Assembly: GCA_029239875.1 (NCBI GenBank)
Contig: JARBUD010000001.1
Location: 62,001 to 126,000 of the forward strand
Direction of reading: 5' to 3'
Source: Xanthobacteraceae bacterium
Lineage (GTDB): Bacteria; Pseudomonadota; Alphaproteobacteria; Rhizobiales; Xanthobacteraceae
Length of the DNA: 64,000 nucleotides
Below are positions 1 through 64,000 of the stretch, piece after piece. The notes below the pieces were generated by a model. The model saw only the letters and a list, made by a program, of their open reading frames with translations, searched no databases and had not been told where the DNA came from. Made by a program: the position numbers and the translations under genes. The number at the start of each line of letters is the position of its first letter. Positions within the stretch are counted from its first letter, which is position 1.

Positions 1-499
<499 letters not shown>

Positions 500-570
500 G
501 GAAGGGGGCGGCGCGACATGGGCTGCTGCCTGCCACTATCCGTCAGCAGCGTTGCGGCTATGATCCGCCC

Positions 571-1281
571 ATGTCGCGCTCCGAACGTCTCTTCGACCTC
601 CTGCAGGTGCTGCGCCGCCATCGCCGGCCGGTGAGCGGGCGCGCGCTCGCCGAGGAGATCGGCGTCAGCCTGCGCACGCTCTACCGCGACATCGCCAGCC
701 TGCAGGCGCAGGGCGCGACCATCGAGGGCGAAGCGGGCGTCGGCTATGTGCTGCGGCCCGGCTTCCTGCTGCCGCCGCTGATGTTCACGCCCGAGGAGAT
801 CGAGGCGCTGGTGCTCGGCTCACGCTGGGTGGCCGGGCGCGCCGACGGCCGGCTCGCCGAGGCCGCCCGCTCGGCGCTGGCGCGCATCGGCGCGGTGCTG
901 CCGCCGGACCTGCGCGAGGAGATGGAAGGCTCGGCGCTGTTCATCGCGCCGGGCGCGCCGATCCCGGCCGATGCCATCGACGCGGCGATCCTGCGCAAGG
1001 CGATCCGCACCGAGAACAAGCTGCTGCTGGGCTACAGCGACGCCAACGGCGCTCCGAGCGAGCGGGTGGTCTGGCCCTTCGCGCTGGCCTTCTTCGACCA
1101 GGTGCGGCTGCTGATCAGCTGGTGCGAGCTGCGCGACGATTTCCGCAGCTTCCGCACCGACCGCATCGCGACGGTGGAGATGATGGAGACCCGCTACCCG
1201 ACGCGGCGGGCGGACCTGCTGAAGCAGTGGAAGCAGGTGAAGCACGCCCAGCCCGCGCATGAGGTGCACACCGCCGAATGA
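571..1281 (+). CDS. YafY-family HTH/WYL-domain transcriptional regulator
   Basis: The 236-residue protein has an N-terminal DeoR-like winged helix (about residues 1-60, RHRRPVSGRALAEEIGVS then LRTLYRDI) followed by a WYL domain containing RVVWPFALAFFDQVRLL. WYL proteins bind DNA and sense a small ligand or nucleic acid through the second domain; the ligand here is unknown. The frame is open further upstream, but the ATG at 571 begins directly with the expected MSRSERLFDLLQVLRRH, so this start was chosen. No strong ribosome binding site is visible. The gene lies between mmsA and a VOC protein on the same strand; the VOC protein is a plausible but untested target. Confidence 0.88.
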   Translation: MSRSERLFDLLQVLRRHRRPVSGRALAEEIGVSLRTLYRDIASLQAQGATIEGEAGVGYVLRPGFLLPPLMFTPEEIEALVLGSRWVAGRADGRLAEAARSALARIGAVLPPDLREEMEGSALFIAPGAPIPADAIDAAILRKAIRTENKLLLGYSDANGAPSERVVWPFALAFFDQVRLLISWCELRDDFRSFRTDRIATVEMMETRYPTRRADLLKQWKQVKHAQPAHEVHTAE

Positions 1282-1345
1282 TGCTGACGAAAATTGGCAG
1301 CAGCGTCGGCTAGGGTCGTCCTTTGACGAACCGATCGGGGGCACC

Positions 1346-1720
1346 ATGATCGACGCAAGCAAGATCCTTCTCTACGTCAACGATCCCGCGGCGAGCGCCC
1401 GTTTCTACGGCTCGCTGCTGGAGCGCGAACCCATCAAGGAAACCGCCAGCGTGGCCGTGCTGGAGCTGGCGCCCGGCATGTCGCTCGCCTTGTGGCGGCG
1501 CGACGGGGTGAAGCCGCTGCCGCATCTGCGCTCCGGCGGCAACGAGATCGGCTTCCGCGTGGCGGATGCCGCCGCGGTCGACGCCCAGTATGAGTGCTGG
1601 GCGAACAAGGGCGTGCCGATCGCGCTGCCGCCGACCGACCTCGATTTCGGCCGCAGCTTCGTGGCGCTCGACCCCGACGGGCACCGCCTGCGGGTCTACG
1701 CCTCCGACAACGACATGTAG
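1346..1720 (+). CDS. VOC family (glyoxalase/bleomycin-resistance fold) protein
   Basis: A 124-residue single-domain vicinal-oxygen-chelate protein. It starts with the typical first strand MIDASKILLYVNDP followed by ARFYGSLL, and ends with FVALDPDGHRLRVYASDN, the usual last strands of the fold. Substrate cannot be read from sequence; members range from dioxygenases and lyases to binding proteins. The ATG at 1346 follows a purine-rich GGGGGC and matches the fold start, so the longer upstream frame is not needed. It follows the WYL regulator by 64 bases on the same strand and may share its transcript. Confidence 0.82.
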   Translation: MIDASKILLYVNDPAASARFYGSLLEREPIKETASVAVLELAPGMSLALWRRDGVKPLPHLRSGGNEIGFRVADAAAVDAQYECWANKGVPIALPPTDLDFGRSFVALDPDGHRLRVYASDNDM

Positions 1721-1743
1721 CCGGCAAACAGGACCGGCCGTGC

Positions 1744-2679
1744 TCAGTCGTGGGCGCGGCCGAAGTCCGGCGCCGCGGTCTCCTGGCCGATCTCGATGAT
1801 CGAGCGGCGGATGGCGCGGGTGCGGGTGAACAGGTCGAACAGCTTGTCGCCCTCGGCCCAGCGGATCGAGCGCTGCAAGGCGACCAGGTCCTCGGTGAAG
1901 CGGCCGAGCACCTCCAGCACCGCCTCGCGATTGTTGAGGAACACGTCGCGCCACATGGTCGGGTCGGAGGCGGCGATGCGGGTGAAGTCGCGGAAGCCGC
2001 CGGCCGAGTACTTGATCACCTCGGACTGCGTGACGGTCTCGAGGTCCGCCGCCGTGCCGACGATGTTGTAGGCGATCAGGTGCGGCACATGCGAGGTGAT
2101 GGCCAGCACCAGATCGTGGTGATCCGCCGTCATGGTCTCGACATTGGCGCCCATCGCGGTCCACAGCTCGACGAGCCTCGCCACCGCCGCGGGATCGGCG
2201 TCCTCGGGCGGGGTGAGGATCGACCAGCGGTTCTTGAACAGCGTGGCGAAGCCGGCGTCCGGACCGGAATATTCCGTGCCCGCCACCGGATGGCCGGGGA
2301 TGATGTGGACACCCTCAGGCAGGTGTGCCCGCAGCGCCGCGAGCACCGCGCCCTTCACCGAGCCGACGTCGGAGACGATGGCGCCCGGCTTGAGGTGCGG
2401 GCCGATCTCCTTCGCCACCGCGCCCATGGCGCCGACCGGCACGCAGAGGATGACAATGTCGGCATCGCGGACCGCCTGCTCGGGCGTCGAGGCGACGAGG
2501 TCGGCGAGGCCGAGCGCCTGCGCCCGCTCGCGCACAGCCGGCGAGGCGTCATAAGCGACGCGCGTGCCGGCGAGGCCGCGCGCCTTGGCGGCGTGCAGGA
2601 TCGACGAGCCGATCAGGCCGACGCCGATGACGACGAGCCGGCCGACGATCGGGCTGGCGAGCGGCGGATCAAGCACCAT
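1744..2679 (-). CDS. tyrC: Prephenate/arogenate dehydrogenase family protein
   Basis: This 311-residue protein should oxidatively decarboxylate prephenate (or arogenate) with NAD(P), the committed step to tyrosine, in the cytoplasm. A Rossmann nucleotide site is visible near the N-terminus as [11 protein letters not shown], followed by [10 protein letters not shown] and the catalytic-region [18 protein letters not shown], which are family hallmarks. The start at 2679 gives [15 protein letters not shown]; it overlaps the 3' end of the upstream aminotransferase gene by 11 bases, which implies translational coupling. With the aminotransferase and the chorismate mutase it forms a three-gene operon for tyrosine. 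The symbol tyrC is by analogy with cyclohexadienyl dehydrogenases; cofactor and substrate preference are not determined. Confidence 0.92.
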
Positions 2680-3796
2680 GGCCGCTGCTCGTTTTGCCGA
2701 GGAACTCGGCCAGCGTCGCCACCAGCAGGCGGTTCGCCTCCTCGGTGCCGACCGAGAGGCGCAGCGCGCCGGGAATGCCATAGGCGTCCACCCGGCGCAC
2801 GATCAGGCCGCGCTGCATGAGGAAGGCGTCGGCGTCCCCCGCGGTCCGGCCGGGCACGTCGGGGAAATGCACCAAGAGGAAGTTGGCGACGCTCGGCGTG
2901 ACGTCGAGGCCGAGCGCGGTGAGCTCGGCGGTCAGCCAGGGCAGCCACGTCTCGTTATGCGCCACCGCCGCCTCGGTATGGGCAACGTCGCCGATGGCCG
3001 CGGTCGCCGCGGCGAGGCCAGGCGCCGAGATGTTGAAGGCGCCGCGGATGCGGTTGAGCGCGTCCACCACCTCGGCCGGCCCGTAGAGCCAGCCGACGCG
3101 CAGCGCCGCGAGGCCGTGGATCTTGGAGAAGGTGCGCAGCATCACGACGTTGGTGCAGGTGGCGACCAGCTCGATGCCGGATTCATAGTCGTTGCGCCGG
3201 ACATATTCGGCATAGGCGGCGTCGAGCACCAGCAGCACATGGGCCGGCAGCGAGCGCTGCAGCCGCTTCACCTCGTCGAAGGGCAGATAGGTCCCGGTCG
3301 GGTTGTTGGGATTGGCGAGGAAGACCATGCGCGTCTTCTCGCTCACCGCCGCCAGCAGGGCGTCGACGTCGGTGCGGTAGTCCTTCTCCGGGGCGACCAC
3401 CGGGGTCGCGCCGGCGGCCAGCGCGGCGATGCGGTAGATGAGGAAACCGTATTGCGAGTAGACGACTTCGTCGCCCGGCCCGGCATAGGCGTGGGCGATG
3501 AGGTTGATCAGCTCGTCCGAGCCGGTGCCGCAGACGATGCGGGCCGGATCGAGGCCATAGGTGGCGCCGATCGCCTCGCGCAGCTTGGTCGAGGAGCCGT
3601 CGGGATAGATTTCCAGCGCATCCGTGGACTGGAAGGCCGCCAGCGCCTTCGGGCTGGCGCCGAGCGGGCTCTCATTGGAGGAGAGCTTGTGCACCTTCAC
3701 GCCCGGCGCCGCATGCGACTTGCCCGGCACATAGGCCTCGATCTCCAGCACGTTGGCGCGCGGAACAGGGCGGGTCGGACGGGCGGCGGATGACAT
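2669..3796 (-). CDS. hisC: Histidinol-phosphate/aromatic aminotransferase (HisC type)
   Basis: A 375-residue fold-type I PLP aminotransferase. It shows [16 protein letters not shown] near the N-terminus, the [10 protein letters not shown] substrate/cofactor loop and the PLP lysine in [20 protein letters not shown]. HisC enzymes transaminate histidinol phosphate, and many also accept aromatic 2-oxo acids. Its position between chorismate mutase and prephenate dehydrogenase suggests that a main job is converting hydroxyphenylpyruvate or phenylpyruvate to tyrosine or phenylalanine; that is inference from context. It lies 60 bases after the chorismate mutase gene and overlaps the dehydrogenase start. 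Confidence 0.93.
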
Positions 3797-3856
3797 GACG
3801 AGGCTCCGATGGCGGATGGTCGGCGGTTGTCAGGAGGTGATCGGAAGACGGTAGGA

Positions 3857-4771
3857 TCAGCCCTGCGGCTGGTGGGTATAGCGGCTTGCGTGGCTGCCGA
3901 CGAGAGCCGCCGCGCGCACCGAGGCGCCGGAAGCGCGCAGCGCCGCCAGCACGGTGTCGAGGCTGACGTCGTTCACCCGCTCGCCGCCGACCGGAATCGA
4001 GGCGAGCAGGGCCGCGCCGTCGAGGCCGCGGTCGGGCACGGCGACGACCTCGGCGAGCGGGGCCAGCGCGCGGGCGGCCTGCGCATTCCAGCCGGAGACG
4101 TGCAGGCTCCACGCCTCCACCTCGGTCACGGCGCCGTCCGTGACGGGATGGGCGATGCAGAACACCGGCAGGCCGGCCGGGTGGTCGGCGCGCTCGACGA
4201 AGGGCAGGCGGGCGATGATCTTCGGCGCGTGCTCGCCTTCGAGCGCGGTCCACCACGCTCCTGCGCCCGGCGCGGCAAAGGCCGGCACCAGGCCGAGATC
4301 GCCGCGCGAGCGGGCGACCGCGGCCACCACGCCGGAGGCGCCCATATGGCCGATGAACGGCACGGTGAAGCCGAAATGGAAGCGCGAGGCATCGCGCATC
4401 GCCGCCTCGCCCGAGGCGAGGTCGGCATGCACCGCATAGGGCGCCTGCACATAGGTGAAGGTCGAGATGATGACGCGCCAGATGCCCTCCACCGTGTCGA
4501 GGGGGAGGATGCCGCGATGGCGATCGACGAGGCGGCGCATCATCGAGGCCTCGCGCGCCGGGCGGAAGGCCGAGCCGCCCTCGGCGCCACGCGCGCGCTT
4601 GACCTGAACCAGCCGGTCGATGATCTGGCTGCGCTCGATCAAAAGCGCGTGCATGCTGGCGTCGATGCGGTCGATCTCCCCGCGCAGCGCTGCGAGGTCC
4701 ACGACCGCTTCGGTCGAGGCCGGAGCGGCGGCGGCCTGCACCGGGGCCGGGCTGGTGGCGTTCTTGTTCAT
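3857..4771 (-). CDS. Chorismate mutase (alphaproteobacterial, AroQ domain with C-terminal extension)
   Basis: The 304-residue protein has an N-terminal AroQ-type all-helical chorismate mutase domain (about residues 28-115): LRGEIDRIDASMHALLIERS, then the K and R of QVKRARG and the helix ending in DRHRG. A larger C-terminal region, about 180 residues with HFGFTVPFIGHMGASGVVAAV, is of the kind found in alphaproteobacterial chorismate mutases; its role is not certain. The reaction is chorismate to prephenate, which feeds the two genes downstream. The ATG at 4771 was chosen because residues upstream of MNKNATSPAPV look non-coding and run into the divergent metX promoter region. It is the first gene of the tyrosine operon. 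Confidence 0.87.
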   Translation of the reverse strand: MNKNATSPAPVQAAAAPASTEAVVDLAALRGEIDRIDASMHALLIERSQIIDRLVQVKRARGAEGGSAFRPAREASMMRRLVDRHRGILPLDTVEGIWRVIISTFTYVQAPYAVHADLASGEAAMRDASRFHFGFTVPFIGHMGASGVVAAVARSRGDLGLVPAFAAPGAGAWWTALEGEHAPKIIARLPFVERADHPAGLPVFCIAHPVTDGAVTEVEAWSLHVSGWNAQAARALAPLAEVVAVPDRGLDGAALLASIPVGGERVNDVSLDTVLAALRASGASVRAAALVGSHASRYTHQPQG

Positions 4772-4904
4772 CGGCCGATGTTCGTAGCGCTCCCCGCGCG
4801 CGGCGCAAACCAAAATCTCATCCCGCGCGATATTGACAAGTTGCCGCTGTGGGATCATCGGATCGTCCGGTATAACGAACTCTTCGTACGGTAAGTCGGT
4901 TCCC

Positions 4905-6095
4905 ATGTCTGACAGCGATACGACGTCTGGCGAGATCCGGGCCTTCGAGCCCGCGCGCGGGGAAGCGGACCATCCCCATTCGGCGGTTCTGCGCTTCGGC
5001 GCGGACATGCCGCTGCAACTCGACGCCGGCGGCGTGCTGACGCCGTTCCAGATCGCCTACCAGACCTATGGCACGCTGAACGCCGCACGCTCCAACGCCA
5101 TCCTGATCTGCCACGCGCTTTCCGGCGACCAGCATGTGGCGAACGTGCATCCCGTCACCGGCAAGCCGGGCTGGTGGGAGACGCTGGTCGGGCCGGGCAA
5201 GCCGATCGATACCGACCGCTATTTCGTCATCGGCACCAATGTCGTCGGCGGCTGCATGGGCTCGACCGGGCCGTCCTCGCTCAACCCGGCGACCGGCGCG
5301 CCCTACGGGCTCGACCTGCCGATCCTGACCATCCGCGACATGGTGCGGGCGCAGGCCATGCTGGTCGACCATCTCGGCATCGAACGGCTGCTGGCGGTGG
5401 TCGGCGGCTCCATGGGCGGCATGCAGGTGCTGCAATGGGCGGCGAGCTATCCCGAGCGGGTGTTCGCAGCCTTCCCCATCGCCACCGCCGCCCGCCATTC
5501 CGCGCAGAACATCGCCTTCCACGAGGTCGGCCGGCAGGCGATCATGGCCGATCCGGAGTGGCGTGCGGGGCGCTATCTCGCCGACGCCAGCAGCCCGCGG
5601 CGCGGCCTCGCCGTCGCGCGCATGGCCGCGCACATCACCTACATGTCCGATTCATCGCTGCACCGGAAGTTCGGCCGGCGGCTGCAGGACCGCGAGGGGC
5701 GGACCTTCTCCTTCGACGCGGATTTCCAGGTGGAGTCCTATCTGCGCTACCAGGGCGAGGCCTTCGTCGACCGCTTCGACGCCAATTCCTATCTCTACAT
5801 GACCCGGGCGATGGATTATTTCGACCTCGCGGCGGACTATGGCGGCGTGCTGGCGAACGCGTTCAAGGCGACGAAGACGCGGTTCTGCCTGGTCTCCTTC
5901 ACCTCGGACTGGCTGTTCACCACGGCGGATTCGCGCAACATCGTGCACGCGCTCAACGCCGCCGGCGCGCCGGTCTCCTTCGCCGAGATCGAGAGCGACA
6001 AGGGCCACGACGCCTTCCTGCTCGACGAGCCGGAATTCTTCGCCATCACGCGCGGCTTCATCGACGCCGCCGCCCGTGCCGTGGGGGTGAACTGA
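4905..6095 (+). CDS. metX: Homoserine O-acetyltransferase
   Basis: The 396-residue alpha/beta-hydrolase-fold enzyme transfers an acyl group from acetyl-CoA (succinyl-CoA in some relatives) to homoserine, the entry step of methionine synthesis. The nucleophile elbow is visible as [15 protein letters not shown], the catalytic Asp region as [10 protein letters not shown] and the His in [28 protein letters not shown] is also typical. The ATG at 4905 gives MSDSDTTSG; the ribosome binding site is weak. The TGA shares its last base with the metW start, so the two genes are coupled. No SAM-II riboswitch consensus was found in the 133 bases upstream. Confidence 0.95.
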
Positions 6096-6778
6096 TGTCG
6101 CCGCGCGATCTCGCCATCAAGGACCTGAAGACCCACGACCTCACCATGCGCGAGGCGGCGCGGGCCTCCTCCGGCGCCCGCGTCGACCTGCTGCTGATCG
6201 CCGAGATGGTGCGGCCGGGCTCGCGCGTGCTCGACATCGGCTCCGGCGACGGCGAATTGCTGGAGCTGCTCGCCACCACCCGAGGCTGCGATGCGCGCGG
6301 TATCGAACTCTCGCGCGAGGGGGTGAACGCCGGCGTGGCGCGCGGGCTCGCGGTGATCCAGGGCGATGCCGACATCGACCTCGCCGACTATCCCGACAAC
6401 GCCTTCGACTATGTGATCCTGTCGCAGACCATCCAGGCGACGCGGCGGCCGAAATGGGTGCTGGAGCAGATGCTGCGGGTGGGCAGCCGCGCCATCGTCT
6501 CCTTCCCCAATTTCGGCTTCTGGCGCATGCGGCTCGATTTGCTGGTCAACGGCAAGATGCCGAGCACGGAGAACCTGCCGTACCGCTGGCACGACACGCC
6601 GAACATCCATTTCTGCACCATCCGCGACTTCGTCGACCTGGTGGACGAGGTGGGCGCCGGCATCGAGCGGGCGGTGGCGCTCGACGCCTCCGGCCATCCC
6701 GTGCGGTTCAACCTGCCCTGGGCGGTGTGGAACCTGCTCGGCGAGCAGGCGGTGTTCCTGCTGTCGCGGAAGGGATGA
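6095..6778 (+). CDS. metW: Methionine biosynthesis protein MetW
   Basis: A 227-residue class I SAM-dependent methyltransferase-fold protein of the MetW family, which accompanies metX in proteobacteria and is thought to support homoserine acyltransferase activity. The SAM-binding glycine motif is RVLDIGSGDGELLELL, followed by GIELSREGVNAGVARGL and the family block VILSQTIQATRRPKWVLEQM. FPNFGFWRMRLDLLVNG and LPYRWHDTPNIHFCTI are also MetW signatures. Start and metX stop overlap by one base (TGATG), preceded by a GGGGG stretch. The product is cytoplasmic; whether it methylates anything is not known. Confidence 0.93.
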   Translation: MSPRDLAIKDLKTHDLTMREAARASSGARVDLLLIAEMVRPGSRVLDIGSGDGELLELLATTRGCDARGIELSREGVNAGVARGLAVIQGDADIDLADYPDNAFDYVILSQTIQATRRPKWVLEQMLRVGSRAIVSFPNFGFWRMRLDLLVNGKMPSTENLPYRWHDTPNIHFCTIRDFVDLVDEVGAGIERAVALDASGHPVRFNLPWAVWNLLGEQAVFLLSRKG

Positions 6779-6802
6779 GGACGGGCGGCTCAGCGCAAAG
6801 TC

Positions 6803-7126
6803 TCAGCGGGTGAGTCGACGTTGCAGGAACGCCTGCATGTCGCGCCGGCCGTCGGCGACGGCGACGATCGAAACCGTGCCGCCCTCGATCGAATAGATCA
6901 TCCGGTAGGACTGGTGGTGCAGTTCCCGAAACTCCACGGTGCTGAACAAGGCCAGCTCTTTCGGCGTGTTGCCGCGGCGGGGCATCTCGGCGAGCGTGCC
7001 CAGCATCTCCTGAAGCGCGGAAAGAACGTGCTCCGCACGAGCGGCGGATTCCGTGTCGGTAAGAAAGACGCGGATCTCGGCGAGGTCGCGCGCGGCACCG
7101 ATGGTCAGCTCGACCTCGTAGCGCAT
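6803..7126 (-). CDS. RelE/ParE-family toxin of a type II toxin-antitoxin pair
   Basis: The 107-residue basic protein has the RelE/ParE toxin pattern: an N-terminal strand MRYEVELTIGAARDLAEI, helices with LPRRG-like text (EMPRRGNTPKEL), then the C-terminal strands FRELHHQSYRMIYSIEGGTVSIVAVADGRRDMQ. This arrangement fits ParE (gyrase poison) or RelE (mRNA interferase); which one is not clear. It follows the antitoxin gene by only 4 bases and is therefore in the same transcript. Antitoxin first, toxin second is the usual order for this class. Confidence 0.85.
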   Translation of the reverse strand: MRYEVELTIGAARDLAEIRVFLTDTESAARAEHVLSALQEMLGTLAEMPRRGNTPKELALFSTVEFRELHHQSYRMIYSIEGGTVSIVAVADGRRDMQAFLQRRLTR

Positions 7127-7130
7127 GGCA

Positions 7131-7403
7131 TCAGTCGAGCGAACCGTCGCGGATACGCTTGAACGCCTCGTCCAGCGGCAGAACCTTCCCCTCGCGGATT
7201 TCCTTCTGGCCCATCTGGATGATCTTCATCAGCGCGATCGCCTCCTGCATCTCCTCGTAGCTGTCGATGTCCTGCAGCACCGCCTTGGCCTCGCCATTGA
7301 CGGTGATGATCATCGGCTGCTGATGCTCGGCGAGCTTGGCGATCACCTCGGCGGCGTTGGCCTTGAGATAGCTGATCGGCTTGATGCGTTCGGAAAGCTT
7401 CAT
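7131..7403 (-). CDS. Phd/YefM-family antitoxin
   Basis: A 90-residue antitoxin with an N-terminal Phd DNA-binding domain (KLSERIKPISYLKANAAEVI, then QPMIITVNGEAKAVLQDIDSYE) and an acidic and basic C-terminal helix that should wrap the toxin. The ATG at 7403 sits 7 bases after GGAG and is preferred over the in-frame ATG at 7415, which would add four residues. The gene ends 4 bases before the toxin. Phd-type antitoxins repress their own operon; repeated hexamers lie directly upstream. Confidence 0.86.
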   Translation of the reverse strand: MKLSERIKPISYLKANAAEVIAKLAEHQQPMIITVNGEAKAVLQDIDSYEEMQEAIALMKIIQMGQKEIREGKVLPLDEAFKRIRDGSLD

Positions 7404-7421
7404 GGTCCGCTCCATCCTTCA

Positions 7422-7451
7422 GGACCGAATATAGTCCGAATCCGGTCCGAC
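7422..7451 (-). promoter_or_regulatory. Candidate antitoxin operator/promoter with three hexamer repeats
   Basis: Read on the minus strand, TCGGAC, TCGGAC and TCGGTC occur with 5-base spacers, giving an 11-base period, one turn of the helix. The last spacer contains TATAT, usable as a -10 element. The block ends about 20 bases before the antitoxin ATG. This fits an autorepressed TA promoter, but no binding data exist here. Confidence 0.5.
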
Positions 7452-7465
7452 AAGAAGGCCGACCT

Positions 7466-8203
7466 TCACCCGGCCGGGCGCGGGGCGAGCACCGGCTCCA
7501 GCACCGGCTTGAGCACCCTGAGGCGCGAGCGGCGCTTGCTGGCGACGGGCTTGTAGACCTGCTTGGTCGCCTCGACGATGTGCACGCCGGCGAAGGGCAG
7601 CGACAGCGTCGAGCCGACCCGCTCCCACGCCACCGCCGAGCGCAGGAACCAGTTGCGCGCGACGGGGGGCATGTAGAGCGCCTCGTCCCAGCCCACCGGC
7701 GTGAACAGCGCCCCGCGCAGCAGGTCGGTGATCTGCGTGCGCGAGAACGGGCGGCCATGGCCGAACGGGTTGTTCTCGGTGCGGGCCCAGATGCCGCGCC
7801 GGCTCGGCACGATGCAGAGCAGTCGCCCGCCCGGCGCCAGCACCCGCCAGACCTCGCGCAGCACCTCCTGCGCGTCCGGCGTCATCTCCAGGAGATGCAC
7901 GGCGATGACGCGGTCGATCATGCCGTCGCGCAGCGGCAGCTCGGTCTCGTCGACGAGGGCGGCCAGCGTCGGCGCGGCGGAGGGCCAGCGCGTCACCCCC
8001 TGCGCGCCCGGCATGAAGGCGAGCGAACGCTCGCATTCCTCGCGGAACATGCCCAGATAGGGTGTGGCATAGCCGATGCCGAGCATCGACAGGCCGCGCA
8101 CATTGTCGAAGCGCGCGCGGACGGCGCGCCCGACCAGCCGGCGCGTCACCACGCCGAGCGGCTGGGCATAGAAGCTGCGAAGGCCGACCACATCGGGATA
8201 CAT
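7466..8203 (-). CDS. Class I SAM-dependent methyltransferase (Methyltransf_11 type)
   Basis: This 245-residue protein begins MYPDVVGLRSFYAQPLG and has a degenerate SAM site around LSMLGIGYATPYLGMF, an acidic loop LPLRDGMIDRVIAVHLLE and the post-motif VLREVWRVLAPGGRLLCIVPSR, all typical of Methyltransf_11 proteins. A basic C-terminal tail (KRRSRLRVLKP) follows. Alphaproteobacteria commonly carry this gene, often beside glyoxalase II, but its substrate is not known. The ATG at 8203 replaces a longer open frame that runs into the region upstream of the divergent helicase. Confidence 0.82.
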   Translation of the reverse strand: MYPDVVGLRSFYAQPLGVVTRRLVGRAVRARFDNVRGLSMLGIGYATPYLGMFREECERSLAFMPGAQGVTRWPSAAPTLAALVDETELPLRDGMIDRVIAVHLLEMTPDAQEVLREVWRVLAPGGRLLCIVPSRRGIWARTENNPFGHGRPFSRTQITDLLRGALFTPVGWDEALYMPPVARNWFLRSAVAWERVGSTLSLPFAGVHIVEATKQVYKPVASKRRSRLRVLKPVLEPVLAPRPAG

Positions 8204-8447
8204 GAGCGCAACTTTATAGCCGGGCGGATGACGCCTTGAAATCACCACCCTTTTAGGCCACATATGCGCAGCATGCGGGCCAAGCGTCCGTATTCGGGGC
8301 CGCGTTGCACGATTTCCGCTTCGGTTTAGCCGCGGCAGTCTTCGGCCCCTGATCATCCGAAAACTTTGACGTCCCAGGCCACGCGGGGTGTCTGCGACCC
8401 CCGTGATTCGCGGTTCGCGCTGCCTTTGCGCGCGGACCCGATAGCCC

Positions 8448-10001
<1,554 letters not shown>

Positions 10002-10010
10002 GGTCCCCGG

Positions 10011-10035
10011 AGGGCCGGGACGAGCTCCCGGCCCT
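10011..10035 (+). terminator. Hairpin terminator after the DEAD-box helicase
   Basis: A perfect 10-bp stem (AGGGCCGGGA with TCCCGGCCCT) closes a 5-base loop, starting 10 bases after the helicase stop. There is no strong T-run, so efficiency is uncertain. Confidence 0.6.
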
Positions 10036-10157
10036 GCCGCACGGGCTTTGATGAGCGGCGGAAGTCGTTTCCGCCGCAGCGCGGCAATATCTAGGCGAGA
10101 CAAAAGCCTGCCGTCAGGGTATTTGCCTAGCGGCAGTCTGTACGAGGAGAGCCATTA

Positions 10158-10439
10158 ATGGCGAAAGAGGAACTGCTCGAGTTCGACGGCACCGTGACGG
10201 AAGTACTGCCCGACGGCAACTTCCGCGTCGTGCTCGACAATGAACACGAGATACTCGCCTATGCGGCGGGCAAGATGAAGAAGAACCGCATCCGCACCAT
10301 CGTCGGCGACCGCGTCGTCGTCGAGATGTCGCCCTACGACCTGGAGCGCGGGCGCATCAATTTCCGCCACAAGACCGGTGGCCCCACCCCGCCGATCGGT
10401 TCCGGCCAGCGCCGCCCGCCGCCCGGCCGCCGCCGCTGA
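10158..10439 (+). CDS. infA: Translation initiation factor IF-1
   Basis: A 93-residue IF-1 with one S1/OB-fold domain: [35 protein letters not shown], then [20 protein letters not shown] and [13 protein letters not shown]-1 occupies the ribosomal A site of the 30S subunit during initiation. The ordinary protein is about 72 residues; here a Gly/Pro/Arg tail of some 20 residues follows INFRHK, as in other Hyphomicrobiales. The start is preceded by GAGGAGAG. The gene appears to be transcribed on its own. Confidence 0.95.
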
Positions 10440-10442
10440 TTC

Positions 10443-10464
10443 GCTGACCTCGCAGGAGGTCAGC
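10443..10464. terminator. Hairpin between convergent infA and GntR gene
   Basis: GCTGACCTC and GAGGTCAGC form a perfect 9-bp stem with a GCAG loop, four bases after infA and overlapping the GntR stop. Lacking T-runs on either side, it is a possible bidirectional terminator. Confidence 0.5.
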
Positions 10465-11266
10465 GCGGCTGCCGCACGCGCGGCGCGAAGCCGAGCGCCT
10501 GCGCCAGTCCTTCCGGCCGCCCGGCCGGCTCGCTCAAGTCCATGTCCGCCGCCACATGCGCGATATGCCCGCGCATCAGCTCGGCCGCCTCCACGGACGC
10601 GCCGCGCTCGATGGCGGCGACGATGCGCGAGTGCTCGTCCGGCGGGCAGGCGGAATACTCGCCGCGGGCATAGAGCAGGATCGACAGCGAGCTCAGCGCC
10701 TGCAGCTCGGTGAGCAGCCGCACGAAGACCGGGTTTCCCGCCACTTCCGCCAGCACCACGTGGAATTCGCCGGTGAGGCGCACCAGCGTCGCCCGGTCGC
10801 CGGCGGCGCGCGCTTCGTCCTCGGTGGCGATGTGCCGGCGCAGGCGGGCCAGGGCGTGATCGTCGCAGCTGCACGCCGCCGCCCCCGCGATCTCCGGCTC
10901 CACCACGGCGCGGGCGGCGAGCACATGACGGGCATAGGCCCGGCTCGGCGCCGCGACGAAGGCGCCGCGATTGGGATGCTGCTCGACGATGCCGTCCTGC
11001 GCGAGGCGCGCCAGGGCCTGGCGCACCACCGTGCGGCTGACCCCGAACAGCTCCGCCAGCCGGTCCTCGGTCAGCTTCTCGCCCGGCGGCAGCCGCCGCT
11101 CGAAGATCGCCTCGAGGATGCGGGCGCGGATCAGCGCCTCGGAGCGGCCCCGCTCCGCCGCCGGCGCGTCGGTGGTCAGCTCGTGCATGTCCCGGCTCAT
11201 GCCGTGTCGGCCCATGGCGTCTCGGCCCGTACAATCCCGGCCTGCGCGGTCCGGCCATTCATGCAT
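10460..11266 (-). CDS. GntR-family transcriptional regulator, FCD (FadR) subfamily
   Basis: A protein of up to 268 residues with an N-terminal winged helix (LIRARILEAIFERRLPPGEK, then LTEDRLAELFGVSRTVVRQA and QHPNRGAFVAAPS) and a C-terminal all-helical FCD ligand domain with metal-binding-type Asp/His positions such as FHVVLAEVAGN and HSRIVAAIERG. FCD regulators usually sense organic acids. The ATG at 11266 has GGGGGA five bases upstream; in-frame ATGs at 11200 and 11188 are alternatives. The gene is next to tenA on the same strand, but a link to thiamine is not evident. Confidence 0.88.
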   Translation of the reverse strand: MHEWPDRAGRDCTGRDAMGRHGMSRDMHELTTDAPAAERGRSEALIRARILEAIFERRLPPGEKLTEDRLAELFGVSRTVVRQALARLAQDGIVEQHPNRGAFVAAPSRAYARHVLAARAVVEPEIAGAAACSCDDHALARLRRHIATEDEARAAGDRATLVRLTGEFHVVLAEVAGNPVFVRLLTELQALSSLSILLYARGEYSACPPDEHSRIVAAIERGASVEAAELMRGHIAHVAADMDLSEPAGRPEGLAQALGFAPRVRQPR

Positions 11267-11313
11267 GTTTCCCCCGCCGGCGCCATGCGGCGTCGGGCCG
11301 GGTCATGCAGGAA

Positions 11314-12006
11314 TCAGACCGGCCAGTCCGCCAGCCGCCAGGCCGAATCCCAGAACATCCATTCGAGCTGGGTCGCGCGCTTGTACGCCGCGTGCATGCG
11401 GGTGAGCACCTCGGGCGAGGCGCCGGCCGCGGCGCGGTCGGTGGTGGCGATCACCGCGCGCACCGCCTCGTGGAACTCCTCGCCGGCATAGGTGTCGATC
11501 CACGCGTCGTAGGGGTTCGGGCGCACGGCGCGGCCGAGGATGTCGCGGCCGATCTCGGCATAGATCCAGAAGCAGGGCAGCAGCGCCGCCAGCACCACCG
11601 GATAGGGCTCGGCATAGGCGGCGGCGATCAGGAAGTTCGAATAATGGTGGCAGACCGGCGACATCTCGGTCCGCGCGAACTCGTCCGGGCCGAGGCCGAA
11701 CTTGTCGAAGAAGTCGGCATGCAGCGAACGCTCCACCACCACCGCGACCTTGGCGGCCTCCGCGAACTGCACCAGCCCGTCCGGGTCGTCCGCCTTGGCG
11801 GCGGCGATGGCGAGGCCGCGGCCGAAGGCGATGAGGTAATGCGCGTCCTGCACCATGTAGTGGCGGAAGCGCTCCAGCGACAGCGTGCCGTCCGCCAGCG
11901 CGGCGTTGAACGGCATGGTGCGGATCGCCTCATAGGTCGGCAGGTTCCGGCCCCAGGCATGCGCGCTGAAGGTGGAGGCGCTGAAGCTCGTCGCGTCGCT
12001 GCTCAT
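11314..12006 (-). CDS. tenA: Thiaminase II / aminopyrimidine aminohydrolase
   Basis: A 230-residue haem-oxygenase-fold TenA protein. It hydrolyses aminomethyl- and formylaminopyrimidine degradation products of thiamine so the pyrimidine can be salvaged. Family marks are FRHYMVQDAHYLIAFGRGLA, the catalytic Cys in MSPVCHHYSNFL, YPVVLAALLPCFWIYAEIG and NPYDAWIDTYAGEEF. The ATG at 12006 sits 9 bases after GGAG; another ATG at 12012 is only 3 bases from that site and less likely. No other thiamine gene or TPP riboswitch was seen nearby. Confidence 0.92.
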   Translation of the reverse strand: MSSDATSFSASTFSAHAWGRNLPTYEAIRTMPFNAALADGTLSLERFRHYMVQDAHYLIAFGRGLAIAAAKADDPDGLVQFAEAAKVAVVVERSLHADFFDKFGLGPDEFARTEMSPVCHHYSNFLIAAAYAEPYPVVLAALLPCFWIYAEIGRDILGRAVRPNPYDAWIDTYAGEEFHEAVRAVIATTDRAAAGASPEVLTRMHAAYKRATQLEWMFWDSAWRLADWPV

Positions 12007-12025
12007 CGGCATGGTCTCCGGACAT

Positions 12026-12051
12026 GAAAAGGGCCGCTGTCGAAGCGGCCC
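12026..12051 (-). terminator. Rho-independent terminator of the atp operon
   Basis: On the minus strand GGGCCGCT and AGCGGCCC form an 8-bp stem with a 5-base loop followed by TTTTC. It lies 31 bases after the atpC stop, a textbook position for the end of atpHAGDC. Confidence 0.82.
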
Positions 12052-12082
12052 GGATCATAGTGGCTGTGGCGGGAAGTGCCGA

Positions 12083-12499
12083 TCAATGCGTCGTGCGCGC
12101 ATCGGCCTCGACCGCCGCGGCCGCCGACTTCACCTGCTCGAGGAAGACGAGGCGGCGGTTGCGGGTGGTCTCGTCCTTGGCGTCCTCGACGTCCTCTTCC
12201 GCGTCCTTGATCATCTGCGCGAGGTTCTCGGCGCGCAGATCAGCGAGCGGGATGGCGGTCTCGGCCAGCACGGTCAGGCCCTGCGGGTTCGCCTCGGCGA
12301 AGCCGCCGCGCACGAACAGCTTGCGGGGGGCACCGTCGCCCTTGATGGTCAGGATGCCGGGCTTCAGCGTCGAGACGAAGGGCGCGTGGCCGGCGAGGAC
12401 GCCGAACTCGCCCTCGGTGCCCGGGACGACGACTTCGCTCACCGTGCCGGAATAGACGAGGCGCTCGGGCGAGACGAGTTCGAACGGGAAGGTGGCCAT
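12083..12499 (-). CDS. atpC: F1 ATP synthase epsilon subunit
   Basis: A 138-residue epsilon subunit with the N-terminal beta sandwich ([53 protein letters not shown]) and a short helical C-terminal part. It belongs to the central stalk and modulates ATPase activity. The frame is open upstream but ATG 12499 follows GGAGGACCC and matches the family start, so 12 upstream residues are excluded. It is the last gene of the F1 operon, 72 bases after atpD. Confidence 0.96.
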
Positions 12500-12571
12500 G
12501 GGTCCTCCAGAGGATGCGTCAGCTTGAGCGATCACCGCCCCGCGCCCTCAAGGGGCGCCGGGCGAAGAGGA

Positions 12572-14032
<1,461 letters not shown>

Positions 14033-14917
14033 TCACAGCGCCTCGGCGCCGGAGATGATCTCGATCAGTTCCTTCGTGATCATCGCCTGGCGGGTGCGGT
14101 TGTAGGTCAAAGTCTGCTTCTTGATCATCTCACCCGCGTTGCGGGTGGCGTTGTCCATCGCGCTCATGCGCGCGCCCTGCTCGGACGCGCCGTTCTCGAG
14201 CAGCGACTTGAAGATCTGCACCGCGAGGTTGCGCGGCAGCAGGTCGGCGAGGATCTCGGCCTCGCCCGGCTCGTAGTCGTAGACCGCCGAGGCGCCCGTG
14301 GCGGCAGCCGCCGGCTGCTCGGGGAAGGTGGCGGGGATGAGCTGCTGCGCGGTCGGCACCTGCGAGATGACCGACTGGAAGCGGCTGAAGAACTGCGTGG
14401 CGACGTCGAACTCGCCGGCGGCGAACATGTCGCCGAGGTCGTGGGCGATCGCCTGGGCGTCGGCGAAGGTGACGCCCTTGTTGGCGCGCAGCTCGACCAG
14501 CTTGACGATCTGCTTCGGGAACAGCCGGCGCAGCGGCTCGTAGCCCTTGCGGCCGACGCAGTAGAACTTGACCGTCTTGCCCTGGTTCATCAGCACGAGC
14601 GCCCGCTCGCGGGCGATGCGGACGATCGACGAGTTGAAGGCGCCGCACAGGCCGCGCTCGGCGGTGAGCACGAGCAGCAGGTGCGTCTCGTCCTTGCCGG
14701 TGCCGGTGAGCAGCGCCGGCACGTCCGGCCCGGGGGCGACGGCAGTGGCGATGTTGCCGAGCACGCTCTCCATGCGCTGGGCATAGGGACGCGCGGCCTC
14801 GGCGGCCTGCTGGGCGCGCCGCAGCTTGGCCGCGGCCACCATCTGCATCGCCTTGGTGATCTTCTGCGTCGCCTTCACCGAAGCGATGCGATTGCGCAGA
14901 TCCTTAAGGCTGGCCAT
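14033..14917 (-). CDS. atpG: F1 ATP synthase gamma subunit
   Basis: A 294-residue central-stalk subunit. The N-terminal helix [20 protein letters not shown] and the C-terminal helix [20 protein letters not shown] with [20 protein letters not shown] are the coiled-coil rotor segments conserved across the family. [17 protein letters not shown] is another family block. It rotates inside the alpha3beta3 head and couples it to the c-ring. It lies 22 bases after atpA and 27 before atpD. Confidence 0.97.
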
Positions 14918-14939
14918 TTACCCCGATGCTCCGATGCGC

Positions 14940-17023
<2,084 letters not shown>

Positions 17024-17378
17024 TGTGCCTCTCTCGGGACTTGTCCGAAGCGATGCCCGCCAGAACGGCGCCGGCTCGCGGACGGGAAAGGTTCAAACTC
17101 AAGGAGGACCGGACTTTAGTGCCCGCCCCTGAAGTCGGCGGTTCCCTAACACGGCTGTTTGAACGCTGCAACACGGGGACGTGAGGGATTGCGGGGGCCA
17201 AATGACGTAGCGGCCCCGTAGCACCTTCAAACGCCGGCAAACCAGTCACGCCAAGGCTTTGCCCCGCCTGCGGCGCTTTGCTGCACCACCGTCGTGACGC
17301 AACGTCAGATCGCGTCCCGCGCGCCCCTGCGCGGGCGTGTCGCGCCGGCTCGGCGCGCCTCTGGCATGCCAGGGAAGG
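17024..17378. other. Intergenic region upstream of atpH and downstream of ccmB
   Basis: These 355 bases have no convincing gene. The part next to atpH should hold the atp promoter; on the minus strand TTGCAG, 17 bases, TAGGGA is a weak candidate. A small hairpin (CGCGCC with GGCGCG, 17341-17357) lies 22 bases beyond the ccmB stop and could end the ccmAB transcript, although it has no T-run. Confidence 0.4.
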
Positions 17379-18050
17379 TCAGTCGCGGGTCGCCCGCAGC
17401 GCCGCCGCCGCCGCGATCGGGCCGAGCACCATCGCGGCGAGCGAAAGCCCCGCGAGGATGCGGAATGGCGTGCCGAAGGGCACGGTGCCGCCCAGCGCCG
17501 TCCCGGTCGCCGCCACGGCGAAGATCAGCACGGGGATGGTCAGCGGCATCACCAGCACCGCCACCAAGAGCCCGCCGCGGCGGAAGGCGGCGGCGAAGGC
17601 CGCACCGATCAGCCCGAGAAAGGTGATGGCCGGCGTGCCGACGAGCAGCGTCAGCGTCAGCGCGCCGATCGAGGCCGGCTGCAGGTTGAGCAGCAGGGAG
17701 AGCACCGGCGCGGCGATGACCAGCGGCAGGCCGGTGGCGATCCAGTGGGCCAGCCCCTTGGCGGCGGCGATCAGCTCCAGCGGCAGCTCCAGCATCGACA
17801 TGACGTCGAGCGAGCCGTCCTCGGCGTCCGCCGCGAACAGCCGGTCGAGGCCGATCAGCGAGGCCAGCAGCGCGCCGATCCACAATATCGCCGGGCCGAT
17901 GCGCGCGAGCAGGGCAAGGTCCGGGCCGATGGCGAAGGGCGTCACCACGACGACAGCAAGGAAGAACACGACGCCGAGCCCGGCGCCGCCGCCGGCGCGG
18001 ATGGCGAGCCGCAGATCGCGCTGGAGCAAGGCGAGGAAGGCGCGGCTCAT
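17379..18050 (-). CDS. ccmB: Haem exporter subunit CcmB (cytochrome c maturation)
   Basis: A 223-residue inner-membrane permease with about six hydrophobic segments, from LALLQRDLRLAIRAGGGAGL to LSLAAMVLGPIAAAAALRAT. The family block DRLFAADAEDGSLDVMSMLE followed by LPLELIAAAKGLAHW is visible. CcmAB with CcmC and CcmD delivers haem to CcmE for c-type cytochrome assembly. Start and ccmA stop overlap by four bases (ATGA). No ccmC or ccmD follows in the window. The c-type cytochrome encoded at 58.5-59.2 kb would need this system. Confidence 0.95.
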   Translation of the reverse strand: MSRAFLALLQRDLRLAIRAGGGAGLGVVFFLAVVVVTPFAIGPDLALLARIGPAILWIGALLASLIGLDRLFAADAEDGSLDVMSMLELPLELIAAAKGLAHWIATGLPLVIAAPVLSLLLNLQPASIGALTLTLLVGTPAITFLGLIGAAFAAAFRRGGLLVAVLVMPLTIPVLIFAVAATGTALGGTVPFGTPFRILAGLSLAAMVLGPIAAAAALRATRD

Positions 18051-18682
18051 GCGACCACCGCCGCAATCGGGCTCGCCGGGCGCCGGGCGCCGAGGTCGAG
18101 CGCATCGGAGGGGCCGAGATCGAGCGGGGCGTGGGTGGCGGCGACGATCATCCCGCCTTTCTCCACATGCGCACGCGCGAGGGCGGCGAACCGCGCCTGC
18201 GCCGCGACGTCGAGCGCCGTGGTCGGCTCGTCCAGCAGCCAGAGCGGGCGCTCGGCGACCAGAAGGCGGGCGAGCGCGAGGCGCCGCTTCTGCCCGGCCG
18301 AGAGCACGGCGACGGGCAGCCCGCCGAGCCCGCCGAGCCCGACCTCCTCCATCGCCTCGCCGACGGTGAGCGCCGGCCGGCCCAGCATGGCGCGCCAGAA
18401 AGAGAGATTCTCTTCGGCCGACAGCGCCGCCTTGTGGGCGTCGAGATGGCCGAGATAATGGATCCCTTCCGCGAAATCCTCCGGCTCGGCGGCGCCTTCG
18501 AGGCGCAGGCGCCCGGCGGCGGGCTCCGAAAGCCCCGCCAATATGCGCAGCAGCGAGGACTTGCCGGTGCCGTTCGGGCCGGTGACGATCAGCGCCCGCC
18601 CCGATTCCAGGTTGAAGCCGAGCCCTTCGAACAGCAGCCGCGCCCCGCGCCGGCACGCCAGACCCTCCACGACGAGGCGCAT
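18047..18682 (-). CDS. ccmA: Haem exporter ATP-binding protein CcmA
   Basis: A 211-residue ABC ATPase partner of CcmB. Walker A is ALIVTGPNGTGKSSLLRILAG, the signature motif region is VAVLSAGQKRRLALARLLV, Walker B is PLWLLDEPTTALD, and the switch His is in VAATHAPLDLG. The ATG at 18682 gives MRLVVEGLAC; a GTG at 18694 would add four residues. The gene is short for an ABC protein, which is normal for CcmA. It overlaps ccmB. Confidence 0.95.
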   Translation of the reverse strand: MRLVVEGLACRRGARLLFEGLGFNLESGRALIVTGPNGTGKSSLLRILAGLSEPAAGRLRLEGAAEPEDFAEGIHYLGHLDAHKAALSAEENLSFWRAMLGRPALTVGEAMEEVGLGGLGGLPVAVLSAGQKRRLALARLLVAERPLWLLDEPTTALDVAAQARFAALARAHVEKGGMIVAATHAPLDLGPSDALDLGARRPASPIAAVVA

Positions 18683-18896
18683 CAGCGCATCCACCCGTTA
18701 CCGCAGGCGATGCAGCGCACAAATTTCCGATGCATCGCGTCGTGCCCTCTAGGATCGGAGTTTGAAATGGCTCTATATAGAATTCTGAACGATGCGCCCC
18801 GCGCCGCGACAGGGCAGCGCGAGCTATAGCCCGCCAGCCCTCCCTCCTCCAAGGCCCGGCGCATCCTGCCACACCGTTAGCGGGGATCAGTCAGCC

Positions 18897-21581
<2,685 letters not shown>

Positions 21582-21612
21582 CCTAGAGCCTGTCGCACCC
21601 TCATCCTGGAGC

Positions 21613-21640
21613 GCTCCCCCGGGACCTAATCCGGGGGAGC
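21613..21640 (+). terminator. Hairpin after acnA within a CTCATCCTG-type repeat
   Basis: GCTCCCCCGG and CCGGGGGAGC form a perfect 10-bp stem with an 8-base loop, starting 31 bases after acnA. Flanks (CCTCATCCTGGAGC and CCTCGAAGGAGG) resemble the larger repeat elements nearby, so this may be a diverged repeat unit acting as terminator. Confidence 0.6.
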
Positions 21641-21681
21641 CTCGAAGGAGGGCACGCCGGGTGCGCCGATCCACAATGCAC

Positions 21682-21787
21682 CCTCATCCTGAGGTGCTCG
21701 CGCAGCGAGCCTCGGAGGATGGTTGTTCAAGCGCGCCGGGATGAGCATCCTTCGAGGCCCGGCTACGCCGGGCTCCTCAGGATGAGG
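21682..21787. repeat. Intergenic palindromic repeat element, copy A
   Basis: The 106-base element begins CCTCATCCTGAGGTGCTCGC and ends CTCCTCAGGATGAGG, so the ends are inverted repeats. Internal GCTCGCGCAGCGAGC and GCCCGGCTACGCCGGGC form further hairpins, and a pair of GGATG/CATCC sequences faces the centre. The same design recurs at 22933, 33595 and 34843. Confidence 0.85.
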
Positions 21788-21933
21788 TTGATCGGCGCGG
21801 AATCGGAAAGCCGCGCCGGTCCGCTATCCGCCGTGGCGCGGCGGCGACGCCTCACCGTTGCGTGCACGGCGACACCCGAATGTGACTGGTCCCGACGTCC
21901 ACGGCGTCCTATTGCCTAGGGCCGGACGCGATC

Positions 21934-21977
21934 GGATCTTGGCCCGCGGGATCTTGGCCCGGCGGGATCTTGGCCCG
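21934..21977. repeat. Three tandem copies of GGATCTTGGCCCG
   Basis: GGATCTTGGCCCG occurs at 21934, 21949 and 21965, period 15-16 bases, about 120 bases upstream of the DUF1223 gene. It could be a set of regulator sites or a simple slippage product; nothing else in the window shares the sequence. Confidence 0.6.
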
Positions 21978-22094
21978 TATCGGCGATCCGTCTCAGAGCT
22001 GTGCGACGAGACCGCGTGCCGGATCGGAGGCGATCCGGCCGACGTGGGCTCCAGCCTCTCTTTTTGTGCTCGCGCCGAGGACGATCCGCTCGAC

Positions 22095-22904
22095 ATGCTC
22101 GCCCCCAACGCCGTTACCGCCCCGCCCCAGCCCATGCGTGCCGCCCTTCCAGGTGGCGACCGGGTGGCGCGGATCGGGTTCGTGCTGCTGGCTCTGGTGC
22201 TGATCCTGCCGGCCGCCGCCCATGCCGAGGACGCCTCGGTCAAGCCCGTCTCCGCCCCCAAGGCGATGGTGGAGCTGTTCACCAGCCAGGGCTGCTCGGC
22301 CTGTCCGCCCGCCGACAAGCTGATGGGCGAGCTGGCGGAGCGCCCGGACGTCATCGCCCTCACCCTGGCGGTGGACTACTGGGACTATCTCGGCTGGAAG
22401 GACACGCTGGCCAAGCACGGCCATTCGCTGCGCCAGAAGGCCTATGCCCGCATGCGCGGCGACGGCAAGATGTTCACCCCGCAGGCGGTGGTGAACGGGC
22501 GCGTCATGGCCATCGGCTCGGACCGCTCGACGCTGGAGCGCACGCTCTCGACCATCGCCCGGCCCACCGTGCCGGTGGCGATCGACAGCGACGGCGAGAA
22601 GCTGAAGATCAGGATCGGCGCCGCGCCGGGCTCGGGCTCGGGCGAGGTATGGCTCTGCCCGGTGGCGAGCCGGATGAAGGTGGACATCGGCCGCGGCGAG
22701 AACGAAGGCACCAGCATGACCTACCACAATGTGGTGCGCGGCTGGACCAAGCTCGGCGACTGGAACGGCGGCGAGGCCAGCTTCGAGGCGACGCTGCGCC
22801 GCCTGCCGGACGATCCCACGGACGCCGTGGCGGTGTTCGTGCAGTCGGGCTCCTCGACCGAGCCGGGCGCCATCCTCGGCGCCACGCTGCAGCCTTTGCA
22901 CTGA
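22095..22904 (+). CDS. Secreted DUF1223 (thioredoxin-like) protein
   Basis: A 269-residue protein with a hydrophobic N-terminal segment (IGFVLLALVLILPAAAHAED) that looks like a cleavable signal. It is followed by the DUF1223 start VELFTSQGCSACPPADKLMG, which carries a CxxC in a thioredoxin-like fold, then DYWDYLGWKDTLA, RMRGDGKMFTPQAVVNGR and a C-terminal beta domain. The family is common in alphaproteobacteria and its function is not established; a periplasmic redox role is inference from the CxxC. ATG 22095 was chosen because residues upstream are low-quality; 22134 is an alternative that also keeps the signal. Confidence 0.85.
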   Translation: MLAPNAVTAPPQPMRAALPGGDRVARIGFVLLALVLILPAAAHAEDASVKPVSAPKAMVELFTSQGCSACPPADKLMGELAERPDVIALTLAVDYWDYLGWKDTLAKHGHSLRQKAYARMRGDGKMFTPQAVVNGRVMAIGSDRSTLERTLSTIARPTVPVAIDSDGEKLKIRIGAAPGSGSGEVWLCPVASRMKVDIGRGENEGTSMTYHNVVRGWTKLGDWNGGEASFEATLRRLPDDPTDAVAVFVQSGSSTEPGAILGATLQPLH

Positions 22905-22932
22905 ACGCCCTGAAGGTCCAACCGCAAAGCCC

Positions 22933-23040
22933 CCTCATCCTGAGGTGCTCGCGCAGCGAGCCTCGAAGGATGGTCGGCACCGTGCACCCGGACGAGCATC
23001 CTTCGAGGCCCGACCTTTGGTCGGGCACCTCAGGATGAGG
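22933..23040. repeat. Intergenic palindromic repeat element, copy B
   Basis: A 108-base element, CCTCATCCTGAGGTGCTCGC to CACCTCAGGATGAGG, with inner hairpins GCTCGCGCAGCGAGC and GCCCGACCTTTGGTCGGGC. The left half is nearly identical to copy A; the right inner hairpin differs in sequence but is kept as a stem, which suggests the structure matters. Confidence 0.85.
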
Positions 23041-23203
23041 TTGATCCCTGCTGAAAGCGGAGTTTGTGACGACCCCTGAGGATCGCCTCGACAATCCCCT
23101 CAATGGGGCTACGAGGGGAAATGCAGCGGCAACGTTTCCCTCGCCACAAGGCAAAAGACCGGCTGAGCCGACCCCAACCACAACCCCTCACGGCAAAAGA
23201 AAA

Positions 23204-23222
23204 GGGCCGGCAGAGCCGGCCC
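23204..23222 (-). terminator. Strong rho-independent terminator on the minus strand
   Basis: On the minus strand GGGCCGGC and GCCGGCCC form an 8-bp stem with a TCT loop followed by TTTTCTTTT. This is the best intrinsic terminator in the window, yet the only reading frame just before it is the doubtful small one at 23246-23437. Confidence 0.75.
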
Positions 23223-23245
23223 TAAGAGCAATTCGGGGATTGAAC

Positions 23246-23437
23246 CTAGAACATAACGTCAGGCCGGCCCATGAGCGCCGCGGGGGGCTGGGGGGCTGGG
23301 AAACCGATGCGCCACACGAACCGGCCCAACGCTATGGTTAAGAGATTGGAAGCCGCAATTGGCAGCGCAACGGCTGAATTCGGGCAGCTCTGTGATTTCG
23401 GTTGACGAGGCCGTGAACAAGGCGGGGTAAAGCCCAT
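23246..23437 (-). CDS. Possible small protein or non-coding transcript upstream of an orphan terminator
   Basis: A 63-codon frame starting ATG at 23437 and stopping 23 bases before the terminator at 23222. The predicted product contains AASNLLTIALGRFVWRIGF and PAPQPPAALMGRPDVMF; no family is recognised. No good ribosome binding site precedes the ATG, and codon use is not clearly coding. The terminator position argues that something is transcribed leftward here; it could equally be a small RNA of about 200-300 bases. Confidence 0.25.
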   Translation of the reverse strand: MGFTPPCSRPRQPKSQSCPNSAVALPIAASNLLTIALGRFVWRIGFPAPQPPAALMGRPDVMF

Positions 23438-23559
23438 GAAAGCCGCTTGAAGGCGCCCGCCAAGCGGTGGATCATGACGGATGAATGACTAAGTGAGTCC
23501 GGGTGACCGGCCATCGTCGGGGCGTGAGCAGCCCGGAATGGCCAAGCCGGAGGAGCCGC

Positions 23560-23901
23560 GTGGCGGAAATCGACCCCATACAATTGCCGGTCGCAGGTCG
23601 TGCCGACCTCGTCACCTTCCACCGGCGCGAGCTCGACCGGATCCTCGATCTCTACGGCCGCATGGTGGCGCTGGGCGAATGGCGCGACTACGCCATCGAC
23701 TTCACCAGGGACCGCGCCATCTTCTCCATCTTCCGGCGCTCCACCGAGGTGCCGATCTACCGCATCGAGAAGGACCCGCGTCTCGCCCGCAAGCAGGGCG
23801 CCTACACCGTGGTGTCGCAGACCGGCCTCATCCTCAAGCGCGGCCACGAGCTTGCCCGCGTCATCGCGGTGCTGGAAAAGCCGCTGCGTGCGGTAAACTG
23901 A
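23560..23901 (+). CDS. DUF2794 family protein
   Basis: A 113-residue protein of a family common in alphaproteobacteria and of unknown function. It carries the signature VTFHRRELDRILDLYGRMVA, GEWRDYAIDFTRDRAIFSIF and YRIEKDPRLARKQGAYTVVS. A GTG at 23560, 6 bases after GGAGG, gives VAEIDPIQLPVAGRADL and is clearly better supported than the ATG at 23503. The product is predicted cytoplasmic, without membrane segments. It is 33 bases upstream of aguB on the same strand. Confidence 0.9.
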   Translation: MAEIDPIQLPVAGRADLVTFHRRELDRILDLYGRMVALGEWRDYAIDFTRDRAIFSIFRRSTEVPIYRIEKDPRLARKQGAYTVVSQTGLILKRGHELARVIAVLEKPLRAVN

Positions 23902-23934
23902 GCGCGCACGACCTGTGATGCACCGGAGACGAGA

Positions 23935-24825
23935 ATGCGCAACCTGACCGTTGCCGCCACCCAGATGCACTGCGACTGGAATATCGAAGGCAACATCGCC
24001 CGCGCCGAGGCGCTGGTGCGCGAGGCCGCCAGCCGCGGCGCCAAGCTGATCCTGCTGCAGGAGCTGTTCGAGACCCCCTATTTCTGCCAGGACCAGCTCT
24101 ACGACTTCCTCGAGCTCGCCTCCCCCTTCGAGGGCAACCGGCTGGTCGCGCATTTCGCCGGGCTGGCGAAGGAACTGGGCGTGGTGCTGCCCGTCAGCTT
24201 CTTCGAGCGCGCCGGCAACGCCGCCTTCAACAGCCTCGCCATGGTCGACGCCGACGGCTCCATCCTCGGCCTCTACCGCAAGAGCCACATTCCGGACGGG
24301 CCGGGCTACACCGAGAAATTCTACTTCTCGCCCGGCGATACCGGCTTCCGGGTATGGGACACGGCGGTCGGACGCATCGGGGTGGGCATATGCTGGGACC
24401 AGTGGTTCCCGGAATGCGCGCGCACCATGGCGCTGCTCGGCGCCGAGGTGCTGCTCTATCCCACCGCCATCGGCTCCGAGCCGCAGGATGCGAGCCTGGA
24501 TTCCTCCGGCCACTGGCAGCGCGTGATGCAGGGCCATGCGGGGGCGAACCTCATGCCAGTGATCGCCTCCAACCGCATCGGCACCGAGCAGGGGCGCAAC
24601 GGCACCTCGATCACCTTCTACGGCTCCTCCTTCATCGCCGACCCGACCGGCGCCAAGCTGGCCGAGGCGGGCCGGACGGAGGAGACCGTCCTCACGGCGA
24701 CCTTCGACCTCGACGCCATCGCCCACCAACGCCACAGCTGGGGCGTGTTCCGCGACCGCCGGCCGGAGCTCTACGCCCCGCTGCTCTCGCTCGACGGGCG
24801 CGCGCTCACGCGAAAGGCCGGCTGA
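23935..24825 (+). CDS. aguB: N-carbamoylputrescine amidase
   Basis: A 296-residue carbon-nitrogen hydrolase (nitrilase superfamily) that releases putrescine, CO2 and ammonia from N-carbamoylputrescine. The Glu-Lys-Cys triad is visible: E in LILLQELFETPYF, K in LYRKSHIPDGPGYTEKFYF and C in VGICWDQWFPECAR. Start ATG 23935 gives MRNLTVAATQMHCDWN, typical for the family. Agmatine deiminase follows 5 bases later, so the two consecutive steps of the agmatine route to putrescine are encoded together. Confidence 0.95.
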   Translation: MRNLTVAATQMHCDWNIEGNIARAEALVREAASRGAKLILLQELFETPYFCQDQLYDFLELASPFEGNRLVAHFAGLAKELGVVLPVSFFERAGNAAFNSLAMVDADGSILGLYRKSHIPDGPGYTEKFYFSPGDTGFRVWDTAVGRIGVGICWDQWFPECARTMALLGAEVLLYPTAIGSEPQDASLDSSGHWQRVMQGHAGANLMPVIASNRIGTEQGRNGTSITFYGSSFIADPTGAKLAEAGRTEETVLTATFDLDAIAHQRHSWGVFRDRRPELYAPLLSLDGRALTRKAG

Positions 24826-24830
24826 CCATC

Positions 24831-25922
24831 ATGACCGAGACCCTGACGAGCCTGCCCGCCGCCGACGGCTTCCGCATGCCGGCGGAATGGGAGCCGCATG
24901 CCGGCACCTGGATGATCTGGCCGGAACGGCCGGACAATTGGCGCGAGGGCGCCGCCCCGGCGCAGGCCGCCTTCGCCGAGGTGGCGGCGGCGATCGCCCG
25001 CTTCGAGCCGCTGACCATGCTGGTCTCGGCCCGGCAATGGCGCAATGCCCGCGCGCTGCTGCCGCCTTCCGTGCGGCTGGTCGAGGCATCGAGCGACGAT
25101 TCCTGGTGTCGCGACAGCGGCGCCACCTTCCTCACCGACGCCGCCGGCCGGCTGCGCGGCGTCGACTGGCAGTTCAACGCCTGGGGCGGGCTCTACGAGC
25201 CGTCCGACCAGGACGAGCTGATCGCCGCCAAGATGCTGGAGGCCGAGCGCGCCCCGCGCTACGCCGCGCCGCTGGTGCTGGAAGGCGGCTCGATCCATGT
25301 CGACGGCGAAGGCACGGTGCTGACCACCGAGGAATGCCTGCTCAACCCCAACCGCAACCCCGACTTTTCGCGCGAGGACATCGAGCAGTACCTGAAGGAC
25401 TATCTCGGCGGCTCCAGGGTGCTGTGGCTCGGCGCCGGCCTCGTCGACGACGAGACCTCCGGCCATATCGACAACCTCGCCTGCTTCGTGCGGCCGGGCG
25501 TCGTCGCGCTGACCTGGTGTGAGGACCCGCTCGACCCGCAATACGCCATCTCGCGCGACGCGCATGAGCGGCTCTCGGCGATGACGGACGCACGCGGGCG
25601 CAGCATCGAGATCGTCAAGCTGCCGCTGCCGGGCCCGCTCTACCGCGCGCCGGAGGAGGCGATCGACATCGGCCCCGCCGCCGGCTCCATGTCGCGCGGC
25701 ATCGGCGAGCGGCTGGGGGCATCCTATGCCAATTTCTACATCGGCAACGGCTTCGTCCTGATGCCGCTGCTCGATCCGGCGCATGACGAGGACGCCCGCG
25801 CCATCCTCGCGAAGCTGTTCCCCGACCGGCAGGTGGTCGGGGTACCGACGCGCGAGATCGTCCTCGGCGGCGGCAACATCCACTGCATCACCCAGCAGCA
25901 GCCGGTGGGCCGGGCGGGGTAG
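24831..25922 (+). CDS. aguA: Agmatine deiminase
   Basis: A 363-residue Porphyromonas-type peptidylarginine-deiminase-fold enzyme that converts agmatine to N-carbamoylputrescine and ammonia. Family blocks are RMPAEWEPHAGTWMIWPERP, WCRDSGATFL, GGSIHVDGEGTVLTTEECLL, GLVDDETSGHIDNLACFV and the C-terminal catalytic Cys in LGGGNIHCITQQQP. ATG 24831 lies five bases after the aguB stop. Length is normal. Polyamine supply is the likely role. Confidence 0.95.
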   Translation: MTETLTSLPAADGFRMPAEWEPHAGTWMIWPERPDNWREGAAPAQAAFAEVAAAIARFEPLTMLVSARQWRNARALLPPSVRLVEASSDDSWCRDSGATFLTDAAGRLRGVDWQFNAWGGLYEPSDQDELIAAKMLEAERAPRYAAPLVLEGGSIHVDGEGTVLTTEECLLNPNRNPDFSREDIEQYLKDYLGGSRVLWLGAGLVDDETSGHIDNLACFVRPGVVALTWCEDPLDPQYAISRDAHERLSAMTDARGRSIEIVKLPLPGPLYRAPEEAIDIGPAAGSMSRGIGERLGASYANFYIGNGFVLMPLLDPAHDEDARAILAKLFPDRQVVGVPTREIVLGGGNIHCITQQQPVGRAG

Positions 25923-25937
25923 GGGCGGGCTTTCAGC

Positions 25938-26031
25938 GTCATCCCGGCCAAGCGAAGCGCGAGCCGGGATCGCGTGCCGCTCTCGTCCTGACAGCGATCC
26001 CGGATATGGCCTGCGGCCATTCCGGGATGGC
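25938..26031. repeat. Intergenic repeat of the GTCATCCCGG...CCGGGATGG type
   Basis: About 94 bases, beginning GTCATCCCGGCCAAGCGAAG and ending GGCCATTCCGGGATGG. It contains the inverted pieces CATCCCGG/CCGGGATG, GCCGGGATC/GATCCCGG and ATGGCCTGCGGCCAT. It fills the gap between convergent aguA and a dehydrogenase gene. Sequence is unrelated to the CCTCATCCTGAGG elements. Confidence 0.7.
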
Positions 26032-26061
26032 GGCGAATAGGGCGGGGCGCGGGCGGAGGGA

Positions 26062-27087
26062 CTACCCCTTCACCACCCCTAACCGGATCAGGCTCTCGGC
26101 GGTGGCGAGGATCGCCTCCTCCGGCGGGCGCGGGTTCCAGCCGAGCAGGCGCCTGGCCTTCTCGTTGCTGGCGCTGCGGACGATGCCGAGCCGCGGCACC
26201 GCGGCGCGGGCCAGCGGCAGCGCCAGTGCCGCGAGGCGCACCAGCAGGTCCGGCATCTCGAAGCGCGGCACCCGCCGCGCCGCCGGGCCGAGGCCGGCCC
26301 GCAGCATCTGCGCCATCTCGTGCAGCGAGAGCGCGTCGCTCGCGGTGGCGAGGAAGCGTTCGCCCGCCGCCGCCGGCTCGGTCATCGCCCGCAGATGCAG
26401 CTCGGCGACGTCGCGCACGTCGACGATGCCGAAATAGACCCGCGGCACCGTCGGCAGCGCCCCGTCCAGCAGCGACTTGACGAGGTCCAGCGAGGCGGAA
26501 AGGTCGGTGCCGAGCGCCGGCCCCATCACCCCCACCGGGTTGACGGTGGAGAGTTCCATGCCGCCGCCCTCGCGGCCGACGAAGTCCCAGGCGGCGCGCT
26601 CGGCCAGCGTCTTCGAGCGCACATAGGCATCCACCCCCGGCCCGTCCGGGTCGCTCCAGTCGGTCTCGTCATAGCGCGGCTTGCCCGGCACATGGCCATA
26701 GCCGACGGCGGCGAAGGAGGAGGTGACGACGACGCGCTTCACGCCCGCCTCGCGCGCGGCCCGCAGCACGCGCAGCGTGCCGTCGCGCGCCGGGCCGACC
26801 AGCTCGGCGTCGGTTCCCGCCATCGCCGCCGGCAGGGGCGAGGCGACGTGCATCACATAGTCCGCGCCCGCCGCCGCCTCGGACCAGCCGGCATCGGCGG
26901 TGAGGTCAGCGGCGTGGAACTCGACCTTCGCGTCCGGCGCACCGCCGGCGGCGAGCATGGCCCGCACCTCCTCGGCGCGGGAGAGCCTGCGCAGCGTGGC
27001 GCGGACCTCGTGGCCCTCCGCGAGAAGCCGCAGCATGACATGGGCGGCGATGAAGCCGGAGCCGCCGGTGACCAGAACCTTCGCCAA
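26062..27087 (-). CDS. NAD(P)-dependent short-chain (extended SDR) dehydrogenase/epimerase
   Basis: A 341-residue extended SDR close to dihydroflavonol-4-reductase-like aldehyde reductases. It has the nucleotide loop VLVTGGSGFIAAHVMLRLL, VMHVASPLP, VVVTSSFAAVGYG and the catalytic YxxxK in DAYVRSKTLAE, followed by NPVGVMGPALG. A TTG at 27087, nine bases after GGAAGGGA, gives LAKVLVTGG as expected of the family; an ATG at 27120 has no ribosome binding site. The substrate cannot be told. The gene is convergent with aguA. Confidence 0.87.
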   Translation of the reverse strand: MAKVLVTGGSGFIAAHVMLRLLAEGHEVRATLRRLSRAEEVRAMLAAGGAPDAKVEFHAADLTADAGWSEAAAGADYVMHVASPLPAAMAGTDAELVGPARDGTLRVLRAAREAGVKRVVVTSSFAAVGYGHVPGKPRYDETDWSDPDGPGVDAYVRSKTLAERAAWDFVGREGGGMELSTVNPVGVMGPALGTDLSASLDLVKSLLDGALPTVPRVYFGIVDVRDVAELHLRAMTEPAAAGERFLATASDALSLHEMAQMLRAGLGPAARRVPRFEMPDLLVRLAALALPLARAAVPRLGIVRSASNEKARRLLGWNPRPPEEAILATAESLIRLGVVKG

Positions 27088-27238
27088 GACCAATCCCTTC
27101 CGTGCGTGCCCCGGCTCCATATGGGTGCCGTCCCGGCGGGCGCCATGCGCCGCAGCGTGATGCGCCGGCCCTCCGAGGCCACGGGACTTCCGCTGAAGGA
27201 GCCACGACGCGGATGGGAAGGATCCGCCGCGCGACCTG

Positions 27239-29278
27239 TCAGCGCGCCATTTTCCAGTCCTCGCCCAGCGCCATCGCCTTCTTGATCTGGCCGACGATCT
27301 CCGGCGCGAGGAGCTGCGCGCCGGCATCCGAAAGATGGTTACCGTCGGCATAGAGAGCGACGTCCTGGTCGGCGTTGCGGCAGCGCCCGCTCGCCGCGTC
27401 GCAGAGCACGCCGTCCGGCCGCACCCGGAAGACGTTGGGCCGCTCGACCGCGTCGAGGGCGGCGACGACGTCGGCATTGCGCGTGCGGTAGACGTCGTAG
27501 GAGGTGGTGAGCGCGAAGGCGTCGCCCTCGCCGGCGATCGCCATCCGCGCCGCGCGCCGCGGCACGTTCCACCCGGCTTCGGGAATGGGATAGACCAGCA
27601 CCACGTCGATCTCGTCCGCGACCGCCTCGACCTTCTGCCTCAGCGCGCCGACGATGCGCGCCTTCCGGTCCGGGTCGGTCCAGGCGTTGCGGCCTGTCGT
27701 GCCGATCAGCTCGGTGGGCAGGGTGAGCCGGGTCTCGACGCCGCCTTCGCGATTGTCGAAGCCACGCCCCTCCGCATAGGCGGCGAAGCGCGAGGTGATC
27801 ACCACCACCTTGGCGCCATGCGCCTTGGCGAAGGCGATCATGTCGCGATTGTACTTGTCGCACTCCTCCGGGCGCGGCAGGCCGACGCGGTAGAAGCCGG
27901 GCAGCCCGATGCAGCCGGCATAGGAGGTGGCATAGGAGGAAATCCCCTCCTGCTTCAGCGCCTCCTGCACCGCCGGCGAGATCCCCGCCGAATGGCTGTC
28001 GCCGATGAAGACCACATCGGCCTTGCCGTCGACCATGTAGCCGCTGCAGGCGGGGACCGGCTGCGCCTGCAGCCCGCGCGCGGCGTTGAAGCGGCAGGGC
28101 TCGACGTCGTCGGTGGCCTCGACGTCGTCCTCATAGGCGAGCAGCGCCACCGCCTTGTCCGGCAGCCGGAACGGCGCGCCGTCGTCGAGATAGCCGAAGG
28201 CGCCGAAGCCGACGAGCAGAGCAGCCGCGGTGGCGGCCGAGCCGATCACCGCGCGCCGGCCGATCCGCCTGGTGCCGCCGGCGCGGAAGGGGCGCTCGAC
28301 GAAGCGCCAGCTGAGATAGGCGAGGCCGAGGGAGAGGACGGAGAGCGCCAGCATCAGCCCCAGGCTGGGGGGATCGAGGCTCCGGATGCGGGCGAAGGCG
28401 AAGAGCGGCTGGTGCCAGAGATAGGCGCTGTAGCTGATCAGCCCGATGCCGACGAACACGGGCAGGGAGAGCACCCGCCCGGTGAGCGTGGCGGGGCCGG
28501 CGAAGAGGATGATCAGCGCAGTGCCGCCGACCGGCGCCAGCGCATAGAGCGAGGGGAAGGGCGTCGCCGCGTCATAGGCGAAGACCGAGAACAGGATCAG
28601 CCCGAGCCCGGCGAGCGAGAGCAGCGTGTGCGGACGCGGCGGCCCGCCGCGCATCACCAATGCACAGATTGCCCCGGCGCCGAGCTCCCAGGCGCGGGTG
28701 TGGATGAGGTAGAAATTCGCCTCCGGATGGTGACGCGCGCCGTGCTCGGCCAGCCACAGGCTCGCCAGCGACAGCACCACCACGAAGCCGAGCATGCGCT
28801 GCCGGCCGAACCGCCAGAGGACGAGGAGCAGCAGCGGGAAGACGATGTAGAACTGCTCCTCGACCGCCAGGCTCCAGGTGTGGAGCAGCGGCTGCTCCTC
28901 GGCGACGGGCGCGAAATAGCCGACCTGCGACCAGAACAGGATGTTGGAGACGAACAGCACCACCGCCACGACGGAGAGCGCGAACTCCTCGAACTGCGAG
29001 GGGAACATCCACATCCAGGCGAAGGGGATGCAGGCCGCCATGACCAGGAACAGCGCGGGCAGGATGCGCCGCGCCCGCCGCTCGTAGAAGCGCAGCAGCG
29101 AGAACTTCCCCTCCTCCATCTCCGCGGCGATGAGGGTGGTGATCAGGTAGCCGCTGATGACGAAGAACACGTCGACGCCGACGAAGCCGCCGGAGAACGG
29201 CGCGATGCCCGCATGGAACAGGATGACGGGGAGAACCGCGACGGCCCGCAGGCCGTCGATCTCGGGTCGATACTGCAT
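27239..29278 (-). CDS. OafA/YrhL-type membrane acyltransferase with C-terminal SGNH domain
   Basis: A 679-residue inner-membrane protein. Residues 1-360 form an acyltransferase-3 domain of about ten membrane segments, starting MQYRPEIDGLRAVAVLPVIL with F-HAG and GVDVFFVISGYLI (catalytic His region), RRARRILPALF and an SLAVEEQFYIVFPLLL block. The C-terminal part is an SGNH hydrolase-like domain with VVFIGDSHSAGISP and YADGNHLSDAGAQ (catalytic Ser and Asp-x-x-His). Such proteins O-acetylate surface polysaccharide or peptidoglycan. ATG 29278 was chosen as the conserved start. No polysaccharide cluster is adjacent. Confidence 0.92.
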   Translation of the reverse strand: MQYRPEIDGLRAVAVLPVILFHAGIAPFSGGFVGVDVFFVISGYLITTLIAAEMEEGKFSLLRFYERRARRILPALFLVMAACIPFAWMWMFPSQFEEFALSVVAVVLFVSNILFWSQVGYFAPVAEEQPLLHTWSLAVEEQFYIVFPLLLLVLWRFGRQRMLGFVVVLSLASLWLAEHGARHHPEANFYLIHTRAWELGAGAICALVMRGGPPRPHTLLSLAGLGLILFSVFAYDAATPFPSLYALAPVGGTALIILFAGPATLTGRVLSLPVFVGIGLISYSAYLWHQPLFAFARIRSLDPPSLGLMLALSVLSLGLAYLSWRFVERPFRAGGTRRIGRRAVIGSAATAAALLVGFGAFGYLDDGAPFRLPDKAVALLAYEDDVEATDDVEPCRFNAARGLQAQPVPACSGYMVDGKADVVFIGDSHSAGISPAVQEALKQEGISSYATSYAGCIGLPGFYRVGLPRPEECDKYNRDMIAFAKAHGAKVVVITSRFAAYAEGRGFDNREGGVETRLTLPTELIGTTGRNAWTDPDRKARIVGALRQKVEAVADEIDVVLVYPIPEAGWNVPRRAARMAIAGEGDAFALTTSYDVYRTRNADVVAALDAVERPNVFRVRPDGVLCDAASGRCRNADQDVALYADGNHLSDAGAQLLAPEIVGQIKKAMALGEDWKMAR

Positions 29279-29351
29279 GGGCAAGGCGATCCGGCGAAAA
29301 GCTGCGCCGACCTTATTGTGACGGTGCGGCAGCGCCAAGCCTTTCGCGGCG

Positions 29352-30011
29352 CTAACCTATCGCCGGCGCCGGGACGCCGAGCATCTTGATGGCGGCGCAG
29401 GCGGCGCCGAAGCCGTTGTCGATGTTCACCGCCACCACGCCGGGCGCGCAGCTCGCGAGCGCCGAGTGCAACGCCGCCGACCCACCTTCCGCCACGCCGT
29501 AGCCGACCGAGCTCGGCACGGCGATGACCGGCGCCACCACCAGCCCGCCGATCACGGAGAACAGCGCACCCTCCATGCCGGCGACCGCGATCACCACGCG
29601 ATGGGCGCGGATCTCCTCGATGCGCGCCATCAGCCGCCACAGCCCGGCGACGCCGACATCGGCGACGAGCAGGGCTTCATGGCCGCAGAAGGCGAGCGTG
29701 CGAACCGCCTCATGGGCGACGGGCAGGTCCGAGGTGCCGGCTGCGACCACCGCGACGCTTCCGGCGACGAGCGGCAGCGGTCCGCCGAGCACGGCGGTGC
29801 GTGAGGCCGGGTCGTAGTCGAGCCCGGCGCGCGTGGCCTCGTCCAGCGCCGAGAAGGCGGCCTCATCCAGCCGCGTCAGCAGCAGCCGCGCGCCGCGCCC
29901 GCTGGCCTCGGCAAGAATGGCGGCGAGCTGCGCCGGCGTCTTGCGGCTGCACAGAATGGCTTCCGGCACGCCGGTGCGCCCCGCGCGCTGCCAGTCGATC
30001 TGGAATTCCAT
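29352..30011 (-). CDS. larB: Nickel-pincer cofactor biosynthesis protein LarB
   Basis: A 219-residue LarB, which carboxylates the pyridinium ring of nicotinic acid adenine dinucleotide and hydrolyses it, the first step of the cofactor. The C-terminal PurE-like domain is evident: VVAAGTSDLPVAHEAVRTL, VGVAGLWRLM, VVIAVAGMEGALFSVIGGLV and IAVPSSVGYGVAEGGSAALH, ending with GVVAVNIDNGFGAACAAI. ATG 30011 gives MEFQIDWQRAGRTGVPEA. It is the last gene of the larA-C-E-B operon, 4 bases after larE. Confidence 0.95.
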   Translation of the reverse strand: MEFQIDWQRAGRTGVPEAILCSRKTPAQLAAILAEASGRGARLLLTRLDEAAFSALDEATRAGLDYDPASRTAVLGGPLPLVAGSVAVVAAGTSDLPVAHEAVRTLAFCGHEALLVADVGVAGLWRLMARIEEIRAHRVVIAVAGMEGALFSVIGGLVVAPVIAVPSSVGYGVAEGGSAALHSALASCAPGVVAVNIDNGFGAACAAIKMLGVPAPAIG

Positions 30012-30015
30012 GGCC

Positions 30016-30828
30016 TTACGTCCTGACGAACATGGCGCCGCGGCGATAGGCGCGGGTGCCGGCATAGACGCGGCCGGCTTCAGTGCAGAGCCGCTGCGCG
30101 ACGGCCTCCACCGCCTCGGCATGCGCCATTTCTGCTTCGCCCAACTCGACCACCACGCCCTGATGGGTGATGCGGCAGCGCAGCGTGCCGCCGGGCGCCA
30201 GCGCGGCGAGCAGGGTCTCCACCTTCTCGACGAAGGCGAGGTCGCCGGCATCGATGGCGATGCCGGTCTCGACCCGGCTGGCGAGACAGGGCTGCGCCGG
30301 CAATTCCGCGATGTCGGTGAGGCCGAGGCTGCGCGCCAGCGCACGCACGTCGCGCTTGCTCATGCCGGCCTCTACCATCGGGTGGACCACCTTGCGCTCG
30401 GCGGCAGCGATCAGCCCCGGCCGGTAGTCGCCGAGATCGTCGAGATTGGCGCCGGAGGCGATCGGCCGCTCGGTCAGGCCGGCGATGCGGTCATAGAGGT
30501 TGGTCTTGCAGAAATAGCAGCGGTTCGCCGGGTTATCGCGGTAGCGCGGATCGTCGAACTCGCCGGTGCCGGTGACGAGGAGGTCCCAGCCCTCCACCGC
30601 CGCCAGCCGGCGCACCCGCGCCGTCGCCTCCGCCGGCACGGCGGGCGAGACGGCATGGATCACCGTGACCGGCATGCCCCGGCGATGGGCAAAGGTGGCG
30701 AGCGTCATCGAATCGACGCCGCCGCTCACCGCCACCGCCAGCGCGGGGAAACGGTCCAGCACGCGGGCGAGCGCATCGCCCGGCCGGTCAGTAGCCGGTG
30801 CCCGCTCCATGAGGGCCGCATCACTCAT
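30016..30828 (-). CDS. larE: Nickel-pincer cofactor sulfur-transfer protein LarE
   Basis: A 270-residue ATP-pyrophosphatase (PP-loop) enzyme that activates the dicarboxylated pyridinium mononucleotide and inserts sulfur. The P-loop is VAVSGGVDSMTLATFA. Further blocks are NPANRCYFCKTNLYDRI and LPAQPCLASRVETGI; together they supply three cysteines (two in RCYFC, one in QPC), a pattern that would fit the iron-sulfur type of LarE rather than the type that sacrifices one cysteine. That assignment is inference. It overlaps the larC 3' end by 8 bases. Confidence 0.94.
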   Translation of the reverse strand: MSDAALMERAPATDRPGDALARVLDRFPALAVAVSGGVDSMTLATFAHRRGMPVTVIHAVSPAVPAEATARVRRLAAVEGWDLLVTGTGEFDDPRYRDNPANRCYFCKTNLYDRIAGLTERPIASGANLDDLGDYRPGLIAAAERKVVHPMVEAGMSKRDVRALARSLGLTDIAELPAQPCLASRVETGIAIDAGDLAFVEKVETLLAALAPGGTLRCRITHQGVVVELGEAEMAHAEAVEAVAQRLCTEAGRVYAGTRAYRRGAMFVRT

Positions 30829-32113
30829 CGCCCTGCTCCGCCCGCCGCTTGGCGGCGCGCCGCTCGGCCAGCGTCGCGCCGGTGAGCGCGTCGCTCTCGG
30901 CTTTCGACGTGGCGCCGCCGGGTCGCTGCACGCGCTTGACCGCCACGCCGTCCACCTCGTCGGCCTCCCGCGCCAGCGTCAGCCGCCGCGCCTCGGTCAG
31001 CCGGAGGCCGATGGTCGAGGTTTGGGCGAAGCAGGCGCGGGCCACGGCGTCGGCCGCTTCCGGCTTCGCCAGCAGGCGCAGCGAGACGACGGGCCGGCCC
31101 TTCTTGCCGAAGCGGTGGGCGAGGCTGACATCGAGCACGCCCGCTTCCGCGCGCAGGCGGTCGATGGCGGTACCGATCTCCTCGCCGGTCATGTCGTCGA
31201 TCTCGAACTCGATCACCGCCACGCGGTCCGTCTCGATGCCGTCCTCTTCGAACGCCAGCACGCGCAGCACGTTGGGCATGCCCGGCAGGCGGCGCGTGCC
31301 CGCGCCCGTGCCCGACGCCACCAGCCGCCCGGAGGCCGGCAGGCCGGGCTTCGCCAGATGGCGGAGGATCGCCGCCCCGGTCGGGGTGACGCGCTCGCCG
31401 GCGAGGCCGTCGTCGCGCCAGTCATAGGTTTCGAGGATGGCGGCGGTCGCCGGCGCGGGAACCGGCAGCAGCCCGTGCTGGGTCTTCACCATGCCGCCGC
31501 CGAGCGGGAGCGGAGCCACCGTCCACTGCGCGCCGTCGAGCGCGGCGGCGAGGCTGCCGGCGGCGACCACGTCGAGCAGCGAATCCCAGTCGGCGATCTC
31601 GTGGAAATGCACCTCCTCCACCGGCACGCGGTGGATGGCGGCTTCCGCACGGGCGATGATGCCGAGGATCGCGCTCGCCTGCTTGGCCGTGCCCGGATGC
31701 AGCGTCGCCCGCTCGATGCGCGCGAGCATGTCGAGATAGGTGCCGGCGCCGTGGCCGTGATCGTGTTGCCCATGTTCATGCACGTGATGCGCGTGCGCCT
31801 CCGCGTGCACGTGGGCGTGGGCGTCATCATGGGAATGAGCGTGCGCCTCGGCGTGGGCGTGGGCGTGCGAATGAGCATGCTCGGGACCATGCCCCGTCGC
31901 CGGGGCCAGCCCGAAGCGCAACGCGCGCACGGCGCCGCTCTCGCCCTCGGTCAGGAAAGGCTCGCCCGCGCCTTCCGGCAGCACGGCGCGGCAGTCCTCA
32001 AGCACGTGGTCGCGCAGATCCGGGAACGCATCGATCAGCGCCGCCACGAACATGTCGCCCGCGACGCCGCCGACCGGATCGAGATGGATTCGCCTCACGC
32101 CGCCGGATGTCAC
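30821..32113 (-). CDS. larC: Nickel insertion protein LarC with long histidine-rich insert
   Basis: A 430-residue LarC, the CTP-dependent cyclometallase that inserts nickel into the pincer nucleotide. The N-terminal IHLDPVGGVAGDMFVAALID and the block VEEVHFHEIADWDSLLDVVA with PVPAPATAAILE are family marks; EFEIDDMTGEEIG begins the C-terminal domain. Between about residues 75 and 121 lies a tract with 20 histidines in 47 residues, fitted for nickel binding or storage. Unlike Lactobacillus plantarum larC1/larC2, one uninterrupted frame encodes both parts. The GTG at 32113 overlaps the larA stop (GTGA); GTG 32098 is an alternative closer to the family start. Confidence 0.94.
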   Translation of the reverse strand: MTSGGVRRIHLDPVGGVAGDMFVAALIDAFPDLRDHVLEDCRAVLPEGAGEPFLTEGESGAVRALRFGLAPATGHGPEHAHSHAHAHAEAHAHSHDDAHAHVHAEAHAHHVHEHGQHDHGHGAGTYLDMLARIERATLHPGTAKQASAILGIIARAEAAIHRVPVEEVHFHEIADWDSLLDVVAAGSLAAALDGAQWTVAPLPLGGGMVKTQHGLLPVPAPATAAILETYDWRDDGLAGERVTPTGAAILRHLAKPGLPASGRLVASGTGAGTRRLPGMPNVLRVLAFEEDGIETDRVAVIEFEIDDMTGEEIGTAIDRLRAEAGVLDVSLAHRFGKKGRPVVSLRLLAKPEAADAVARACFAQTSTIGLRLTEARRLTLAREADEVDGVAVKRVQRPGGATSKAESDALTGATLAERRAAKRRAEQGDE

Positions 32114-33417
32114 GCCGCGGCCTGCCGTTCCCGATAGACGGGAATCACATAGGGGCCCTCGGGGATGATCGCGACCGCGTCGTCGCCGTAGCGCGCCAGC
32201 GAGGCGGCGATGGCGGCGTCGAGGTCGCCGACGATCTCCACCGCGGTGATGCGGCGCTCCTCGGCGGTCAGGCCGGTGGTGTAGAGCTGGATGCGCCCGA
32301 CCCGCATGGGCTTGAGCTGCATCTCGGTCTGCCACTCGTCGACATCGGCCAGCGTCTTCGCGGTGAGCGTCGCCAGGAAACGCTCCGGGCCGAGCTCGAC
32401 GAGGCGCGCCTGCGCCTCGCGGAACTCGTGGCTGCCGAAGCCTTCCGAGCATTCCGAGGCGATGATCAGCGTGCCGCCGGGCTCGAGGATGTCGATCGGC
32501 GTCACCATGCCCTTGACCGTCTGGTAGTAGGTCTTGTCGAGCGGGTAGCCGGCCGAGGAGGTCACCACGGTGTGGAAGCGGCGCGGCACCTCGATGATGG
32601 TCGAGGCTTCGACATAATCGACGGCGGCGAGGTGGCTGGCGATGATCTCGCCGAAGGAGACGAAGACGAGGTTGCGCGCTTCGTCCAGCACCGTGTTCAG
32701 CGCGTAGATCTCGCCGACCTTGCGCACGATCTCCAATTGCTCCTCGTGCAGCGGGTTGCCGACGAGGTTGCACTGGACCGCGAGCGGGTCCTCCATGAAG
32801 CGGGCGGAATGGAAGGTGCGGATGGTCTGGTGCCCGGCGACGCCCGGCGCCACCACCTTGCGCCCGCCGGACCAGCCGGCCATGAAATGCGGCTCGACCA
32901 GGCCGGTGGCGATGCGCAGATCCGCCTCGACGAAGCGGCGATCGATGAACACCGGCGTGCCGCGGGTCGGCGTCGGGCCGAGGTCGACATGGGTCTCCTC
33001 GTCGCGGGCGAAGTGGTTGACCACCTTCACCGTCTCCAGCACCCACGGGTCGCCGACCAGCTCGGCCAGCTCCTCGCCCTCGTTGGGGCGATGCAGGCCG
33101 GTGGCGACCAGCACGGTGATTTCCTCGGCCGGGATGCCGCCTTCGATCATGGCCTCGATCATCGGCCGCAGGAACAGCTTGTTCGGCACCGGGCGGGTGA
33201 TGTCGCAGATGAGGATGCAGGCGCTCCTGCGCCCCTTGGTCAGCTCGGCGAGCGGCGCGCAATTCACCGGATTGGCGAAGGCGTTGCGGATGGCGGCGAC
33301 GCCGTCCGGCAGCGCCGGCAGCTCGGCCTTGCGCAGCACGGTCGGCCTCGCCTTCGGCGGCAGGTTGAGCGGCAGCGCGCCGCGTCCGAAAGCCAGTTCC
33401 AGAGCCGTTCCGTGCAT
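32110..33417 (-). CDS. larA: Lactate racemase family protein (nickel-pincer enzyme LarA)
   Basis: A 435-residue enzyme carrying the nickel-pincer cofactor. The residues known from LarA are in place: DITRP (72-76), His109 in TGLHRP, His177 in LVEPHFMAGWSGGRK, the cofactor-attaching Lys187, and His203 in the TIRTFH that follows VAPGVAGHQ. LarA proteins racemise lactate, but homologues act on other 2-hydroxy acids, so the substrate is open. AAGGAG lies 6 bases before ATG 33417. It leads the operon larA-larC-larE-larB, in which every junction is tight. No lactate permease or dehydrogenase is in the window. Confidence 0.94.
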   Translation of the reverse strand: MHGTALELAFGRGALPLNLPPKARPTVLRKAELPALPDGVAAIRNAFANPVNCAPLAELTKGRRSACILICDITRPVPNKLFLRPMIEAMIEGGIPAEEITVLVATGLHRPNEGEELAELVGDPWVLETVKVVNHFARDEETHVDLGPTPTRGTPVFIDRRFVEADLRIATGLVEPHFMAGWSGGRKVVAPGVAGHQTIRTFHSARFMEDPLAVQCNLVGNPLHEEQLEIVRKVGEIYALNTVLDEARNLVFVSFGEIIASHLAAVDYVEASTIIEVPRRFHTVVTSSAGYPLDKTYYQTVKGMVTPIDILEPGGTLIIASECSEGFGSHEFREAQARLVELGPERFLATLTAKTLADVDEWQTEMQLKPMRVGRIQLYTTGLTAEERRITAVEIVGDLDAAIAASLARYGDDAVAIIPEGPYVIPVYRERQAAA

Positions 33418-33594
33418 GATCGCTCCTTAGAAGCTGTCCGCGTCCCTATGGGGACGGCCGCCCCGCCTGCGAACCGGCGGGCGGGTCAGGGATCATGATA
33501 TCCCGCTGGGGCGCGGTCATAAACCGGTGCGACGGCGAGGGAAAGTCGGGAAGCGCGGAGCGGTGCCTCGGAATGACCCTGCAATTCTGGTCGA

Positions 33595-33702
33595 CCTCAT
33601 CCTGAGGTGCTCGGCCAACGGCCGAGCCTCGAAGGATCCTCACCCGGGCGCGCTTGAGCAACCATCCTTCGAAGCTCGCTGCGCTCGCACCTCAGGATGA
33701 GG
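33595..33702. repeat. Intergenic palindromic repeat element, copy C
   Basis: A 108-base element from CCTCATCCTGAGGTGCTCGG to CACCTCAGGATGAGG, with inner hairpins GCTCGGCCAACGGCCGAGC and GCTCGCTGCGCTCGC (imperfect). It separates selD from larA, which are on the same strand, so it may uncouple their transcription. Confidence 0.85.
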
Positions 33703-33719
33703 GGTACTGGGCCAGCCGA

Positions 33720-34781
33720 TCAAACCACCGTCACCGCCGGCTCGCCTTCCACCGCCCGGCCGATGATCGCCGCGCGCGGATAGCCGGCGGCGCGGATCTG
33801 CGCGAGCAGCCGTTCGGCTGCCTCGGGGGCGCAGGCGACGAGCAGGCCGCCGGAGGTCTGCGGGTCGGTCAGCAAATGCCGGCGCCAATCGGGGAACTCC
33901 GCGGGCAGGTGCACCGCCTCGCTATAGCTGGCCCAGTTGCGGTGGGAGGCGCCGGTGACGTAGCCCGCCTGCGCCAGCGCGCCGGCCTCATCCAGCACCG
34001 GCAGCGCATCGGCCGCGATCTCCAGGGCGAGATTGGAGCCGCGCCCCACTTCCAGCCCATGGCCGAGTATGCCGAAGCCAGTGACGTCGGTGACGGCGTG
34101 CACGGCCGCCTCCTTGCCGAGCTCGGCGCCGATGCGGTTGAGCAGCGTCATGGAGCCGATCATCTCTTCATAGGCGGGCTTCGGCAGCGCCTCCTTCTTG
34201 AAGGCGGCCGAATAGATGCCGACGCCGAGCGGCTTGGTCAGGATGAGCGCGTCGCCGGGCTTGGCGGTGCTGTTCTTCCGGATGTTCTCGGGCTTCGCCG
34301 TGCCGATGACGGCAAGGCCGTAGATCGGCTCGGGCGCATCGATGGAATGGCCGCCGGCCACGGGGATGCCGGCCTCCGCCGCGATGGAGGCGCCGCCCTT
34401 CAGGATCTCGCGCACCATCTCCGGCGCCAGCTTGCCGAGCGGCATGCCGAGGATGGCGAGCGCCAGCAGCGGCCTGCCGCCCATGGCATAGACGTCGGAG
34501 ATGGCGTTGGTGGCGGCGATGCGGCCGAACTCATAGGGATCGTCCACCATCGGCATGAAGAAGTCGGTGGTGGCGATCAGGCAGGTATCGTCGTCGAGCT
34601 GGTAGACCGCCGCGTCGTCGCCGGTCTCGGTGCCGACCAGCAGCTTCTCGAACGGCCCGGCCGCCGGCTGCTCCGCCAGCAATTCGCGCAGCACGGACGG
34701 CGCGAGCTTGCAGCCGCAGCCCCCGCCATGGGCGAGGCTGGTGAGGCGGAAGGGCGGGGTCTCGGTGGGCTTGTCGAGCAT
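33720..34781 (-). CDS. selD: Selenide, water dikinase (selenophosphate synthetase)
   Basis: A 353-residue ATP-dependent enzyme that makes selenophosphate, the selenium donor for selenocysteine. The N-terminal motif [17 protein letters not shown] carries the catalytic cysteine (no in-frame TGA, so this SelD is not itself a selenoprotein). [38 protein letters not shown] and [16 protein letters not shown] are family blocks. ATG 34781 was taken as start; longer upstream residues come from a repeat element. It supplies SelA, encoded 8 kb away in the divergent formate dehydrogenase cluster. Confidence 0.95.
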
Positions 34782-34842
34782 GATGGGTATCCCTGAGACG
34801 CGCCGCGTTTCCTGGCGGCGCGAGTGAACGCGGCCATGTCCT

Positions 34843-34961
34843 GTGTCCTTCGAGGCCCGGCTTCGCCGGGGCACCTCGGGATGAGGACCGGTCCTCTGAT
34901 CTATTCGGTCCGTCCTCATGCTGAGGAGCGGGGGCGCAGCCCCGCGTCTCGAAGCACGCAG
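34843..34961. repeat. Intergenic palindromic repeat element, copy D (diverged)
   Basis: Two half-elements: GTCCTTCGAGGCCCGGCTTC to CACCTCGGGATGAGG (about 34844-34886) and CCTCATGCTGAGGAGCGGGG to GTCTCGAAGCACGC (34913-34959), the latter with the hairpin GGGGCGCAGCCCC. They are related to copies A-C but arranged with the halves facing outward. It lies between the transglutaminase gene and selD. Confidence 0.75.
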
Positions 34962-34966
34962 AACGC

Positions 34967-36106
34967 TCAGGCCGAAACCTCGGTCGCCGTGATCGTGTAT
35001 TTGAAATTGTCCGGGTCGAGGCAGTCGAGGCGCAGGCCGGCGACCTCAGCCTGCGGGTACATGAGGAAGCCGAGCTTCGGCCCGTTCGAGCCGGGCAGGG
35101 CGATGTCGTGGCCGTCATTATAGGCGAGCCAGTTGCCCTCCCACGACCCGAACAGCGCCTTGCGCGCGGCGACGACCTTGGCGTCGTCGACGGCAAGCTT
35201 GCCCGGCGGCTCCTCCAGCACGACCTTGCGCACGTCGGCCGGGTCCACGGCGGTCCAGCCGAAGCCGTCCAGCCACACCTCGGCGCGGCAGTGCTGCGCC
35301 TTGCTCACCGTCGGCGAGTTGGCGCCGAGACTCTTGTAGCCGAAGGCGGAGGGCGCGACGCGCAGGCCGTAGAGGTCGCGCGCGGGGATGCCGGCGGCGC
35401 GGGCGAGGCCGACATAGAGCGCGTTGAGGTCGGCGCATTTGCCGCCGAGATTGCCGCTCGCCAGCAGCGAGGCGACGTCGCCGGTGCCACAGCCGCGGGT
35501 GGCGGCGTTGCGATAGGTGTTGTCGACCACCCATTCATAGATGGCGCGGGCCTTCTCGACGTCGGTTGCCTTGCCGGCGGTGATCTTGTCGGACGTCGCC
35601 TTGACGATGCCGTCGGTGGGGATGAGGTCGGTCGCCTTGAGGAAGAAGGCGCGCTCGTCGGCCGAGAGCGGGGCCACGCTGCCGGGCTTGGACAGGTCGG
35701 CGGCGCGGCCGCGGGTGGCGAATTTCGAGGTGATCTCGACCGTGGGCGCGGCTTCGCCCTCCTTCCAGGTCAGATGCAGCATCTGCGCGCCATAGGCCGG
35801 GTCCTTCACGACCTCGGCGGTCGCGGCATTGGTCTTCCACTCGCTGCCGGCCGGCTTGAACCAGTCGTCGGCGGAGAAGGCCGGCAGCGGCACCCAGGCC
35901 TGGGCCGGGCCGGACTTGCCGGCGGGGGCGGTGACGTCGAGCCGCGTCACCACGGCGAAGTTGCGCCAGGGACCGGGCTTGGGCGCGAACACCGCGCCGG
36001 CGGAAGCCCCCGCGGGAGCTGTGGCCTGCGCCAGGGCATGATGGGGAACGGCGGCCACGGCGGCGAGCGCGGCACCGGCTTTCAGGAACTCACGGCGACT
36101 GGTCAT
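34967..36106 (-). CDS. Exported transglutaminase-like protein
   Basis: A 379-residue protein with a twin-arginine-type leader ([20 protein letters not shown] followed by AHHALAQA-like text), so it is probably exported by Tat. The transglutaminase-like core holds the catalytic Cys in [20 protein letters not shown] and the His-containing [20 protein letters not shown] with the following Asp. Such bacterial proteins act as peptidases or amidohydrolases in the periplasm, and the role here is unknown. It follows the TlpA-like gene by 24 bases, so the two are probably co-transcribed. Confidence 0.87.
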
Positions 36107-36130
36107 TGGCTTGGCTCCCGGGTGGGTTCT

Positions 36131-36757
36131 TCATTCGTCGAGGGGCGGCAGGCTGCCACCGGCGGTCGCGCCCGCCGGATCGGCGAGGCTTTCGAGAAGG
36201 CGCACGGCCTCCGGGGCGTCCCAGTCGACCGGGCCGCCGGCATAGAGGCGCAGCGTATGGGAGGGATCGAGCACGAAGCTCGACGGCAGGCCGACGACCT
36301 TCCACGCCTTCAGCGCGGCGCGGTCCTCGTCGAGCAGCACGGGGAAGGGCACGGGATGGGCGTCGAAGAAGCGGCGCACGCGCAGCTCGACCTCGCCGAC
36401 ATCCACCGCCAGCACCGCGAAGGAACTATCCGGCAGGCGCCCGGCGAGCCGCGACAGGCCCGCCATTTCCTCCCGGCAGGGCTCGCACCACGTCGCAAAG
36501 AAGTGAACGAGGACGACCTTCCCTTGCAGTGCAGCAAGGTCCTGTGGGCCATGCGCGAGCGAACTCGAGGCCAGCAGAGGCACCCCTTGTCCGAGCGGCA
36601 AAGGCGGCTCAAGCGCAACGACAGGCGCGCTCCCCAGCGTAGTTAACGCTAGGGCAGCGAGAACACTGCTGTAATACCGAGTTACCGTGCCCCGGCACGC
36701 GGGAGCCTCTGGCGCAAGCACGATGACGATGCTGCGACGAAGCCGTGTAATCGTCAA
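36131..36757 (-). CDS. TlpA-like thioredoxin-fold protein, exported
   Basis: A 208-residue thioredoxin-fold protein with a basic, weakly hydrophobic N-terminus (VLAALALTTLGSAPVVALE) that looks like a signal peptide or anchor. The redox site is VHFFATWCEPCREEMAGL, and VVGLPSSFVLDP supplies the cis-proline region. Proteins of this kind reduce or isomerise disulfides in the periplasm. Base composition of the first 60 codons is less GC-rich than that of its neighbours. It is the first gene of the leftward group and is divergent from fdnG, separated by 205 bases that must contain both promoters. Confidence 0.85.
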   Translation of the reverse strand: MTITRLRRSIVIVLAPEAPACRGTVTRYYSSVLAALALTTLGSAPVVALEPPLPLGQGVPLLASSSLAHGPQDLAALQGKVVLVHFFATWCEPCREEMAGLSRLAGRLPDSSFAVLAVDVGEVELRVRRFFDAHPVPFPVLLDEDRAALKAWKVVGLPSSFVLDPSHTLRLYAGGPVDWDAPEAVRLLESLADPAGATAGGSLPPLDE

Positions 36758-36874
36758 TCGGACCTAGGGCGGGTTCCCTTGCGTATTGCGACGCAGCATT
36801 GCGAAACCGCACGGCGGCATCCCGAATTGCTTGGAAAGACACGGGTTTTTGTCCCGTCTAAGCCTTTCGTCTGT

Positions 36875-36903
36875 TTGACATTGGAGGAGCTAAAAAATAG
36901 CCT
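36875..36903 (+). promoter_or_regulatory. Candidate sigma-70-type promoter for the formate dehydrogenase operon
   Basis: A consensus TTGACA (36875-36880) is followed after 17 bases by TAGCCT, in a locally AT-rich stretch that also contains GCTAAAAAATAGC. This is about 60 bases upstream of the fdnG start. The -10 match is poor, so the call is tentative. Confidence 0.35.
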
Positions 36904-36962
36904 TTCCATCGAGGGAGCCTATCGGTTGACGGGCTTCGCAGAGGTAACTCGGGAGGTCCTCG

Positions 36963-39900
36963 ATGAACATGGAGCTCTCGCGCCGCACGTTTCTGAAAAC
37001 GTCGGGTGCGGGGATCGCGGGCACCACGCTCGGTGCCTTCGGCTTCAGCGAGGCGGAGGCCGCCGTGGCCGCCGCCGTGAAGCCGTTCCACCTGGTGAAC
37101 ACCACGGAAGCGCGAAACACCTGCACCTACTGCTCGGTCGCCTGCGGCATCATCATCTATTCCAAGGGCGACCTCAGGAAGGGCGAGAAGGCCGACATCG
37201 TCCACATCGAGGGCGACGCCGACCACCCGACCAATCGCGGCACGCTGTGCCCGAAGGGCGCGGCGCTGCGCGACATCGTCAAGTCCGAGACGCGCCTCAC
37301 CCAGCCCATGGTGCGCAAGTCCGGCTCGGACAAGTTCGAGCCGATCTCCTGGGACGCGGCGCTCGACAAGATCGCCCGCGCCATGAAGGACGATCGCGAC
37401 GCCAACTTCATCGCCAAGAACAAGGACGGCGTGACCGTCAACCGCTGGACGAGCACCGGCTTCCTGGCGGCCTCGGCGACGACCAACGAGACGGCCTTCT
37501 GCACCTACAAGGTGGTGCGTTCCACAGGCATGCTGGGGTTCGACAACCAAGCGCGTGTCTGACACGGCCCGACGGTGGCGAGTCTCGCCCCAACATTCGG
37601 CCGTGGTGCAATGACCAATTCGTGGACCGACATTCGGAACACGGACCTCGTCATCATCATGGGCGGCAATGCCGCCGAAGCGCATCCGTGCGGATTCAAA
37701 TGGGTCACCGAGGCGAAAGCCAACCGTGGCGCCAAGCTCATCGTCGTCGACCCGCGCTTCAACCGCTCGGCGTCGGTGGCGGACTATTACGCGCCGATCC
37801 GCCAGGGCACCGACATCGCCTTCCTGATGGGGCTGATCAACTGGTGCATCAGCAACGACAAGGTGCAGTGGGCCTACACCAAGGCCTTCACCAACGCGAC
37901 GTTCATCGTCAAGGAAGGCTTCGAGTACCAGGACGGCCTGTTCACCGGCTATGACGAGAGCAAGCGCGACTACAATCGCGACACCTGGGAGTACGAGATC
38001 GGGCCGGACGGCTATGCCGTGGTCGACGACACGCTCACCCATCCGCGCTGCGTATGGAACCTGCTGAAGCAGCACGTCTCCGTCTACACGCCGGAGATGG
38101 TGGAGCGCATCTGCGGCACGCCGAAGGAGAAGTTCCTCCACATCGCGCAGATGATCGGCGAGTGCTCCTCGCCGACCAAGACCATGACCTCGATGTACGC
38201 GCTCGGCTGGACCCAGCATTCCAAGGGTGCGCAGAACATCCGCGGCATGGCGATGCTGCAGCTCATCCTCGGCAATATCGGCGTGCGCGGCGGCGGCATG
38301 AATGCGCTGCGCGGCCATTCCAACATCCAGGGGCTGACCGATATCGGCCTGCTCTCCAACTCGCTGCCCGGCTATCTCAACCTGCCGACCGACAAGGAGA
38401 CGGACATCAACGTCTACATGTCGACCCGCGGCTTCAAGCCGCTGCGGCCGAACCAGATGAGCTACTGGCAGAACTACAGGAAGTTCTTCGTCAGCTTCAT
38501 GAAGTCCATGTACGGCTCCGCCGCCACGGCGGAGAACAACTGGGCCTATGACTACCTGCCCAAGCTCGACGTGCCGAGCTACGACATCCTCCGCATGTTC
38601 GACCTGATGAAGCAGGGGAAGATCAACGTCTACTTCTGCCAGGGCTTCAATCCGCTGCAGGCCTTCCCCAACAAGGCCAAGCTCGCGGAGGGGCTGTCGA
38701 AGCTCAAGCTGCTCGTGGTCATGGACCCGCTGCAGACCGAGACCGCCCGGTTCTGGGAGGATCACGGCGTCTTCAACAAGGCGACCCCCGCCAGCATCCA
38801 GACCGAAGTCATCCAGCTGCCCACCACCTGCTTCGCGGAGGACGAGGGCTCGCTGGTCAATTCCGGCCGCTGGCTGCAATGGCACTGGCCGGGCGGCTCG
38901 CCTCCCGGCGAGGCGAAGCACGACACCTGGATCATGTCGCAGATCTTCCTGCGGCTGAAGGCGCTCTACGCCAAGGAGGGCGGGGCCTTCCCCGATCCGA
39001 TCCTCAATCTGAGCTGGAACTACAAGGACCCCGGCGAGCCCTCGCCGGAGGAGCTCGCCAAGGAGATGAACGGCTCGGCGCTGGTCGACGTGCTCGACCC
39101 GGTCGACCCGACCAAGAAGGTGCTCGAGGCGGGCAAGCTGGTCTCCGGCTTCGGCGTGCTGCGCGACGACGGCACCACTGCGGCCGGCTGCTGGATCTAT
39201 TCCGGCAGCTATACCGAGGCCGGCAACATGATGGCGCGCCGGGACAATTCCGACCCGGACGCCACCGGCGCCTATCTCAAATGGGCGTTCGCCTGGCCGG
39301 CGAACCGGCGCATCCTCTACAACCGCGCCTCCTGCGACCTCGACGGCAAGCCGTGGGATCCCTCACGCAAGCTGATCGAGTGGGACGGCTCGAAATGGAC
39401 CGGCTACGACGTGCCGGACATCGCGCCGACCGCCAAGCCGCAGGACGTCGGCCCCTTCATCATGAATGCGGAGGGCACGGGACGCCTGTTCGCCCGCAAG
39501 ATGATGCGGGACGGGCCGTTCCCGGTGCATTACGAGCCGTTCGAGAGCCCGGTCGCCAACGTCATCGCGCCGAAGATCGTCGGCAACCCGGTGGCGCGCG
39601 TGTTCCCGGACGACTGGAAGCAGTTCGCCAAGACCGGCACGCCGGACTTCCCCTATGCGGCGACCACCTACCGCCTCACCGAGCACTTCCACTACTGGAC
39701 CAAGAACAACCACGTGAACGCGGTCCTGCAGCCACAGCAATTCGTCGAGATCTCCGAGGAATTGGCGCGGGAGAAGGGCATCGAGAAGGGCGGCTGGGCG
39801 CGGGTGTGGTCGATACGCGGCGAGATTCTCGCCAAGGCGGTGGTCACCAAGCGCATCAAGCCGATGACCATCGACGGCAAGACCGTCCATGTCGTCGGCA

Positions 39901-40049
39901 TCCCCATCCACTGGGGCTTCGTCGGTGCCGCCCGCAAGGGCTTCCCGGCGAACGTGCTGACCCCCTTCGTGGGCGACGCGAACATCGAGACGCCGGAGTT
40001 CAAGGCGTTCCTCGTCAATATCGAAGCGTCCACCGGACCGGTAGCGTAG
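36963..40049 (+). CDS. fdnG: Formate dehydrogenase-N/O-type alpha subunit, selenocysteine-containing
   Basis: One gene of 1028 residues with an in-frame TGA at codon 200 read as selenocysteine; the context ARV-Sec-HGPTVASLAPTFGRG is the same as in Escherichia coli FdnG/FdoG. The N-terminus has a Tat signal (SRRTFLKTSG), then a [4Fe-4S] site (Cys54, Cys57, Cys61, Cys96), molybdopterin domains and MGGNAAEAHPCGFKWV. It oxidises formate to CO2 on the outer face of the inner membrane and passes electrons through FdnH and FdnI to quinone. GGGAGG precedes the ATG. An automatic caller would split it at the TGA into 199- and 824-codon pieces. Confidence 0.96.
37560..37606 (+). promoter_or_regulatory. 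SECIS element and UGA selenocysteine codon in fdnG
   Basis: The TGA (37560-37562) is followed at once by CACGGCC, which pairs perfectly with GGCCGTG at 37599-37605. An upper stem GGCGA/TCGCC (37577-37589) closes a small GTC loop, matching the GGUCU-type apex bound by SelB in Escherichia coli fdhF. Position and fold are those of a bacterial SECIS. Confidence 0.88.
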
Positions 40050-40061
40050 GAGGGCGGCGCG

Positions 40062-41063
40062 ATGTTTCCACCTATCCCAAACCCCTCCGTCGCTCCCGAT
40101 GCGGCCAAGCCGCGCTTCGGCGAGAAGGACATCGTCCGCCGCTCCGCTTCTGAGGTCACGCCGCCTGCCGAACGGCTGACCGAGGTGGCGAAGCTGATCG
40201 ACGTCACCAAGTGCATCGGCTGCAAGGCCTGCCAGGCCGCGTGCCTGGAATGGAACAACCTCACCGAGGAGATCGGCTTCAACCACGGGGTCTACGAGAA
40301 CCCGATGGACCTGACGCCGAACACCTTCACGCTGATGCGCTTCACCGAGTGGGAGAACCCCGAGACCGAGAATCTCGAATGGCTCATCCGCAAGGACGGC
40401 TGCATGCATTGCGAGGATCCGGGCTGCCTCAAGGCCTGCCCGGCGCCGGGCGCCATCGTGCAGTATTCCAACGGCATCGTGGACTTCCAGCACGCCAACT
40501 GCATCGGCTGCGGCTACTGCATCAAGGGCTGTCCTTTCAACATCCCGCGCATCTCCAAGGTCGACCACACGGCCTACAAGTGCACGCTGTGCTCGGACCG
40601 CGTGGCGGTGGGCCAGGGCCCGGCCTGCCAGAAGGCCTGCCCGACCCAGGCCATCGTCTTCGGCACCAAGCAGGAGATGAAGGACTGGGCCGACTTCCGC
40701 ATCAAGGACCTGAAGTCGCGCGGCTTCGACAATGCCGGCCTCTATGACCCGCAGGGGGTGGGCGGCACGCATGTGATGTATGTGCTGCACCATGCCGACA
40801 CGCCGTCCATCTATGCCGGCCTGCCGGACAACCCGACCATCTCGCCGATCGTCGACGCCTGGAAGGGCGTGACGAAATATGTCGGCCTCGCGGTGATGGG
40901 CTTCGCCGCCGCGGCGGGCTTCCTGCACTACGTCGTCGCCGGGCCGAACAAGGTCTCGGCCGAGGACGAGGAGAACGCCGAGAAGCTCACCGAGGGCACG
41001 GCGCCTCCGCCGCCCGACCCGGCGCAGAGCCAGGGCAACACGCAGCACGGGAGTACGCCATGA
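40062..41063 (+). CDS. fdnH: Formate dehydrogenase beta (iron-sulfur) subunit
   Basis: A 333-residue electron-transfer subunit with four [4Fe-4S] cysteine groups: [47 protein letters not shown] and [21 protein letters not shown] single membrane anchor near the C-terminus ([20 protein letters not shown]) is followed by a polar Pro/Gln tail. It carries electrons from the selenoprotein to cytochrome b. It starts 12 bases after fdnG and overlaps fdnI by four bases (ATGA). Confidence 0.96.
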
Positions 41064-41773
41064 CCACGGCCTACGACCACAAGCCCGAGACGCCGGACGA
41101 TGTCGAGCCCGGCGACGCCGTGCATCCCGGCCACCCGGTGACGGTGGACCGCTACACGGTCGGCGCGCGCATCAACCACTGGATCACCGCCACCAGCCTG
41201 GTGCTGCTGGCGCTGTCCGGCATGGCGCTGTTCACGCCGAGGCTGTTCTTCCTCACCAGCCTGTTCGGCGGCGGACAGTGGACGCGCGCCATCCATCCGT
41301 GGATCGGCGTCGTCCTGTTCTTCTCCTTCCTGCTGCTGTTCGTACGCTTCTTCAAGGCCAACCTGCCGGCGCGGGAGGACGTCACCTGGGTGGCGCATTC
41401 GGCCGACCTGCTGGCAGGGCGCGAGGAGAAGATGCCGGAGGTCGGCAAGTACAATGCCGGCCAGAAATTCGTGTTCTGGTCGATGTCCGGCCTCATCATC
41501 GTGCTGATCGCCAGCGGCGTGGTGATGTGGGACCAGTACTTCTACGACCTCACCACCATCGAGCAGAAGCGCATCGCCATCCTCGTCCACGCGATCGCGG
41601 CGGTGTGCATCATCTGCGTGTGGATCATCCACGTCTACGCCGCCATCTGGGTGAAGGGCACCATCGGCGCCATGACCCGCGGCAAGGTGACCGGCGGCTG
41701 GGCATGGCGCCACCACCGCAAATGGCTGCGCGAGCTGGTGGGCAAGAAGCCGCCGCGCGCGCCAGCGGAATGA
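41060..41773 (+). CDS. fdnI: Formate dehydrogenase gamma subunit, cytochrome b556
   Basis: A 237-residue membrane dihaem cytochrome b with four hydrophobic segments ([71 protein letters not shown]) and histidines placed for haem binding (INHWITA, AIHPWIG, LVHAIAA, WIIHVYA). It passes electrons from FdnH to the quinone pool. The start overlaps fdnH. A 9-bp hairpin follows 20 bases after the stop. Confidence 0.95.
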
Positions 41774-41792
41774 CGATGCAGTGAAGCACGGT

Positions 41793-41816
41793 GTGGCGGC
41801 CTCGAAGGGCCGCCAC
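41793..41816 (+). terminator. Hairpin between fdnI and fdhE
   Basis: GTGGCGGCC and GGCCGCCAC make a perfect 9-bp stem with loop TCGAAG. No T-run follows, so it may attenuate rather than stop transcription into fdhE-selA-selB-selC. Confidence 0.55.
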
Positions 41817-41916
41817 GCCGCCCCATATCCAGACCACCCCCGGGGGTGGCCCGCCGCTCCCGGCGGCTTGACCGAGATCGCGTCACCACGTGGCCCGTGC
41901 GGTTCGTGAGGAAAGT

Positions 41917-42828
41917 ATGTCCGCTGAGCTTCAGCCCGATCCCACTGTGATCGGCAACGTCTCCACCCCGCCCTTCGCGGTTCTCCCCGACCCTTCGACG
42001 CTGTTCGCCACGCGGGCCGATAGGCTCAGAACCTATGCGGCGGTGAGCCCGCTCAAGCCCTATCTCGACTTCGTCGCCGGCCTCGTCGAGGCGCAGGGGA
42101 CAATCGTGCCCGGACTGCCGCCGGTCGAGCTGCCGGACGCGGAATCCGTCGAGCGTGCCCGCTCCTTCGAGATGCCGCCGCTCGACCGCTCCAACTTCAC
42201 CCTCGACGACACGGTGGAAGCGACGCTCGACGCACTGTTCGACGCCGCGGCAAACGTCGCCATGCCGGACGAGGCGGGCGAGGCGCTCACCCGCGTGCGC
42301 CTCGCCGACGGCGTGCAGCGCGCGCAGATGGTGCGCGACGTGCTCGCCCACGCCATGCCGATGGAGGCGCTGGCCGAGCATGTCTATGTCGCGAGCGCCC
42401 TTCAGGTGCATTTCGCCCGCCTCGCCGCCGGCCTCGACCCGAAGCGGCTGGTGCCGGTCGGCGACGGCGTCTGCCCGGCCTGCGGCGGCCCGCCGGTCGC
42501 CTCGCTGATCGTCGAATGGCCGAACGCCCACGGCAACCGCTTCTGCGCCTGCTCGCTCTGCTCCACGCTGTGGAACTATGTCCGCATCCGCTGCTGCTCC
42601 TGCGGCTCGACCAAGGGCATCGGCTATCAGGAGATCGAGGACAGCCCCGGCACCATCAAGGCCGAGACCTGCGACGAGTGCCGCACCTATGTGAAGGTGA
42701 TGTACCAGAACAAGGACGTCACCATCGAGCCGGTGGCGGACGACATCGGCACGCTGGCGCTGGACCTGATGATGCGCGAGGGGCCGTACCGCCGCGCCGC
42801 CTTCAACCCGTTCCTGCTCGGCTATTGA
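41917..42828 (+). CDS. fdhE: Formate dehydrogenase accessory protein FdhE
   Basis: A 303-residue rubredoxin-like cytoplasmic protein needed for formate dehydrogenase maturation. The family CxxC pairs are present: VCPACGGPPVAS, FCACSLCSTLWNYVRIRCCS with CGSTKG, and ETCDECRTYVKVM. ATG 41917 follows GAGGAAAG; a GTG at 41890 would add nine unsupported residues. It lies between the structural fdn genes and the selenocysteine genes. No fdhD, the sulfur-transfer partner, is in the window. Confidence 0.93.
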   Translation: MSAELQPDPTVIGNVSTPPFAVLPDPSTLFATRADRLRTYAAVSPLKPYLDFVAGLVEAQGTIVPGLPPVELPDAESVERARSFEMPPLDRSNFTLDDTVEATLDALFDAAANVAMPDEAGEALTRVRLADGVQRAQMVRDVLAHAMPMEALAEHVYVASALQVHFARLAAGLDPKRLVPVGDGVCPACGGPPVASLIVEWPNAHGNRFCACSLCSTLWNYVRIRCCSCGSTKGIGYQEIEDSPGTIKAETCDECRTYVKVMYQNKDVTIEPVADDIGTLALDLMMREGPYRRAAFNPFLLGY

Positions 42829-42838
42829 GGGCGCGGCC

Positions 42839-44266
42839 ATGGATGCCGGACCCCGCCCCTCGCTCCGCGACCTGCCCTCCGTCGACCAGGTGCTGAAGAC
42901 GCCGGCGGGCCTCCACGCCGCCGAGCGCTTCGGCAGCGCGCCGGCCACCGCCGCCATCCGCGCCGCGCTCGAGGAGGTGCGCGCCTGCGTCCTCGCCGGC
43001 CAGCTCGCCGCCCTGCCCTCGGCCGACCATGTCGCGTCCGCCGCCATGGACACGCTGGAACGCGGCGCCCGCTCGAGCCTCCGTCCGGTCTTCAACCTCA
43101 CCGGCACGGTGCTGCACACCAATCTCGGCCGCGCCTTGCTGGCGGAGGAAGCCGTCGCGGCGGCGACCGCCGCCATGCGCTCCGCCGTGGCGCTGGAATT
43201 CGACCTCTCGTCGGGCAAGCGAGGCGAGCGGGACGACCATGTGCGCGAGCTGCTGATCGAGCTGACCGGGGCGGAGGACGCGACCGTCGTCAACAACAAC
43301 GCCGCCGCCGTGCTGCTGGTGCTGAACACGCTGGGCCTGGCCAAGGAAGCCGTCGTCTCGCGCGGCGAGCTGATCGAGATCGGCGGCGCCTTCCGCATGC
43401 CCGACATCATGGCCCGCGCCGGGGTGAAGCTGGTCGAGGTCGGCACGACCAACCGCACCCACCCGAAGGACTATGCCGGCGCGCTCACCGCCGAGACCGG
43501 GCTGGTGCTGAAGGTCCATACCTCGAATTACCGCATCGAGGGCTTCACCAAGGAAGTGCCGGCGCGCGAGCTGGCCGAGATCGCCCATGCGCGCGACGTG
43601 CCGCTGGTCAACGACCTCGGCTCGGGCACGCTCATCGACCTCGTCCGCCTCGGCCTCACCCACGAGCCGACCGTGCGGGAGGCGGTGGCTGAAGGAGCCG
43701 ACATCGTCACCTTCTCCGGCGACAAGCTGCTCGGCGGGCCGCAGACCGGCTTCATCGTCGGCAGCGCCGCGCTGATCGAGAAGATCAACAGGAACCCGAT
43801 GAAGCGGGCGCTGCGGGTGGACAAGATCCGCCTCGCCGCGCTGGAGGCGACGCTGCGCCTTTACCGCGACCCGGAACGCCTCGCCCATCGCCTGCCGACC
43901 CTGCGGCTGCTGGCGCGGACTCGGGAAGAGATCGCCGCCCGCGCCGCCGATCTCGCCGGGCCGGTGGCCGAAATCCTGGACGGCGCCTTCACCGTCGATG
44001 TGGTCGACTGCGCCAGCCAGATCGGCTCCGGCGCGCTGCCACTGGAGACGCTGCCGAGTGCGGCGCTGGCCATCCGCCCGGCGGGCGAGGCGTCGGGCGG
44101 GCAGCTCAACGCGCTCGCCGGCGCGCTGCGCGCCCTGCCCATCCCGATCATCGGCCGCATCGCCGAGGGCGCCCTGCTGCTCGATCTGCGCTGCCTCGAG
44201 GACGAGGCCGGCTTCATCGACAGCCTCGATCATATCGATCTGGCGCAACGCGCGGGGCCGTCATGA
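42839..44266 (+). CDS. selA: L-seryl-tRNA(Sec) selenium transferase
   Basis: A 475-residue PLP enzyme that turns seryl-tRNA-Sec into selenocysteinyl-tRNA using selenophosphate from SelD. The N-terminal tRNA-binding helices ([16 protein letters not shown]) precede the core with [49 protein letters not shown] and the PLP lysine in [17 protein letters not shown]. The start follows fdhE by 10 bases and the end overlaps selB by four, so fdhE-selA-selB are coupled. Confidence 0.96.
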
Positions 44267-46362
44267 TCATCGGTACGGCCGGGCATATCGACCACGGCAA
44301 GACCGCGCTGGTCGGCGCGCTCACCGGCGTCGATACCGACCGGCTGAAGGAGGAGAAGGCCCGCGGCATCTCCATCGACCTCGGCTTCGCCTATCTGCCC
44401 ACCGACGCCGGCACGCTCGGCTTCATCGACGTGCCCGGCCACGAGAAGTTCATCCACACCATGCTGGCGGGGGCCAGCGGCATCGACTTCGCACTGCTCA
44501 TCGTCGCCGCCGATGACGGGGTGATGCCGCAGACACGCGAGCACCTCGCGCTGCTCGATCTGCTCGGCATCTCCAGCGGCCTCGTCGCGCTGACCAAGAC
44601 CGACCTCGCCGACGAAGACCGCCGCGCCGAGGTGGAGGCGGAAATCGCCGCGCTGCTGGACGGCACCTCGCTGGAAAGGGCGGAGATCGTGCCGGTCTCG
44701 GCCGTGACCGGCGAGGGGATCGACGATCTGCGCGCCCGGCTCGTCGCGGCGGGGAGGGACTTTTCCGCGCGCGCGGCGGAAGGGCGCTTCCGCCTCGCCG
44801 TCGACCGCTCCTTCACGCTCGCCGGTGCCGGCACGGTGGTGACGGGAACGGTACTGTCCGGACGGGTGAGGGTCGGCGACCAGCTTATAGTGTCGCCCTC
44901 GGGGATAGCGGCGCGCGTGCGCTCCATCCACGCGCAGAACCGCAAGGCCGAGGAAGGCCGCGCCGGTGACCGCTGCGCCCTCAACCTTGCCGGCGAGGGC
45001 GTCTCGCACGAGGCGATCCATCGCGGCGACATGGTGCTCGACGCGGCGCTGCATGCGCCGACCGAGCGCATCGACGCTTCGCTGCGCGTGCTGGCGGGTG
45101 AGCCGAAACCCTTGGGCCAGTGGTTCCCGGTGCGCTTCCATCACGGCTCGGTCGAAGTCGGCGCGCGGCTGGTGCCGCTGTCGGACGATTCGATCCCGCC
45201 CGGCGGCGAGGGGCTGGTGCAGATCGTGCTGGAGCGCCCGATCGCCGCGGCGGCGGGCGACCGCTACGTCATCCGCGACACCTCGGCCCAGCGCACCATC
45301 GGCGGCGGCAAGCTGATCGACCTGCGCGCGCCCGGCCGCAAGCGCCGCACGCCGGAACGCCTCGCCCAGCTCAGGGCGATGGGAGAGCGGGACCCGGACG
45401 CCGCCGTGGCGCTGCTGCTCGCCGGCGAGCCGTTCCATCTCGATCTCTCCGCCTTCGCCCGCGACAGGGCGCTGGGTGTGGAGGCGGCGGCGGGCATCGT
45501 CGAGCGGCTCGGGCTTGTCACGCTCAATGCCGGCGGCACGCTCACCGCGCTCTCGGCCGAGCGCTGGAAGATCTTCCGCACGACGCTGCTCGTCGAGCTC
45601 GAACGCTTCCACGACGCCAATCCCGACCTGCCCGGCATGGGTGCCGAGCGGCTGCGCCTCGCCATCCCGCCGCGGCTGCCGAAGCCGGTCTTCACTGAAG
45701 CGCTGCGGCGCCTCGCCAATGAGGGTGCGCTGGCGCTGGACGGCGCCTGGGTCCGGCTCGCCGGCCACGAGGTGCGCCTCACCCGCGCCGACGAGCTGCT
45801 CTGGGAGCTGATCGAGCCGAAACTGTCCGGCACAGAGCGCTTCCGCCCGCCGCGCGTGCGCGACCTCGCCGGCCTCACCGGCGAGGCGGAGACGGATATT
45901 CGCCGGCTCATGAAATTGCTGAGCCGTATGGGAAGGGTCGACGAGGTGGCGCACGACCACTTCTTCCTGCGCTCGGTGGTCGCCGGCATGGTGGCAATGG
46001 CGCGCGAGCTCGCCGCCGCCGCGCCGGACGGCCAGTTCGCCGCCAGCGCCTTCCGCGACCGCATCGAGCGCGACGAGCACGCGGTCGGGCGCAAGGTGGC
46101 GATCCAGATCCTCGAATTCTTCGACCGGCACGGCGTCACGCTGCGCCGGGGCGATCTGCGCCGCATCAACCCGCACCGGCTGGACCTGTTCGGCGCGATC
46201 GACGACAATGGCCCGGCGACGGCGACGTCGCCGGCATCTGGAAGAGCGTCTCATCCGGTGATGGGACCGGACTTCAAATCCGGGAGGGGCCGCGAGCCGG
46301 TCCTTGGTGGGTTCGACTCCCATTCTCTTCCGCCACCCCCCTCGCCCGGCCGGCCGCGCTGA
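44263..46362 (+). CDS. selB: Selenocysteine-specific elongation factor SelB, reading frame running through selC
   Basis: A GTPase that brings Sec-tRNA to UGA codons with a SECIS. G1 is [20 protein letters not shown]3 [11 protein letters not shown]4 LTKTD; domains II-III follow, then winged-helix repeats that bind SECIS RNA, ending with [20 protein letters not shown] and [11 protein letters not shown] near residue 650, the usual end of SelB. The frame has no stop there and continues 49 codons across the entire tRNA-Sec gene to TGA at 46360-46362, giving 699 codons. The low-complexity tail (ending [10 protein letters not shown]) is therefore tRNA sequence translated. ATG 44263 overlaps the selA stop. 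Confidence 0.93.
46240..46335 (+). tRNA. selC: tRNA-Sec (anticodon TCA)
   Basis: The 96-base gene starts GGAAGAGCGTCTCATCCGG and ends with CTCTTCC, discriminator G and an encoded CCA. It has a 6-bp D stem with four-base loop CGGT, an anticodon stem CCGGA/TCCGG with loop CTTCAAA (anticodon 46274-46276), a long variable arm (GGGCCG-CGAG-CCGGTCC) and a T arm GTGGG-TTCGACT-CCCAT. These are tRNA-Sec features and it aligns with Escherichia coli selC. The eighth acceptor pair is a C-T mismatch. It lies wholly inside the selB reading frame, same strand. Confidence 0.95.
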
Positions 46363-46377
46363 CGCGACCCGCCGGCC
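46348..46377 (+). terminator. Hairpin after selC, at the selB 3' end
   Basis: GGCCGGC pairs with GCCGGCC, with an extra CGCG/CGCG upper stem, a CTGA loop and a four-base bulge. It begins 12 bases after the tRNA CCA and contains the selB stop in its loop side. It separates convergent selB/selC and the GntR gene. Confidence 0.6.
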
Positions 46378-46385
46378 AGCCCGGG

Positions 46386-47186
46386 TCAGTCGGCCGCGGC
46401 CCGGCGGCGGCGGCGCGAGCGGGTCGGCGAGGGCACGTCGCCATCGGCGAAGAGCTGTTCCAGCGTCGCCAGCGCCTGCAGATGGTTCGAGCGGACCAGC
46501 GCCTCGGCGAGCGGGGCGTCGTGCTCCTCGAGGGCGGCGATCAGCTGGACATGGTGCGCCATCGACTTCTCGCGGCGCCGGGGCTGCGACAGCGACAGCC
46601 GGCGCAACCTGAGCGTGCGCAACAGCAGCGAGTCGAGGATGCGCTTGGCCGTGTGGTTGTTGGCGGCGAAGGTCAGCCGGTTGTAGAACTCGACATTGGC
46701 CCAGAGATAGGCGGAAAGGTCCTGCGCCTCATGCGCCGCGCCGAGCTGGCCGACCACCTCGCGCAGCGCGGCGAGGTCGCCCTCGCTGCGCAGCAGCGCC
46801 ACATCCGAGGCGACCGTGCCGAACAGCACCGCGCGCACGCGATAGATCTCGCGCACCTCGCCGATGTCGAGCACCGCCACATGCGGGCGCCGCCGCTGCG
46901 GGATGCGCACCAGCCCCTCCTTCTCCAGGAGCAGCAAGGCCTCGCGGATCGGCGTGCGGCTGGTCTCGTAGCGCTCGGCGAGCTCCACCGAGCTCAAATC
47001 CTCGCCGCTCTGGCGGATATTCTCGATGATCTCGGCGCCGAGCTCGCAGGCGAGGCGCGAGACCAGAGACGGCCGGTCGTGGTGCTCGGCCACGATCCGC
47101 CGCACCACCAGCACCGCGTTGAGGAAAGACGCGGACTGGCTGGACGGCGTCGTCGCGATCCAGGAATCCGCCCGCTCGAGACCCAT
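46386..47186 (-). CDS. GntR-family transcriptional regulator, FCD subfamily
   Basis: A 266-residue regulator with a winged helix at about residues 45-115 (ELGAEIIENIRQSGEDLSSV, LAERYETSRTPIREALLLLE, IPQRRRPHVAVLD) and an FCD ligand domain (FYNRLTFAANN, HHVQLIAALEEHDAP). An atypical 35-residue N-terminal stretch precedes the DNA-binding part and a very basic RSRRRRRAAAD tail ends it. ATG 47186 is used; the frame can also begin at TTG 47195. It is convergent with selB and 148 bases from LacI. By position it could control the oxalate/formate genes, which is inference. Confidence 0.87.
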   Translation of the reverse strand: MGLERADSWIATTPSSQSASFLNAVLVVRRIVAEHHDRPSLVSRLACELGAEIIENIRQSGEDLSSVELAERYETSRTPIREALLLLEKEGLVRIPQRRRPHVAVLDIGEVREIYRVRAVLFGTVASDVALLRSEGDLAALREVVGQLGAAHEAQDLSAYLWANVEFYNRLTFAANNHTAKRILDSLLLRTLRLRRLSLSQPRRREKSMAHHVQLIAALEEHDAPLAEALVRSNHLQALATLEQLFADGDVPSPTRSRRRRRAAAD

Positions 47187-47334
47187 CTTCTCCAAGAGAA
47201 TTGCTGCCTTCTCGCGTTGCGCACCGGCGCGGCCTGCAAAGATATGTCTACAAACAATCTACCCGGACGCCGGCACTCTGTCGACGATCGCGCTGCACGC
47301 AGCGGTAGCAACCCCCATCCCGCCACCTCCGGCT
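47187..47334. other. Intergenic region between LacI and GntR genes
   Basis: About 148 bases with no gene. An AT-rich patch at 47241-47260 (GATATGTCTACAAACAATCT) contains TGTCTACA, which resembles half sites of FCD-type GntR operators and could be an autoregulatory site of the GntR gene. Weak evidence. Confidence 0.25.
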
Positions 47335-48387
47335 TCAACCAACGGGAGCCAGCTCCAGGCACGATTCCCGCCGTACGAACTCATAGGGCACGATGACCTT
47401 CTCGGACGGCGTCTGGCTGCCGCCGATTCGGGCGATGGCCAGCCGTGCCGCCACCCGCCCGGCCTCGGCCCAGTCGTAGCGTATGGCGGTGATGCCCGGC
47501 CGCATCAGCGCCGCAAGCTCGGTGTCGCCCAGCACCACCAGCGAGAGCTGGTCGGGAATGGCGAGGTTGAGCTGGCGGGCGGCGTCGAGCGCGCCCGACA
47601 GCATGCCGCCGGAGACGACGAGCGCGGTCGGCATGTCGCGCATCGACAGCACCCCATAGGCGGCGTCCACCGCATAGTCGCGGGTGTAGCCGTCCATGCG
47701 CACTAGCTCCTCGTTGACCTGCACGTCCATGTCGGTCAGCGCCTCGGTATAGCCCTGCAGGCGATAGCGGCCGGACATGTTGTCGGCCGGCACGGTGACG
47801 AGGGCGATGCGCCGGTGTCCGAGCGCCAGCAGGTAGCGCGTGGCGCGATAGGTGCCGGCGATCTGGTCGGTGCGCACGGCGTCGAACGCGTCGCCGATCT
47901 CGCGCTCCAGCAGCACCACCGGCATCGGCAGGCGGTGCAGCTGATCGAGCGTGCGCGGGTCGCGGTCGCGGGCGAGGATGGCGATGATGCCGTCGACGCG
48001 GCGGCGGGCGAACTCGTTGATGATGTTCTCCTCGCGCTCGCGCTCATAGCGCGAATTGGCGAGGAAGAAGGTGTAGCCCTGCCGGGTCAGCTCCTCCTCG
48101 ACGCCGGCGACGGCCTCGGAGGAGAGCGGGTTGCGCAGGTCCGGCACGATGACGCCGAGGACGTGCGTCTTCTTCGAGCGCATGCCCTGCGCGAAGCTGT
48201 CGGGCCGATAGTCCAGCGCCGCGGCAGCGTCGAGCACGCGGCGCTGCAGGGCCGGCTGCACGTTGCGCGCCTTGTTGAGCACGCGCGACACCGTGCCGAT
48301 CGACACGCCGGCGCGGCGCGCCACGTCGCTGATCGTGGCGCGGGGCTGCGGCCCCTTCGGCCTTTCGCCGGACCCGGTCTCGTCCAT
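47335..48387 (-). CDS. LacI-family transcriptional regulator
   Basis: A 350-residue repressor with the classic N-terminal helix-turn-helix and hinge (TISDVARRAGVSIGTVSRVL, then QRRVLDAAAALDYRPDSFAQ) and a periplasmic-binding-protein-like sensor domain (HVLGVIVPDLRNPLSSEAVA, ALVVSGGMLSGALDAARQLN). It is divergent from the oxalate decarboxylase gene with 390 bases between, so that operon is the most likely target. The ligand cannot be read; many LacI proteins sense sugars or sugar acids, so control of an oxalate module would be unusual. Confidence 0.92.
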   Translation of the reverse strand: MDETGSGERPKGPQPRATISDVARRAGVSIGTVSRVLNKARNVQPALQRRVLDAAAALDYRPDSFAQGMRSKKTHVLGVIVPDLRNPLSSEAVAGVEEELTRQGYTFFLANSRYEREREENIINEFARRRVDGIIAILARDRDPRTLDQLHRLPMPVVLLEREIGDAFDAVRTDQIAGTYRATRYLLALGHRRIALVTVPADNMSGRYRLQGYTEALTDMDVQVNEELVRMDGYTRDYAVDAAYGVLSMRDMPTALVVSGGMLSGALDAARQLNLAIPDQLSLVVLGDTELAALMRPGITAIRYDWAEAGRVAARLAIARIGGSQTPSEKVIVPYEFVRRESCLELAPVG

Positions 48388-48777
48388 CGTCCCCGTCGCT
48401 CGTCACAACCCATGGTGGTCGCTGGTAATTTCCATGCTTAGCCGATTTCGTCTTCCTTCGCGACGCCGGCGGGACGGAGGGCAGACCCGCGGGACCGACA
48501 TATGGGTTGCGGCGGCAACGCGCTGGAGAGATTCCCGCGTCTCGCCGGCCGATACCTTGGTCGGCATCCGCCAGACCCAAGGCTCGTTTCTTTCCTAACC
48601 GCCCGGCTCCCGGACCCTCTCCACCATGCTTGCGCGGAAGACATCGCGCGTCCGCCCCCCGAATTTAGGCGCCACCAGCCGCCACGCCGACCCACGAGAT
48701 GCCGCGTCCAGAGCGACGCGCCCTCGCTTCGGGCCGGGCCGATGGGGCGGGAGGCAGCAAATCAAGGAGAGCGGAAG
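48388..48777. other. Regulatory gap between lacI-type gene and oxalate decarboxylase
   Basis: These 390 bases carry no convincing gene; the open frame from 48502 only extends the oxalate decarboxylase frame upstream. A GC-poorer patch near 48420-48455 (GCTGGTAATTTCCATGC) lies 33 bases upstream of the LacI start and may hold its promoter. AAGGAG lies 8 bases before the oxalate decarboxylase ATG. No clear LacI-type palindrome with a central CG was found by eye. Confidence 0.4.
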
Positions 48778-50025
48778 ATGGATGACCTTTCCCGGCGTAC
48801 CCTGCTGGCGCTGAGTGCTGCGGGCGGCGTTGCCGTTGCCGCCGGCGCGGCCAACGCGGCGACCTTCGGCAACCCGGACGAGCCGGCGGAAGGCGCGGTC
48901 AACTCGACGCCCGGCGCCCTGTCCGAGCCCGGCCCGCACAATCCCGTGCTGGAAGCGCAGATCCCGGCCTTCCAGAACCCGCCCGCGACCGATGTCGGCA
49001 ACTCGCCGATGTTCTGGTCGTCCTTCAACATCATGCCGAAGCGCGTGCAGGCCGGCGGCTGGGCGCGGCAGATCACCAACACCGAATTCCCCGCCGCCAA
49101 GGAAGTCTCCGGCGTCAACATGCGCCTCGGGCCGGGCGGCGTCCGCGAGATGCACTGGCACCTCGCCGGCGAATGGGCGCTGATGACCAACGGCCAATGC
49201 CGCATCACCGTGCTCGACCAGTACGGCCATCCCTACATCGCCGATGTCGGCCCGGGGGACCTGTGGTTCTTCCCCGCCGGCTGCCCGCATTCGCTGCAGG
49301 GCATCGGGCCGGAGGGCGCCGAGTTCCTGCTGGTCTTCGACGACGCCTACCAGTCCGAATACAACACGCTGCTGCTGACCGACTGGTTCGCCCACACCCC
49401 GCCGGAGGTGCTGGCGCAGAATTTCGGCGTGCCGGTCGAAACCTTCAAGAACATCCCGCTGCACGATCTCTGGATCTTCCAGGGCCAGCAGCCCCCGCCG
49501 CTGGCGGTGGACCTCGCCGCGGTGGCGGGCGCCGGTGCGCCGGCCGAGCCCTTCACCTTCTCGCTCGGCGGCTCCAAGCCGATCAAGCAGAACGCCGGCG
49601 GCCAGATCCAGCTCGCCGACAGCCGCACCTTCAAGGCGTCGACGACCATCGCCGCGGCCATCGAGACCATCAAGCCGGGCGCGCTCAGGCGCATGCACTG
49701 GCACCCCAACGCTGACGAATGGCAGTACTGGATCAAGGGCAAGGGCCGCATGACGGTGTTCAACACCGGCCCGCGCGCCGTGACCATCGATTTCCAGGCG
49801 GGCGACCTCGGCGTCGTGCCGAAGAGCCAGGGCCACTACATCGAGAACACCGGCGACGAGGACGTGCAGGTCCTCGCGGTCTTCAGGGCGCCGGAATACC
49901 AGGAGGTCGACCTCTCCGACTGGCTGACCCATGCGCCGCCGGAACTGGTCGCCCAGCATCTCAACATCGACCCCGCGGTGATCGCGAAGTTCCCCAGGGG
50001 CCAGGCCGGCATCCAGCCGGCCTGA
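48778..50025 (+). CDS. oxdC: Bicupin oxalate decarboxylase, Tat-type exported
   Basis: A 415-residue bicupin protein that should split oxalate into formate and CO2 with manganese. The leader LSRRTLLALSAAGGVAVAAG is twin-arginine type. Cupin 1 has the metal ligands in REMHWHLAGEWALM and FFPAGCPHSL; cupin 2 in RMHWHPNADEWQYW and KSQGHYIENTG. The lid segment reads SEYNT, resembling the SENST of Bacillus subtilis OxdC that favours decarboxylase over oxidase activity. AAGGAG precedes ATG 48778. A molybdopterin oxidoreductase follows 48 bases later. Confidence 0.93.
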   Translation: MDDLSRRTLLALSAAGGVAVAAGAANAATFGNPDEPAEGAVNSTPGALSEPGPHNPVLEAQIPAFQNPPATDVGNSPMFWSSFNIMPKRVQAGGWARQITNTEFPAAKEVSGVNMRLGPGGVREMHWHLAGEWALMTNGQCRITVLDQYGHPYIADVGPGDLWFFPAGCPHSLQGIGPEGAEFLLVFDDAYQSEYNTLLLTDWFAHTPPEVLAQNFGVPVETFKNIPLHDLWIFQGQQPPPLAVDLAAVAGAGAPAEPFTFSLGGSKPIKQNAGGQIQLADSRTFKASTTIAAAIETIKPGALRRMHWHPNADEWQYWIKGKGRMTVFNTGPRAVTIDFQAGDLGVVPKSQGHYIENTGDEDVQVLAVFRAPEYQEVDLSDWLTHAPPELVAQHLNIDPAVIAKFPRGQAGIQPA

Positions 50026-50073
50026 CCGCCGCCTTCCGATCCATGCCGTGACCACGGGCGACAGGAGAGAGCC

Positions 50074-52374
50074 ATGGGTATCGTCAAGACAATCAGGCCG
50101 TATCACGAGCCGGCCGGAGGCTGGGGCGCGCTCAAGGCCATGGGCACGGCGCTGACCGAGCAGGGCATCGCCGTTTCCGGCATGGCGCTGCTGGCACGCA
50201 TGAACCAGCCGGGCGGCTTCGACTGCCCCGGCTGCGGCTGGGCCGATCCGAAGCACACCTCGCCCTTCGAATATTGCGAGAACGGCGGCAAGGCGGTGGC
50301 GTGGGAAGCCACCGTCAAGCGCTGCACGCCGGAATTCTTCGCTGCGCACAAGGTCAGCGAGCTGGAGACGTGGAGCGACTACGACCTCGAAATGGTCGGC
50401 CGCCTCACCCACCCCATGCGCTACGACGCGGGAACCGACACCTACCAGCCGGTGAGCTGGGACGACGCCTTCGCGCTGGTCGGCCGGCACCTCAACGCGC
50501 TGCCGAACCCCGACATGGCGGACTTCTACACTTCCGGCCGCGCGTCGAACGAGGCGGCCTTCCTCTACCAGCTATTTGCCCGCGAATACGGCACCAACAA
50601 TTTCCCCGACTGCTCCAACATGTGCCACGAGGCCACCAGCGTCGGGCTGCCGCAGTCGCTCGGCGTCGGCAAGGGCACGGTGCTGCTCGACGACTTCGAG
50701 AAGGCCGACGCGATCCTCATCTTCGGCCAGAACCCCGGCACCAACTCGCCGCGCATGATGACCGACCTGCGCAACGCCTCGCGGCGCGGCTGCACGATCA
50801 TGTCGTTCAACCCGTTCCGCGAGCGGGCGCTGGAGCGCTTCCAGGCGCCGCAGAACCCGGTGGAGATGGCGACGCTCACCTCCACCCCGATCTCCGGCCG
50901 CCTGTTCCAGGTCAGGGTCGGCGGCGACGTCGCCCTCCTCAAGGGCATGATGAAGGCGCTGGTCGAGGCCGACCGCCGCGCCCAGCATGAGGATCGCGGG
51001 CCGGTGCTCGACTGGGAGTTCATCCGCGGCCACACGGTCGGCATCGAGGCGCTGATCGCCGACCTCGACGCCACCCAATGGGCGGATATCGAAGCGATTT
51101 CCGGCCTGCCGCGTGACGACATCGAGGAGGCGGCCGCCGCCTACGCCAAGGCCGAGCGGGCCATCCTCGTCTTCGGCATGGGCATCACCCAGCACCGCCA
51201 CGGCACGCAGAACGTCCAGCAGCTCGCCAATCTCGCCCTGCTGCGCGGCAATATCGGCCGCGACGGCGCCGGCCTGTGCCCGGTGCGCGGCCATTCCAAC
51301 GTGCAGGGCGACCGCACGGTCGGCATTACCGAGGTGCCGACGGCCGAGTTCCTCGACCGGCTGAAGGACCGCTTCGGCTTCGAGCCGCCGCGCAAGCACG
51401 GCCACAACGTCGTCACCGGGCTGGAAGCCATGGTGCGCGGCGAGGTGAAGGTGTTCGTCGGCCTAGGGGGCAACATATCCGCGGCGATCCCCGACTGGGA
51501 ACTGACCCATAAGGCGCTGCGCAGCCTCGACCTCACCGTCCACATCTCGACCAAGCTGAACCGCTCGCACCTCGTGCATGGACGCGACGCGCTGATCCTG
51601 CCCTGCCTCGGGCGCACCGAGCTCGACATGCAGGCGGGCGGCCCGCAGTCGGTGACGGTGGAAGACTCCATGTCGATGGTCCACGCCTCCACCGGACGCG
51701 CGACGCCGGCGTCCGAACATCTGAAGAGCGAGCCCGCGATCATCGCCGGCATCGCCAAGGCGACGCTCGGCGCGCGCTCGGTGGTCGACTGGGACCGGCT
51801 GATCGGCGACTACGACCTGATCCGCGACGACATCGAGGCGGTGTTCCCGATCTTCGACGGCTACAATGCCCGCATCAAGGTGCCGGGCGGCTTCCATCTC
51901 ACCTCGCTGGCGCGCGAGCGCATCTGGGCGACGCCCTCCGGCAAGGCCAACTTCCTCGTCTATGGCAAGCTCGGCGAGGACCCGCGCCCGGCCGAGCCGG
52001 ACATGCTCTGGCTCACCACCATTCGCAGCCACGACCAGTACAACACCACGCTCTACTCGCTCTCCGACCGCTATCGCGGCGTCTACGGCCAGCGCGACGT
52101 GATCTTCCTCAACGAGGAGGAGATGGAGAAGCGCGGGCTGAAGGCCGACGACCGGGTCGACATCGTCACCCTGTCGGATGACGGGCTGGAGCGGGCGGTG
52201 CGGGCGTTCAAGGTCGTGCCCTACACGTTCCCGGATGGGAGCTGCGCCGCCTACTACCCGGAGGCCAACCCGCTGGTCCCGCTCTACGCGCACGATCCCC
52301 AGAGCTTCACCCCCGCCTCGAAGGGCGTGCCGGTCCGCCTCGTCAAGGCGGCGGCCGAACAGGGAGCCCACTGA
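50074..52374 (+). CDS. FdhF/YdeP-family molybdopterin oxidoreductase (formate dehydrogenase-like alpha subunit)
   Basis: A 766-residue cytoplasmic Mo/W-bispterin protein of the YdeP type: no signal peptide, N-terminal FDCPGCGWADPKHTSPFEYC (three cysteines: CxxC and a later C) followed by ENGGKAVAWEATVKRC, then FYTSGRASNEAAFLYQLFAR, the probable metal-ligand Cys in CSNMCHEATSVGL, LIFGQNPGTNSPRMM, VRGHSNVQGDRTVG and the C-terminal TIRSHDQYNTTLYSL. The Cys sits where FdnG has Sec. The family is linked to formate oxidation in several bacteria, but its true substrate is not settled. It is followed one base later by cydA, so electron transfer to quinol is plausible but no iron-sulfur partner is encoded. 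Confidence 0.9.
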   Translation: MGIVKTIRPYHEPAGGWGALKAMGTALTEQGIAVSGMALLARMNQPGGFDCPGCGWADPKHTSPFEYCENGGKAVAWEATVKRCTPEFFAAHKVSELETWSDYDLEMVGRLTHPMRYDAGTDTYQPVSWDDAFALVGRHLNALPNPDMADFYTSGRASNEAAFLYQLFAREYGTNNFPDCSNMCHEATSVGLPQSLGVGKGTVLLDDFEKADAILIFGQNPGTNSPRMMTDLRNASRRGCTIMSFNPFRERALERFQAPQNPVEMATLTSTPISGRLFQVRVGGDVALLKGMMKALVEADRRAQHEDRGPVLDWEFIRGHTVGIEALIADLDATQWADIEAISGLPRDDIEEAAAAYAKAERAILVFGMGITQHRHGTQNVQQLANLALLRGNIGRDGAGLCPVRGHSNVQGDRTVGITEVPTAEFLDRLKDRFGFEPPRKHGHNVVTGLEAMVRGEVKVFVGLGGNISAAIPDWELTHKALRSLDLTVHISTKLNRSHLVHGRDALILPCLGRTELDMQAGGPQSVTVEDSMSMVHASTGRATPASEHLKSEPAIIAGIAKATLGARSVVDWDRLIGDYDLIRDDIEAVFPIFDGYNARIKVPGGFHLTSLARERIWATPSGKANFLVYGKLGEDPRPAEPDMLWLTTIRSHDQYNTTLYSLSDRYRGVYGQRDVIFLNEEEMEKRGLKADDRVDIVTLSDDGLERAVRAFKVVPYTFPDGSCAAYYPEANPLVPLYAHDPQSFTPASKGVPVRLVKAAAEQGAH

Positions 52375-52375
52375 C

Positions 52376-53797
52376 ATGGACGCGGTCGATCTCGCCCGGC
52401 TCCAGTTCGCCTTCACCATCGGCTTCCACATCTTGTGGCCGACCTTCACCATCGGCATCGCCTGGTTCATCACCATCCTCAGCGCCATGTGGTGGCGCAC
52501 CGGCAGGACGATCTATCGCGACCTGATGCGGTTCTGGCTGAAGATCTTCGCCCTCGGCTTCGGCATGGGCGTGATCACCGGCATCGTGCTCAGCTACGAG
52601 ATCGGCACCAACTGGGCGGGCTATTCGCGCTCGGTCGCCAACGTGCTCGGGCCGATGTTCATGTACGAGACGCTGACCGCCTTCTTCCTAGAGGCCGGCT
52701 TCATCGGCATCATGCTGTTCGGCGAGGGGCGCGTGTCCAAGGGCGCGCATTTCTTCGCCTGCCTGATGGTCTCCGTCGGCGCCATGTTCAGCGCCACCTG
52801 GATCATCGCCGCCAACAGCTGGATGCAGACGCCGGCCGGTGCGGTGGCGGATGCCGACGGCATCTTCCACGTCGTCGACTGGTGGCAGGCGATCTTCACC
52901 GCCTCCTTCCCCTATCGCCTCGCCCATATGGTGTGCGCGAGCTTCCTCACCGGCTCCTTCGTGGTGGCCGGCGTCTCGGCCTTCCACATGTGGCGCGGGC
53001 AGCACCTGGCGGCGAGCCGCAAGGCGTTCTCCATGGCGATGTGGCTGGCGCTGGTGCTGGCGCCGACGCAGGCCTTCATCGGCGACCTGCACGGGCGCAA
53101 CACGCTGGTGCATCAGCCGACCAAGCTCGCGGCGATGGAAGGGCTGTGGGACACCACCAAGGGCCCGGCGATGACCGTGATCGCCTGGCCGGACCAGGAC
53201 GAGCAGCGCAACCTCTACGCCGTCGAGATCCCGCATCTCGCCAGCCTCTACCTTACCCATAGCTGGGACGGCGAGGTGCAGGGCCTCAAGGCGGTGCCGC
53301 CCGCCGACCAGCCCAACGTGCCGGTGGTGTTCTTTGCCTTCCGCATCATGGTCGGCATCGCCATGATCCTGCTGGCGACCGCGATCACGGGCTTCGTGCT
53401 CCGGCTGCGGGGACGGCTCTTCGAGACGCGCTGGTTCCAGCTCCTCGCCATGGCGGTGACGCCGCTCGGCTTCATCGCCGTGCTCGCGGGCTGGACCACC
53501 ACCGAGGCCGGGCGCCAGCCCTGGGTCATCTACGGCCATCTGCGCACGGCCGATGCCGTGGCGCCGGTGACGGCGGGCGCGGTGACGACGAGCCTCATCA
53601 TCTTCTTCGTCGTCTACAACGTGCTGATGCTCGCCTTCATCTGGTTCGCCGGCCGCGTCGCCCTGAAGGGCCCGGCCGACACCTCGCCGCCGGCGCTGGA
53701 GCATCCCGGCATCGACCGCACCAATGCGGGCCTGTTCGACAGCGACACCTCCGCGCCGGCCATTGGCGGCGCCCAGCAGGCGGGAGCCACGTCATGA
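52376..53797 (+). CDS. cydA: Cytochrome bd-type ubiquinol oxidase subunit I
   Basis: A 473-residue multi-pass membrane protein with nine or so hydrophobic segments. Haem ligands are indicated by FHILWPTFTIG (His) and YRLAHMVCASF (His), and the quinol region by HQPTKLAAMEGLWDTTKGP. GWTTTEAGRQPWVIYGHLRT is the conserved block of the family. The loop between helices VI and VII is short, so it resembles cyanide-insensitive (CioA-like) oxidases. It starts directly after the oxidoreductase stop and overlaps cydB by four bases. Confidence 0.94.
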   Translation: MDAVDLARLQFAFTIGFHILWPTFTIGIAWFITILSAMWWRTGRTIYRDLMRFWLKIFALGFGMGVITGIVLSYEIGTNWAGYSRSVANVLGPMFMYETLTAFFLEAGFIGIMLFGEGRVSKGAHFFACLMVSVGAMFSATWIIAANSWMQTPAGAVADADGIFHVVDWWQAIFTASFPYRLAHMVCASFLTGSFVVAGVSAFHMWRGQHLAASRKAFSMAMWLALVLAPTQAFIGDLHGRNTLVHQPTKLAAMEGLWDTTKGPAMTVIAWPDQDEQRNLYAVEIPHLASLYLTHSWDGEVQGLKAVPPADQPNVPVVFFAFRIMVGIAMILLATAITGFVLRLRGRLFETRWFQLLAMAVTPLGFIAVLAGWTTTEAGRQPWVIYGHLRTADAVAPVTAGAVTTSLIIFFVVYNVLMLAFIWFAGRVALKGPADTSPPALEHPGIDRTNAGLFDSDTSAPAIGGAQQAGATS

Positions 53798-54837
53798 CCG
53801 AGCTCATGCAGGCGGAATATGTTCCGCTCTATTTCGGCGCGCTCGCCGCCTTCTGCGTCACCGTCTACGTGCTCGCTGACGGCCTCGACCTCGGGGTCGG
53901 CATCATCTTCCTCGTCGCCCCGCGCGATCAGGACCGCGACCTGATGATGGCTTCCATCGAGCCGGTCTGGGACGGCAACGAGACCTGGCTGGTGATGGGC
54001 GGCACGCTGCTCATCGCCGCCTTCCCGGCCGGCTACTACATATTGCTTCCGGCCTTCTACCTGCCGATCATGTTCATGCTGTTCGCGCTGATCTTCCGCG
54101 GCGTCGCCTTCGGATTCAGGCTTCAGGCGACGCAGTTCCGCCTCGTCTGGGACATCGCCTTCTCCGCCGGATCGATCCTCGCGACCTTCTGCCAGGGGCT
54201 CATCCTCGGCGGCCTGATCAGCGGCGTGCCGGTAGAGAACGGGATGTTCTCCGGCGGGCCGTTCAGCTTCCTCAGCATCCTCGGCATACTGTGCGGCGTC
54301 GGCCTCGTCGGCGGCTACGCGCTGCTCGGCGCCGGCTGGCTGATCTGGAAGACCGACGGCGCGACGCAGGTCTTCGCCCGCGAGATCGCCCATGCGGCGC
54401 TGATCCTCACCGGCGCCATGATGGCGCTGGTCAGCGTGTGGAGTGCGCTCACCGTTCCCGAAGTCGCCGCGCGCTGGTTCGCCTGGCCGAACCTACTGTT
54501 CCTCGCCCCCGTGCCGCTGGTGACGCTCGCCGTCATCCTCTCCGCCTGGCGCGGCATCTGGGGCAGGGCCGAGGCGCGCACCTTCATCCTCGGCATCGCG
54601 CTGTTCGCGCTCGGCCTGATCGGTCTGGTGGTCAGCCTCTGGCCCTATGTCGTGCCGCGCCACGTCACCGTGTGGGACGGCACCTCCGACCCGCAGTCGC
54701 TGGCCTTCATCGCCGTCGGGCTGGTGATCATCCTGCCCATCGTCCTCGCCTACCAGACGCACGCCTACTGGGTGTTCCGCGGCAAGACCGTGCATCTCGA
54801 CGGCGGCTATGGCGGGGGAGGCAGCGGCGGGCACTGA
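53794..54837 (+). CDS. cydB: Cytochrome bd-type ubiquinol oxidase subunit II
   Basis: A 347-residue membrane partner of CydA, with the family blocks LADGLDLGVGIIFLVAPRD, VWDGNETWLVMGGTLLIAAFP, FYLPIMFMLFALIFRGVAF with GFR, and a C-terminal AYQTHAYWVFRGK. It completes a quinol oxidase that reduces oxygen at the inner membrane. The glycine-rich tail after GKTVHLDGG is unusual but short. ATGA overlap with cydA; a long GC hairpin terminates after 5 bases. No CydX-like small subunit directly follows. Confidence 0.94.
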   Translation: MTELMQAEYVPLYFGALAAFCVTVYVLADGLDLGVGIIFLVAPRDQDRDLMMASIEPVWDGNETWLVMGGTLLIAAFPAGYYILLPAFYLPIMFMLFALIFRGVAFGFRLQATQFRLVWDIAFSAGSILATFCQGLILGGLISGVPVENGMFSGGPFSFLSILGILCGVGLVGGYALLGAGWLIWKTDGATQVFAREIAHAALILTGAMMALVSVWSALTVPEVAARWFAWPNLLFLAPVPLVTLAVILSAWRGIWGRAEARTFILGIALFALGLIGLVVSLWPYVVPRHVTVWDGTSDPQSLAFIAVGLVIILPIVLAYQTHAYWVFRGKTVHLDGGYGGGGSGGH

Positions 54838-54842
54838 AAGCA

Positions 54843-54873
54843 CGGGCCCGGCGCCCCCGCGCGGCCGGGCCCG
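54843..54873 (+). terminator. Terminator hairpin of the oxdC-oxidoreductase-cydAB run
   Basis: CGGGCCCGGC and GCCGGGCCCG pair perfectly over 10 bp around an 11-base loop, five bases after cydB. The following GTCCTATACC is only slightly T-rich. Confidence 0.7.
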
Positions 54874-55025
54874 GTCCTATACCAGAGTATAGACCGCGCA
54901 TACGCATGAGACCGTGCGGCAGAGACTCGGCCGTAATAGAGTAATTGTGGGATGAACAGTCGAACCGGTGCGAAAGACGAGAGGCCCTTGCCGCTTCGTC
55001 CTTCGCACAGCAGCGGGAGCAGGGG

Positions 55026-55214
55026 ATGCCTCTCACCATCGCCGTCGTGAATCTGCTCGCAGGGCTCCTGCTGCTGACGGTCGGCGGCACGCTGATCGCC
55101 AATGTCTCGACGCCGCGCCGATGGGTTCTGGTGGCTTTCGTCGCCGTCGACGCGTGCCTCATCAGCAGCAGCCTGTTCCTGCTGCCCTTCGCCCTGCAGC
55201 TCGGCGGCAGTTGA
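55026..55214 (+). CDS. Small two-helix membrane protein, unknown
   Basis: A 62-residue very hydrophobic product: helix 1 LTIAVVNLLAGLLLLTVGGT, a turn with STPRRW, helix 2 VLVAFVAVDACLISSSLFLL. The ATG at 55026 is preceded by GGAGCAGGGG; a longer frame from 54945 adds poorly coding residues. No family is recognised. It lies in the 590-base gap after cydAB and the terminator, so a role as an extra oxidase subunit is possible only by proximity. Confidence 0.5.
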   Translation: MPLTIAVVNLLAGLLLLTVGGTLIANVSTPRRWVLVAFVAVDACLISSSLFLLPFALQLGGS

Positions 55215-55427
55215 CCCGTGCGGGAGCGCCGCGGCCCTTGGCCTGCGGCGTCCCACAAGTGACGCACAACGCGGTTAAGAGCACGGAGCGGACCGCAGAA
55301 GCCTTTCGAGCCTTCCACTTCGGGCCCAGCATGCCGAGCGTCGAGGCGATCGACGCACTCCGACGGCATGGGGCGGCCCGCACTTCCCAGCGCCTACGCC
55401 AATTCCGACAGCAAAAGGATCAGTACA

Positions 55428-56264
55428 ATGGGCTACGTCACCACCAAGGACGGCGTTGAGATCTTCTACAAGGACTGGGGCCCGAAGGACGCCCAGCCGA
55501 TCTTCTTCCATCACGGCTGGCCGCTGAGCTCGGACGACTGGGATGCCCAGATGCTGTACTTCCTCGGCAAGGGCTTCCGCGTCGTCGCCAGCGACCGCCG
55601 CGGCCATGGCCGCTCGGCCCAGGTGAGCGAGGGCCATGACATGGACCACTACGCCGCCGACGCCAGCGCGGTGGTGGAGCATCTCGACCTGCGCAACGCC
55701 GTCCATATCGGCCACTCGACCGGCGGCGGCCAGGTCGCCCGCTACGTCGCCAAGTTCGGCGAGCCGCAGGGCCGCGTCGCCAAGGCGGTGCTGGTCTCCG
55801 CCGTGCCGCCGCTGATGCTGAAGACCGAGGCCAACCCGGAAGGCCTTCCGCTCGAAGTATTCGACGGCTTCCGCGCCGCGCTCGCCGCCAACCGCGCGCA
55901 GTTCTTCATCGATGTGCCCGCCGGGCCGTTCTACGGCTTCAACCGTCCGGGCGCCAAGGTCATACAGGGCGCGATCGACAATTGGTGGCGCCAGGGCATG
56001 ATCGGCAGCGCCAAGGCGCATTACGAGGGCATCAAGGCCTTCTCCGAGACCGACCAGACCGAGGACCTGAAGGCGATCTCCGTGCCGACGCTGGTCATGC
56101 ACGGCGACGACGACCAGATCGTGCCGATCGCGGCCGCGGCCCACAAGTCGATCAAGCTGCTGAAGAACGGCACGCTGAAGATCTATCCGGGCTTCCCGCA
56201 CGGCATGCTCACCACCCATGCCGACGTGCTGAACCCGGACCTGCTCGCCTTCATCAAGGGCTGA
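55428..56264 (+). CDS. Alpha/beta hydrolase, non-haem chloroperoxidase type
   Basis: A 278-residue single-domain hydrolase. The oxyanion region is [17 protein letters not shown], the nucleophile elbow [16 protein letters not shown], the Asp in [13 protein letters not shown] and the His in [14 protein letters not shown]. This is the arrangement of cofactor-free chloroperoxidases and related esterases; the physiological substrate is unknown. ATG 55428 ([19 protein letters not shown]) is the family start. The gene stands alone with its own terminator. Confidence 0.93.
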
Positions 56265-56284
56265 GCCGGCAAGCATCGAGAATG

Positions 56285-56320
56285 CGGCCGCCCCCTCGCC
56301 GGGGCGGCCGTTGCTTTTCT
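56285..56320 (+). terminator. Rho-independent terminator after the hydrolase
   Basis: CGGCCGCCCC and GGGGCGGCCG form a 10-bp stem with a 6-base loop followed by TTGCTTTTCT, 20 bases after the hydrolase stop. Its end touches the stop codon of the convergent transporter gene. Confidence 0.85.
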
Positions 56321-57263
56321 AGAACGGCGACAGCAGGGCGATGGCCACCGCCATCGTCACGGCGCTGAACACGGTGCTGGCGATGACCATGGAGCCGGCA
56401 GTGGCCGAATCCAGCCGATAGCTCACCGCGAACAGGATGCCGAAGAAACCCGACGGCACCGCGGCGAGCAGGACCGCCACCTTCGCGGTCTCGATCGGTA
56501 CCGGCAGGGTGAACACCACAGCAGCGGTAAGCAGCGGGCGCACGATGTCGCCGACGGCAGTGGCGCCGATCACCTTCCAGTCCGGCCGGAACGCCTGCGC
56601 CGACAATATCAGCCCGGTGAGGAACAGCGCCACGCCGGCGGAAGCATCCCCGATCAGTTGCAGACATGCGTCCGCGACCCGGCCGAGCTCGATCTCCGAC
56701 AGCGACAGCGCGATGCCGAGCGCCGGCGCCAGCACGATCGGCTTCAGCAGCGCGCGCCCCAGCGCCCGCAGGATCAGTGCCGAGGACGAACCGGCGGCGC
56801 CCTGCTTCGCCGTGCTCATCTCCACCAGCACCAGCGTAAGCGGGCTGACGATCAGCGAACCGGCCGCCAGCCCGATGGCGACGGGCACCGTTCCCGACGG
56901 CCCGAGCACCGCCGCGGTGATCGGCAGGCCGACGCCGGCGAGGTTGGGGAAGGCGATGGTCAGGGCCTGCAGCGAGGCATCCGCCGCGCCGCCCCTGATC
57001 CGCGCGAAGGCGTACCAGCCGAGATAGACCGCCAGCATGATGCCGGCGAGGATGGCGAAGAGCGGCGCCTGCGCCAGCGTCTCGTCGCGCGGGGCCGAGG
57101 CGGTGGCGACGAAGATGGACGCCGGCAGTGCGAAGTCCATCACCAGCGCATTGAGGCCGTCCACATGGCGGTTGTCGACGACGCCGAACCGCCCGGCGCC
57201 GTAGCCCAGCGCCATGACGAAGAACACGGGCGCCAGCGCCAGGAGGATGGCCTGGATCATCAT
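56319..57263 (-). CDS. AEC-family transporter (auxin efflux carrier / malonate permease-like)
   Basis: A 314-residue inner-membrane protein with about ten hydrophobic segments, beginning MMIQAILLALAPVFFVMALG and ending AVTMAVAIALLSPF. LNALVMDFALPASIFVATAS and TIAFPNLAGVGLPITAAVLG are typical family blocks in the two inverted halves. Members export or import organic acids such as malonate or malate; the cargo is unknown. Its start is one base after the stop of the small upstream gene, so they are translated together. Confidence 0.9.
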   Translation of the reverse strand: MMIQAILLALAPVFFVMALGYGAGRFGVVDNRHVDGLNALVMDFALPASIFVATASAPRDETLAQAPLFAILAGIMLAVYLGWYAFARIRGGAADASLQALTIAFPNLAGVGLPITAAVLGPSGTVPVAIGLAAGSLIVSPLTLVLVEMSTAKQGAAGSSSALILRALGRALLKPIVLAPALGIALSLSEIELGRVADACLQLIGDASAGVALFLTGLILSAQAFRPDWKVIGATAVGDIVRPLLTAAVVFTLPVPIETAKVAVLLAAVPSGFFGILFAVSYRLDSATAGSMVIASTVFSAVTMAVAIALLSPF

Positions 57264-57264
57264 T

Positions 57265-57645
57265 CTATGGACTGTCCGTCGCGGCGCCCGCCGGCGTTTC
57301 GCGCGGGCCGGGCTCGCCGAGCACGCGCCACAGCCGCCGGGCGTTGTCGGCGATGTGCCGGGACGAGAGGGCGAGATCGGAATCGGCGGGCGCGGCACCA
57401 TCCGCCTGCCGGCGGACCACCTCGGCATGCAGCAGGATGGCGGTGATGGCGTTGACGATCTGCAGCCGGGGCTGCCCGCCTCCGGGGCCGCCATTCGAAT
57501 GGCCGGCCGGCCCGCCGGCGCCGTTCTCGGCGGCGCGCTGCGCCTTCGCCTTGCCGCCGGCGGCACGGCCCTTTCGCGGCGGGCGGCGGGCCTTGCCGGT
57601 GCGGCCGGCGGACCCCTCGCCATCGGCGGATGCTGCGATCACCAT
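57265..57645 (-). CDS. Unknown protein coupled to the AEC transporter
   Basis: A 126-residue protein with a basic, low-complexity first half rich in Lys, Arg, Gly and Ala, then a conserved-looking helical half: QIVNAITAILLHAEVVRRQA and LALSSRHIADNARRLWRVLG. The second half loosely resembles the dimerisation helices of sensor kinases (L-HAE--RR with a paired helix), but no phospho-accepting His or ATPase domain can be assigned. GGAGG lies 5 bases before the ATG, and its stop is one base from the transporter start, so it is a real gene. Confidence 0.65.
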   Translation of the reverse strand: MVIAASADGEGSAGRTGKARRPPRKGRAAGGKAKAQRAAENGAGGPAGHSNGGPGGGQPRLQIVNAITAILLHAEVVRRQADGAAPADSDLALSSRHIADNARRLWRVLGEPGPRETPAGAATDSP

Positions 57646-58086
57646 CTCGACCTCCGATGCATCCCTCAGCGGGCACCGGGAGCATACGCAAATGCTGTTC
57701 GTTTGTATGCAAATTATTGCAAAGGGTCTTCACACCACTGCGACCGAAGGAATTTCCGCATGGTCACAGTGCAGCGGAATCCGCCCATTGTTTCCCTGCG
57801 CGGCGGCGCTGTCTCCCATACCGAGGTTTAGGGCCGCATAAACGACCACGCATACTTTGAAAACCTATCCGCCATCGCAGATCCAAGTATTTTTGCAAAA
57901 GTATTATCGAAAATTACCTCGCCATCGATGTCGCGCCTTCGCCCAACGGAGTGCCCTGGCTCCGCAACCCGGATGGACCCCGGTGGTGCTTGTCGGGGAA
58001 CCGAAAGTGACTTGCTTCGGCCGCCGGGTTCCGGGATCGTCGGCCGGCTGGGCCTGTCGACCATTGCCGGATTGAGGAGACGCAGC
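57646..58086. other. AT-richer intergenic region between divergent genes
   Basis: These 441 bases have no supported gene. Two patches are far below the surrounding GC: around 57690-57725 (TTCGTTTGTATGCAAATTATT) and 57850-57915 (with GTATTTTTGCAAAAGTATTA). The first is well placed to be the promoter of the leftward pair and the second of the DUF3775 gene. TTTGCAAA and TGCAAATTATTGCA are short palindromes that could bind a regulator. Confidence 0.45.
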
Positions 58087-58536
58087 ATGGCGAAACCGCC
58101 AGGGAACGACGAGGGGACGGATGACGCCTCCCCGCTGACCATCTCGCCGGAGAAGGTCTGCTTCATCATCATCAAGGCGAAGGAATTCGACGCCAAGGAC
58201 GAGCTGACTGAGCCCGATCCCGGTTCCAACCCGACCGACGACAACGACATAGCGGTGCTGGAGGATCACGGCGACGACCCGGTCGTCGAAGAGCTGACCG
58301 GCTTCATCGACGCGCTGTCGGAAGACGAGCAGATCGACCTCGTGGCGCTGGCCTGGCTCGGGCGCGACGATTACGACGCCGGCGACTGGGAGAGCGTGCG
58401 CGAGGAGGCGGCGGGCGAACACAATGACCGCACCGCCGCCTATCTGCTCGGTATGCCGCTGATCGGCGACTTCCTCGAAGAGGGCCTGTCGCTGCTCGGC
58501 TATTCCTGCGAGGAATTCGAGACCGGCCGGCTCTGA
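58087..58536 (+). CDS. DUF3775 family protein
   Basis: A 149-residue acidic protein. The family signature starts at about residue 20: ISPEKVCFIIIKAKEFDAKD, then SNPTDDNDIAVLEDHGDDPV, FIDALSEDEQIDLVALAWLG and TAAYLLGMPLIGDFLEEGLS. The family is found in alphaproteobacteria and has no known function. The ATG at 58087 follows GAGGAGA by 7 bases and excludes a non-conserved upstream extension. It is convergent with the cytochrome gene, leaving 13 bases between stops. Confidence 0.88.
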   Translation: MAKPPGNDEGTDDASPLTISPEKVCFIIIKAKEFDAKDELTEPDPGSNPTDDNDIAVLEDHGDDPVVEELTGFIDALSEDEQIDLVALAWLGRDDYDAGDWESVREEAAGEHNDRTAAYLLGMPLIGDFLEEGLSLLGYSCEEFETGRL

Positions 58537-58549
58537 TCGCCGGCGCAGT

Positions 58550-59218
58550 TCATTCCGGGCACTCGGCGCCGGTGTCGATCCAGGCGGCGACCAGCGCGCC
58601 GAATTCCCGCTGCGTGCCCGGCGCCGGCCGGCGCCCCTCCCCCGGATGCCACGCCCAGCCGACCAGATGGTCGGTGGCGAGGTGCTGGAGGATCTCCGCC
58701 ATCGTCCGGTCGCCGTTGCGGGCCGGGTCCTTTAGCTGCCGACAGATGCCGCCGAGCGTCAGCCCCTGCCAGCTCATGCTGGCCGGGGCCAGCAGCCACG
58801 GCGTGGCGCCGGGAATCGAACGCAGCCGGCTGCCGGCAAGCGGCGTGTTCTCGCTGCGATGGCAGGAGGTGCAGACGACACCCCGCTCGCCGATGCCGGA
58901 GGCCCCGGCATCGATGAAGGGCACATGGGTGTGCATGTCGTCGCCCTGCGTCGGGGTGCGGTTGGCCGGATGGCAGTTCATGCAGCGCGGATCGGTGATG
59001 ACCTTCGCCGCCTCGGTGAACAGCGCCCGCGAGCGCGCCCCGGTCTCCGCGATCGACGAGAATTCCGCGACGCTCTTGAGCGGGCGCGTGACGGCGGCTT
59101 GAGGGGCCGTGGGATCGGCGGCTCCCACGCCGAGGCCGAGCAGGATGGTGCCGGCCACCACCGTGCCCGTCGCCATGGAGACGACCACCACTTCGATGAG
59201 ACGGTTGAGGAACGACAT
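58550..59218 (-). CDS. Membrane-anchored dihaem c-type cytochrome, partner of the molybdenum hydroxylase
   Basis: A 222-residue protein with an N-terminal membrane anchor (IEVVVVSMATGTVVAGTILL) and two CxxCH haem sites, CMNCH in ITDPRCMNCHPANRTPTQGD and CTSCH in GVVCTSCHRSENTPLAG. It should take electrons from the 2Fe-2S subunit encoded two genes upstream and pass them to the respiratory chain at the periplasmic face. It begins two bases after the end of the molybdopterin subunit gene. Its maturation would depend on the Ccm system. Confidence 0.9.
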   Translation of the reverse strand: MSFLNRLIEVVVVSMATGTVVAGTILLGLGVGAADPTAPQAAVTRPLKSVAEFSSIAETGARSRALFTEAAKVITDPRCMNCHPANRTPTQGDDMHTHVPFIDAGASGIGERGVVCTSCHRSENTPLAGSRLRSIPGATPWLLAPASMSWQGLTLGGICRQLKDPARNGDRTMAEILQHLATDHLVGWAWHPGEGRRPAPGTQREFGALVAAWIDTGAECPE

Positions 59219-59220
59219 GG

Positions 59221-61377
59221 TCAGGTCCTCTTCAGCTGGGAGGTGTCGAGCGGCAGCGCGCGCAGGCGCTTGCCGGTGGCGGCGAAGATCGCGTTCATCA
59301 GCGCCGGCGCCACGCCGGGCGTGCCGAGCTCGCCGACGCCGCCGGGGGATTCGGTGCTGTCGACGATGTGCACCTCGATAGGCGGGCACTCATTGATGCG
59401 CAGCACCGGCGCGTCGTCGAAATTGCCCTCGACGATGGCGCCGTTCTCCATGGTCAGCCGGCCATAAAGCGCGGCGCTGAGGCCGTAGACCACGCCGCTT
59501 TCGATCTGCTGGCGCAGCACGCTGGGGTTCACCACCTGCCCGCAATCGACGGCGCAGACGATGCGCTCGACGGTGAGCCTGCCGTCGCCGCCGACATGCA
59601 CCTGCGCCACCATGGCCGAGAAGCTGCCGAAATCCGGCATCAGCGCGATGCCGCGCCCGCGATCCGGTCCCAGCGGCGTGCCCCAGCCCGCGCGTTCGGC
59701 CGCGAGGTCGAGCACGCCGCGCAGCCGTGGATTGTTGGTGAGCAGGGCGCGGCGATAGGCGACCGGATCGCGGCCGGCGAGATGCGCCGCCTCGTCGATG
59801 CCGCCCTCGATGGCCGGCGCGTTGCGGGTCGGGCCGACGCCGCGCCAATTGCCGGTGAGCATGCCCTGCGGCGCCTCGTGGCGGACGAACTCGACGCGCT
59901 TGTTCGGTATGTCATAGGGGCTTTCGGCCCCGCCGGTCTGGTCGAGGTCGATGCCGTCCTTGAACAGCAGCGGCAGGAAGCGCGCCATCACCGCCGGGCC
60001 GACCACGCGGTGGCGCCAGGAGACCGGCATGCCATCCGGCCCGAGCCTGAGGCTCAGCCGGCTGAGGTTGAGGTAGCGGTAGCTGTCGTGGCGGATGTCC
60101 TCCTCGCGGCTCCACACCACCTGCACCGGCCCGTCGACCTGCTGGGCGACGCGCACGGCCATGGTGACGCCGTCATAGTCGAGCCGCCGGCCGAAGCCGC
60201 CGCCGAGGAGCTGGTTGTGCACCGTCACCTTCTCGAGCGGCAGGCCGGTGACCGCGGCGGCGCCCTGCCGGGCACGCGCGACCACCTGCGTGCCGACCCA
60301 GACCTCGCAGGAATCGGCGCGCACATGCACGGTGCAGTTCATCGGCTCCATCGCCGAATGGGCGAGGATCGGCATGCGGTAGACCACCTCGATGCCGGGG
60401 CCGCCGGCCGCTTCCGCCGCGGCGACATCGCCATGGTCGAGGGCCACCAGCGCCTCGCCGTCCATGGCGGTTTCGATGCGGCGCTCCAGCTCGGCGGTGT
60501 CGAGCCCGCCATTGGGCCCGGCATCCCAGGTGAGATGCAGCGCGGCGAGCCCCTTGCGGGCGGCGCCGGTATGGTCGGCGACCACGGCGACGGCGTCGCT
60601 CAGCTTCACCACCTGCCGCACGCCGCTGATCTTGAGCGCCTCAGTGTCGTCGACCGTCTTCAGCGTGCCGCCGAAGCTCGGGCTGAGCATCACCGCGGCG
60701 AACTTCACGCCCTCGGGCCGGGCATCGAGCCCGAACTTCGCCGTGCCGTTCACCTTGGCCGGCGTGTCGATGCGCAGATGCGGCTTGCCGATCAGCCTGA
60801 ACTCGGAGGCCGGCTTCAGCTCGACCGTCTCGGGCACCGGCCCTTCCGCCGCCTTCGCGGCGAGCGCGCCATAGGCGAGGCGGCGACCGCTTGAGGGATG
60901 CAGCACCTGCCCGGCCTCGGCCCGGCAGGACAGGGGATCGACGCCCCATTCGCGCGCGGCGGCGGCGATCAGCATCACCCGCGCCGTAGCGCCGGCGCGC
61001 CGCATCGGCTCGTAGAAGCCGCGAATGGTGACCGAGCCGCCGGTGATCTGGTCGCGTAGCACGGGATGGCCGTAGACCGCCGGATCCGCCGGGGCGGCGA
61101 CCGCCTCGACCTGGTCGAGCGCAACCTCAAGCTCCTCGGCGATGAGGGTCGAGATGCCCATATAGACACCCTGCCCCATCTCCGCTGAGGGGATGACCAG
61201 CTGGATCTTGCCGGCCGCCGGGATTCGGATGAAGGGATTCAGCGCCGTGTTCTCGGCCGCGCCGGCCGGCTGGATCAGCCGCGGGCCGACCACCAGGCTA
61301 CCACCGGCGAGCACGGCGGAGATCAGGAAGGAGCGGCGGGAGAACTGGCCCGCCATGGCGGTTGCGAGGACGCCCAT
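59221..61377 (-). CDS. Xanthine dehydrogenase-family molybdopterin subunit (isoquinoline 1-oxidoreductase beta-like)
   Basis: A 718-residue molybdenum hydroxylase large subunit with a twin-arginine leader (FSRRSFLISAVLAGGSLVVG). Family blocks include SAEMGQGVYMGISTLIAEEL, the metal-site regions LLGGGFGRRLDYDGVTMAVR and GNWRGVGPTRNAPAIEGGID, IVCAVDCGQVVNPSVLRQQI and GVGELGTPGVAPALMNAIFA with the Glu of the active site. Members oxidise N-heterocycles or aldehydes in the periplasm; the substrate is unknown. ATG 61377 has GGGGAGGG 8 bases upstream. It follows the small subunit at once. Confidence 0.92.
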   Translation of the reverse strand: MGVLATAMAGQFSRRSFLISAVLAGGSLVVGPRLIQPAGAAENTALNPFIRIPAAGKIQLVIPSAEMGQGVYMGISTLIAEELEVALDQVEAVAAPADPAVYGHPVLRDQITGGSVTIRGFYEPMRRAGATARVMLIAAAAREWGVDPLSCRAEAGQVLHPSSGRRLAYGALAAKAAEGPVPETVELKPASEFRLIGKPHLRIDTPAKVNGTAKFGLDARPEGVKFAAVMLSPSFGGTLKTVDDTEALKISGVRQVVKLSDAVAVVADHTGAARKGLAALHLTWDAGPNGGLDTAELERRIETAMDGEALVALDHGDVAAAEAAGGPGIEVVYRMPILAHSAMEPMNCTVHVRADSCEVWVGTQVVARARQGAAAVTGLPLEKVTVHNQLLGGGFGRRLDYDGVTMAVRVAQQVDGPVQVVWSREEDIRHDSYRYLNLSRLSLRLGPDGMPVSWRHRVVGPAVMARFLPLLFKDGIDLDQTGGAESPYDIPNKRVEFVRHEAPQGMLTGNWRGVGPTRNAPAIEGGIDEAAHLAGRDPVAYRRALLTNNPRLRGVLDLAAERAGWGTPLGPDRGRGIALMPDFGSFSAMVAQVHVGGDGRLTVERIVCAVDCGQVVNPSVLRQQIESGVVYGLSAALYGRLTMENGAIVEGNFDDAPVLRINECPPIEVHIVDSTESPGGVGELGTPGVAPALMNAIFAATGKRLRALPLDTSQLKRT

Positions 61378-61378
61378 C

Positions 61379-61855
61379 TCAGCGGCCCTCCCCGCTGGCG
61401 AGTTCGGTCGCCGCCTGCTTGATGGCGGCAGGGATGCGCGGATAGGTGCCGCAGCGGCAGATGTTGCCGGCCATCACCGCGTCGATGTCGGCGTCGCTGG
61501 GCGAGGGATTCACCGCCAGCAGCGCCGCGGCCGACATGATCTGGCCGGACTGGCAGTAGCCACACTGCACGACTTCCTCGTCGAGCCAGGCCTTCTGCAC
61601 GCGCGCGCCCTCGTCGGTGGCGCCGATGGCTTCGATGGTGGTGACGGCGGCGGTGCCGACGGTCTCGACGGGGGTGACGCAGGCGCGCACCGCCATGCCG
61701 TCGAGATGCACGGTGCAGGCGCCGCACATGGCGATGCCGCAGCCGAACTTGGTGCCGGTCAGGCCGATGACGTCGCGCAGCACCCAGAGCAGGGGCGTGT
61801 CGCCGTCGACCTCGACCGCGTGGGTCGTGCCATTGACGTTGAGCGTGAAGGACAT
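61379..61855 (-). CDS. 2Fe-2S subunit of the molybdenum hydroxylase (isoquinoline 1-oxidoreductase alpha-like)
   Basis: A 158-residue ferredoxin-type subunit. Cluster I cysteines are in [18 protein letters not shown] with the later AVRAC; cluster II in [15 protein letters not shown] and [15 protein letters not shown]. It relays electrons from the molybdenum site to the cytochrome. No Tat leader of its own is visible, so export with the large subunit is likely. GAGGGAG precedes the ATG. It is the first gene of the three-gene operon. Confidence 0.94.
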
Positions 61856-61983
61856 GGTGAAAGCTCCCTCTTTCTCATCAGCAGGGCGCGCAGCCGCAGT
61901 CGCCCGGTCGGGCTCGGCCAGCGGTCCGTTGAGTTCGGTGAAGCGGTGGGGTCGCTACGTGGCCTCGCGCCCGGCGGCGCGGT

Positions 61984-62211
61984 TCAGCTCACGCTGCAGG
62001 GCTTGGGCACGATGCGGCGGACGATGACCGGCTCGGTGCCTCCGCCCGGCACGAAAGCGAGGCCGCGGCCCTCGAACACCACCGGGGCGGTCTCGCCGGG
62101 CAGGACGCACACGGCCGGGGAAGCCTGCCGCGAGCGGTCGCGCGTGGCCTCGGCGGCGCCGCCGACCAGCAGGATGGCGACGGCGAGAAGAGCGAAGGTG
62201 ATCTTGTTCAT
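61984..62211 (-). CDS. Small secreted protein, unknown
   Basis: A 75-residue product with a clear signal peptide (MNKITFALLAVAILLVGGAA, then EATRDRS). The mature part has two cysteines (AVCVLPGET and KPCSVS at the end) that may form a disulfide. The signal peptide resembles those of the next two small genes but the mature part does not. It is placed between the hydroxylase operon and the paralogue pair. Function unknown. Confidence 0.55.
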   Translation of the reverse strand: MNKITFALLAVAILLVGGAAEATRDRSRQASPAVCVLPGETAPVVFEGRGLAFVPGGGTEPVIVRRIVPKPCSVS

Positions 62212-62279
62212 GTCGGTCACCCGTTCGGCGGCTCGGGAGATAACGCGCGGGCGGCACAATCGGCGCCCGCGCGGGTCGA

Positions 62280-62516
62280 TCAGTGCGAGGAGCGGGCGTC
62301 CTGCTCGATGGCGTGGGCGATATAGGGCTCGACGCCGACCGACTTCGGCTGGGTCGCCGCCGCATTGCGGCCTTCGATCGTGCCGAGCGGTGGTACGGCG
62401 TCCGGCCGAGCGATGCTCTGCTTCCAGCCCCGCTGCCAGGTCTTGTCGCGGCCGGCGGCGTCCGCAGAGACCGTAAGTGCGAGGAGGGCGGTGAGGGCGG
62501 TGAGGGTCTTGTTCAC
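62280..62516 (-). CDS. Small secreted protein, member 1 of a divergent paralogue pair
   Basis: A 78-residue protein with a signal peptide (MNKTLTALTALLALTVSADA) and a mature part ending GVEPYIAHAIEQDARSSH. It starts at GTG 62516, 8 bases after GGAG. The C-terminal GVEPYI-x3-IEQ-x-ARSS and the central EGRNAA are shared with the gene at 62794, which runs the other way; the region between them is an inverted duplication. No known domain. Confidence 0.65.
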   Translation of the reverse strand: MNKTLTALTALLALTVSADAAGRDKTWQRGWKQSIARPDAVPPLGTIEGRNAAATQPKSVGVEPYIAHAIEQDARSSH

Positions 62517-62625
62517 GAGAAGTCTCCATCGGTGAGCCCGGCCCGCATCCCGCAGGACCCGTCGGCTGATGGAAGAAGGTTATGCGGGCACCCGCTCCGG
62601 TGCCGTCCGGCTGTTGTGGCGACTG

Positions 62626-62681
62626 TCGCGATGTTGCGGCGACCTGCGGAGGCAGCGCCCCATGCAGCCGCAACATCGCGA
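62626..62681. repeat. Centre of a large inverted duplication between two paralogous genes
   Basis: TCGCGATGTTGCGGC (62626-62640) and GCCGCAACATCGCGA (62667-62681) are perfect inverted repeats around 26 bases. Beyond them the upstream regions of both flanking genes continue to match as mirror images, e.g. GCCGACGGGTCCTGC on one side and GCCGACGGGACCTGC on the other, up to ribosome binding sites GATGGAGA in both. Confidence 0.85.
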
Positions 62682-62793
62682 TAGGTGCCGCAAGCGCCGG
62701 ACGGCGGCGGGGCCGCCCCTCCCGTAGCCTCCATCCCATCGGCCGACGGGACCTGCACGGTGCAGGCCGGGCTATCCAGATGGAGATGAAGCC

Positions 62794-63030
62794 ATGAACA
62801 AGATCGTCTTTGCCCTCGCCGCCCTGTCCGTCCTCGCCGCGGCCGGCTCGGCCGATGCCCGCGACCGCTATCGCCATGAGGAGCCGGGCTGGAACCCGAA
62901 TGCGGCGAGCTTCGGCGCCGGCCGCGTGGTGGAAGGCCGCAACGCGGCGACGACCGTCACCCGGACCTTCAGCGGCGTCGAGCCCTACATCTCCCAGAGC
63001 ATCGAGCAGAACGCGCGTTCCTCGCGCTGA
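62794..63030 (+). CDS. Small secreted protein, member 2 of a divergent paralogue pair
   Basis: A 78-residue protein with a signal peptide (MNKIVFALAALSVLAAAGSA) and a mature part with DRYRHEEPGWNPNAASFGAG, VVEGRNAATTV and C-terminal GVEPYISQSIEQNARSSR. It shares length, EGRNAA and the C-terminal block with the gene at 62280. GATGGAGA precedes the ATG. A hairpin lies 20 bases after the stop. Function unknown; no cysteines in the mature part. Confidence 0.68.
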   Translation: MNKIVFALAALSVLAAAGSADARDRYRHEEPGWNPNAASFGAGRVVEGRNAATTVTRTFSGVEPYISQSIEQNARSSR

Positions 63031-63050
63031 GCAAGCCCGCCTTTCGTCCT

Positions 63051-63082
63051 CGGGCCGCACCGGCACCCGCCGATGCGGCCCG
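63051..63082 (+). terminator. Hairpin after the small secreted protein
   Basis: CGGGCCGCA and TGCGGCCCG form a 9-bp stem with a 14-base loop, followed by a second small stem (ATGCC/GGCAT). No T-run. Confidence 0.5.
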
Positions 63083-63303
63083 ATGCCTGTCGGCATGGCC
63101 TGAAAGGGCGCTTTTCACCTCAATCTGGCGACGATCGCCGCAACGGCGCGACGGCAGGCTCGACGCTCTCGACCTACTCTCTTTGCAACGCGAGATCCCC
63201 GCGGCGGCTTCCCCTCCCCCGCCGCTCACTGCCCCCGGGGCGGGCGCTCGTCGCTCGGCCGTCCGTCCCCGGGGGGACTGGGTGCCATCCCGTGATCCCT
63301 CGC

Positions 63304-63537
63304 ATGAACGCCTGCAAGTTCAACGCCGTGACCCACGGGATCCTGATCGGCGTGATCTCGTTCACCGCCGGTGCGGCGCTCACGGTCGGCGTCGCCTCGG
63401 TGTGGTTTCACGCCGCCGCAGCGGCGAAGGACGCGCCCGCGATCCGAGCCTGCCATGCGGGCTTCCCGTCCGATCCGGCGGGGCCAATGCCGGTCACGGC
63501 CGGCGCGACAGCGACCGCAAATCCGCGGAAGGCTTGA
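63304..63537 (+). CDS. Small single-pass membrane protein, unknown
   Basis: A 77-residue product with one strong hydrophobic segment (GILIGVISFTAGAALTVGVA) near the N-terminus and a short polar tail with CHAGFPSDPAGP. The ATG at 63304 was chosen because the upstream part of the frame is arginine-rich and does not look coding. No good ribosome binding site is visible. It is convergent with the response regulator. Existence as a gene is moderately likely. Confidence 0.4.
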   Translation: MNACKFNAVTHGILIGVISFTAGAALTVGVASVWFHAAAAAKDAPAIRACHAGFPSDPAGPMPVTAGATATANPRKA

Positions 63538-63584
63538 GGCTCATCGTCGGGAAGCCGGCTTGTCAGACGGTCTCTTCGGCCGGT

Positions 63585-63995
63585 TCAGGACTGCGCCGAC
63601 TCGCGGCCGATGGCGCGCAGCAGGGTCGCGGCGAACACATCCGTATTGAACGGCTTGCCGAAAAAGGCGAAGGCGCCCTGCGCCATGGCCCGCGCCTCGA
63701 GACTCTCGTCCGGATAGGCCGTGACGAAGATCACCGGGAAGCCGTAGTTGCGGGCCCGCAGCGCCAGCTGCAGCTCGAGCCCGCTCATCCGCGGCATTTG
63801 CACGTCGGAGACGAGGCAGATCACCGCCGAGAGCAGCTCGGCGTCATCCAGGACTTCCTCGGCGCTGGCATAGAGGCGCGTGTCGAGATCGAGCGACCGG
63901 ATGAAGCGATCGAGGCCGCGACGGACATCCGGCTCATCGTCGACAATGGCGACCACCGGTTGTCCCGCGAGCGCGCCGTTGGAAAGTGACGTCAC
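63585..63995 (-). CDS. Single-domain response regulator receiver protein (5' end near window edge)
   Basis: A 136-residue receiver domain: acidic pocket VVAIVDDEPDVRRGL, phospho-acceptor Asp in LVSDVQMPRMSGLEL, the Thr in VIFVTAYPDESLEARA and Lys in FAFFGKPFNTDVF. The frame begins at GTG 63995, five bases from the window edge, so an earlier start outside is possible. The sequence resembles FixJ-type receivers but no output domain follows. The partner kinase is not in the window. Confidence 0.85.
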   Translation of the reverse strand: MTSLSNGALAGQPVVAIVDDEPDVRRGLDRFIRSLDLDTRLYASAEEVLDDAELLSAVICLVSDVQMPRMSGLELQLALRARNYGFPVIFVTAYPDESLEARAMAQGAFAFFGKPFNTDVFAATLLRAIGRESAQS

Positions 63996-64000
63996 TTGTC

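Follow-up and report, generated by a model that had tools for sequence, protein, structure and literature searches.

The window analyzed here is a 64,000-nucleotide stretch of a Xanthobacteraceae genome. It contains a same-strand run consisting of fdoGHI, fdhE, selA and selB with selC, the gene for the selenocysteine (Sec) tRNA, at its end. Table 1 presents an overview of these genes and of the features around the selB-selC junction. By their arrangement, fdoGHI-fdhE-selA-selB-selC form a probable operon of which selC is the last element.

Table 1. Features of the formate dehydrogenase and selenocysteine genes in the window (positions are those of the window).
Feature	Position	Strand	Remarks
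fdoG-type formate dehydrogenase alpha subunit	36963..40049	+	in-frame TGA (Sec) at 37560-37562; TIGR01553, 1173.9 bits (part after the TGA)
SECIS_3 element at the Sec codon	37557..37615	+	RF01989, 88.2 bits
Formate dehydrogenase beta subunit	40062..41063	+	TIGR01582, 468.5 bits
Formate dehydrogenase gamma (cytochrome b) subunit	41060..41773	+	TIGR01583, 181.5 bits
fdhE	41890..42828	+	TIGR01562, 301.8 bits
selA	42839..44266	+	4-nt overlap with the selB start; TIGR00474, 590.2 bits
selB, selenocysteine-specific elongation factor plus tail	44263..46362	+	699 aa; ORF list, TIGR00475, GTP_EFTU and SelB winged-helix domains
Spacer, SelB LDLFG end to selC	46195..46239	+	15 codons, open
selC, tRNA-Sec	46240..46335	+	96 nt, CCA encoded; read as 32 codons of the selB frame
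Post-tRNA tail	46336..46362	+	8 codons plus TGA stop
GntR/FCD regulator	46386..47195	-	occupies the place of the coupled ORF of many relatives

The selB frame runs from 44263 without a stop until a TGA at 46360-46362, and the whole of tRNA-Sec is nested within it, in frame and on the same strand. This much was already claimed in an earlier note on this DNA, and it is confirmed by the open reading frame (ORF) list, by ARAGORN and by Rfam. ARAGORN finds a single tRNA in the window, a tRNA-SeC with anticodon tca and an encoded CCA, at the selC position of Table 1; the Rfam tRNA-Sec model RF01852 scores it at 73.7 bits against a gathering score of 47. The TIGR00475 model covers residues 1-634 of SelB (411.9 bits), and the last position of the conserved C-terminus, LDLFG, is 46194. 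The same note had placed the end of SelB near 46212, slightly later than the motif actually ends, and had described a 49-residue tail that includes 32 tRNA codons, which is correct when counted from 46213 (9 + 32 + 8 codons). The first base of tRNA-Sec coincides with codon position 1 of selB, and the 96 nt of the tRNA, a multiple of three, are read as 32 residues that start with Gly and finish with Pro, as in the nested genes of Mukai 2021, whose tRNAs mostly measure 96 or 93 nt.

Three matches in the window's own assembly exceed the Rfam tRNA-Sec cut-off, and seven others are weaker. Aside from selC, the other two are tRNA-Ser, leaving no second tRNA-Sec among the matches above that cut-off. 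The genome also has an alphaproteobacterial tmRNA (314.1 bits). A sigma-70 consensus scan for a promoter or terminator between 45700 and 46500 returned none, a result of little power given that about none are expected in shuffled sequence as well.

Nesting of tRNA-Sec in selB is not new, nor is the idea that it yields a nonstop message; both have been in print since 2021, when Mukai described the arrangement in diverse Alphaproteobacteria and put forward the same "SelB or tRNA" hypothesis (Int J Mol Sci 22:4605; PMC8124441). That study also reported frequent overlap with a next ORF (ORF1 or ORF2), partial overlaps and losses in some groups, and it put forward coupling to the next ORF as something that the overlap may serve. 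The account is repeated in reviews of 2022 and 2026. The window shares with the published cases a whole 96-nt tRNA-Sec with CCA inside a same-strand selB ORF, an extension whose tRNA part opens with Gly (GGA) and closes with Pro (CCA), and an adjoining fdoGHI-selAB cluster with a Sec formate dehydrogenase. Unlike many of them, although the trait is not universal there, it has no ORF overlapping the selB stop, and the gene that follows is encoded on the minus strand. The window is a further instance of the nesting, one in which no coupled gene was found. The text of Mukai 2021 does not contain the word Ancylobacter, the genus of the window's named close relatives. Two related situations are also on record. 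In Dyella/Luteibacter and in a Nitrospirae lineage the overlap is partial, with the selB stop inside tRNA-Sec (PMC8124441); this resembles 6 of the 30 genomes of the window's genus, whereas the window's own selB passes wholly through. In animal mitochondria, as related in PMC8124441, the tRNA-Lys of Armadillidium is nested in cox1 and its excision removes the overlapping end of the mRNA; as far as that account goes the case is like the window in that tRNA excision would take the end off an overlapping mRNA, and unlike it in belonging to an organelle genome.

Taken alone, the open frame of the window is weak evidence, its chance being about 0.4-0.5. When the letters of the spacer are shuffled, the share of trials with an open frame is 0.74, 0.75 or 0.00, depending on which of the three registers is taken; estimated from base composition alone, the chance is 0.39. 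Across 134 junctions, shuffled spacers with a random register yield a mean open chance of 0.61. The relatives are more informative. The comparison set comprised 187 loci, of which 30 came from the window's genus, 77 from elsewhere in its family (found in 248 genomes drawn out of the larger family, one listed match being left out) and 80 from named genomes (the best 80 of 171). Seven loci were skipped (six without a selB C-terminus in the stretch examined and one without a tRNA) and 41 were duplicates. Among the resulting 139 distinct selB-selC junctions, selB runs through the tRNA in 118, ends inside selC in 7, ends before it in 13 and stays open to the contig end in 1. The overlap is accordingly common in relatives; the outcome that the earlier note had named as counting against it, that the selB of relatives would always stop before selC, is not what the comparison returned.

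The through junctions share a single register, 0, in all but one case (117 of the 118). The same 118 tRNAs are also open in frame 1 (99/118) and in frame 2 (115/118), so an open tRNA would not by itself dictate the register, and its conservation indicates that the nested frame is more than chance. The sole through junction in another register (L043, frame 2) has the downstream ORF described below, and its selB continues 136 nt beyond the tRNA. To look beyond the family, 385 genomes were taken from the class as a whole; 55 of them, the window's included, have tRNA-Sec at the cut-off used. For the other 54 loci, 25 lack a selB C-terminus in the stretch examined and in 1 it lies on the opposite strand; with selB queries taken from the first set and flanks of only 1.5 kb at some loci, divergent or distant SelB may have been missed. 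Of the 28 junctions that remain, 25 end before selC, 2 run through and 1 ends inside. The registers of those 25 are spread 6, 9 and 10, as expected where nothing holds the register.

The conserved register goes together with a gene located 3' of selC. A profile search extending up to 1500 nt downstream showed that 76 of the 139 junctions are followed by a member of one ORF family, about 150-170 aa long. In 60 of the 76 the start codon, as assigned by script, overlaps the selB stop, mostly as ATGA, and these overlapping ORFs start 14-143 nt past the tRNA. Every ORF-bearing junction is through (76/76); among the 63 ORF-free junctions, 61 are assessable, 41 of them through and 20 not, and at the other 2 the DNA downstream is too short. 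The 60 ORFs that overlap a selB stop served as the training set of the profile, which may for that reason favor matches at through junctions. Two of the 28 junctions outside the family bear the ORF even though selB ends before selC. In one (L205) the match starts 51 nt past the tRNA, and it is counted as a real counterexample; in the other (L235) the matches start at least 708 nt past the tRNA. With both sets pooled, 76 of 78 ORF-bearing junctions are through. The dependence of register on the ORF, as counted here, is absent from the text of Mukai 2021, and neither this dependence nor an experiment on the purpose of the overlap was found in the open-licence literature searched.

As to what the ORF encodes, a Pfam/NCBIfam scan of two members gave only weak matches far below the cut-offs. 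An AlphaFold model is predicted to be all-helical (pLDDT 90.4, pTM 0.76), and comparison of this predicted fold with the PDB gave no match at E <= 0.001. Members of the family often end in PETPLVDF or a similar motif, one example being L073:6064-6516. The family is presumably the same as ORF1 or ORF2 of Mukai.

The link between register and ORF can also be followed through changes in spacer length. A SelB tree of 134 rows was used, after pruning of L045, L169, L191, L143 and L042; it is a quick tree with several long branches. On it, 47 length changes fall in ORF-bearing lineages, 46 of them preserving the register and 1 shifting it, compared with 12 preserving and 9 shifting among the 21 in ORF-free lineages (Fisher p 5e-5). 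Without a penalty on regain of the overlap, the ORF-free count becomes 11:8, from 19 changes out of an open register, and p becomes 1e-4. The contrast leaves out five changes, 2 of them preserving and 3 shifting, that map to branches on which the ORF disappears. Disjoint nearest pairs give 32:1 with the ORF and 10:9 without it (p 2e-4), and the ORF-free pairs within the genus give 7:7. An independent-pairs test confined to supported branches had too few informative pairs and was not significant; on average 2.3 of the 8 pairs pointed the expected way and 0 the opposite way. Plain Fitch parsimony was dropped because it required the overlap to be regained within the genus, and was replaced by the reconstructions with and without the regain penalty. 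The Fitch version had placed overlap losses on 4 ORF-free branches, 0 ORF-bearing branches and 2 ambiguous ones, with p 0.03 when judged by branch length. Its counts of length changes (preserving/shifting/ambiguous) were 33/1/1 with the ORF and 6/2/3 without. The changes in ORF-free lineages still lean to multiples of three (12/21 against one third, p 0.02), and since 41 ORF-free junctions are also still through, some constraint or simple lag remains in these lineages.

The spacer itself does not resemble a coding region. In 75 ORF-bearing through junctions its GC content by codon position is 0.69/0.61/0.65, compared with 0.74/0.44/0.81 in the preceding SelB codons; in 40 ORF-free through junctions the values are 0.77/0.64/0.64 and 0.78/0.45/0.84. 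At 14 junctions that are not through the spacer is much alike (0.70/0.61/0.64). The GC3 signature of coding sequence is thus absent from the spacers of relatives, which speaks against the SelB tail as a coding region and suggests that the tail acts as a register to be kept rather than as a conserved protein.

Turning to the window's genus, to which named Ancylobacter species belong by identical junctions, the overlap appears to be loosening. Sorted by outcome, 18 of its 30 junctions are through, 6 end inside selC and 6 before it; 12 of the 30 genomes have therefore lost the overlap or its register, yet they keep tRNA-Sec. The losses occurred several times within the genus and in differing ways. 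At E <= 1e-5 the ORF family is found in one of the 30 genomes (G008), beside its selC, and at the same threshold it was not found in the window's own genome. L035, the relative placed closest to the window on the tree, has about 1 kb inserted between two copies of the sequence of window positions 46237-46286, a stretch that includes the 5' half of the tRNA; selB stops soon after the tRNA remnant, and the complete tRNA-Sec is found on the far side of the insert. With both ends counted, the region spans about 460-1550 of L035; the insert has lower GC and is bounded by a 50-bp direct repeat. This arrangement suggests that tRNA-Sec served as an integration site and was rebuilt. A selB with a tRNA-Sec remnant is also known from Sinorhizobium meliloti pSymA (PMC8124441), which resembles L035, where a 5' half tRNA remnant ends selB; the window itself is intact.

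Considering all of the above, it is judged likely, with modest confidence, that the register of the nested selB-selC pair was held over evolution mainly by coupling to the downstream ORF and that the window carries an inherited relic of that arrangement. If selC is carried on the selAB transcript, ribosomes finishing selB could continue through the tRNA sequence to the stop just beyond it. Alternatively, RNase P and the 3' tRNA nucleases could cut selC out and, because selC lies inside the selB frame, this processing would remove the selB stop and leave a nonstop selB mRNA for rescue by tmRNA. Where the ORF is present, the stop just past the tRNA mostly overlaps its start, and ribosomes that cross selC may start the ORF by translational coupling or may keep its mRNA translated. 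Such coupling probably held the register. In the window's genus the ORF would have been lost and the overlap would be decaying, and the 49-residue tail of this strain is most likely a tolerated, inherited relic without a function of its own. More tentatively, and as something possible but short of probable, ribosomes in the Alphaproteobacteria that keep the ORF could routinely translate an entire tRNA gene to reach the start beyond it, so that tRNA-Sec maturation would compete with translation and set the output of SelB and of an all-helical partner of the selenocysteine system, with the genus showing this coupling coming apart. Reading a tRNA gene as protein code would put one RNA to two conflicting uses. 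The tie of register to ORF offers a clear way to separate translational coupling from SelB/tRNA balance, and the genus, in which strains variously keep, shift or lose the overlap, supplies natural material for comparison.

The main competitor, put forward both by Mukai (PMC8124441) and in the earlier note, is a selected switch in which each transcript gives either SelB or tRNA-Sec, keeping SelB at or below the level of Sec-tRNA-Sec. Parts of this reading stand: selC does lie at the end of the same-strand selAB run, a given transcript could yield one product or the other but not both if it is the selAB message that supplies selC, the assembly's matches above the cut-off include no further tRNA-Sec, a tmRNA is present in the genome, and the overlap is kept in 41 of 61 assessable ORF-free junctions. 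Balance as the reason for the overlap fared less well, as the register follows the downstream ORF and decays without it. A switch predicts neither this dependence nor the finding that 12 of the 30 genus genomes have lost overlap or register while still keeping tRNA-Sec, and since excision of selC would destroy a stop inside or beyond it in any register, the keeping of one register goes unexplained. A selected switch is therefore considered rather unlikely. Neutral overlap, in which the stop was lost by chance in a GC-rich genome, selC is transcribed or processed independently and the extension has no role in any lineage, draws on the chance of an open frame given above (about 0.4-0.5 for the window alone and 0.61 on average over the 134 junctions). 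Such chance would hardly put 117 of the 118 through junctions in one register, 0, or give a 46:1 excess of register-preserving length changes in ORF-bearing lineages, and no promoter-like site for an independent selC was seen in 45700-46500 by the sigma-70 scan, with its little power; this reading seems a good deal less credible than an even bet, and unlikely overall, slightly more so than the switch.

A functional role of the C-terminal extension within SelB is very improbable. Its tRNA-derived part is conserved among nested junctions, but the tRNA itself would lead one to expect this, the spacer and tail are free in length and sequence, the spacer is without the coding GC signature, and relatives that lack the full tail keep both SelB and tRNA-Sec. 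A sequencing or assembly error concealing a stop codon could be entertained for a draft assembly of 71 contigs; with the same register read through in 17 other genomes of the genus and at 99 junctions outside it, an error of this kind is hardly conceivable.

Three genomes of the family (G168, G099 and G087) have two tRNA-Sec matches each, with a second selB alongside (L045, L191 and L169) that falls on a long branch in the tree, which suggests that they hold a second, divergent or decaying selenocysteine locus. Elsewhere in the window, positions 23200-23417 on the minus strand match the Rfam model of the Bradyrhizobiaceae sRNA BjrC174 at 64.8 bits.
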